Below are positions 1 to 35,384 of a DNA stretch of 35,384 nucleotides, one piece after another. The stretch is taken from positions 1-35,384 of the forward strand of contig JAFRRN010000028.1 in NCBI GenBank assembly GCA_017428055.1, read 5' to 3'. Within the stretch, counting starts at the first letter, position 1. Each line of letters opens with the position of its first letter. The translations under genes and the position numbers were made by a program. The notes under the pieces are model-generated. The model was not told the origin of the DNA and did not search any database. It worked only from the letters and a program-made list of their open reading frames with translations. Origin of the DNA: Prevotella sp. Lineage in GTDB: Bacteria > Bacteroidota > Bacteroidia > Bacteroidales > Bacteroidaceae.

Positions 1-1134
1 CTCGTCGTCTCCACCCTTTTGGGTATGTATATGATGATGTCGAGCGGCCACTTCCTGATGTTCTTCCTCGGACTGGAAATGGCATCCGTGCCGATGGCTT
101 GCCTCGTCGCCTTGGACAAATGGAAGAAAATCTCCGCCGAGGCGGGTGCCAAGTACATCCTCACAGCCACCTTCTCCAGCGGCGTGATGCTCTATGGCAT
201 CTCGTTCATCTACGGTGCCACGGGCACGCTCTATTTCAACGACGTGGCACAAGCCCTCACGGCAACGCCCCTCACCATCGCCGGACTTGTGTTCCTGTTC
301 AGCGGACTGGGCTTCAAGCTGTCGCTCGTGCCGTTCCACTTCTGGACTGCCGACACCTACCAGGGTGCTCCGACGACCGTCACGGGATATTTGAGCGTCA
401 TCTCCAAGGGTGCCGCCGCCTTCGCGCTGTATGCCATCCTCATCAAGGTGTTCGCCCCGATGGTGCAATACTGGCAGTATCTGCTCTTCATCGTGATAGC
501 CCTGTCCATCACCGTCGCCAACCTCTTCGCCATCCGGCAGAAGGAATTGAAGCGATTCATGGCGTTCAGCTCCATCTCACAGGCGGGATATATCATGCTC
601 GCCGTGGTGGGTAACTCCGCCATGGGCGTCACGGCATTGATGTATTACACGTTGGTGTACGTCGCTGCCAACCTCGCTGTCTTCGCCGTCATCAACGTCG
701 TGGAGCAGAATAACGGCGGGGCAACGGGCATGGATGCCTACAACGGGTTCTACCAGACCAACCCCAAGCTGTCGTTCCTCATGACCATCGCCCTGTTCTC
801 CTTGGCAGGCATCCCCCCGTTTGCGGGCATGTTCAGCAAGTTCTTCGTGTTCATGGCGGCAGTCAACGGCCACACCATCGACAACCCCGTGGGCATCCTC
901 GCCTACGTGGTGGTGTTCATCGCCTTGGTCAACACGGTGGTGTCGTTGTACTACTACCTCCTCATCGTGAAAGCCATGTACATCAAGAAGTCGGAAAATC
1001 CCCTGCCCACTTTTGAGAGTGACGACTCTACCAAGTTCGCCCTCGCCATCTGCACGGCAGGAGTAGCCCTCTTCGGCATCTGCTCGTATGTCTACGACTG
1101 GCTCTCCGGCGTGAGTATCGGCGCATTGCTCTGA
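1..1134 (+). CDS. nuoN: NADH-quinone oxidoreductase subunit N, 3' part
   Basis: This is the C-terminal part of a proton-pumping antiporter-like subunit of respiratory complex I, in the inner membrane. The frame is open from base 1, so the true start lies upstream of the window. About 377 residues are visible, almost entirely hydrophobic helices, with the family-typical segments [16 protein letters not shown] near the left edge, a Lys-Phe-Met-Ala-Phe-Ser-Ser-Ile-Ser stretch mid-protein, and [15 protein letters not shown]. These match the NuoN/proton-conducting transporter family; NuoL and NuoM are related, but the pattern and the position as last gene before a terminator favour NuoN. A rho-independent terminator follows 27 bases after the stop, consistent with the end of a nuo operon. 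Partial only because of the window edge. Confidence 0.93.
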
Positions 1135-1160
1135 CATCCTATCGATTGATAGCATCCGAT

Positions 1161-1193
1161 AAAGGCGTTCCGCATCCGTGGGACGCCTTTTTT
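1161..1193 (+). terminator. Rho-independent terminator after nuoN
   Basis: An 11-bp stem (AAAGGCGTTCC pairing with GGGACGCCTTT, one G-U pair) with an 8-base loop is followed by a T run. It closes the nuo operon. Confidence 0.85.
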
Positions 1194-1278
1194 ATCGATT
1201 AGCCCATCCATTTCATTTCAATTATTCACTTCCTACAGAAAAATACTTACATCATGAGATAATATGACAGAAAAATCG

Positions 1279-1286
1279 TAACTTTG
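1279..1286 (+). promoter_or_regulatory. -7 box (TAACTTTG) for the MNT-HEPN pair
   Basis: The octamer TAACTTTG fits the Bacteroidota -7 consensus TAnnTTTG. No convincing TTTG -33 element is seen 19-21 bases upstream. It lies so close to the first ATG (1294) that a later start is likely for the downstream gene. Confidence 0.4.
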
Positions 1287-1326
1287 CACTGGAATGAGAA
1301 ATATGAGGACGATGGAGACTACTAAC

Positions 1327-1635
1327 ATGATAGACAACATCAAGCAAGTGGCAGCACAAGTGTTGCCTAAAGGCAGTTCGCTCTTCCTCTATGGTTCTCG
1401 CGCACGTGGCGACGAGCATGAAGAGTCAGATTGGGACCTGCTGCTACTCCTTGACAAGCCCAAACTCGAACGCGACGATTTCGACAAATATTCCTTTCCC
1501 TTTGTACTCATGGGATGGGACTATGGACAAGACATCCGTCCCCATGCCTATACCAAGGAGGAATGGTTTAACGGTCCACATGCGATGTTTTATTATAACG
1601 TAGAAGAAGATAAAAAGGTTTTATATGAGTCTTAG
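1327..1635 (+). CDS. MNT-type nucleotidyltransferase domain protein (antitoxin-like)
   Basis: A small nucleotidyltransferase of the minimal (MNT) type, usually partner of a HEPN protein in toxin-antitoxin or related modules. In known MntA-HepT systems the MNT protein silences the HEPN RNase by AMP transfer. The signature is FLYGSRARGDEHEESDWDLL: the GSxxxG loop followed by the D-x-D metal-binding pair. ATG codons at 1294 and 1312 are in the same frame; I prefer 1327 (MIDNIKQ) because the -7 box ends at 1286 and a GGAG lies about 10 bases before 1327. About 102 residues, normal for the family. Its last 11 bases overlap the ATG of the HEPN reading frame at 1625, so the two are probably translationally coupled. 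The partner appears broken (see 1625-2032). The region is more AT-rich than nuoN, fitting acquired DNA. Confidence 0.82.
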   Translation: MIDNIKQVAAQVLPKGSSLFLYGSRARGDEHEESDWDLLLLLDKPKLERDDFDKYSFPFVLMGWDYGQDIRPHAYTKEEWFNGPHAMFYYNVEEDKKVLYES

Positions 1636-2032
1636 TGAAAACGAAAGAATAATTATTGTCAATCTGGAACTGAAAAAAGCACAAAACACGTTTGAAGCCA
1701 TGATGAAGTGTGCTCATCAAAAGATGTAGGAAACCGCTGCCAACCGTCTCTATTATGCTATGTTTCATGCCGTTTCAGCACTCCTAATCAACGATGACTT
1801 CCATGTGAAAAGCCATAAAGGCGTAATGGCATTATTTGGCGAACATTATGTAAAGACGGGAATCTTCACCAAGAAAGAAGGCTCTTTGCTTTCTGAGCTC
1901 GTCATCATGCGGGATAATGCTGACTATAATTGTTTCTATGAGGCAACCGAAGAGAAGTTGGTCCCACTCATTGACCCCACCAGACAATTCATCGAAAAAG
2001 TCAAAAGATATATTTCAGACAAACAAAACTAA
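1625..2032 (+). pseudogene. HEPN domain protein with in-frame amber codon
   Basis: The frame starting at ATG 1625 (MSLSENERIIIVNLEL) is one continuous HEPN-family protein of about 135 codons apart from a TAG at 1727-1729. Residues before the stop end in HQKM and those after begin ETAANRLYYAMFHAVSALL, a typical HEPN core; TAG is one base from TGG, so a Trp-to-stop change is the simplest reading. An R-x6-H pattern (RLYYAMFH), resembling the HEPN RNase motif, lies after the stop. Either the gene is dead, a piece restarts at the internal ATG at 1760, or amber readthrough occurs. The start overlaps the MNT gene by 11 bases, the usual arrangement. What is seen is the stop; loss of function is inferred, and a sequencing error is possible. 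Confidence 0.78.
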
Positions 2033-2233
2033 TATTTCGGATTACCAAGAGAGCATTCATGAAGTCGTCCATGAATGTCAAGAAAAAGTCACGTTTCAGC
2101 CCTCCGTGGCTGCGTTTTTTGCCAGCAAACGATAAGTTGGACGGAAAAACGCGATTTTTGGCGCATTTCATAAGCCACTGAATACCAACATCTTATAAAT
2201 CTTCATGATTTCATGATGCCGATAAATGCGGCA

Positions 2234-2336
2234 ATTTAACATTTTTTGGGCGGCATCCGCCGCCGATAAATGCCACATCTGACGGCGACGGATGCCACAT
2301 CCGTGACCGACGGATGCCACAGAAAAAATGTTAAAT
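2234..2336. repeat. Long imperfect inverted repeat enclosing short direct repeats
   Basis: The left arm 2234-2259 begins ATTTAACATTTTTT and ends GGCATCCG; the right arm 2311-2336 is its reverse complement with 3 mismatches in 26 positions. Between the arms and in the right arm the motif CGA(TAA or CGG)ATGCCAC occurs at 2263, 2286 and 2308 (spacing 23 and 22), with a fourth diverged copy at about 2219. This looks like a small palindromic intergenic element (REP or MITE-like). No transposase is present and no target duplication was identified. Confidence 0.7.
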
Positions 2337-2486
2337 GGATGCTTTTACCCTCAAAAGCATGATTTTCGGCGACTGTCGGAGGCTAAATCCGGTCGTGCCA
2401 ACTCTATTTCGCGTATTTCCGCAGACATGATTTTGTCAGGCTTTTTCAGCATATTTACAGTGGAAAGACATAAAATATTGCGCCTT

Positions 2487-2521
2487 TTTGTGCGTTATCC
2501 GAGATAAAAAGGCTATCTTTG
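2487..2521 (+). promoter_or_regulatory. Probable promoter of the mod-fic-res-nuclease operon
   Basis: TTTG at 2487-2490 and TATCTTTG at 2514-2521 match the Bacteroidota -33 and -7 boxes. The spacer of 23 bases is longer than the usual 19-21. The position excludes the upstream in-frame start at 2488 for mod and supports ATG 2578. Confidence 0.5.
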
Positions 2522-2577
2522 TACCACAAACGATTTACCTAAACGAGGAAAAAGGAAACATTCACCGTAAACGACCG

Positions 2578-4509
2578 ATGGCTGCAATCAATGACTTAAT
2601 AGCGCAGATAGAAGACGAAGGGCTGCGCCTCAGGATAGAGGCGGAGGTGAAAAGGCTGTTGGAGCACAAGAAGTTCGGGCTGGTCTTCGAGGACCACCTG
2701 CCCGAGGGACTCACCGAGGGACCCGTCTACCCCTGCCTGCAAATGATAGACCAAGTGGCACATGCGGAGGACCAGTCGCTGTGGCACACGCTCATCGAGG
2801 CGGACAACTACTACGCCCTGCAGCTCCTCGCCTACCTCTATCCCGGCAAGGTGGACTGCATCTATATCGACCCGCCATACAACACGGGGGCGCGTGACTG
2901 GAAATACAACAACGACTATGTGGACTCGTCCGACCACTACCGGCACTCCAAATGGCTCTCCATGATGAAGCGACGCCTCGCTCTCGCCAAGAAACTGCTC
3001 AACCCCAAAGACTCCGTGCTCATCGTCACCATCGACGAGAAAGAATACCTGCACCTCGGATGCTTGTTGGAAGAGATGTTCCCAGAGGCAAGGATGCAGA
3101 TGGTGAGTGTTGTTATCAAAGCAGGAGGCGTTTCAAGAGGTTCAGAATTTTATCGTACCAACGAATTTTATTATTTCATTTCATTTGGAGATGCACAACC
3201 TTCTGCCATTGCACTTTCTAAAGAGTGGCTTGGCGGAGTCAAAAATACAACAAAAAATGATATTCGTTGGAGAGAACTTAGGAGAACAAGCTCTGGTTCT
3301 TTAAGGAGGGATAGACCTCATTCTTTCTTTCCTATTTTTGTTCATGAGGACGGAAGAGGCATTCATTCTGTAGGGGATCCTTATTATGGGGACAATTACA
3401 AGACAGATATTATACCACCAAAGGGAACAAAAGCTATTTGGCCATTATTCCCTGATGGAAGAGAGGGACGATGGCAAGTGTCAAAAGAAAACATCTTAGA
3501 GATGCTTGGAAAAGGATATATTAGAATGGGAAAGTTCACCTCTACAGGAATGTCTATGTCATATTTATCAGAAGGGGAACAAAAGAAAGTCGAAAAAGGT
3601 GTTTATAAAATTATAGGTCATAGGGATGATGGCTCAATAATAACTGACAATATTGATTATGTTCCAACATTTATTCCAGGGTCAATATGGCAAATAGCAG
3701 CGCATGATGCAACTGAGAACGGAACGAAATTATTAGCCAAAATCATTGGTCCTAACCGCTTTTCCTACCCCAAATCCCTCTACGCCGTCCACGATGCCAT
3801 TCGTTTCTTTGTCGCCGACAAGCCCGATGCGTTGATTGTCGACTTCTTCGCCGGCAGCGGCACGACGCTCCATGCCGTGAACTTGCTGAATGCTGCGGAC
3901 GGCGGGCGGCGGCGTTGCATCATGGTGACCAACAACGAGGTGTCGGACAGCGAGGCCAAGGCACTGAGGAAACAAGGCTTGCAGCCCGGCGATGCCGAAT
4001 GGGAGCGGCTGGGCATAGCCCGCTATGTATGCTGGCCCCGCACCGTCTGCTCCATTGAGGGGCACGATGTCAATAGCGAGCCGCTCAGAGGCGAATACCT
4101 CGGCACCGACCACCGGGCGATGAAGGACGGCTTTGATGCCAACTGCATCTTCTTCCGTCTGGCATTCCTCGACAAGGCGCAAGTGGCATTGGGCCGCCAG
4201 TTTCGCGAGCTGCTGCCCCTGCTATGGATGAAGGCGGGCGCCATCGGTCCCTGCCCCACATTGGCGGAGGGTCCCGATGTCCCCCCGATGCTTATCCTCC
4301 CCGGGAATGCCTTTGCCGTGCTGACAGACGCGCGACGCTTCAGCGAGTTTGTATCGATGGTAGAGTGCGAGGATGCCATCCGCATGGTGTACCTCGTGGT
4401 AGACAGCGACTCGATGTATCGCGACATGTCGCGCCACTTCCCCAAGCGGCAGACGTGCCAGCTCTATCGTGACTATTTAGACAATTTTAGGATCAACCAG
4501 ACAAGATAA
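2578..4509 (+). CDS. mod: Type III restriction system DNA methyltransferase (Mod)
   Basis: A 643-residue DNA amino-methyltransferase, probably N6-adenine, that sets the sequence specificity of a Type III restriction-modification complex. The catalytic motif DPPYNTG is at residues 98-104 and the AdoMet motif DFFAGSGTT at 422-430; this order (catalytic first, AdoMet second) is that of beta-class Type III Mod. The central part between them, roughly residues 175-395, is the target recognition domain. Its DNA (about 3105-3755) is conspicuously AT-rich, whereas both flanks are GC-rich, suggesting that the recognition domain was swapped in by recombination. Start chosen at ATG 2578 (MAAINDLIAQ), downstream of the promoter. 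A fic gene follows after 11 bases and res after that, so one operon is likely. Confidence 0.92.
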   Translation: MAAINDLIAQIEDEGLRLRIEAEVKRLLEHKKFGLVFEDHLPEGLTEGPVYPCLQMIDQVAHAEDQSLWHTLIEADNYYALQLLAYLYPGKVDCIYIDPPYNTGARDWKYNNDYVDSSDHYRHSKWLSMMKRRLALAKKLLNPKDSVLIVTIDEKEYLHLGCLLEEMFPEARMQMVSVVIKAGGVSRGSEFYRTNEFYYFISFGDAQPSAIALSKEWLGGVKNTTKNDIRWRELRRTSSGSLRRDRPHSFFPIFVHEDGRGIHSVGDPYYGDNYKTDIIPPKGTKAIWPLFPDGREGRWQVSKENILEMLGKGYIRMGKFTSTGMSMSYLSEGEQKKVEKGVYKIIGHRDDGSIITDNIDYVPTFIPGSIWQIAAHDATENGTKLLAKIIGPNRFSYPKSLYAVHDAIRFFVADKPDALIVDFFAGSGTTLHAVNLLNAADGGRRRCIMVTNNEVSDSEAKALRKQGLQPGDAEWERLGIARYVCWPRTVCSIEGHDVNSEPLRGEYLGTDHRAMKDGFDANCIFFRLAFLDKAQVALGRQFRELLPLLWMKAGAIGPCPTLAEGPDVPPMLILPGNAFAVLTDARRFSEFVSMVECEDAIRMVYLVVDSDSMYRDMSRHFPKRQTCQLYRDYLDNFRINQTR

Positions 4510-4520
4510 AGGTAAGAAAC

Positions 4521-5240
4521 ATGATTTCCGGGTTATTAGCTGCGCTGCGCGAACAAAAGGAGATGTCCTTGAAAGGCGGCATCTATCACAAGACACAGAT
4601 AGACCTCACCTACAACTCCAACCACATAGAAGGCAGTAGGTTGACGCACGAGCAGACACGCTACATCTTTGAGACCAATACGATTGGCTTGACTCAGGAG
4701 GCAGTCAACGTGAACGATATTGTGGAAACGGTCAATCATTTCCGATGTATAGATATGGTCATTGACCATGCCACTGACAAACTCTCTTCAGACTTCATCA
4801 AGGAATTGCATCGGGTGTTGAAGACGGGAACTTCCGATAGCCGAAAAGCCTGGTTTGCCGTGGGCGATTATAAGCGTTTGCCCAACGAGGTAGGTGGTGA
4901 GGAGACCTGTGCACCCGAGCTGGTAGGTAAACGTATGGAGGAATTACTGACCGACTACCATCATGGCGAACGGCAATTGGGAGACATTCTCGACCTGCAT
5001 GTACGCTTTGAACGCATCCATCCCTTTCAGGACGGCAATGGCCGCGTGGGGCGCCTCATCATGTTCAAGGAGTGTCTCGGCAGGGGCATCGTCCCTTTCA
5101 TCATCACAGACGAATTGAAGATGTTTTATTATCGGGGGCTGCGTGAATGGGGTCATGTCAATGGATACCTGACAGACACCTGCCTCACTGCACAAGACCA
5201 GTACAAGGCAGCCCTTGACTATTTCAGAATAAAGTATTAG
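4521..5240 (+). CDS. Fic domain AMP-transferase between mod and res
   Basis: A 239-residue Fic-family protein. Fic enzymes usually transfer AMP from ATP to a target hydroxyl and so inactivate proteins such as topoisomerases or GTPases. The active-site motif HPFQDGNGRVGR at residues 167-178 is complete, so catalysis is expected. An N-terminal SNHIEG (33-38) fits the inhibitory-helix motif (S/T)xxxE(G/N), placing it among self-inhibited class II Fic proteins in which inhibitor and catalyst share one chain. The gene is 11 bases after mod and 8 bases before res, on the same strand, so it is almost certainly co-transcribed with them. A role in restoring or policing restriction, or abortive infection when restriction fails, is inference; the target is unknown. 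Confidence 0.92.
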   Translation: MISGLLAALREQKEMSLKGGIYHKTQIDLTYNSNHIEGSRLTHEQTRYIFETNTIGLTQEAVNVNDIVETVNHFRCIDMVIDHATDKLSSDFIKELHRVLKTGTSDSRKAWFAVGDYKRLPNEVGGEETCAPELVGKRMEELLTDYHHGERQLGDILDLHVRFERIHPFQDGNGRVGRLIMFKECLGRGIVPFIITDELKMFYYRGLREWGHVNGYLTDTCLTAQDQYKAALDYFRIKY

Positions 5241-5248
5241 CAGAAGAA

Positions 5249-7981
5249 ATGACAGACGAGCTTTTCACCTTCCAGCGACGGGCATTGGAAAGCCTACGGA
5301 TGCAATGCGCCTTAGCGCACAACGAATACCGCCACAGCGGCATAAACCAGGTGGTGTCGTTTACCGCCCCTACGGGAGCGGGCAAGACCATCATCATGTC
5401 GGCATTGATAGAGGACATCCTCTATGGCAACGAGCAATACATAGAGCAGCCCGATGCCATCTTTGTATGGCTGTCAGACTCTCCCGAGCTCAACCTACAG
5501 TCGAAAGAGAAGATCGACACCAAGGCCGACAAAATCCGATTGGGGCAGTGTGTGGTGATTGCCGATGACTCGTTTGACAGGGAGACATTGGACGAGGGAC
5601 ACATCTACTTCCTCAACACACAGAAGCTGAGCCGCACGAGCAACCTGACCATACACTCTGACCGCCGCCAATACACGATATGGGAGACCCTGACGAACAC
5701 GATAGCGGAGAAAGCCGACAAGCTCTATTTCATCATCGACGAGGCACACCGGGGCATGAGAGGCACAGAGGCGGGACGGGCGACGACCATCATGCAGAAG
5801 TTTATCCTCGGCAGCGAGAAGGACGGACTGCCACCCGTGCCGGTTGTCATAGGGATGTCGGCGACCATCAAGCGATTCGAACAGTTGGTCAAGAACTTCA
5901 AGGCGACAAGACGTCCCATCGCCATCATGCCAGACGAGGTGCGGGCATCGGGACTGCTGAAAGACAGGGTGATCATCTATTACCCCAAGGAGGCGAATGA
6001 GCAAAAGGACATGGCGGTGTTTCAGGCCGCCACGGACGAATGGCTGCAGAAATGTCTGCACTGGGACACTTTTTGTAAGGAGCAGCACCACTGGCAGGTG
6101 CGCCCCATCTTTGTCATCCAGGTGCTGAATGGCACTCACGGCAACTTGACCGATACCCCCTTGGACGACTATCTGGCCAAGATAGAGGAGCGGGCCCGCT
6201 GCAGGTTTGAGCGTGGCGAGGTGGTACATGCCTTTGGCGACACCAAAGGCGCGGTCGTGGTGAACGGCCTTGAAGTGCCTTACGAGGAGCCTTCCCGGAT
6301 CTCGGACAACAAGCAGGTGCGCGTGGTATTCTTCAAGGAGACGCTGTCTACAGGGTGGGACTGCCCTCGGGCGGAGTGCATGATGTCGTTTCGCCGCTAT
6401 GTGGACGCGACGGCGATAGCGCAGTTGCTCGGGCGAATGGTGCGTACACCCATCCAGCAGCGCATATTGGTAGACGACATGCTGAACGACGTGCAGCTGT
6501 TTCTGCCCCATTTCGACTCCGAGAAAGTACAGAAGGTGGTAGAAGAGCTGAACGCTGAGGGAGGCGAATTGCCCACGGATGTCATCGGTGAGGAACTGGA
6601 ACGTGGCGCGTATGTCATGCTGACCTCCAGACCCACCGTGCGAAGGGCGCACAGAGAAGTGGATATGAGCCTGTCATTGTTTGACGAGGAGAGCCTCACC
6701 CCCTACCCCTCTCCGCATGGAGAGGGGGGTAACGACTCCCTACAGTCCGCCAGCAGCCGTAAGGCGAAGCCCCTTCCCTCCCATCATGAGACGGGGGGCG
6801 AGAGACCCATTGACTTTGAGCCGGAGGGGATAGACCGTCAGAGGATTGTCTGTTTCATCAACGACCTGGCACTGCCCACCTACCAAGTGCGTAGTTTCCA
6901 GATGAACGATTACCTGAAGTCCCTGTTCAGCCTTTGCCGTTTCCTGCTCATGTCAGGCTTGGATGTCAATGCCCATGGACTTGTCATTGATGCCATCGTG
7001 GAGAAGATACATGCCTATATCCAAGGACTCAAGCTCGCCGGCACATTTGCCGAGGCAAAGGCGCGGGTGGTCCACTTCGAGATGCTGTCACAGGTATATG
7101 ATGCCTTTGGTGAGCAAATCAAGTCGGAGCCCATGAAAAACATGTTTTCCGAGTCAGACATCGATGTAGACCGCCAACTACGGATAGCCGAGAAGAAACT
7201 TGGCAATGAGGGCGTCGCCAATGCCTACGGCAGGAAGTACGACAATCCTGACGCACAAGGTGCCTATATGGTAGATGTCATCCTGTATGCCTGCGACGAG
7301 GGGCAGATGCAACGACTGCATGAGTTTGCCAAGGAGGAATATCACTTGTTGAATGACAAGTACAGACAGAAGACCACAAGGCTGCCGGACAACCTCAAGA
7401 CGCAGTACAGGAATATCGTGCGCGACAGTGCAGAGGTATCGGAAGTACCCTTCTACCTGAGTGACAATATCGCCTTCCGTCATGACGAGGACGGAGAGGA
7501 ATACGACGACCACCTCTTTGTGGATGAGCAGACGGGCCAGGTAAGGATCAAGCTCAACGGCTGGGAGAGGCGCGTCATCGACGAGGAGCGCAAGGGCGAA
7601 GACTATCGCTGCTGGTATCGTAATCCGTCTCGGGGCAGGGAGGCATTGACTTTATATTATCATTATAAGGGCATGACCAGACCGTTTTATCCAGACTTCC
7701 TCGTCGTCCGCAAGGAGGATGGGGGCGACTATATCGTGGACATCCTTGAGCCACACGACCCTACCCGCGACGACAACGTCGGCAAGGCAAAGGCACTGGC
7801 TCAATATGCCACGGACAATCCCTGCATTGGCCGGGCGCAATTGATCAGGCTGGCCAAGACCGCTACGGGCACAGAGCTGAGGCGTCTCGACTTCGCCGCG
7901 CATAGCGAGCTACGTGAGAAGATGGCATATGTCAGCCTGAACGAAGAATTAGACCATCTGTTTGCGGTGTATGGCGAATAA
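5249..7981 (+). CDS. res: Type III restriction enzyme helicase-nuclease subunit (Res)
   Basis: A 910-residue SF2 ATPase with a C-terminal nuclease region that, with Mod, forms a Type III restriction enzyme. Walker A TAPTGAGKT is at residues 39-47, the DEAH box (IIDEAHRGM) starts near 164, a GMSAT motif III near 202, and the STGWDCPRAE stretch belongs to the second RecA domain. Near the C terminus, YPDFLVV (P815-D816) and VDILEPHD (831-836) align with a PD-(D/E)xK fold, but the usual E-x-K lysine is not visible; the sequence reads E-P-H. A palindromic segment encoding LTPYPSPHGEGG is inserted in frame near residue 483. The start follows fic by 8 bases. Cleavage activity cannot be judged from sequence alone. 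Confidence 0.9.
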   Translation: MTDELFTFQRRALESLRMQCALAHNEYRHSGINQVVSFTAPTGAGKTIIMSALIEDILYGNEQYIEQPDAIFVWLSDSPELNLQSKEKIDTKADKIRLGQCVVIADDSFDRETLDEGHIYFLNTQKLSRTSNLTIHSDRRQYTIWETLTNTIAEKADKLYFIIDEAHRGMRGTEAGRATTIMQKFILGSEKDGLPPVPVVIGMSATIKRFEQLVKNFKATRRPIAIMPDEVRASGLLKDRVIIYYPKEANEQKDMAVFQAATDEWLQKCLHWDTFCKEQHHWQVRPIFVIQVLNGTHGNLTDTPLDDYLAKIEERARCRFERGEVVHAFGDTKGAVVVNGLEVPYEEPSRISDNKQVRVVFFKETLSTGWDCPRAECMMSFRRYVDATAIAQLLGRMVRTPIQQRILVDDMLNDVQLFLPHFDSEKVQKVVEELNAEGGELPTDVIGEELERGAYVMLTSRPTVRRAHREVDMSLSLFDEESLTPYPSPHGEGGNDSLQSASSRKAKPLPSHHETGGERPIDFEPEGIDRQRIVCFINDLALPTYQVRSFQMNDYLKSLFSLCRFLLMSGLDVNAHGLVIDAIVEKIHAYIQGLKLAGTFAEAKARVVHFEMLSQVYDAFGEQIKSEPMKNMFSESDIDVDRQLRIAEKKLGNEGVANAYGRKYDNPDAQGAYMVDVILYACDEGQMQRLHEFAKEEYHLLNDKYRQKTTRLPDNLKTQYRNIVRDSAEVSEVPFYLSDNIAFRHDEDGEEYDDHLFVDEQTGQVRIKLNGWERRVIDEERKGEDYRCWYRNPSRGREALTLYYHYKGMTRPFYPDFLVVRKEDGGDYIVDILEPHDPTRDDNVGKAKALAQYATDNPCIGRAQLIRLAKTATGTELRRLDFAAHSELREKMAYVSLNEELDHLFAVYGE
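6696..6730 (+). repeat. In-frame palindromic insert inside res
   Basis: A perfect 9-bp stem (CCCCTCTCC, 6706-6714, loop GCAT, GGAGAGGGG, 6719-6727) lies in coding sequence and is read as LTPYPSPHGEGG. C/G-rich hairpins encoding TPxPSPxGEG-like peptides are a widespread dispersed bacterial repeat type. The following residues to about 6810 are low-complexity and may belong to the same insertion, because the protein resumes recognisable sequence at FEPEGIDRQ. Confidence 0.75.
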
Positions 7982-7990
7982 CAGGGTCAA

Positions 7991-9196
7991 ATGACTAAAG
8001 GTTTAAAGACTATGAATGAACAGACAACGAACATCCCCGAAGAGCTACGGACAGCGGTGAGAACCATCAAGACTGCAATACTCCAGAGTCAACATCGAGC
8101 TGTCAAGGCTGTCAACCAAGAGCAACTGGCATTGTATTATGGCATTGGCAGATACCTTTCCGAAAACACTCGTAAAAAGAATTGGGGCACAGGAGCTTTG
8201 CGAAGTATCAGCGACCGGTTAAGGGAAGAACTGCCAGGATTACGTGGTTTTGGGCTGTCAAGCCTTAAGAACATGCGAATTTTCTATGAAGCATGGAACA
8301 TCATTGAACGCAATTCGCCAATTGCAATTGGCGAATTGTCCGATGAGCGGAAACAACCTGACGGAATATCATTAGAGTCTACTGAGAACAAGGACAACGA
8401 CATTCGCCAATTGCAATTGGCGAATTTGTCGGAATTTCCTTTGACAGAATTTCTCAGTATTGGTTTTACCCATCACATCCGTATCTTGGAAAATGCCAAG
8501 GAGATGGACGAACGGATGTTCTATATACACTATTGCTACGAGTACAAGCCGACGGCAGACGATTTAGTCCAAGTCATCAAGAGACAAGACTTGTATCATC
8601 ATCAAAGTAAATTGCCTAATAACTTTCTCGCAACAATGCCAGACTACAAACAGGCATATCGTGCCATTCGGATGTTTAAAGATGAATATCTGCTCGATTA
8701 TATCAATGTGGAAGAGCTTGGTATGCACGATGAGGAAATCGACGAACGGGTCATTGAGAACAATATCGTTCACAACGTAAAGAACTTCATCATGACTTTT
8801 GGTCGAGGGTTTACATTTATCGGCAACCAAGTACATTTCGACAAGCTGGGACACGACCATTGGATTGATCTCCTTTTCTATAACCGTGACCTTAGGCGAA
8901 CGGTCGTGTTTGAGTTGAAGCGCGGAAACTTCAAGGTGGCATATCTCGCCCAGTTAAGTAGTTATCATCGTATTCTCAATGATGACGACAGACGGGAGGG
9001 CGAGGAAGCGCCTATTGGCATCATCCTCTGCAAGAAAGCTGACAAGGCATACGTTGAATATATCATGCAGGATTTTCGTCAGCCTATGGGAGTTGCCACA
9101 TACAAGACTGCCAATGAAATGGAGCCTGAATTGTTGAGGGTATTGCCCTCCAAGGAGGATCTCCAGCGTATATTTGAGGAAAGTAGCAGGAAATAA
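7991..9196 (+). CDS. DUF1016/YhcG-family PD-(D/E)XK nuclease
   Basis: A 401-residue protein of the DUF1016 family: an N-terminal helical DNA-binding region (ALYYGIGRYLSE, LRGFGLSSLKNMRIFYEAW, residues about 40-105) and a C-terminal nuclease domain. The nuclease signature is visible as D293 (WIDLLFYN), E308 and K310 (VVFELKRG), a complete PD-(D/E)XK set. Family members are common beside restriction systems. The linker near residues 107-150 is unusual: a perfect palindrome occurs twice in its DNA (8311-8338 and 8402-8425), read in two different frames. The gene follows res by 9 bases and is probably the last of the operon. An alternative in-frame start is ATG 8012. The biochemical role in restriction is not established here. 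Confidence 0.88.
   Translation: MTKGLKTMNEQTTNIPEELRTAVRTIKTAILQSQHRAVKAVNQEQLALYYGIGRYLSENTRKKNWGTGALRSISDRLREELPGLRGFGLSSLKNMRIFYEAWNIIERNSPIAIGELSDERKQPDGISLESTENKDNDIRQLQLANLSEFPLTEFLSIGFTHHIRILENAKEMDERMFYIHYCYEYKPTADDLVQVIKRQDLYHHQSKLPNNFLATMPDYKQAYRAIRMFKDEYLLDYINVEELGMHDEEIDERVIENNIVHNVKNFIMTFGRGFTFIGNQVHFDKLGHDHWIDLLFYNRDLRRTVVFELKRGNFKVAYLAQLSSYHRILNDDDRREGEEAPIGIILCKKADKAYVEYIMQDFRQPMGVATYKTANEMEPELLRVLPSKEDLQRIFEESSRK
8311..8338. repeat. Perfect 28-base palindrome, copy 1, in the DUF1016 gene
   Basis: Half-site CAATTCGCCAATTG followed by its exact reverse complement. It is read as R-N-S-P-I-A-I-G-E-L in the protein. It shares a 24-base core with copy 2. Confidence 0.93.
8402..8425. 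repeat. Perfect 24-base palindrome, copy 2, in the DUF1016 gene
   Basis: Half-site ATTCGCCAATTG followed by its exact reverse complement, identical to the core of copy 1, 63 bases downstream. Here it is read in another frame, as I-R-Q-L-Q-L-A-N-L. Confidence 0.93.
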
Positions 9197-9241
9197 TTCA
9201 GATAATGAAAAAAGATTACGAATATTTCGGAAGGATATAAG

Positions 9242-10396
9242 ATGGAATACTCTCACGTCAAAAAGACAACTTTCTATAGTTTCATAGTACTATGCGCCCT
9301 ATTGACGATTGCCTCGTGCACTGGGAATGGAGTGCGTCAGGCTGGTGGGCGAGGCGATACGATACACTTCAAGTATGCGGAAAACATCGAGATGGTGAGA
9401 TATGAGCACCATACCGTGGTGAAACTGAAGAACCCTTGGCGAAAAGGCACCATCCTCCACACCTATATCTTGACCGACAGCGATCATGGGAAAGATATAA
9501 AAGAGGGGGCGACCACGGTGAGGATACCACTGAAGAGGAGCGTCGTGTTCAACACCGCCCATGCCTCCCTGCTCTGTATGTTGGGCGAGGGGAACCGCAT
9601 CAAGGGCGCGTGTGACCTGAAATACATGAACATTCCCGAGATTCATTGCCGCCTGTTATCATCGGCGGGGAGCGAACCGTCGCTCATCGACTGCGGCAAT
9701 TCCATGTCGCCAGACATTGAGACCATTATCGACCTCGATGCCGACGGCATCCTCCTCTCGCCCTTCGAGAACAGCGGGGGCTACGGCAAGGTCGAGGAAC
9801 TGGGCATCCCCATCATCGAATGTGCCGACTACATGGAGACCTCCGCATTGGGACGGGCGGAGTGGATGCGTTTCTATGGCATCCTGTATGGATGCGAGGC
9901 AAAGGCCGACTCATTGTTTAACGTAGTGGAACAGTCGTATCTCCAACTGAAAGAGAAGGCACGGCAATCGCAAGTGAGCCGCTCCATCATCACCGAAAGG
10001 ATGACGGGCAACACATGGTATGTGGCAGGGGGTAGGAGTTCGGTGGGCAAGCTGATTGCAGATGCCAACGGCAAATATGCCTGGGCGGACGACACGCATA
10101 GCGGCAGCCTCGCCCTTCCCTTCGAGATGGTGTTAGACAAGGCGGGCGATGCCGACGTGTGGATATTCAATGATGGCAGCCCTGCGCCGATGACTTATAC
10201 CCGTTTGTCATCGGAATTTCATGGCTACACGTCTATGAAAGCCTTCCGCGACCGCCATGTCTACGTGGTGCGTTCGATGGAAACGCCCTATTTCGAGGAG
10301 GTGTCGTTCCGTCCCGACTGGCTCTTGCGCGACTACATCATCCTGTTGCACCCCGACATAGACTTGGGCGAATTAAAGTATTTCAAACCCATATAA
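9242..10396 (+). CDS. Iron-siderophore/cobalamin-type ABC transporter binding lipoprotein
   Basis: A 384-residue substrate-binding protein of the FecB/BtuF class, anchored as a lipoprotein. The N terminus has a hydrophobic segment ending in the lipobox IASC (about residues 24-27). The body follows the two-lobe FecB pattern: RSVVFNTAHASLLCMLGEGNRI, then DIETIIDLDADGILLSPFEN and VEELGIPIIECADYMETSALGRAEWMRF, typical of metal-chelate binding proteins. The permease gene starts one base after its stop, so the two are co-transcribed. The substrate (haem, siderophore or corrinoid) cannot be told from sequence; no riboswitch was seen upstream, where only 45 bases separate it from the nuclease gene. 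Confidence 0.85.
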   Translation: MEYSHVKKTTFYSFIVLCALLTIASCTGNGVRQAGGRGDTIHFKYAENIEMVRYEHHTVVKLKNPWRKGTILHTYILTDSDHGKDIKEGATTVRIPLKRSVVFNTAHASLLCMLGEGNRIKGACDLKYMNIPEIHCRLLSSAGSEPSLIDCGNSMSPDIETIIDLDADGILLSPFENSGGYGKVEELGIPIIECADYMETSALGRAEWMRFYGILYGCEAKADSLFNVVEQSYLQLKEKARQSQVSRSIITERMTGNTWYVAGGRSSVGKLIADANGKYAWADDTHSGSLALPFEMVLDKAGDADVWIFNDGSPAPMTYTRLSSEFHGYTSMKAFRDRHVYVVRSMETPYFEEVSFRPDWLLRDYIILLHPDIDLGELKYFKPI

Positions 10397-10397
10397 C

Positions 10398-11408
10398 ATG
10401 CAGAACGCAACGAAATGCGGCTTGGCGCTGGCCATTGCCATCATCATCCTCTTCGCCGCCAACCTCATGGTGGGCTCCGTACACATTCCTTTGGCGGACA
10501 TCCTGGATATCCTCATCGGTAAATATGACGGCAAGCCATCGTGGCAGTTCATCATCATGGAGTCGCGATTGCCACAAGCCATCACCGCCACCTTGTGCGG
10601 CGCGTCGTTGGCGACATGTGGCTTGCTCTTGCAAACGGCATTCAAGAACCCCTTGGCAGGGCCCTCCATTTTCGGCATATCTGGCGGAGCGGGATTGGGA
10701 GTGGCGTTGGTGATACTGTGGTTCGGCGGGTCTGTTGGCTCTGTCGTATATAGCGTGAGTGGGTTTATGGCGGTATTTCTCGCCGCCTTCGTTGGTGCGA
10801 TGCTTGTCACGGGCATCATCTTCCTCTTCTCGACGTTGGTGAGAAGCAATGTCATGCTGCTCATCATCGGCATCATGATCGGCTACCTGTCATCGTCAGC
10901 CATCTCATTGCTCAACTTCATCTCTACCGAGGAGGGTGTTCGCTCATACATGGTATGGGGAATGGGGTCGTTTGGGGGCGTGTCGATGTCACACATCCCA
11001 TTGTTTACATCGGTCTGTATGGTTGGATTATTGGGGGCTTTCCTGTTGGCAAAACCATTGAATGCCTTATTGCTCGGAGAATATTATGCGGAGAACCTTG
11101 GGGTAAACACACGGCGGGTACGTAACCAACTGCTCGCCATCACGGGAATTCTCACCGCCATCACCACCGCCTTCTGCGGACCCGTGGCGTTCATCGGGCT
11201 GGCTGTACCCCACTTGGCGCGGCTCATCCTGCGTACCGACAACCACCGCTCACTGCTCCCCGTGACCGTCTTGACGGGCGCTGCTGTCGCCTTGCTCTGC
11301 AACATCGTCTGCTACTTGCCAGGGGAAGGCGGCATCATTCCATTGAATGCTGTCACTCCATTGGTAGGTGCGCCAGTGATCATCTATGTCATTGCTCGGA
11401 AGAGTTAA
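10398..11408 (+). CDS. FecCD-family ABC transporter permease
   Basis: A 336-residue inner-membrane permease of the FecCD/BtuC family with about ten hydrophobic helices. The motif LPQAITATLCGASLATCGLLLQTAFKNPLAGP near the N terminus (seen in pieces) and the C-terminal CGPVAFIGLAVPHLARLI are family hallmarks; the latter is the loop that docks onto the ATPase. It starts one base after the binding-protein gene. The usual third gene, an ATP-binding subunit, is missing: the next codons belong to a convergent gene whose frame overlaps this one by 159 bases. The C terminus (GAPVIIYVIARKS) ends close to the usual family end. Confidence 0.9.
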   Translation: MQNATKCGLALAIAIIILFAANLMVGSVHIPLADILDILIGKYDGKPSWQFIIMESRLPQAITATLCGASLATCGLLLQTAFKNPLAGPSIFGISGGAGLGVALVILWFGGSVGSVVYSVSGFMAVFLAAFVGAMLVTGIIFLFSTLVRSNVMLLIIGIMIGYLSSSAISLLNFISTEEGVRSYMVWGMGSFGGVSMSHIPLFTSVCMVGLLGAFLLAKPLNALLLGEYYAENLGVNTRRVRNQLLAITGILTAITTAFCGPVAFIGLAVPHLARLILRTDNHRSLLPVTVLTGAAVALLCNIVCYLPGEGGIIPLNAVTPLVGAPVIIYVIARKS

Positions 11409-12497
11409 ATGGAATTGGACGCAGACGGGCTTGTCCACATGGATGCCCTTGCGCATTTTCTTCAACAAGCCAGTCTGTTGGTTGCGTTGATACACCTCGA
11501 TGACATTGTCATCCCTGCAAGCGCAGAGCAGGAACTTGCCATTCGGCGTGATGTTGAACTGGCGCGGATGGTTGCCCGTTTCCTGATACCCCACCTTGCG
11601 AAGCTTGCCCGTCTCGGCATTGACGGCAAAAATGGCGATGCCATCATGCACCAACCGGTTGCTGGCATATAGGAACTTGCCATCGGGAGAGAGGTGGATG
11701 TCTGCCCCACCCCGCCCGTTAACGGTATCTGTGGAAATCTCCTGGATGGTTTCTAACTCCCCATCATTGTACCTGAACACCGTGATGCGACTCGACAGCT
11801 CGCCCATGAGGTAGACGAACCGCCCCTCCTTGTCGTAGACGAAATGGCGGGGACCAGTGCCGAGGCTCACCATAAAGGGCTTGAAAATACGGATGGAGTC
11901 GTCTTGGTTGTCAAGGCGGAGCATCTGGTCGCCGCTGAAATCCGTCATGAAGATGTATTTGCCATCGGGCGAAAACCGCGTACAATGAATGTGTGGCTCT
12001 TTCTGGCGCAACGTGTCAGGACCACCCCAGCTGCCCGTCGTCCATGCCACCACGCTGTCGAGTGCCGTTTCCTTCAAGAAGAACTCGCTGATAGAGCCAC
12101 CCGAATAATTGGCCGTCAACACCATCTTGCCGTCTGTCTCAACATAACAAGGGTCTTCGCCTCCCGTGGGCATGGAGTTGATGAGGCTCATCTTGCCCGT
12201 GGCCTTCTCGTAGGCAATGGCATAGACACACGCTGCCTCGTCGTTGGTCTCTCCCACAGCATAAATGACATTGCCATCCTCGTTGAAAGTAAGATAGGAA
12301 GGATTGGTCAACTTGAACGATTGCTTGGACTTTGCCACGCCATTCTCTTGGTCAAACTTGAAAGAGTAAAGCCCATCGCTACCGCCATCGGTGTATGTAC
12401 CCACCACCATGTCAATCATGTCTTCGAGCCTACCCTCCTCTTCACAAGAGACGACCATGAAAAGAAACAAGAAAGCAACTATATATATCTTATTCAT
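11250..12497 (-). CDS. Lactonase-family (6-phosphogluconolactonase-like) lipoprotein with antisense C-terminal extension
   Basis: A 415-residue seven-bladed beta-propeller of the lactonase family, related to Pgl, exported as a lipoprotein: the N terminus has a hydrophobic stretch ending VVSC. Family motifs are seen: VVGTYTDGGSDGLYSFKFD, TGPRHFVYDKEGRFVYLMGE, GADIHLSPDGKFLYASNR, and NHPRQFNITPNGKFLLCACRDDN. Family proteins usually end shortly after KPVCVQF; here the frame continues for about 53 more codons antisense to the permease (11250-11411), with a composition unlike the propeller. Loss of the original stop, perhaps through a deletion that also removed an ATPase gene, is inferred. A -7 box is found at 12520-12527. 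The exact substrate is unknown; 'lactonase' is a family name only. Confidence 0.85.
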   Translation of the reverse strand: MNKIYIVAFLFLFMVVSCEEEGRLEDMIDMVVGTYTDGGSDGLYSFKFDQENGVAKSKQSFKLTNPSYLTFNEDGNVIYAVGETNDEAACVYAIAYEKATGKMSLINSMPTGGEDPCYVETDGKMVLTANYSGGSISEFFLKETALDSVVAWTTGSWGGPDTLRQKEPHIHCTRFSPDGKYIFMTDFSGDQMLRLDNQDDSIRIFKPFMVSLGTGPRHFVYDKEGRFVYLMGELSSRITVFRYNDGELETIQEISTDTVNGRGGADIHLSPDGKFLYASNRLVHDGIAIFAVNAETGKLRKVGYQETGNHPRQFNITPNGKFLLCACRDDNVIEVYQRNQQTGLLKKMRKGIHVDKPVCVQFHLTLPSNDIDDHWRTYQWSDSIQWNDAAFPWQVADDVAEQGDSSARQDGHGEQ

Positions 12498-12519
12498 CCA
12501 ACCATTTCGTTAGGGCTGC

Positions 12520-12527
12520 CAAAAGTA
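12520..12527 (-). promoter_or_regulatory. -7 box (TACTTTTG) for the lactonase gene
   Basis: On the minus strand TACTTTTG matches TAnnTTTG, 22 bases before the ATG. No clear -33 TTTG is seen. Confidence 0.45.
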
Positions 12528-12601
12528 AGAAAAAAATCGTTCTTAATAGAATTATTTGCAAAGATTTATGGTTTATCAAACTCGTTTTCACACATTTTTC
12601 T

Positions 12602-12609
12602 TACATTTG
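12602..12609 (+). promoter_or_regulatory. -7 box (TACATTTG) for the small membrane protein gene
   Basis: TACATTTG fits TAnnTTTG and lies 18 bases before ATG 12628. This argues against the earlier in-frame ATG at 12556 as start. No clear -33 box. Confidence 0.45.
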
Positions 12610-12627
12610 CAGCAAAAACACAACAAT

Positions 12628-12969
12628 ATGGGCAATGATTTTGAGACGCTTTGGCGCGAGCATAAGAAAGAGATATTGATGGCGAACGAGGAATACCGAC
12701 AAATCATGGACAGTTACAAGATGAACAGTGGCGCCGACTGGCTGCTGTTTGCCTTCCCCATCGTGGTGGCCATTGCCATCCTCGAATGGATGCCGACGGG
12801 CAAGGAATTGCTCAACTGGCTGATTGCCGCTGTTGCCGCCATCATCATTTTCGCTATATGCGTTTGGGTAAAGACGCTCATCACGGGCAACCGTTCACTT
12901 GATGAAGTGGAGAAAGAGGTGAAAGAACAGTGTCGCAAAAGATTTGAAGAGACAGGGAAACTGGTGTAG
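12628..12969 (+). CDS. Small two-helix membrane protein, function unknown
   Basis: I do not recognise a family. The 113-residue protein starts MGNDFETLWREHKKEILMANEEYRQ (read in pieces), a charged N-terminal helix of about 40 residues, then two hydrophobic segments (LLFAFPIVVAIAILEW and LIAAVAAIIIFAICVWV) separated by a short PTGKELLNW loop, and ends in a charged helix (SLDEVEKEVKEQCRKRFEETGK). The hairpin topology would put both termini on the same side, probably the cytoplasm. Start at 12628 rather than 12556 because the -7 box lies between them. It converges on hemW and is not obviously linked to it. Confidence 0.7.
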   Translation: MGNDFETLWREHKKEILMANEEYRQIMDSYKMNSGADWLLFAFPIVVAIAILEWMPTGKELLNWLIAAVAAIIIFAICVWVKTLITGNRSLDEVEKEVKEQCRKRFEETGKLV

Positions 12970-13020
12970 AGGGTAAAGATAAAAAATCGCAAGGTGTTTA
13001 TTTATTTACCTTTTTACCTT

Positions 13021-14154
13021 TTAAACTTTTATTAAGTCGCTCATGATGGAGTCGCTGACAAATAATCCCTTCTTGGTCAAGGCGATACGACCGTCGTTGA
13101 TGGCAAGCGTTCCCTCGGTAATATGCTTCTTTGCCTGTTGCAACAAATACGATTTGTATTTGTCCAACAGATGATTATATGAGATACCTTCCCTTGTCCG
13201 CAATGCCGTGACGATGGTGTCGTTGTAACGGGTTTCATCGGTCAGGATTTCCTTCTCAGCGGGTACATCCCCCCTGCCGATGGCATCCATGTATTGTTGG
13301 ATGTCGGCAATATTCCATTGGCGGGTGTCGATGTCGTATGAATGGGCCGCCGCCCCAAGCCCCAAGTACGGAATCCCTTGCCAATAACTGCCGTTATGGC
13401 GTGAACGGAAACATCGGCATGGGTCGCTCTTGGCGAAATTGCTTATCTCATAATGCTCATAGCCAGCGGCTTCCAACTTGTCTATCAACATGTCATACAT
13501 TTGCACACTCAATTCCTCCTCCTTCTCCAAGTCTGTCTTTTGCCTATGTCTGACCATGTTGTACAAAGGGGTTCCTTCCTCATACATGAGACTATATGCA
13601 GACAAATGCTCCACCCGAAGTGACAAAGCCATGTCCAAATCCGCCTCCCATTCTGCCAGAGTCTCATCAGGGAAGCCAAACATCAGGTCGATGCTGATAT
13701 TGTCAATGCCCGCCTCTCTCAACCTGTCCACGGCTATGATGGCCTGTGAAGATGTATGCCTACGGTGAAGAAACCGCAGACGGCTATCAGAAAACGTCTG
13801 CACACCCATGCTCACACGATTGACAGGCAACGACGACAACCCCTCCGCAAACTCCTCGGTGATGTCATCGGGATTGCATTCGATGGTCACCTCGGCATTT
13901 TCTTCCACCTTATATATATATAATAGGTGTCGGAACAATTTCTCCAATTGCGATAGAGTCAATTGGGAAGGAGTACCCCCACCAAGATAAACCGTGGAAA
14001 AGGAACGACGAGACCATACCTTGCTCCGCAGTTCCATCTCTCGACAGAGAGACTCGACGTAACGGTCGCGCCTATCGAGCAAAGTCGTTGAGTAAAAGCC
14101 ACAATAAATGCAGCGACTCTTGCAAAACGGGATATGGATGTAGATGCCAGCCAT
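13021..14154 (-). CDS. hemW: HemW-like radical SAM protein (haem chaperone)
   Basis: A 377-residue radical SAM enzyme of the HemN/HemW family. The cluster motif CKSRCIYC (C11, C15, C18) is the CX3CX2C pattern followed by a Tyr/Phe-rich stretch (GFYSTT). The YLGGGTPSQL segment, the ECNPDDIT stretch and the RVSMGVQTF motif are conserved in the family, and a HemN_C-type winged domain forms the C terminus. The short N terminus without the extra HemN cysteine favours HemW, a haem-binding chaperone, over a true coproporphyrinogen dehydrogenase. Start chosen at ATG 14154 (MAGIYIHIPFC); an in-frame ATG at 14184 would add 10 residues but lies on top of a -7-like box (14182-14189, minus strand). Confidence 0.9.
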   Translation of the reverse strand: MAGIYIHIPFCKSRCIYCGFYSTTLLDRRDRYVESLCREMELRSKVWSRRSFSTVYLGGGTPSQLTLSQLEKLFRHLLYIYKVEENAEVTIECNPDDITEEFAEGLSSLPVNRVSMGVQTFSDSRLRFLHRRHTSSQAIIAVDRLREAGIDNISIDLMFGFPDETLAEWEADLDMALSLRVEHLSAYSLMYEEGTPLYNMVRHRQKTDLEKEEELSVQMYDMLIDKLEAAGYEHYEISNFAKSDPCRCFRSRHNGSYWQGIPYLGLGAAAHSYDIDTRQWNIADIQQYMDAIGRGDVPAEKEILTDETRYNDTIVTALRTREGISYNHLLDKYKSYLLQQAKKHITEGTLAINDGRIALTKKGLFVSDSIMSDLIKV

Positions 14155-14181
14155 CAGAGCAAAAAAACTATTGATTTGTCG

Positions 14182-14189
14182 CAAAATTA
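14182..14189 (-). promoter_or_regulatory. -7 box (TAATTTTG) for hemW
   Basis: On the minus strand TAATTTTG matches TAnnTTTG, 27 bases before ATG 14154. No clear -33 TTTG. Confidence 0.4.
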
Positions 14190-14229
14190 CTAATAAGTCA
14201 TAAAAGATTGTCGGTTTTTTAAGATTTCT

Positions 14230-14260
14230 TTTGCCTATTCGTCAAAAAGTAGTAATTTTA
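14230..14260 (+). promoter_or_regulatory. Probable promoter of the EF-G2 gene
   Basis: TTTG (14230-14233), a 19-base spacer and TAATTTTA (14253-14260) fit the Bacteroidota promoter with one mismatch in the -7 box. A leader of about 65 bases precedes the ATG. Confidence 0.5.
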
Positions 14261-14332
14261 ACGGCGATATGCGAAGTAGCATCTAAAAATCAATCGAATT
14301 GATTAACTAATAACAAATAAAACCAAACAACA

Positions 14333-16492
14333 ATGCGTATTTATCAAACAAACGAAATCAAGAACATCGCACTCATTGGCAGCGCGGGTTCCGGCAAGAC
14401 CACTCTTGCCGAGGCCATGCTTTTTGAGAGTGGTATTATCAAACGCCGTGGAACCGTCGAGGGAAAGAACACGGTGAGTGATTATTTCCCCGTAGAGCAG
14501 GAATATGGTTATTCGGTATTCCCCACCGTATTCCATGTGGAGTGGAACAACAAAAAGCTGAACATCATCGATTGCCCGGGGTCTGACGACTTCGTGGGCG
14601 GTGCCATCACGGCATTGAACGTGACCGACCAGGCTGTCATCGTAGTAAACGGACAATATGGCCCCGAGGTAGGCACCATGAACGCCTTCCGAAACACGGA
14701 AAAGCTACAGAAGCCTGTCATCTTCCTGGTCAACCAACTCGACCGTGAGCATTGCGACTTCGACACAGTGGTATCAAACTTACGCGAGACCTTCGGGCAG
14801 AAATGCGTGTTGGTACAATATCCCATCGCCACGGGTCCTGGGTTCAATGCCGTCATCGACGTGCTGTTGATGAAGAAATACAGCTGGAAACCCGAGGGTG
14901 GCGCACCCATCATTGAGGACATCCCCGCAGAGGAAATGGACAAGGCACAAGAGCTACACGCCGCCCTCGTGGAGGCTGCCGCCGGCAACGATGATGCCTT
15001 GATGGAGAAATTCTTTGAGGAGGAGAACCTCTCCGAGGACGAGATGCGTGAGGGTATCCGCAAGGGACTTGTCAGCCGTTCCATCTTCCCCGTGTTCTGC
15101 GTCTGCTCTGGCAAAGACATGGGTGTACGCCGCTTGATGGAGTTCTTGGGCAACGTCGTACCATTCGTGGATGACATGCCAAAGATTGCCAATGCCAATG
15201 GTGAGGAAATCGCTCCTGATGCCAATGGTCCCACATCCGTATTCTTCTTCAAGACAGGCATGGAGCCACATATCGGCGAGGTGACATACTTCAAGGTGAT
15301 GAGTGGAACTCTCAAGCCTGGTGACGACTTGTCCAATGCCGACCGTGGTTCGAAAGAGCGCATGGGGCAGATTTTCGCTTGCGCCGGTGCCAACCGCATC
15401 CCCGTAGACGAGATGAAAGCCGGTGACATTGGCTGTACCGTGAAACTGAAAGACGTGAAGACGGGTAACACCTTGAACGGCAAGGATTGTGACTGGAGTT
15501 TCAATTTCATCAAATATCCCAACTCCAAGTATTCACGTGCTATTAAAGCTATAAACACTTCCGACACAGAGAAGTTGATGGCTGCCGTTCTTAAGATGCG
15601 CCAAGAAGACCCCACATGGGTGGTAGAGCAGTCGAAAGAACTCAAGCAAACCATCATTCATGGACAAGGAGAGTTCCACCTCCGCACGCTGAAATGGCGC
15701 TTGGAGAATAATGAGAAGTTGCAAGTGAAATACGAGGAGCCGAAGATTCCCTATCGTGAAACCATCACCAAGATGGCACGTGCCGACTATCGCCACAAGA
15801 AACAGTCGGGAGGTGCAGGGCAATTCGGCGAGGTTCACTTGATTTTGGAGCCTTACACAGAAGGTATGCCCGACCCCACAGTTTATAAGTTCAACGGCCA
15901 AGAGTTCAAGATGAACATCAAGGGAAAGGAAGAGATCGACCTTGAATGGGGCGGTAAACTCGTATTCATCAACTCCGTGGTGGGTGGTGCCATTGACGCA
16001 CGATTCATGCCCGCTATCTTAAAGGGCGTGATGGAACGTATGGAGCAAGGCCCATTGACTGGCTCGTATGCCCGCGACGTACGTGTCATCGTCTACGATG
16101 GCAAGATGCACCCCGTGGACTCCAACGAACTTTCGTTCATGTTGGCAGCCCGCCAGGCGTTCTCCGCTGCATTCAAGAATGCCGGACCGAAGATCCTGGA
16201 GCCTATCTATGACCTTGAAGTACTCGTTCCCGCTGACTATATGGGTGACGTGATGAGCGACTTGCAGGGACGCCGTGCCATCATCATGGGCATGGACAGC
16301 GAGGCAGGCTACCAGAAACTGACTGCCAAGATTCCATTGAAGGAACTCTCCAGTTACTCTATCGCATTGAGTTCGCTCACGGGAGGTCGCGCTTCGTTCT
16401 CGACATCTTTCTCCAGTTATGAGCTTGTACCCAACGATATCCAGCAAACGCTTATCGCTGAACATGAGGCCGAGGCTGCTGAAGAGGATTAA
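14333..16492 (+). CDS. Elongation factor G paralogue, EF-G2 type
   Basis: A 719-residue translational GTPase of the EF-G family with all five domains, about the size of ordinary EF-G. The G domain is divergent: P-loop GSAGSGKT at residues 16-23 replaces AHxDxGKT, switch II reads DCPGSDDF at 80-87 so the catalytic His of DTPGH is Ser84, and the NKxD motif is NQLD at 134-137. Domains III-V look normal (GQGEFHLRTLKWRL, SGGAGQFGEV, PILEPIYDLEVLVPADYMGDVMSDLQGRR in pieces). Bacteroides EF-G2 is reported to support translocation without GTP hydrolysis and to matter for gut colonisation; these substitutions fit that type. The housekeeping fusA is not in the window. Monocistronic: own promoter and strong terminator. 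Confidence 0.92.
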   Translation: MRIYQTNEIKNIALIGSAGSGKTTLAEAMLFESGIIKRRGTVEGKNTVSDYFPVEQEYGYSVFPTVFHVEWNNKKLNIIDCPGSDDFVGGAITALNVTDQAVIVVNGQYGPEVGTMNAFRNTEKLQKPVIFLVNQLDREHCDFDTVVSNLRETFGQKCVLVQYPIATGPGFNAVIDVLLMKKYSWKPEGGAPIIEDIPAEEMDKAQELHAALVEAAAGNDDALMEKFFEEENLSEDEMREGIRKGLVSRSIFPVFCVCSGKDMGVRRLMEFLGNVVPFVDDMPKIANANGEEIAPDANGPTSVFFFKTGMEPHIGEVTYFKVMSGTLKPGDDLSNADRGSKERMGQIFACAGANRIPVDEMKAGDIGCTVKLKDVKTGNTLNGKDCDWSFNFIKYPNSKYSRAIKAINTSDTEKLMAAVLKMRQEDPTWVVEQSKELKQTIIHGQGEFHLRTLKWRLENNEKLQVKYEEPKIPYRETITKMARADYRHKKQSGGAGQFGEVHLILEPYTEGMPDPTVYKFNGQEFKMNIKGKEEIDLEWGGKLVFINSVVGGAIDARFMPAILKGVMERMEQGPLTGSYARDVRVIVYDGKMHPVDSNELSFMLAARQAFSAAFKNAGPKILEPIYDLEVLVPADYMGDVMSDLQGRRAIIMGMDSEAGYQKLTAKIPLKELSSYSIALSSLTGGRASFSTSFSSYELVPNDIQQTLIAEHEAEAAEED

Positions 16493-16515
16493 TGGCAATT
16501 TGAAGAAACTGGCAA

Positions 16516-16559
16516 ATGAGGGACTTTCCTTAAAACGGAAAATCCCTCATCTCTTTTTC
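16516..16559 (+). terminator. Rho-independent terminator after EF-G2
   Basis: A 14-bp stem with one mismatch (left arm 16516-16529, right arm 16537-16550, core GAGGGA/TCCCTC), 7-base loop, followed by CTCTTTTTCT. Confidence 0.87.
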
Positions 16560-16623
16560 TTCTATGGAAAATCATGAAAAAACAAGCTATGAATAATTTT
16601 TACGTATATTTTTTATGAAATAT

Positions 16624-16655
16624 TTTGGATAATAAGATTTTATTTATTACTTTTG
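16624..16655 (+). promoter_or_regulatory. Strong promoter of the small-peptide unit
   Basis: TTTG (16624-16627), a 20-base spacer and TACTTTTG (16648-16655) match the Bacteroidota -33/-7 consensus exactly. Transcription should begin near 16662, giving a leader of about 40 bases. Confidence 0.75.
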
Positions 16656-16701
16656 CAACGTTAAATCAAGAAAAGGATAATCAATAAAACAAATATTCAT
16701 A

Positions 16702-16857
16702 ATGAAAAAGTACGAAAAACCTTACGTAAAAGAGATGGGAATTGAGGTGGATCCTGTATTAGCAGGTTCACAAGTCATTGAGTCCAATGATGTAATTGAC
16801 AATCCTACAACAGGTGAAGACGATGTTCCCGCAAAGAAATTTGACGTTTGGGAATAG
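16702..16857 (+). CDS. Leader-like small peptide 1 (51 residues)
   Basis: The peptide begins MKKYEKPYVKEMGIEV and ends PAKKFDVWE. It aligns with peptide 2 (16945-17049) over the first 22 or so residues: MKKYE(K/R)P, KE(M/I), EV, then P-(V)-L-(A/C)-(G/A)-S. A conserved N-terminal region with a short, acidic, variable tail is what precursor peptides look like; similar short MKKYxxP proteins occur in Bacteroidota as far as I recall, mostly without known function. No signal peptide, no cysteine, no modification enzyme next door (hemW nearby is a housekeeping radical SAM gene). It has a consensus promoter and is preceded by a terminator, so it is a genuine transcription unit. Function unknown. Confidence 0.72.
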   Translation: MKKYEKPYVKEMGIEVDPVLAGSQVIESNDVIDNPTTGEDDVPAKKFDVWE

Positions 16858-16926
16858 TTCTCAATTGTGAATTCATTACACCTTCTCACGGCATTATTGC
16901 ATTATATATATATAATTAAGTACAAA

Positions 16927-16940
16927 CTTTAATATTAAAG
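16927..16940. repeat. Perfect 14-base palindrome just before peptide 2
   Basis: CTTTAATATTAAAG is its own reverse complement and ends 4 bases before ATG 16945, over the translation initiation region. It could be an operator or a hairpin affecting initiation; with so AT-rich a background, chance is also possible. Confidence 0.5.
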
Positions 16941-16944
16941 GATT

Positions 16945-17049
16945 ATGAAAAAGTACGAAAGACCAGAAATCAAAGAGATAGAACTTGAGGTTCTTCCTTT
17001 GTGTGCTTCTGACGTTCAGCCCCAAGACCCAACGGGTGAGGGATGGTAA
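16945..17049 (+). CDS. Leader-like small peptide 2 (34 residues)
   Basis: The peptide reads MKKYERPEIKEIELEV, then LPLCASDVQPQ and a tail DPTGEGW. It is homologous to peptide 1 in the N-terminal 22 residues and shares a P-T-G-E element in the tail (NPTTGEDD against DPTGEGW), but is 17 residues shorter and has a single Cys at residue 20. The first 16 or so bases of both genes are identical, suggesting duplication. It is separated from peptide 1 by 87 AT-rich bases including a TATATATATATA tract and a perfect palindrome, and is followed 25 bases later by a strong terminator. Likely co-transcribed with peptide 1. Function unknown. Confidence 0.7.
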   Translation: MKKYERPEIKEIELEVLPLCASDVQPQDPTGEGW

Positions 17050-17074
17050 TCAATGTCTAAAGGACTTGAGAACG

Positions 17075-17110
17075 AAGCCGTGAGTGATACTCACGGCTTT
17101 CTTTCTGTTA
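17075..17110 (+). terminator. Rho-independent terminator after the small peptides
   Basis: A perfect 11-bp stem AAGCCGTGAGT / ACTCACGGCTT with a 3-base loop (GAT), followed by a T-rich tract. Confidence 0.88.
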
Positions 17111-17150
17111 TATATGCACCGAAACACATTGATTTATGGGAGTTTTTTCC

Positions 17151-17177
17151 TTGTTTCAATTATTTTGATTACCTTTG
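17151..17177 (+). promoter_or_regulatory. Probable promoter of the glycan operon
   Basis: TACCTTTG at 17170-17177 is a perfect -7 box. The nearest -33 candidate is TTG at 17151-17153, 16 bases upstream, shorter than usual. It overlaps the in-frame ATG at 17175, so that codon cannot be the start. Confidence 0.5.
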
Positions 17178-17213
17178 TCAGCAGAAACAATAACAACAAC
17201 AATACTACTTAAT

Positions 17214-19919
17214 ATGAAAAAACTATTTACAACAATGACTATCATGTTTTGCACCATGAATGCCTTGGCGCAAAACATTGACTTCAACATGACCAACCGG
17301 TCTTTGGAAGAAGTTAACGAACCCAATTACATCTCATGGCCAGTCAACATGGTGGGAAGTGAATCAAAGACCCTTGACAATGGCATGAAACTGACACTGA
17401 CAGCATGTGACGGTGCCGATGTTCTCCGTGCGCAATGGAACAAGAATACGGTCACATTAGGCAAGAATGGAGCTACAGGACTACGGCTTTTGGGCGATGG
17501 GGTGCAAGCATTTGTGCTTGATGATGACAACAACACCCCCAACATCACAGAGGGAAGCACAGCCATTACAGTCACCATTGAGGGAATGGAGGCCGGGCAA
17601 CACTCCGTTATCGCCTACCATAACTACAAAGACGGCAATATGACATTGCCCGACATCCAAGTGGAAGTAGACGGGCAAGTCGTCCTTACTGGGGTTAAGT
17701 ATTCTTCAAACGTACAGAAACCTTCAGAAACTGGTTCTTCTTACGTCGAGTTTACCGTGACAGAAGGACAACCCGTTGTTATCAAATATTCAACCACACC
17801 CATCGAAGGCAAGACATACGGCACCACCTGTATGACATTGAATGGTTTGGAGTTTGATGTTAATCCCTATTCTGCGATGGACCCTGTTCCCGATAACTAC
17901 GAATTCCATGCTGACGGAACAAATGAGACAGGTACCAGAATCGTCAACCTACAATGGACACCAGCCAGCATAGCTGTCTCCCATCGATTAATATTAGGCA
18001 CAGACTCCACAGAAGTTGCCAATGCCACAAACTATCAATACCAAGGAACCAAGGCAGAATACCAGGCTACAGGACTTTCACCTTTGCAAGTTTATTGGTG
18101 GCGCGTCGACGAAGTTGATGCGTCAGGCAATGTACATAAAGGTAAGGTGTGGTGTTTCCAACCTCGTCGTTTGGCATTCCCAGGCGCAGAGGGTTATGGT
18201 CGTTTCGCCATTGGCGGGCGCGGTGGCATTGTGTATCATGTCACATCCCTCGATGATGATGCCAATAACCCACAACCTGGCACATTCAGATATGGCATCA
18301 GCAGCATCCATGGTCCCCGTACCATCGTCTTTGATGTCGCCGGCACCATCCACTTGAAAGCCCGCCTCACCTGTTCTGACAAGTATGTGACTATCGCCGG
18401 GCAGACCGCTCCCGGACGCGGAATCATGTTCCGAGGCGCTCCCTTTGGGATGCAATCCGATGGCATTACCCGATTTATCCGCGCCCGTCGCGGTCACATC
18501 AGCGATGAAGATGGTGACGGCAAGGGGTTAGACGGACTGGGTATGGCGGGCAACGACCATGCCATCATGGACCACTGCTCCATCTCCTGGACCATTGATG
18601 AGGGATTCTCCTCACGCAACGCCAAACACATCACCCTGCAAAACACCCTTATCTCAGAAGCCTTGGACATTGCGGGGCATCCCAATTACAGTGCCGGTAC
18701 AGGCCACGGCTATGCGGCAACCATCGGTGGCGGTGAGTTTGGTGCCACGGGCAGTTCGTTCCATCACAACCTATTGGCGCACAACCAAGGGCGCAATTGG
18801 AGTATTTCCGGCGGTCTTGACGGTAAAGGATATTACGATGGACACCATGATATATTTAATAATGTGGTATACAACTGGGGCGGACGTGCCACCGATGGCG
18901 GTACACATGAACTGAACTTCGTAAACAACTATTACAAGAAAGGGCCATCCACCACACAAAACTTCCTCCTCCGCCATCAATTCGAGGGTACGGGACAAGG
19001 CACCCAACGGGCTTACGTAAGTGGAAACATCCGCGAGGAGACCAATGGGAAACTGACACAAGACAAAGAGGGCACGACTTATCGTTACGACCTATCGGGC
19101 GGACAAGTCCTTGACTGGGAGCCTTGGAGCAGCGAACCATTCTTCCCCAGTTATGCCACCATCGAGACAGCAGAGGCTGCATTCAAGAATGTATTGAGCG
19201 ACGTAGGCTGCAACCAGCCCGAAATAGACAATCATGACATCCGCATGATCCAAGAGACATTGCTCGGCACCACCTCCACAGTAGGTTCCGTTGGAAAGAA
19301 AAAAGGCATCATCGACCATGAAGATGACTCCGAGGGATTTGCCGGTTTGAACATCATCGAAGCCCAACGTGAAGAAAATTGGGATACAGACCAAGACGGT
19401 ATTCCCGACTGGTTTGAGAAAATTACGGAGACAGACATTAACGTACCCAACAATAATGATTGTCACGACACCTATAATTATTATACCGATTTGGAATGCT
19501 ATCTCAACTGGATAGCGGAGCCCAATTTCATCCTGAACGGTAACGAAAAGATTGCCATTGACTTAAAACCCTATTTTGCTGGATATAAAAACTTTGAAGT
19601 GGTAGATGACGATTTGCGTCCTACCAATGGTTTTGTATGGACTTTTGAAGGTACTACACTCAACGTGCAAGACCTTTTTGGAACAGAAATGTCAAGAAGA
19701 GAATTTATATATGTGACCGTGAAGGACCCCAACACCAACGTCACACTTACTCGTCAATTCAATTTTGCAACCATTGGTGGTGACCTTTCGGGAATTGTAG
19801 AAGTAAAAGACAACGAACAGATAAAGCCATCACCTATCTACAACATGGCAGGACAACGCATTTCCCAACCACAAAAGGGAATCAACATTCAAAACGGAAA
19901 GAAATATATCAAGAAATAA
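17214..19919 (+). CDS. Secreted pectate lyase-like multidomain protein with T9SS-like tail
   Basis: A 901-residue exported protein. A signal peptide (MKKLFTTMTIMFCTMNALAQ) is followed by an N-terminal beta-rich region (about 25-220), a fibronectin-III-like domain (about 240-315, LQWTPASIAVSHRLILG, LSPLQVYWWRVDEVD), and a right-handed beta-helix of the pectate lyase PL1 type from AFPGAEGYGRFAIGGRGG (about residue 320). Family-like elements are TIAGQTAPGRGI, IRFIRARRG-like FIRARRGH and DHCSISWTIDEGFS. The protein ends IYNMAGQRISQPQKGINI...KKYIKK, resembling the short C-terminal tails of Bacteroidota proteins linked to type IX secretion. Role: eliminative cleavage of a pectic polymer outside the cell. 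Start chosen downstream of the -7 box. First gene of the operon; the isomerase gene follows after 3 bases. Confidence 0.86.
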   Translation: MKKLFTTMTIMFCTMNALAQNIDFNMTNRSLEEVNEPNYISWPVNMVGSESKTLDNGMKLTLTACDGADVLRAQWNKNTVTLGKNGATGLRLLGDGVQAFVLDDDNNTPNITEGSTAITVTIEGMEAGQHSVIAYHNYKDGNMTLPDIQVEVDGQVVLTGVKYSSNVQKPSETGSSYVEFTVTEGQPVVIKYSTTPIEGKTYGTTCMTLNGLEFDVNPYSAMDPVPDNYEFHADGTNETGTRIVNLQWTPASIAVSHRLILGTDSTEVANATNYQYQGTKAEYQATGLSPLQVYWWRVDEVDASGNVHKGKVWCFQPRRLAFPGAEGYGRFAIGGRGGIVYHVTSLDDDANNPQPGTFRYGISSIHGPRTIVFDVAGTIHLKARLTCSDKYVTIAGQTAPGRGIMFRGAPFGMQSDGITRFIRARRGHISDEDGDGKGLDGLGMAGNDHAIMDHCSISWTIDEGFSSRNAKHITLQNTLISEALDIAGHPNYSAGTGHGYAATIGGGEFGATGSSFHHNLLAHNQGRNWSISGGLDGKGYYDGHHDIFNNVVYNWGGRATDGGTHELNFVNNYYKKGPSTTQNFLLRHQFEGTGQGTQRAYVSGNIREETNGKLTQDKEGTTYRYDLSGGQVLDWEPWSSEPFFPSYATIETAEAAFKNVLSDVGCNQPEIDNHDIRMIQETLLGTTSTVGSVGKKKGIIDHEDDSEGFAGLNIIEAQREENWDTDQDGIPDWFEKITETDINVPNNNDCHDTYNYYTDLECYLNWIAEPNFILNGNEKIAIDLKPYFAGYKNFEVVDDDLRPTNGFVWTFEGTTLNVQDLFGTEMSRREFIYVTVKDPNTNVTLTRQFNFATIGGDLSGIVEVKDNEQIKPSPIYNMAGQRISQPQKGINIQNGKKYIKK

Positions 19920-19922
19920 GAC

Positions 19923-21293
19923 ATGAAAGAAAAAGCAATGAACCTCAAGCTGGTGGTACGTCCCATTGTAGGATGTCTCACCCACTCACATTTTTGGGAA
20001 GGACCATGCCGAGCTGGATACGCCAAAGACATGACTCCCGAAGCAGAGGATGCGGCCGCTACAGCTGCCTTTGAAGCAGCCAAAGAAGAATTAAAGAAGG
20101 CAACTCCCGAGATTGAGATGTTACCCGCTATCGATGCTCGATATGATGAGAAGTTTGTTGTAAGCCGTGAAATATATGCCCAAATAGAGGAAGACATTGA
20201 CCGTGTGGATTTCTTCCTTTGTATGAACTGGCGTATTCCCAAGTTGGAACGGTACCACAAGACCGTGGTCATCATGCAAAATGGCAACGAGGGAATCGAC
20301 TTTGCAGCTTATTGCCGTTCCATTGGTGTAGAAGCATACGTCTGTATGGACATCCAAGACCTCAATGAGATAGCCCATGCCTTATGGGTAAGGAAGGTGG
20401 TTGCCAACACCCGCGCCCTCGTCTTGACCCACGGATCGATGCCCACATTCGGATTACAAAGTGTCATTCGCGACCCAGAACTCATCCGCCAACGCTATGG
20501 CATGGAAATAGTCAAGTTGCCGTTCCGCGACATCTTCAAGTATATGGATGAAGTGACAGACGAAGAGGCTCGTCCCATTGCAGAAAAAATCATCGGCGGT
20601 TCATTGGAAACGAAAGTCAACAAAGACTGGTTTGTCAACGACATCAAGTATTACCTTGCCGCAAAAAAGATGATGGATGTTTATGACTGCAACGCTTTTT
20701 CTACGGCATGTCATGAGCTATGTACAAGTGAGATACCCCAACAACGGAAGTTCACACCCTGTGTCTGCCATTCCCTGCTCAAAGACGAGGGTTATCCCAG
20801 TGGCTGCGAGGAGGATTTGAACGCTTTGTTGGCAATGACCATCATGCAAGCCGCCGCCATGCGTCCTGCCTTCATGGGCAACCCGAACATGGAGACCGAC
20901 GAGTTGTTGCGCATCCACCACGCCGTGCCTGCCCTTTGCATGAACGGCTATGGCACCAAGCCGTTGCGATACAAGCTATGGGCATTCACGGGACAAGGCT
21001 TCGGTGGCAAGTTGCAAGTGGACTTCACGGAGAACGAAGACCCATACATTACGCTTGGACGTTTCAACCCCATGGCTGATACCATAAGCATAAAGCGTGG
21101 CGAAGTAATCAAATCCGAGTTCGATGCCGTCTATTGCTCACCATATTATTATATTAAGATGAACGATGCCCGTGGCTTTATGCACCAGTTGGCAGGGTTT
21201 GGCCATCATCAGGTATTGATATTCGGCGACTACACCAGGATGTTGCATCTTATAGGCCATGTTATGGGATTCACAGTGATGGAGCATCAATGA
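19923..21293 (+). CDS. L-fucose/L-arabinose isomerase-like protein
   Basis: A 456-residue cytoplasmic protein resembling the L-fucose/L-arabinose isomerase superfamily, which interconverts aldoses and ketoses with a divalent metal. Seen are the N-terminal Rossmann-like region (VDFFLCMNWRIP), TRALVLTHGSMPTFGLQS, and the conserved region DEGYPSGCEEDLNALLAM (near residue 296) that corresponds to the family's catalytic-Glu segment, then HHAVPALCMNGYG. It is shorter than FucI (about 590) and fits the compact FucI-like group annotated in gut Bacteroidota. It starts 3 bases after the lyase gene and overlaps the next gene by 4 bases (ATGA). Substrate unknown; a deoxy- or pentose sugar from pectin side chains is inferred. 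Confidence 0.78.
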   Translation: MKEKAMNLKLVVRPIVGCLTHSHFWEGPCRAGYAKDMTPEAEDAAATAAFEAAKEELKKATPEIEMLPAIDARYDEKFVVSREIYAQIEEDIDRVDFFLCMNWRIPKLERYHKTVVIMQNGNEGIDFAAYCRSIGVEAYVCMDIQDLNEIAHALWVRKVVANTRALVLTHGSMPTFGLQSVIRDPELIRQRYGMEIVKLPFRDIFKYMDEVTDEEARPIAEKIIGGSLETKVNKDWFVNDIKYYLAAKKMMDVYDCNAFSTACHELCTSEIPQQRKFTPCVCHSLLKDEGYPSGCEEDLNALLAMTIMQAAAMRPAFMGNPNMETDELLRIHHAVPALCMNGYGTKPLRYKLWAFTGQGFGGKLQVDFTENEDPYITLGRFNPMADTISIKRGEVIKSEFDAVYCSPYYYIKMNDARGFMHQLAGFGHHQVLIFGDYTRMLHLIGHVMGFTVMEHQ

Positions 21294-22372
21294 TTTATCT
21301 GAACAATGCAGCAACGAGTTTTCCCAAGCCACCGTCGGTCATCCATGCCATGACGGTGGCTCTGGAAAGCCCGCCTGTAAGTCCACTTCGTAGCAATACT
21401 TCACAACAGGGAGACTTGTTGGCTGACTTGCGGAGGGAACTTGGCACATTGTTCAATATCCACGACCAAGAGCGTATCTTCTTTTGTAGCAGTGCTACCG
21501 ATGCCATCAACCGTATTATAGGTGGTGGGCAATGGTCTGTCGTTGCCACTTCCGATAACCACAATAGCGTACTCCGCCCATTATTAAATGGGTATCATCC
21601 TGTCAAAATCATACCCCCACCCCCTGTTTTAGAAACCCTACCCAAAGGCTCGTTGCTCATCCTCAACCATTGTTCTAACGTAACAGGTAACATCATTGAC
21701 ATAGCAACCATTGCCTATCATGCCCATCAACAAGGTCTTATCGTCATGCTCGATGCCTCGCAGAGTGCCGGTTGCATTCCCATAGACGTAGACCGTTGGG
21801 GTGTGGACATTGTTGTCTTCACTGGACATAAATCTTTGTTTGGTCCAACTGGAACGGGAGGATATTACGTCCATCGTGCCATCAACCTTCGCCCTACGCA
21901 ATTCGGTGGCACAGGAAGAGACAGTAGAGTCATCCAATACCAAGACGGCGAATGGGAGTATGAGGTGGGAACGCAAAACATGATGGGACTTGCTGGATTG
22001 AAAGCGGGTGTGGAGTTTGTTCTTGGTCGTGGTGTGGGATGTATATTTCATCGTCTTCAATCCGAAACGAACTGGCTTATCAATGAATTGCGAGGTATTG
22101 AAAAAGTAATTCTCTATAGTGAAGGTGGTGGAAAACAAGGTCCTGTCATCAGTTTCAACATTACAGGACTGCTCCCTTCCGACGTGGGATATATCCTCCA
22201 AAACAGTTATGACATCACTGTTCGCACAGGACATCATTGTTCCCCACTTATCCATCAGCAGCTTGGCACATGGGAGCATGGCACCGTCCGAGTTAGCCTT
22301 TCTGATTTCACAACACATGAGGAATTGGAGACTTTCATACATGCCATTCATGAAATAACGGGAAGCCTATGA
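21290..22372 (+). CDS. Class V aminotransferase / cysteine-desulfurase-like PLP enzyme
   Basis: A 360-residue PLP enzyme. It opens MIYLNNAATSFPKPPSV, the cysteine-desulfurase family start; the PLP lysine is K181 in FTGHKSLFGPTGTG and the active-site cysteine C317 in VRTGHHCSPL. Both key residues are present, so desulfurase or lyase activity is possible. It resembles the cysteine-desulfurase-related group often beside DUF3343 proteins rather than SufS or IscS. Its presence between a sugar isomerase and a glycosidase is unexpected. It overlaps the isomerase by 4 bases and the next gene by 4 bases, so it is firmly part of the operon. Substrate unknown. Confidence 0.85.
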   Translation: MIYLNNAATSFPKPPSVIHAMTVALESPPVSPLRSNTSQQGDLLADLRRELGTLFNIHDQERIFFCSSATDAINRIIGGGQWSVVATSDNHNSVLRPLLNGYHPVKIIPPPPVLETLPKGSLLILNHCSNVTGNIIDIATIAYHAHQQGLIVMLDASQSAGCIPIDVDRWGVDIVVFTGHKSLFGPTGTGGYYVHRAINLRPTQFGGTGRDSRVIQYQDGEWEYEVGTQNMMGLAGLKAGVEFVLGRGVGCIFHRLQSETNWLINELRGIEKVILYSEGGGKQGPVISFNITGLLPSDVGYILQNSYDITVRTGHHCSPLIHQQLGTWEHGTVRVSLSDFTTHEELETFIHAIHEITGSL

Positions 22373-22653
22373 AGATTACTAACATCTCCCGTTCCCCCGA
22401 ACCTTGCACAGAAGCAGGATGGCTTGCTTTCCAATATGAGTTGGAATATCCCATTATTAGGGATTTCATCATGGCTCTGCGTCCACTCGGCTCATTCCTA
22501 TTCTTGGAAACATTATCCAAACCATTCTTCAAGATACAAAACCATCACTATATGATCAAGGGGTTATTGAACGACACCTCCATCCGGGTTGCCGTCCATC
22601 GAGACCATCAAGACGAACAATTACCCATCAAACAATTGATAGAAACATTATGA
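22369..22653 (+). CDS. 94-residue protein of unknown function
   Basis: I do not recognise a family. The protein starts MKITNISRSPEPCTEAGWLAFQ and continues with a mixed helical/strand composition, including RPLGSFLFLETLSKPFF and a basic/acidic mix (VAVHRDHQDEQLPIKQ) near the end; no signal peptide or membrane segment. It overlaps the PLP-enzyme gene by 4 bases and the beta-helix gene by 4 bases, which strongly supports translation. The position after a cysteine-desulfurase-like gene resembles the place of small sulfur/selenium carrier-like proteins (DUF3343), but the sequence lacks the cysteine pattern of those; only C13 is present. Confidence 0.8.
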   Translation: MKITNISRSPEPCTEAGWLAFQYELEYPIIRDFIMALRPLGSFLFLETLSKPFFKIQNHHYMIKGLLNDTSIRVAVHRDHQDEQLPIKQLIETL

Positions 22654-24170
22654 AACAACTTCTAACCATCTTTCTATTATCCATTGCCATATACGCTACC
22701 GCCGGGGAAATCATCGTACACGAAGGAGAAAGCATTCACGATGCCCTGCGCCAAGCCCGCGAATGGCGACGTACCAACGACCCTCGTTGTCAGGGTGGCA
22801 TCAGCATTATTATTGAGGCAGGGCGCTATTATATGAACGAACCGCTATTCCTGCGTCCGGAGGACAGCGGCACCAAGGAGTCGCCGCTCACTATCCGTGG
22901 CATTGGAGAGAATCACACGAGCGTCATCTATGGTGATAACCGACAGCAACACACACAGCTTTGGCCAAAGGAGGGTATGGAGCGTATGATAGACTTCAAC
23001 AAGGAGGAACGCGTCATTACCATCCCTACTCCACCGGACTCCGTGCTTTTATATTTTGCCTCGAAGAAGACCACGCTCGAAATGGTAGTACACCAACGAT
23101 GGGCCATCGCCATTCTGCGTGTCAAGAATATGCAGGTACACGGTGATTCCACCATCGTATCGTTTATGGAACCCGAGAGTCGACTGGAGTTCGAGCATCC
23201 GTGGCCGCAGCCTGTCATTGATGGCGAGAAAGGCAATAGCAGTTTTCTGCTACGCACCACCGAACAACATGACGGCATCGAACAGCTGGTTATCGTTGAC
23301 GGTGCCAACTATGTGCGTTTCGAAGGAATAACTATAGATAAAACATGCTGGAATCGTCCGCTACATAAAGGTCACGTCACCCTGCAGGGCGGCATGCCCC
23401 TCGTTGACGCCTACAAGTTGAAAGAAAATCCCGGGTTGCCTTGGGATGAGGGGCTGGAGAATCAGGCATGGATAGAACGGCCCGTCAGTGCTGTTACTGT
23501 GCGCAATGCCCATCACATAGAATTTTATTCGGTGTTGTTCCAAAATCTGGCCGCCACAGCCTTGGACTTTGTCGATAACATCAGAGACTGTAAGGTACAG
23601 AAATGTACCTTCGGAAATATTGGTGGCACAGCCATCATGGGCGGTTCCTTTGCAGAGAGTCCTCGTGAGGTACACCGTCCCTACACCAACTTGGCCGAGC
23701 GTTGCCAACGGCTGACCATCACTGAAAACTTCATCGTCGATGCTGCCAACGAGGACTGGGGAGCCGTCGCCATCGCGTTAGGGTACGTGCGCCACTGCAC
23801 CGTCAGCAAAAACTACGTGACCCGTGTCAACTATTCCGGCATCTGCATCGGCTGGGGATGGACACCCCTTGATACGGGTATGGAGAACAACCACATCGTG
23901 GGCAATAAAGTCAGCCACTATGCCCGTCAACTGTACGATGCCGGAGGTATCTATACGCTGTCGAACCAGCCCAACTCCAGCATCAAGGGCAACGAAATAT
24001 CGCAACCCTCCTCTGCACCATACGCCACAAACGACCGTGGGTTCTGCATCTATCTCGATGCCCGCACCGATGGCTTTACAATAGAGAATAATACAACTGA
24101 AGACAGAATGATTCGTCGTGAAGAAATCGGAGATAATCATCCTGGGCCAAACCTCATTTTCAAGCAATGA
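22650..24170 (+). CDS. Exported right-handed parallel beta-helix protein (possible GH141-like glycosidase)
   Basis: A 506-residue protein with a signal peptide (MKQLLTIFLLSIAIYATAG) and a long parallel beta-helix: repeated turns such as VRFEGITIDKTCWNRP, HIEFYSVLFQNLAATALDF, LTITENFIVDAANEDWGAVAI, CTVSKNYVTRVNYSGICIGWGWT and GIYTLSNQPNSSIKGNEI. The GICIGWGW and AGGIYTLSNQP turns resemble beta-helix glycosidases such as GH141, whose members include fucosidases acting on pectin; this would fit the isomerase and lyase in the operon, but family assignment is inference. Starts with a 4-base overlap with the preceding gene and ends with a 4-base overlap with the GH31 gene. Confidence 0.82.
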   Translation: MKQLLTIFLLSIAIYATAGEIIVHEGESIHDALRQAREWRRTNDPRCQGGISIIIEAGRYYMNEPLFLRPEDSGTKESPLTIRGIGENHTSVIYGDNRQQHTQLWPKEGMERMIDFNKEERVITIPTPPDSVLLYFASKKTTLEMVVHQRWAIAILRVKNMQVHGDSTIVSFMEPESRLEFEHPWPQPVIDGEKGNSSFLLRTTEQHDGIEQLVIVDGANYVRFEGITIDKTCWNRPLHKGHVTLQGGMPLVDAYKLKENPGLPWDEGLENQAWIERPVSAVTVRNAHHIEFYSVLFQNLAATALDFVDNIRDCKVQKCTFGNIGGTAIMGGSFAESPREVHRPYTNLAERCQRLTITENFIVDAANEDWGAVAIALGYVRHCTVSKNYVTRVNYSGICIGWGWTPLDTGMENNHIVGNKVSHYARQLYDAGGIYTLSNQPNSSIKGNEISQPSSAPYATNDRGFCIYLDARTDGFTIENNTTEDRMIRREEIGDNHPGPNLIFKQ

Positions 24171-26410
24171 AACAAACCAACTACCACCTATTCGACTTCA
24201 TGGACTTCGACCCGTCATTACAACGGGAAGAGTCACTGTGGAAAGCCTACGCTCCCACCCATATCCAAGAGAAGGACGGAGATGTCATCATCACCATTCC
24301 GTATCAGAAACAGAAACACCAAGAGGACATGGCTCCCGATACGGATGCCCCACAACAATCTTTCGACTTGGTTGTCCGTGCCTACCAACCCAATATCTTG
24401 CGCATCTTCACCACCATGGTTGGCGACCCAATGCCAGAAGAAGATGACATGTTGCAAATGAAAGTCTCCCCCATCGCCCTTCACATTGACGGAACAGACA
24501 TCCTTGACGCAAACGGGAAGAAACGGGGTAGTATAGACCTACACCCCACCAACCTCGACCATTGGAGTGACCTACTGCCCGCACCGCAACCCGCGCCATT
24601 CATCACGTTCTATCCCGATGGCAATGAGGGTAAGCCTATCACTTTGAGCGACGACCATTTCTCGCCCCCACGCTACGATGCCCTACCCCTCGGTTATGTT
24701 TGTTGTAGCAATGCCACAACAAACGGGACGGAACGGGCGACCATCTCCTTCCAATGCAATGCCGACGAGTGCTTCGTTGGCACGGGCGAGCGATTCCGCA
24801 AGATGGATCTGAGCGGGCAGACATTCCAGATGAAGAACCAAGACGGGCAAGGCGTGAACAACCGCCGTTGCTACAAGAACATCCCCTTCTACCTGTCAAG
24901 CCGCATGTATGGTGCCTATTTCCATACCAGCGACTATTGCAAGCTATCACTCGCTGACCATTCCACCCGCTCCGTACAATTCCTCAACGACCGAGCCACC
25001 ATCGACGTGTTCCTGATTGGCGGCGACTCGCCCGAACAAATATTAAGGGGCTACCGCATGATTACTGGCTTCCCCTCCATGCCTCCTTTATGGTCTTTTG
25101 GTATATGGATGAGCCGCATGACCTATTTCTCCGCCGATGAAGTCAACGAAATCTGCGACCGCCTACGTGATGAGCATTATCCCTGCGACGTGATACACCT
25201 CGACACGGGGTGGTTTCGCACCGACTGGCTGTGCGAATGGAAATTCAATCCCGAGCGTTTCCCCGACCCGAAAGGCTTTATCCAACGTCTCAAAGACAAA
25301 GGCTTCCGCGTCTCGCTTTGGCAGTTGCCTTACGTGGCAAAGGGAGCGGAGCAACTCGAAGAGGCGAAAGCCCACCGTTACATTGGTCCATTGTTAAAAG
25401 AACAAGCATCAGAAGGCTCCAACTTCTCCGCCCTCGACTATGCGGGAACGATTGACTTTACCTATGACAAGGCGGTGGAATGGTACAAGAACAAGCTCCT
25501 CAAGCCCTTGCTTGATATGGGAGTGACATGTATCAAGACTGACTTCGGCGAGAACATCCACCTCGATGCCGTCTATGAAGGCATGACTCCCGAGCGACTG
25601 AACAACCTCTATGCCCTGCTCTATCAACAAGCGGCATACGACATCACCAAGGAAGTGACAGGCGACGGCATCATCTGGGCCCGCGCGGCTTGGGCGGGAT
25701 GCCAGCGTTTCCCCCTCCATTGGGGCGGCGACAGTGCCAGTTCGTGGGACGGCATGGCAGGGTCGTTGAAAGGCGGTTTACATTTTGGGTTGAGTGGTTT
25801 TGCCTTCTGGAGCCATGATGTGCCAGGGTTCCATTCCCTCCCCGACTTCATGAACTCGCCTTTAGACGAGAATGTGTATGTCAGATGGACACAATTTGGT
25901 GTGTTCACCTCCCATATCCGTTACCACGGCACATGCAAGCGCGAGCCGTGGCACTATCCATCGATTGCGCCGATTGTCAAGAAATGGTGGAACTTACGTT
26001 ATCGTCTCATCCCCTATATCATCGAACAAAGCGAGAAGGCTTGCCATAACGGACTGCCCATCGTACAAGCCCTGCTCATCCATCATCCACACGACCGCCA
26101 ATGTTGGCACATCGACGATGAATATTACTTCGGCAGCAACTTCCTCGTATGTCCCGTGATGAACGACCAAGGAATACGCGACATCTATCTCCCCGAAGGC
26201 GAATGGGTCCACTTCTTCACGGGAGAGAGGATGACGGGAGGCAAATGGCACTACGGTATAGTGACACCTCTCGACCTCATGCCCGTATTTGTACGCCCAG
26301 GAACAACCATCAAGATCTACCCCGAAGACGTGGACTGCACCGACGACATGGATCTCTCGAAAGCTATCAACCTCGATATTACTGACAACTATAAAGGCTA
26401 TAACCTATGA
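24167..26410 (+). CDS. GH31 family glycosidase (alpha-xylosidase-like)
   Basis: A 747-residue retaining alpha-glycosidase of family GH31. The catalytic nucleophile is D459 in CIKTDFGE, the form of the motif typical for YicI-like alpha-xylosidases, and the acid/base is probably D522 in HWGGDSASSWDGM. Other family elements are PPLWSFGIWMSRMTYF, VIHLDTGWFRTDW and the C-terminal SNFLVCPVMNDQG. No signal peptide is apparent (MKQTNYHLFDFMDFDP), so it is probably cytoplasmic or periplasm-facing only if exported otherwise. It would remove alpha-xylose or alpha-glucose residues from imported oligosaccharides. Overlaps the genes on both sides by 4 bases. Confidence 0.92.
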   Translation: MKQTNYHLFDFMDFDPSLQREESLWKAYAPTHIQEKDGDVIITIPYQKQKHQEDMAPDTDAPQQSFDLVVRAYQPNILRIFTTMVGDPMPEEDDMLQMKVSPIALHIDGTDILDANGKKRGSIDLHPTNLDHWSDLLPAPQPAPFITFYPDGNEGKPITLSDDHFSPPRYDALPLGYVCCSNATTNGTERATISFQCNADECFVGTGERFRKMDLSGQTFQMKNQDGQGVNNRRCYKNIPFYLSSRMYGAYFHTSDYCKLSLADHSTRSVQFLNDRATIDVFLIGGDSPEQILRGYRMITGFPSMPPLWSFGIWMSRMTYFSADEVNEICDRLRDEHYPCDVIHLDTGWFRTDWLCEWKFNPERFPDPKGFIQRLKDKGFRVSLWQLPYVAKGAEQLEEAKAHRYIGPLLKEQASEGSNFSALDYAGTIDFTYDKAVEWYKNKLLKPLLDMGVTCIKTDFGENIHLDAVYEGMTPERLNNLYALLYQQAAYDITKEVTGDGIIWARAAWAGCQRFPLHWGGDSASSWDGMAGSLKGGLHFGLSGFAFWSHDVPGFHSLPDFMNSPLDENVYVRWTQFGVFTSHIRYHGTCKREPWHYPSIAPIVKKWWNLRYRLIPYIIEQSEKACHNGLPIVQALLIHHPHDRQCWHIDDEYYFGSNFLVCPVMNDQGIRDIYLPEGEWVHFFTGERMTGGKWHYGIVTPLDLMPVFVRPGTTIKIYPEDVDCTDDMDLSKAINLDITDNYKGYNL

Positions 26411-27960
26411 ACACCCATTACATGCAGGGCCTCGACTGGTTCATCCTCATCACGTATTTCATCATCCTGCTCGCCATCGGCATCTGGGCAAGCACGAAAA
26501 GGAAAAAGGAAAGCAGCCTCTTCCTTGCCGAACACTCCTTGAGATGGCACCACATCGGCTTTTCCATGTGGGGCACCAACGTCGGACCGTCCATGCTCAT
26601 CGCCAGCGCGAGTGCGGGCTTCACCACGGGCATCGTGTCGGGCAACTACGCTTGGTACGCCTTCGTGTTCATCGCCATGCTCGCCTTCGTGTTCGCCCCG
26701 CGCTATCTCGGTGCCAACGTCCACACGCTCCCCGAATTCATGGGGTTGCGCTTCGGGCAGTCCACACGCAACATCCTCGCATGGTACACCATCGTCACCA
26801 TCGTCATCTCGTGGCTCGCACTCACGCTCTTTGCAGGAGGCATCCTCATCCGGCAGGTCTTCGACTTCCCCATGTGGCTCTCTGCCCTCATCCTACTCAT
26901 CATCTCGGCATTCTTCACGATGATGGGTGGGCTGAAAGCCGTGGCTTATACCAATGTCTACCAGATGATCTTGCTGATCATCGTGTCCGCCACGCTCACC
27001 ATCGTCGGCATCCATCACGTGGGGGGTATATCTGCTTTGGTGGAGCGGGTGCCATCAGATTATTGGATTCTCTTCAAGCCCAACACCGACGAGGCATTCC
27101 CTTGGCTCCCCATCATCTTGGGCTATCCCGTCATGGGCGTGTGGTTTTGGTGTACCGACCAGTCGATGGTGCAACCCGTCTTGGCGGCTCGCAGCCTGAA
27201 GGAAGGACAACTCGGCACCAACTTCACGGGGTGGCTGAAGATTCTTGACGTACCTCTCTACATTCTCCCAGGCTTCATCTGCTTTGCCCTGTTCCCCACC
27301 TTGGCAAACCCTGATGAGGCCTATCTCACGATGGTGGAAAACCTCTTCCCCGTGGGAATGGTAGGACTGGTGTTCGCCGTCCTTACGGCCTGCCTCGTCT
27401 CCACCATCGGTTCGGCGTTGAATGCGTTGAGTACGGTGTTCACGATGGATATCTATGTCAAGAAGTTCAAGCCCGATGCCACGCAGCGGCACATCAATTA
27501 CGTGGGACGAATCGTGACAGTCGTCGGGGCAATCTTGGCCATCATACTCACCATCGCCATCGACAGCATCAAGGGTCTCAACCTCTTCAACGTGTTCCAG
27601 TCGGTCTTGGGATTCATCGCACCGCCCATGACCGCCGTCTTCCTGCTCGGCGTGTTCTGGAAACGGACAACGACCCGTGCCGCCAACCTGGCATTGACCG
27701 TTGGCACGGCATTCTGTCTCATCGTCGGTATCCTATATCTGTGGGGACCGAAGAGCGAACTATGGCCTCATTTCATGATGCTCTCCTTCTGCCTCTTCGT
27801 CATCCTCGCCCTCATGATGGTTGTCGTATCCTTGGCTGACAGGCACGGTGAATGCCACGACATCCCCGCTCCCATCCGCGAAAGCCATTCCGTCAAGGTC
27901 ATCGCCTTATGGGTAGCCCTCTTCCTATGTATGATTGGACTATACATATTCTTCAACTAA
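26407..27960 (+). CDS. Sodium/solute symporter (SSS family)
   Basis: A 517-residue inner-membrane transporter of the sodium:solute symporter family with about 13-14 hydrophobic helices. The family is recognised by MQGLDWFILITYFIILLAIG at the start, the region HHIGFSMWGTNVGPSMLIASASAGF, GGLKAVAYTNVYQM and GLVFAVLTACLVSTIGSALNALSTVFTMDIY (pieces). In carbohydrate loci such SGLT-like proteins import monosaccharides with Na+. It overlaps the GH31 gene by 4 bases, so its cargo is probably the sugar released there. No SusC/SusD-like gene is in the operon, so outer-membrane uptake must be provided otherwise. Confidence 0.93.
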   Translation: MNTHYMQGLDWFILITYFIILLAIGIWASTKRKKESSLFLAEHSLRWHHIGFSMWGTNVGPSMLIASASAGFTTGIVSGNYAWYAFVFIAMLAFVFAPRYLGANVHTLPEFMGLRFGQSTRNILAWYTIVTIVISWLALTLFAGGILIRQVFDFPMWLSALILLIISAFFTMMGGLKAVAYTNVYQMILLIIVSATLTIVGIHHVGGISALVERVPSDYWILFKPNTDEAFPWLPIILGYPVMGVWFWCTDQSMVQPVLAARSLKEGQLGTNFTGWLKILDVPLYILPGFICFALFPTLANPDEAYLTMVENLFPVGMVGLVFAVLTACLVSTIGSALNALSTVFTMDIYVKKFKPDATQRHINYVGRIVTVVGAILAIILTIAIDSIKGLNLFNVFQSVLGFIAPPMTAVFLLGVFWKRTTTRAANLALTVGTAFCLIVGILYLWGPKSELWPHFMMLSFCLFVILALMMVVVSLADRHGECHDIPAPIRESHSVKVIALWVALFLCMIGLYIFFN

Positions 27961-27980
27961 CAACCAAAAACACAATTGAC

Positions 27981-28808
27981 ATGAAAACAAAAACGACATC
28001 CAAGATTGCCTTCTTCGTCACCTTCCTCGCCATGACGACCATGGTCGCCTGCCATACAAAGCAGGGAAACCTGAGCGTAAAGGATGATGAAGCCCTCGTC
28101 ACCGATTCCATCGCCCTCATCCAAGAGGACAGTATCGCCGAAGTGGACATCATCCTGGACTATCCCACCATGGGCAGCAAACCCCTCATCGACTCATTGC
28201 GCCGATTCTTGGCAACGACTTTGGGCGTAGACACCTTGTATGCGGATAGCCCCGACTCCCTCCTCCACCACGCCCTCCAGCTTGGTTATGACGAGATGAA
28301 GGCGGAATATGACGACATACGGACATACCGCGAGGGCGAGCTACCCACCATGGGATATTCCTATCATATCAAGAAGGATGCGGAGACCAACCGCTACGTA
28401 ACCTACATCGTGGCGTATTACGAATATCGAGGAGGGGCACACGGCGGCACCGTCATCTGGGGAAACACGTTCCGCAAGGACGATGGAAGAAGCTTGGGGT
28501 GGAATATGCTGGCCAATACCGACAGCAAGGAGTTCCAACAACTCATCAAGGATGGTATTCGAAGCTATTTCCATGCGAACGACAGCACCATCATCACCGA
28601 TGACCAACTGAAGGATATGCTCCTCATAGAGGCAGACATCGACCACCTACCCTTGCCGCAATTTGCACCTTACCTGACAGACCAAGGCATGTCATTCACC
28701 TATCAGCAATATGAGATTGCGGCATACGCCATGGGGCTGCCCTCATTCATCATTCCATACGACAAACTCAAGCCTTTCCTCACGCAAGAGGCATCGACCC
28801 TGTTTTAG
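27981..28808 (+). CDS. DUF3298-type lipoprotein
   Basis: A 275-residue lipoprotein: MKTKTTSKIAFFVTFLAMTTMVAC has a lipobox ending at Cys24. The C-terminal part (YEIAAYAMGLPSFIIPYDKLKPFL) is the conserved end of the DUF3298/RsiV-like domain (compare the anti-sigma factor RsiV, which binds lysozyme); a region RYVTYIVAYYEYRGGAHGGT before it is also typical. It starts 20 bases after the symporter gene with ATG 27981 and may be its operon partner, though its function need not be related. No sigma factor gene is nearby, so an anti-sigma role is not supported. Confidence 0.82.
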   Translation: MKTKTTSKIAFFVTFLAMTTMVACHTKQGNLSVKDDEALVTDSIALIQEDSIAEVDIILDYPTMGSKPLIDSLRRFLATTLGVDTLYADSPDSLLHHALQLGYDEMKAEYDDIRTYREGELPTMGYSYHIKKDAETNRYVTYIVAYYEYRGGAHGGTVIWGNTFRKDDGRSLGWNMLANTDSKEFQQLIKDGIRSYFHANDSTIITDDQLKDMLLIEADIDHLPLPQFAPYLTDQGMSFTYQQYEIAAYAMGLPSFIIPYDKLKPFLTQEASTLF

Positions 28809-28850
28809 GCATATAAGACAAGCGGTTGCATCCATCAAACAACATCACAC

Positions 28851-29303
28851 ATGACAAGCAACAACCAGAACATACGGATTATCCATGGGGAATTCGTCCA
28901 ACGGCTCAACCTACAATATGCCCCGGGCATCAAGGCGGGGTTTCCCTCCCCCGCAGACGACTACCACCACGGCAGCTTAGACTTCAACCGCGACCTCATC
29001 CGGCACCCCGAGTCCACCTTCTATGGGCGCGTGGATGGCGACTCGATGATTGAGGCGGGCATCAGCGATGGCGACATCGCCGTCATCGACCGCTCCATCG
29101 AGGCATCCAGTGGCGACATCGTGGTGGCATACGTCAACGAGGAGTTCACCATCAAGTACCTTGACCTCTCACACAAAGACGAGGGTTATATCGAATTGCG
29201 GCCCGCCAACCCCCGTTATCATCCCATCCGCATCGATGCCAATGACGACTTCGAGGTGTGGGGAGTCGTGGTTTGGACTATCAAGAACTGGAAACAAGCA
29301 TAG
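28851..29303 (+). CDS. umuD: UmuD-like SOS mutagenesis protease subunit
   Basis: A 150-residue S24-family autoprotease, partner of the Y-family polymerase encoded next. The cleavage site A29-G30 lies in KAGFPSPADD, the catalytic serine is S65 in GRVDGDSMIEAG, and the general-base lysine is K102 in FTIKYL: the complete UmuD set. After RecA-stimulated self-cleavage, UmuD' activates UmuC. The start at 28851 leaves a 28-residue N-terminal arm, as in UmuD. A 42-base gap separates it from the DUF3298 gene; no SOS box of the E. coli kind was recognised. UmuC begins 3 bases after its stop. Confidence 0.92.
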   Translation: MTSNNQNIRIIHGEFVQRLNLQYAPGIKAGFPSPADDYHHGSLDFNRDLIRHPESTFYGRVDGDSMIEAGISDGDIAVIDRSIEASSGDIVVAYVNEEFTIKYLDLSHKDEGYIELRPANPRYHPIRIDANDDFEVWGVVVWTIKNWKQA

Positions 29304-29306
29304 CCT

Positions 29307-30602
29307 GTGTACGCCATTGTAGACATCGACAACTGCTATGTCTCTTGCGAAAGGGTGTTTCGCCCCGACTTGAGAGACAAGCCCGTCGTGGTATTGAGCA
29401 ACAACGACGGTTGCGTGGTGGCGCGTTCCAACGAGGCGAAGCGCATGGGCATCAAGGCGGGAACACCCTACTACCAATTGGCAGAGCTGTTCCCCAACAA
29501 CAAGATTGTCGTATTCTCGTCCAACTATGAGCTATACGGCGAGCTGACGGCGCGAGTGGTGGACATCATCCGGCAGGAGTCGCCCGCCTATTTCAGGTAT
29601 AGCATCGACGAATGTTTTGTCTATTTCAATGGCATGGAAGACAAAGACCTCAAGGCTTGGGGCGAAAATCTGCACAAAAGGGTATACAAGAGCGTTGGCA
29701 TACCCATCAGCATCGGCATTGCAGCCAATAAGACGCTCGCCAAGATGGCAAGCCATTTCGCCAAGAAATACCCCGGTTATCGCCATTGCTGCGTCATCGA
29801 CAGCGAAGAGAAAAAGGTAAAGGCCCTACGCCTCTTCCCCATCGACGACGTGTGGGGCATCGGCAGAAAGTATGCCGCAAAATTGGATAAAATAGGCATA
29901 GTCACAGCATACGACTTTGCGACACATCATTGCGACTGGGTACGAACCACATTTAATAACATCGTCATCCACCGGACATGGCGGGAGTTGAATGGGGAAG
30001 ACTGCGTTCCCAACGAGGAGATGGCGAAGAAGAAGAGCATCTGTACCAGTCGCAGCTTCAATGGCATGGTGACAGACATCGAGACACTGCGCACACACGT
30101 TGCCAACTATGCCGCACGATGTGCCGAGAAGTTGCGGGCGCAAGGCACGGTGGCATCAGTGGTGGGCGTGTTCATCCACACCAACCCATTCCGTGAGGAC
30201 TTGCAGCAATATTGGAACTTCCAAGAAAAGAGGCTCATCACGCCGTCGAATGCCACCATCACCATTGTCCAGGCAGCCCATGAGGTGCTTGAAAGCATCT
30301 TCCAACCAGGCTACCGATACAAGAAAGCGGGCGTGATTGTCATGGGCATCGACCCGCACTCGCCCATCCAGGCCGACCTCTTCGACATCAACGCCGAACA
30401 ATTTGAGAAAATGAAACGCCTTGATGCCATCATCGACCGCATCAACAAGGTGAACGGCTCCGAGACCATCGTACTTGGGTCACAACAATACACGCAGAAA
30501 GACGGCAAGGGCAAAGCAAACGTCTTTGCCAACGCCATCAAGCACGACTACAAAAGCAAGAACCCCACCACCCGTTGGAGCGACATCATCCGCTTAAAGT
30601 AA
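29307..30602 (+). CDS. umuC: UmuC-like Y-family translesion DNA polymerase
   Basis: A 431-residue DNA polymerase V catalytic subunit that copies past lesions. The start is a GTG three bases after the umuD stop. Catalytic carboxylates are in VDIDNCYVSCERVF (D6, D8) and YSIDECFV; IGIAANKTLAKMASHFAK and VWGIGRKYAAKL (helix-hairpin-helix-like thumb) follow, then the little finger domain and the C-terminal tail (ADLFD, RWSDIIRLK) characteristic of UmuC rather than DinB. Length is normal. Co-transcribed with umuD. Confidence 0.95.
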   Translation: MYAIVDIDNCYVSCERVFRPDLRDKPVVVLSNNDGCVVARSNEAKRMGIKAGTPYYQLAELFPNNKIVVFSSNYELYGELTARVVDIIRQESPAYFRYSIDECFVYFNGMEDKDLKAWGENLHKRVYKSVGIPISIGIAANKTLAKMASHFAKKYPGYRHCCVIDSEEKKVKALRLFPIDDVWGIGRKYAAKLDKIGIVTAYDFATHHCDWVRTTFNNIVIHRTWRELNGEDCVPNEEMAKKKSICTSRSFNGMVTDIETLRTHVANYAARCAEKLRAQGTVASVVGVFIHTNPFREDLQQYWNFQEKRLITPSNATITIVQAAHEVLESIFQPGYRYKKAGVIVMGIDPHSPIQADLFDINAEQFEKMKRLDAIIDRINKVNGSETIVLGSQQYTQKDGKGKANVFANAIKHDYKSKNPTTRWSDIIRLK

Positions 30603-30673
30603 TCCCCTGACACATTCCCTTTGCCAAAGGCACACTCCCCGATAACGGGCAAAGAGGCATGGTTTCACTGCCA

Positions 30674-30719
30674 GAAAAAAATACATGCCACATATACGAA
30701 AAGTACATGCGGCATGTAT
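30674..30719 (-). terminator. Probable terminator for the minus-strand secreted protein gene
   Basis: ATACATGCC (30681-30689) and GGCATGTAT (30711-30719) form a 9-bp stem with a 21-base loop. Read on the minus strand, the stem is followed by a T run (the AAAAAAA of the plus strand). The loop is long, so this could also be a regulatory inverted repeat. Confidence 0.5.
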
Positions 30720-30733
30720 AAAATGCAAACCGA

Positions 30734-31537
30734 TTATTTGATAATTACTTTCTCGCCTCCGATGACATAGATGCCGCGTGGTAGTGCGTTGGCAGCATCC
30801 TTGGCATTGACACTCTCCTTGACCAAGTTGCCCTTGAGGTCATACACGTCAACCAAGGCATCGGCACTCTTCAACGCCTTCACGGCGGTCACGTCCGCCA
30901 TGCTTGCCACATGCTGGATTTGCAAGTCACTCACCTGGGCAGCCTGTCCCTCCATGGTAAAGCCGCAACGAGTGGGCAAGAAAGCCTTGTCGCCCTCCGT
31001 GCGGACGAGTACGCTTTCCAATATTTCGACATTCTGCTTGGCTGGAATGCCATAGCGACCATCTTGCAACACCATGTCCCAACTGCTCCCGAATGCCACA
31101 CGGTTGCCTGCATTGTCAGACATACGCACAGTCTTGAGGTTTGTGTCAATGGCCTCGGCATCGGCCGTAGTAACGCGAAGATACTGCGACTTGGGTGAGA
31201 AGACCAGGTAAGGCACACCGGCCTCGATGCCCTCGGCGGTGCAATCCATGAAATAGAGGTTGAGCGATGAGCCATTCTGGCCGATTCCCACGAATTTTTC
31301 CACCGTCACGCCGGATGCAGCCTTGGCAAGTTGCTCGGCATTAAGAGTCATGGGGAGACAAATGGTATTATAACCGGCATAGAGATAGCGGTGGATACGA
31401 ACCGTCTGTCCTTGCTCGTTCAAGGTTTCCACCTTCAACGATGACGAACTGGCATAGAGGTTTTTCACTTTGTTCTGTGCATGTGCTGGCATACACATCA
31501 TGGCAACAGCCACCAATACGAGCGTAAAATGTTTCAT
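30734..31537 (-). CDS. Secreted protein with T9SS-like C-terminal tail, function unknown
   Basis: A 267-residue exported protein: the signal peptide MKHFTLVLVAVAMMCMPAHAQ is clear. The middle (YLYAGYNTICLPMTLNAEQL, GIEAGVPYLVFSPKSQYL) resembles the repeats found in Bacteroidota surface proteins describing unknown beta-rich modules. The end VDVYDLKGNLVKE...LPRGIYVIGGEKVIIK has the YDLxGxxV...GIYVxxGxKVxxK pattern of short C-terminal tails linked to type IX secretion or surface anchoring. No enzyme motif is visible. Transcribed alone, converging on umuC. Confidence 0.78.
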   Translation of the reverse strand: MKHFTLVLVAVAMMCMPAHAQNKVKNLYASSSSLKVETLNEQGQTVRIHRYLYAGYNTICLPMTLNAEQLAKAASGVTVEKFVGIGQNGSSLNLYFMDCTAEGIEAGVPYLVFSPKSQYLRVTTADAEAIDTNLKTVRMSDNAGNRVAFGSSWDMVLQDGRYGIPAKQNVEILESVLVRTEGDKAFLPTRCGFTMEGQAAQVSDLQIQHVASMADVTAVKALKSADALVDVYDLKGNLVKESVNAKDAANALPRGIYVIGGEKVIIK

Positions 31538-31679
31538 AAGAATAATGTTTTAGGTTATCTGTTTTCGTTATTTGTTTTGCAATATTACAAAAAAAGTATA
31601 TTCATTCATCAGCTTTGCCATGTCATTTAATGTTTTTTAATATTTCGGATTTGGCACAATCGACAAAAGGGAATGGTTT

Positions 31680-32849
31680 TCAATCCATCCTGTCACGATA
31701 ATCCTCGTAGCGGAACGTGCGAAGGGACTCCAAAGTGCCGTCGAGATGCAAGAGGGCGATGGCAGGATGGCTGATGCCATTGAACATATTGGTCTTGACG
31801 GTGGTATAATGGAGCATGTCCTCGAAAATAATGTTCTCGCCTATTTGCAGTTCATGACCGAACCGCCAAAAGCCCATGAAATCGCCGGAGAGGCAACTGT
31901 TGCCGCCTATGCGGTAAACATGCTCGCCCGTTTGGCAGACGTCATGCCCTTCCAACACCTCTGCTCCACGGATCTCTGGCATATAGGGCATCTCCAAGCA
32001 GTCGGGCATGTGGCATGTGAAACTGACGTTGACGATGGCGGTACGGATGCCCTTGTCCTCCACGACATCCACCACCTGGGCGACAAGGGGACCTGTCTGC
32101 CAGCCAAAAGCGCTTCCTGGCTCAAGGATGACCTGTAGCCAAGGGTAACGCTGGCGGAACTCTCTCATCATTCGGATGAGGCGTGGGATGTCGTAATCAC
32201 GGCGCGTCATCAAGTGCCCTCCCCCAAAATTAATCCATTTCAGCTGTGGAAACCAACGGGAGAACTTCGTCTCGATGTGAGCCAGCGTACGCTCAAACAC
32301 ATCCGACCCACTCTCGCAATGGCAATGGCAATGGAATCCCGCAATGTCTGATGGCAACACCTCCGGGAGTTTGTCATGCGTGATGCCGAAGCGCGTACCA
32401 GGGGCGCAGGGATTGTAAAGGGCTGTTCCCACCTCGGAATACTCAGGATTGATGCGAATGCCAAGGCTTAAACCTTGGTTTTCCTGCCGTGCCAGCTCAT
32501 GGTAACGCTGATATTGCGACAGGGAGTTAAACGTGAGATGGCTCGACATCTTTGCCATATCCCTAATCTCGTAGTCTGTATACGCTGGCGAATATGTATG
32601 TGCCTTGTTGCCAAATTCCTCATAAGCCAGCCTCGCCTCATAAAGTGAGCTGGCGGTCGTGGCATGGATATACTCACGAAAAATGGGAAACGTCTTCCAC
32701 AAGGCAAATGCCTTGAAAGCCAGGATAACCTCTACGCCTGCCTCTTTTGCCACTTGGCTGATGAGGGCGAGGTTTTGCCGAAGCCTCTCCTCCTCTATAA
32801 TATACATAGGAGTATGTATTTCCCCGAAAGATAGGTTGTCTGTAGCCAT
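31680..32849 (-). CDS. nspC: Carboxynorspermidine decarboxylase
   Basis: A 389-residue PLP-dependent decarboxylase of the alanine racemase-like fold (group IV), which makes norspermidine or spermidine from the carboxy precursor in the alternative polyamine route. The PLP lysine is K46 in ILAFKAFALW; HCHCHCESGSD, GGGHLMTRRDYD and LEPGSAFGW bind PLP phosphate and substrate; the C-terminal CLSGDFMGFW contains the cysteine and aspartate of the active site contributed by the other subunit. Length is typical. The partner carboxynorspermidine dehydrogenase gene is not in the window. Start ATG 32849; a -7 box lies at 32869-32876. Confidence 0.93.
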   Translation of the reverse strand: MATDNLSFGEIHTPMYIIEEERLRQNLALISQVAKEAGVEVILAFKAFALWKTFPIFREYIHATTASSLYEARLAYEEFGNKAHTYSPAYTDYEIRDMAKMSSHLTFNSLSQYQRYHELARQENQGLSLGIRINPEYSEVGTALYNPCAPGTRFGITHDKLPEVLPSDIAGFHCHCHCESGSDVFERTLAHIETKFSRWFPQLKWINFGGGHLMTRRDYDIPRLIRMMREFRQRYPWLQVILEPGSAFGWQTGPLVAQVVDVVEDKGIRTAIVNVSFTCHMPDCLEMPYMPEIRGAEVLEGHDVCQTGEHVYRIGGNSCLSGDFMGFWRFGHELQIGENIIFEDMLHYTTVKTNMFNGISHPAIALLHLDGTLESLRTFRYEDYRDRMD

Positions 32850-32868
32850 GGTCTATTGGTGTTTTTTG

Positions 32869-32876
32869 CAAAATTA
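32869..32876 (-). promoter_or_regulatory. -7 box (TAATTTTG) for nspC
   Basis: On the minus strand TAATTTTG matches TAnnTTTG, 19 bases before the nspC ATG. It shares the 136-base intergenic region with the divergent promoter at 32937-32968. Confidence 0.45.
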
Positions 32877-32936
32877 AGAATAATTTGCGAAAATGCCATA
32901 CGATGGTTGATAAGTTACGTTTTTTATGCAGCCAAT

Positions 32937-32968
32937 ATTGCTTTTTTCACATAAAATGATTAATTTTG
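32937..32968 (+). promoter_or_regulatory. Promoter of the ThiE-like gene and prs
   Basis: ATTG (32937-32940, -33 with one mismatch), a 20-base spacer and TAATTTTG (32961-32968) fit the Bacteroidota consensus. It lies after the in-frame ATG at 32926, which supports ATG 32986 as start. Confidence 0.6.
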
Positions 32969-32985
32969 CATCGAAAAATGATGAA

Positions 32986-33594
32986 ATGAAACTCGTAATT
33001 CTAACGAAATCCACCTTTTTCGTGGAAGAAGACAAGATTCTTTCCTCTTTATTTGATGAGGGCATGGACAATTTGCACCTCTTCAAGCCTGGCTCTTCTC
33101 CCATGTTCAGCGAGCGACTGCTCACCCTCCTTCCCGAGGAATGCCATCGCAAGATTACCGTACATGAGCATTTCTACCTCAAGGGCGAATACCGACTTGC
33201 CGGCATACACCTCGACAACCCACATGAGACCATCCCACAAGGCTACAAAGGACAGGTGAGCCGTACATGCAACGACCTCTCCATGCTTAGGGAAATGAAG
33301 AGGGAGTCGCCTTACGTGTTCCTGAAAAACATCTTCGACTGCATCGAATTCCACGAGGAGAAGTCCACTTTCACCCTCCCGCAATTAGAGGAGGCCGCCG
33401 CCAATGGCCTCATCGACAGGAAAGTGTATGCCCTCGGCGGCATGAGCTTGGAGAATGTGCGGTTGGCAAAGGAGCTGGGATTTGGCGGGGTGGTCATCTG
33501 TGGCGACCTGTGGAACCGCTTTGACATCCATAGCGAACTTGACTTCAAGAAACTCATCTCACATTTCGAGCGATTGCGGAAGGCGATAGACTGA
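32986..33594 (+). CDS. TenI/ThiE-like (thiamine phosphate synthase family) protein
   Basis: A 202-residue small TIM-barrel protein. The C-terminal half KVYALGGMSLENVRLAKELGFGGVVICGDLW is the phosphate-binding end of the TenI/thiamine phosphate synthase family; the N terminus MKLVILTKSTFFVEEDKIL is the first strand. The usual pyrophosphate-binding pattern of ThiE is not complete, and no other thi gene or TPP riboswitch is near, so it may be a TenI-like protein or a paralogue with another role. Start at ATG 32986, downstream of the promoter. prs begins 31 bases after its stop and is probably co-transcribed. Confidence 0.78.
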   Translation: MKLVILTKSTFFVEEDKILSSLFDEGMDNLHLFKPGSSPMFSERLLTLLPEECHRKITVHEHFYLKGEYRLAGIHLDNPHETIPQGYKGQVSRTCNDLSMLREMKRESPYVFLKNIFDCIEFHEEKSTFTLPQLEEAAANGLIDRKVYALGGMSLENVRLAKELGFGGVVICGDLWNRFDIHSELDFKKLISHFERLRKAID

Positions 33595-33625
33595 CACTGA
33601 CAACTACAATAACACATACAGACAA

Positions 33626-34564
33626 ATGTTTACAAACGACTCTTTCCTTGTTTTCTCAGGTACGAACACCAAGTACTTAGCAGAAAAGATTTGTGCAAGT
33701 CTCGGGGTTCCCCTCGGCAAATTGGTCATCACGCGATTCTCAGACGGCGAGTTTGCCGTCTCTTACGAGGAGTCCATCCGTGGCCGCGACGTGTTCCTCG
33801 TGCAAAGCACATTCCCCAATTCCGATAACCTCATGGAATTGCTGTTGATGATTGACGCCGCCAAACGAGCCTCCGCCCGCAACATCATCGCCGTCATCCC
33901 CTATTTTGGATGGGCGCGGCAAGACCGCAAGGACAAGCCAAGGGTGAGCATCGGCGCGAAGCTGGTGGCAGACCTGTTGAGCGTGGCGGGCATAGACCGC
34001 GTGATTACGATGGATCTCCATGCCGACCAGATACAAGGATTCTTCGATGTTCCCGTTGACCACCTATATGCTTCGGGTGTGATCTTGCCCTATCTGCAAG
34101 CCCTCCACCTGGAAGACATGGTCATCGCATCGCCCGACGTGGGTGGTAGCAAGCGGGCAAATGCCTACGCCAAATACCTCCATTGCCCATTGGTACTCTG
34201 CAACAAGACCCGCGCCCGCGCCAACGTGGTGGAGAGTATGCAAATCATCGGCGACGTGGAAGGCAAGAACGTTGTCATCATCGATGACATGGTAGACACG
34301 GCGGGCACCATCACCAAGGCGGCTGACATCATGAAGGAGGCTGGCGCCAAGAGCATCAGGGCTTGCGCCTCACATTGCGTGATGAGCGACCCCGCGTCGG
34401 AGCGCATACAAGACTCCGCCCTCGAGGAGATGGTCTTCACCGACTCCATCCCCTATTCCATGAAATGTTCCAAGGTAAGGTTCCTCTCCGTGGCAGACAT
34501 GTTCGCCGAGACGATACGGCGTGTGATATGCAACGAGAGCATCAGTTCACAATATCTTGTATAA
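33626..34564 (+). CDS. prs: Ribose-phosphate pyrophosphokinase
   Basis: A 312-residue PRPP synthetase that makes 5-phosphoribosyl diphosphate from ribose 5-phosphate and ATP, for nucleotide, His and Trp synthesis. Family motifs are FSDGEFAVSYEESIRGRDVFLVQ, PYFGWARQDRKDKPRVSIGAKL, TMDLHADQIQGFF and the PRPP loop VVIIDDMVDTAGTI, all intact. The length is normal for class I enzymes. No promoter is seen in the 31-base gap before it. Its stop codon TAA overlaps ATG 34564, one of two possible starts of the next gene, suggesting coupling. Confidence 0.97.
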   Translation: MFTNDSFLVFSGTNTKYLAEKICASLGVPLGKLVITRFSDGEFAVSYEESIRGRDVFLVQSTFPNSDNLMELLLMIDAAKRASARNIIAVIPYFGWARQDRKDKPRVSIGAKLVADLLSVAGIDRVITMDLHADQIQGFFDVPVDHLYASGVILPYLQALHLEDMVIASPDVGGSKRANAYAKYLHCPLVLCNKTRARANVVESMQIIGDVEGKNVVIIDDMVDTAGTITKAADIMKEAGAKSIRACASHCVMSDPASERIQDSALEEMVFTDSIPYSMKCSKVRFLSVADMFAETIRRVICNESISSQYLV

Positions 34565-34572
34565 TGAGTAGT

Positions 34573-35223
34573 ATGAAAAAGTTATCACTTTGCTTAATGG
34601 CGACATGCGCCTTGGTGATATTGTCAGCATGTAGCTCTCGCACATACAAGGTCATCGGCACCATCGACGGAGCTAAAGACGGCGACACGCTGTTCCTCTC
34701 GTATGACATGGAAAGCGGAATGCCATCAGACACCATCCTTGTCAAGGACGGAAAGTTTATGTGGACAGGTCAGGCAGACTCACTCCAATTGTGCCTACTC
34801 TATCTGCAAAGCAACCATATCGTAAACTCAGTGTTCTTCATCGAGCCAGGCGAAATCAATATTCACCTCTCGCCTCAACGCAAAGACCAGCTGTTGTCAG
34901 GCACTCCTACCAACGAACAATGGCGGATGCTCAACGACTCCGTGGAAGTCTATGGAAAGGAAATCAACCAAGCCGTCAACGCCATCTTGGAAAACGACGC
35001 CCTCTCGCCCGAGAAAAAAAGTGACTCCACGCAGGTCTTGCTCAATGGCAAATACAAACAGATGAACCAATGTATCGTCAATTTTGCCGAGAACAACATC
35101 ACTAACGAGTTTGGATTGTTTCTCCTCAACTATTATGGCGAGGATGTCATCGACAGCCTACAACGACAAAGGCTCATCAAGATGATGCCCAAGGAGTTGG
35201 CAAGCCGACTTGGGAACAACTAA
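34573..35223 (+). CDS. DUF4369-type lipoprotein without thioredoxin domain
   Basis: A 216-residue lipoprotein (signal ending LVILSAC). The N-terminal part YKVIGTIDGAKDGDTLFLSYD...DTILVKDGKFMWTGQ is the DUF4369 domain that usually precedes a TlpA/thioredoxin domain in Bacteroidota. Here the protein ends (KELASRLGNN) before any thioredoxin CxxC domain, so it is either a short natural form or a truncated one. The window's right-hand end holds a possible mobile element only 20 bases further on. Start: ATG 34573 (MKKLSLCLM) gives a classical signal; ATG 34564, overlapping the prs stop by one base, would add three residues. Probably co-transcribed with prs. Confidence 0.8.
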   Translation: MKKLSLCLMATCALVILSACSSRTYKVIGTIDGAKDGDTLFLSYDMESGMPSDTILVKDGKFMWTGQADSLQLCLLYLQSNHIVNSVFFIEPGEINIHLSPQRKDQLLSGTPTNEQWRMLNDSVEVYGKEINQAVNAILENDALSPEKKSDSTQVLLNGKYKQMNQCIVNFAENNITNEFGLFLLNYYGEDVIDSLQRQRLIKMMPKELASRLGNN

Positions 35224-35243
35224 CCAAACATGGGAAAAAGAAG

Positions 35244-35280
35244 AAAGAGGGTGTGTCAAAATAGGCACATCCTCTTTTTT
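35244..35280 (+). terminator. Rho-independent terminator, possibly also end of a mobile element
   Basis: A 12-bp stem with one G-U pair (AAAGAGGGTGTG, 35244-35255, pairing with CACATCCTCTTT, 35266-35277), 10-base loop and a T run. It closes the prs-lipoprotein unit. The sequence GTGTGTCAAAATAGGCAC inside it also resembles the outer end of some IS elements as I recall them; unverified. Confidence 0.7.
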
Positions 35281-35311
35281 GCGCAAAGCCCCGACTTTCT
35301 CAAGCCAGGGC

Positions 35312-35342
35312 TTTGTTATGTCGTAAAGTTTTTGTACCTTTA
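35312..35342 (+). promoter_or_regulatory. Probable promoter of the gene entering at the right edge
   Basis: TTTG (35312-35315), a 19-base spacer and TACCTTTA (35335-35342) fit the Bacteroidota promoter with one mismatch. An AAAGCCC/GGGCTTT inverted repeat (35285-35291 and 35308-35314) precedes it. Confidence 0.5.
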
Positions 35343-35346
35343 CAAC

Positions 35347-35384
35347 ATGAAAATTAAGTCATCACAAAGATACCACTTTCGTCC
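35347..35384 (+). CDS. Start of a gene cut by the window edge (possibly transposase)
   Basis: Only MKIKSSQRYHFR is visible. A promoter-like sequence lies directly upstream and a hairpin resembling an IS end lies 70 bases before. An IS1182-like transposase, which often starts with a short basic region followed by FRPY, is a guess; a dozen residues cannot decide it. Confidence 0.35.
   Translation, partial: MKIKSSQRYHFR

Follow-up and report, generated by a model that had tools for sequence, protein, structure and literature searches.

Linear polyphosphorylated peptides (LPPs) were published in 2026 for Bacillota (Popov et al. 2026, PMC13381572) and, according to the accessible sections of that article, are produced by a pathway in which an RRE presents the precursor, a kinase phosphorylates Ser 3 of the core, and an SpI-like protease removes the leader. 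The LPP leader, YxxPxVLxHQxIxFETxxS, is cut after T, and by our own count on the published sequence the phosphorylated Ser lies at P+15, numbering from the Pro of YxxP. The precursors measure 35 to 200 aa, are conserved at the N-terminus (YxxPx[V]) and variable beyond it, and are encoded 1 to 3 per cluster; the clusters also feature an archaeal-type SpI-like protease, an MsbA-like transporter, and an NTP transferase; for LppS, the residues Ser, His, and Asp were shown to be catalytic (PMC13381572). The discoverers describe the role of LPPs as unknown and the pathway as restricted to Bacillota, and the string “Bacteroid” is absent from the text of their article (PMC13381572). The broader motif [Y/W]xxPx[L/V/I/F/A] is bound by discrete lasso-type RREs (PMC13381572 and PMC12710340, in their accessible parts), and the same source describes paeninodin lasso clusters that combine a YxxP leader motif with a PqqD/B1-type protein and an HprK-like kinase (PMC13381572). 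A search of the open literature, outside which most subscription journals lie, returned nothing on LPP-like genes in Bacteroidota or on the peptide family described below.

We analyzed a 35,384-nt stretch of a Prevotella sp. genome (assembly GCA_017428055.1, contig JAFRRN010000028.1), hereafter the window, in which the first-pass annotation had described an isolated transcription unit encoding 2 homologous leader-like peptides. Both reading frames were confirmed as ORFs on the plus strand, at 16702–16857 (peptide 1, 51 aa, MKKYEKPYVKEMGIEVDPVLAGSQVIESNDVIDNPTTGEDDVPAKKFDVWE) and 16945–17049 (peptide 2, 34 aa, MKKYERPEIKEIELEVLPLCASDVQPQDPTGEGW), and both precursor-like peptides match the start pattern and profile A1 introduced below; the profile was built from 23 peptides including these 2, so that their E-values (9.6e-16 and 2.3e-6, respectively) are inflated. 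The unit is preceded by an EF-G-like gene (14333–16492), closed by a terminator-like plus-strand hairpin at 16516–16550 (a 14-nt inverted repeat, 93% complementary, with T-rich DNA after it), and a second hairpin (17075–17099, plus strand, 11 nt, 100% complementary) lies 3′ of peptide 2, as expected from the earlier claim of terminators on both sides. The claimed promoter was found as a plus-strand match of the pattern TTTG-N20-TACTTTTG at 16624–16655. The pattern TTTG-N20-TAnnTTTG, which we take to be the Bacteroidota-type promoter consensus, occurs twice in the window versus 0.43 expected, and at least 2 occurrences were seen in 8 of 100 shuffles.

Both peptides carry a YxxP motif near the start (YEKP at 16711–16722 and YERP at 16954–16965), and the former is conserved across the family. 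In peptide 1, LAGS (16759–16770) places a hydrophobic residue at P+13 and a Ser at P+16, marking a candidate processing or phosphorylation region; in peptide 2, LCAS (16999–17010) provides the hydrophobic and Ser step, with the Ser at P+15, in agreement with the position statistics of the family. The sequences end in VWE and GEGW, with the WE of peptide 1 at 16849–16854 and the terminal Trp of peptide 2 at 17044–17046. The description of the tails as variable is therefore half right, since both end in the family Trp, which is present within the last 9 residues in 36 of the 37 members listed for this genome. Over the first 21 codons, the 2 genes have 9 identical codons, 3 synonymous differences, and 9 residue changes. 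A named protein family for the peptides was rejected, with 0 Pfam or NCBIfam families matching either of them at E 10, as was a known RNA element, with 0 Rfam matches in the window at the gathering threshold.

The next gene downstream (17214–19919, plus strand) encodes a pectate-lyase-like exported protein with a secretion-type tail and is not assigned here to the peptide unit. It matches NF041900 at E 1.1e-18, with a score far under the cut-off of that model, has 0 Pfam families at E 0.01, and is matched by our tail profile A2 (see below) at 19773–19916 (E 4.2e-12). Another gene of the window, on the minus strand at 30734–31537, likewise encodes an exported-looking protein that carries the same secretion-type tail (tail profile E 1.1e-6). 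Elsewhere in the window, at 2488–9196, the ORF list shows by eye what looks like a restriction pair of methylase and helicase genes flanking a Fic protein gene, followed by a nuclease-like gene.

Queries with single peptides returned 0 relatives, both for peptide 1 in genome_contigs and for a sister peptide in plasmids, so that pattern and profile searches were needed to reveal the family. The degenerate start pattern ATGAARAARN{0,6}TAYNNNNNNCCNNNNNTN matched the 4.2-Mb genome 20 times, versus 0 times for a reversed control, and the N-terminal sharing noted earlier thus exceeds chance; by eye, 15 of the 20 matches are members of a single small-protein family. The profile search of the same genome gave 30 matches, of which 29 were judged credible and 1 spurious, and 8 further members located behind tail genes brought the list to 37. 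The family is defined by a signature of MKK-(x)-YxxP-x-[hydrophobic], a hydrophobic residue at P+13, often a Ser at P+15 to P+17, an acidic C-terminal half, and a Trp close to the terminus. YxxP stands near the start in all 37 listed members, partly by construction of the search, and Trp falls within the last 9 residues in 36 of them (mean 8.1 and maximum 18 in 2000 shuffles), although weak profile matches were credited by YxxP and terminal Trp and both features are thus partly built into the 37. LIVMF occupies P+2 in 81% and P+13 in 90% of family members, and Ser is found at P+15 to P+17 in 52 of 68, versus a mean of 15.9 and a maximum of 26 after shuffling, divided into 23 of the 37 members of this genome and 29 of 31 relatives, the latter mostly being the best matches of their genomes. 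Conservation of Gly-Gly before the core, the mark of GG-leader bacteriocins with C39 exporters, is absent by eye among the members of this genome, which are 51 to 74 aa long except for peptide 2.

The family extends to related genomes, so that the refuting outcome named in the first-pass annotation, an absence of homologues there, did not occur for the family. A peptide match at E 0.1 was obtained in 34 of 60 sampled genomes, comprising 33 of 36 from the same genus and 1 of 24 from other orders, the last a weak match; the sample consisted of these 2 groups, with no intermediate ranks, and divergent members are picked up only weakly by the profile. We consider the existence of the family, and its linkage to the tail genes described next, to be established with high confidence.

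Of the 29 members identified without regard to their neighbors, a count that leaves out the 8 peptides found behind tail genes and hence biased toward linkage, 24 directly follow a tail gene on the same strand at a distance of 10 to 161 nt. The partner gene is long. The C-terminus of its product reads YxLxGxxV...KGIYIVNGKKVVVK or nearly so, and wherever the N-terminus could be inspected, a signal-like stretch was recognized there by eye. Members without a tail gene in front comprise the window pair and the members on contigs C29 and C2; a further intact family peptide, on C32, is directly preceded by a truncated tail frame (16517–16615), a 58-residue open frame that looks like a broken partner gene and was left out of the 24. 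In the other genomes, a tail gene lies upstream of 19 of 27 listed peptides, or 20 of 27 if a variant tail is counted (by eye). The partners are proteins of many kinds, including BspA-type LRR, Ig-like, and CBM77 proteins, and many of the 19 that were scanned gave no Pfam match. Tail profile A2, built from the 24 peptide-linked tails, matched 128 sites in the genome at E 0.01, among them the pectate-lyase-like gene of the window. DNA downstream of 70 of these matches (30 + 40) was inspected, and 30 of the 70 carry a family peptide, or 8 of 48 when the tails used to build the profile are excluded.

The C-termini of the partners resemble the sorting domain Por_Secre_tail (TIGR04183), which is, however, a feature of the partner protein and not of the peptide; in a TIGR04183 search at E 10, 1 of the 24 partner tails, that on C93, was among the 48 matches, and it scored below the cut-off. 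The genome also encodes SprA of the type IX system. In a subfamily on contigs C3 and C25 (loci L106, 1297–2760, and L095, 362–2725), a tail gene of approximately 400 aa follows a type I dockerin gene. These dockerin genes match PF00404 (E 1e-13 and 3e-8), and one also has a weak cohesin match (2e-4, below the cut-off); the companion peptides have a GIxYGGxDDxG...WDE-like core that is common across species.

The position of the peptide genes bears on 2 alternatives to a precursor function. The word “leader-like” in the first-pass annotation, together with short frames that have a hairpin behind them, might suggest regulatory leader peptides acting by attenuation on downstream genes. In the linked loci, however, the peptides lie downstream of the tail genes, a terminator-like hairpin separates the window pair from the next gene, and the C-terminus is conserved as protein, for which reasons attenuation was rejected as highly improbable. 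According to the second alternative, the peptides are unprocessed acidic helpers of the preceding tail protein, in the manner of a cargo-specific chaperone or adaptor, with YxxP contacting a general partner. Such a role would fit the direct succession of tail gene and peptide gene in the 24 of 29 members and the pairing of a basic tail with an acidic companion peptide. It would also fit the observation that peptide cores are alike when the upstream proteins are related, also when they come from different species (Mantel r 0.58 over 36 pairs, reached by 0 of 5000 permutations), but co-inheritance of a 2-gene cassette alone would yield the same correlation, which is as expected of cassettes copied together. 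The step of a hydrophobic residue at P+13 followed by Ser is left unexplained by a helper role, which, together with the genomic distribution considered below, leads us to regard it as unlikely.

Against this background, the window pair is an exception within its family, having its own promoter, a tandem duplication, and no tail gene in front. Its description as an isolated unit accordingly holds for the pair itself and fails for the family, most members of which are coupled to exported-protein genes. Homologues in related genomes likewise exist for the family, whereas the pair itself lacks a counterpart behind the same EF-G-like gene in those examined. For 29 of the 56 other genomes in which an EF-G-like gene was matched, its neighborhood was inspected, and 0 of the 29, 2 of which offered under 600 nt there, have a counterpart of the pair; 2 YxxP matches behind EF-G-like genes were dropped as frames without family features. 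The pair could thus be a relic, in which a peptide gene lost its tail gene, was duplicated, and is decaying, leaving a pair devoid of function within a genuine family, a reading compatible with our preferred explanation for the family. The missing counterparts, the lack of a tail gene, the 34 aa of peptide 2 versus 51 to 74 aa in the other members, and the failure of peptide 1 to find relatives as a query would all be consistent with decay, whereas the pair retains its own promoter, 2 intact frames, and in both peptides YxxP, the hydrophobic and Ser step, and the terminal Trp. We give decay a minor share of the probability; alternatively, the pair may constitute a precursor locus that stands on its own.

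The interpretation of the peptides as leader-bearing precursors gains substance from 2 observations, namely that YxxPx[hydrophobic] is the published RRE-bound motif and that the genome has an operon encoding an RRE, a kinase-like protein, and a peptidase-like protein. As the first-pass annotation had remarked, no modification, protease, or export gene adjoins the pair, as far as can be seen by eye in the ORF list of the window, likely because the processing genes are on another contig. The single PqqD/RRE gene of the genome is on contig C58 at 27679–27894 (PF05402, E 2.2e-12), and the protein P0003 matches PF05402 above the cut-off (E 4.2e-13). The genes are tightly arranged in the order HPr-kinase-like, signal-peptidase-like, and PqqD in all 10 genomes fetched. 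When the kinase-like protein was used as the query of a separate scan, 540 relatives emerged, and 80 loci were retained from these; all 3 genes are present in 71 of the 80, 4 of the other 9 break off less than 700 nt from the kinase gene, and the SpI-like gene stands behind the kinase gene in 76. Upstream of the operon, rpoD was found in 53 of the 74 loci with enough DNA, and the named records with the operon belong mostly to Prevotella, Hoylesella, Hallella, Segatella, and uncultured Prevotellaceae, pointing to Prevotella in the wide sense as the host. Conservation of this 3-gene enzyme operon is strongly supported. Beyond it, 3 further genes of the locus were identified by scanning as KilA-N, AAA_14/DUF4143, and sigma-70.

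Among 20 aligned SpI-like sequences, selected from 75, all 20 retain the Ser, His, and Asp presumed to be catalytic; likewise, SGTGKST and NDDNP are invariant in all 20 aligned kinase-like sequences, selected from 77. Sequence scores of both proteins fall under all curated cut-offs, and a Pfam scan of the kinase-like protein of this genome gave no match. A structural model of the kinase-like protein (pLDDT 92.8) retrieved PEPCK first (best E 2.9e-7) and HPr kinase 1knx at E 2.6e-5. The model of the protease-like protein (pLDDT 82.3) retrieved the LexA/S24-signal peptidase fold (probability 1.00) with a modest best E of 1.5e-3, LexA/S24 ranking first and signal peptidases appearing from rank 28 onward (E 0.018 for the first of them).

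Neither motif nor homology revealed a transporter beside the operon of this genome, and across 68 testable loci the homology search yielded 0 transporter homologues in the 3 kb following PqqD; because this homology test was negative, our confidence in processing by the operon was slightly lowered. In 2 of the 10 fetched genomes, an ABC transporter lies directly behind PqqD (G055, L216, 9443–11077; G045, L221, 8626–10290), the former MsbA-like by NCBIfam, below the cut-off, and the latter assigned by resemblance. No NTP transferase was noticed by eye in the 10 loci. Four genomes (G007, G018, G034, and G049) have 3 to 5 PqqD matches each instead of 1. Clustering of precursors with the operon was discarded, in that YxxP-like small ORFs (41) were no commoner in the 80 loci than those with a control motif (49) and included 1 plausible family member.

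The composition of the operon also bears on classic lasso peptides, which are suggested by the combination of a YxxP leader, a PqqD/B1-type protein, and an HprK-like kinase, as in the paeninodin clusters (PMC13381572, in its accessible parts). The genome, however, gave 0 matches to the lasso B2 protease (Transglut_core3, PF13471) at E 0.01, and the protease of the operon is signal-peptidase-like, so that a lasso product was rejected as very improbable. Two genomes of other Bacteroidales do show PqqD next to Transglut_core3, as lasso-type B1/B2 pairs (G065, C31, 12298–12967; G066, C15, 51432–52032).

The distribution of the 2 components across genomes connects the peptides to the operon. At least 1 PF05402 gene is present in 32 of the 36 same-genus genomes, all 32 of which have peptide matches, whereas the 4 genomes without PqqD have 0, 0, 0, and 1 (Fisher p 5.6e-4 for the 36 genomes, kinship ignored); the single match is a family member kept by G032. 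On the tree of the EF-G-like protein (30 genomes), the 4 absences of PqqD correspond to 4 separate changes, and the numbers of peptide matches in the PqqD-less genomes compared with those of their sisters are 0 versus 5, 1 versus 25 and 12, 0 versus 1, and 0 versus 1, a parallel loss of operon and peptides, although 4 independent losses make a small sample. If losses are scored as presence or absence, only 2 pairs differ (p 0.5), and that test is without power. PqqD alone is not specific, considering that it is common in other orders (15 of 24 genomes), yet a weak peptide match was obtained in only 1 of the 24.

The same 4 genomes weigh against the unprocessed-helper alternative. Tail genes are retained in them, with 92 matches at E 1e-6, but of the 30 examined, 0 are followed by a genuine family peptide, versus 8 of 48 among the non-profile tails of the genome under study (p 0.02), a comparison in which the PqqD-less tail genes had passed a stricter cut (E 1e-6) than the others (E 0.01). 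One YxxP match behind a tail gene of G032 was dropped because the frame is without family features. Tail genes thus persist peptide-free in the absence of PqqD, which indicates that the peptides follow the PqqD operon and not the tails. Given that no precursor stands beside the operon, the link between operon and peptides rests on motif logic and parallel loss.

We propose that the window genes encode precursor peptides of a RiPP-type pathway working in trans. The single PqqD-type protein encoded on C58 would bind the N-terminal YxxPx[hydrophobic] leader. By analogy with the published LPP pathway, the HPr-kinase-like enzyme would then probably phosphorylate the Ser located approximately 16 residues past the YxxP motif, the signal-peptidase-like protease would cut near the hydrophobic step before this Ser, and the acidic core ending in Trp would be released. 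One enzyme set would in this way serve the 37 listed, dispersed precursors of the genome. The mature peptide probably acts, or leaves the cell, together with its exported tail protein, because most precursors are encoded directly behind one such gene. We assign a probability of roughly 60% to the main reading, that is, to the peptides being orphan precursors of an LPP-like pathway that acts in trans, with the operon processing them. Phosphorylation of the product and its joint action with the exported protein are more tentative, somewhat short of even odds, and we hold a shade more tentatively still the complete picture of an LPP-like factory in trans, in which each exported protein encoded with a precursor has a dedicated, probably phosphorylated peptide partner. 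The overall interpretation of the first-pass annotation is, accordingly, partly supported.

If the proposal is true, modified peptides linked to type-IX-like secretion would form an extensive layer that has so far stayed hidden: each strain of a major group of gut, rumen, and oral bacteria would make tens of them, from precursors encoded away from all recognizable gene clusters and unmatched by family models. The LPP pathway would gain a new phylum and, in the coupling to exported proteins, an initial clue to its purpose, and a testable link would be available between RiPP-type processing and secretion-type sorting tails.

Compared with the described systems, as represented in the accessible parts of the respective articles, the closest likeness is to the LPP pathway (PMC13381572). 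Both unite a discrete RRE, an HprK-like kinase, and an SpI-like protease with Ser, His, and Asp in one operon, and the 3 residues of the protein described here correspond by motif to the catalytic residues of LppS; in both, the precursors have a YxxPx[hydrophobic] N-terminus and a Ser comparably spaced from YxxP. A further likeness, an ABC transporter gene following PqqD, holds for only 2 of the 10 fetched genomes (G055 and G045), and no transporter stands beside the operon of the genome under study. Unlike in the published pathway, the host is a member of Bacteroidota, the 37 listed precursors are dispersed, with none found beside the operon of their own genome, and most are coupled to genes for exported tail proteins, a coupling absent from the pathway as published. 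HQxIxFET was not seen in the leaders of the family, whereas a terminal Trp is conserved here. The system is LPP-like in mechanism and is not filed as a member of the LPPs, because the 80 operon loci showed no excess of precursor-like ORFs and no transporter lies beside the operon of this genome. Paeninodin-type lasso peptides share the [Y/W]xxP leader, the discrete RRE, and the HprK-like kinase, but the genome has no B2 match and the protease is of another class. Prochlorosins and ProcM offer the parallel of one promiscuous enzyme serving many precursors; they differ in their Nif11-type leader and lanthionine synthetase, and a link to exported proteins goes unmentioned in the parts of the literature accessible to us. 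In its dispersed precursors, the organization described here appears more like that of the prochlorosins than that of the LPPs.
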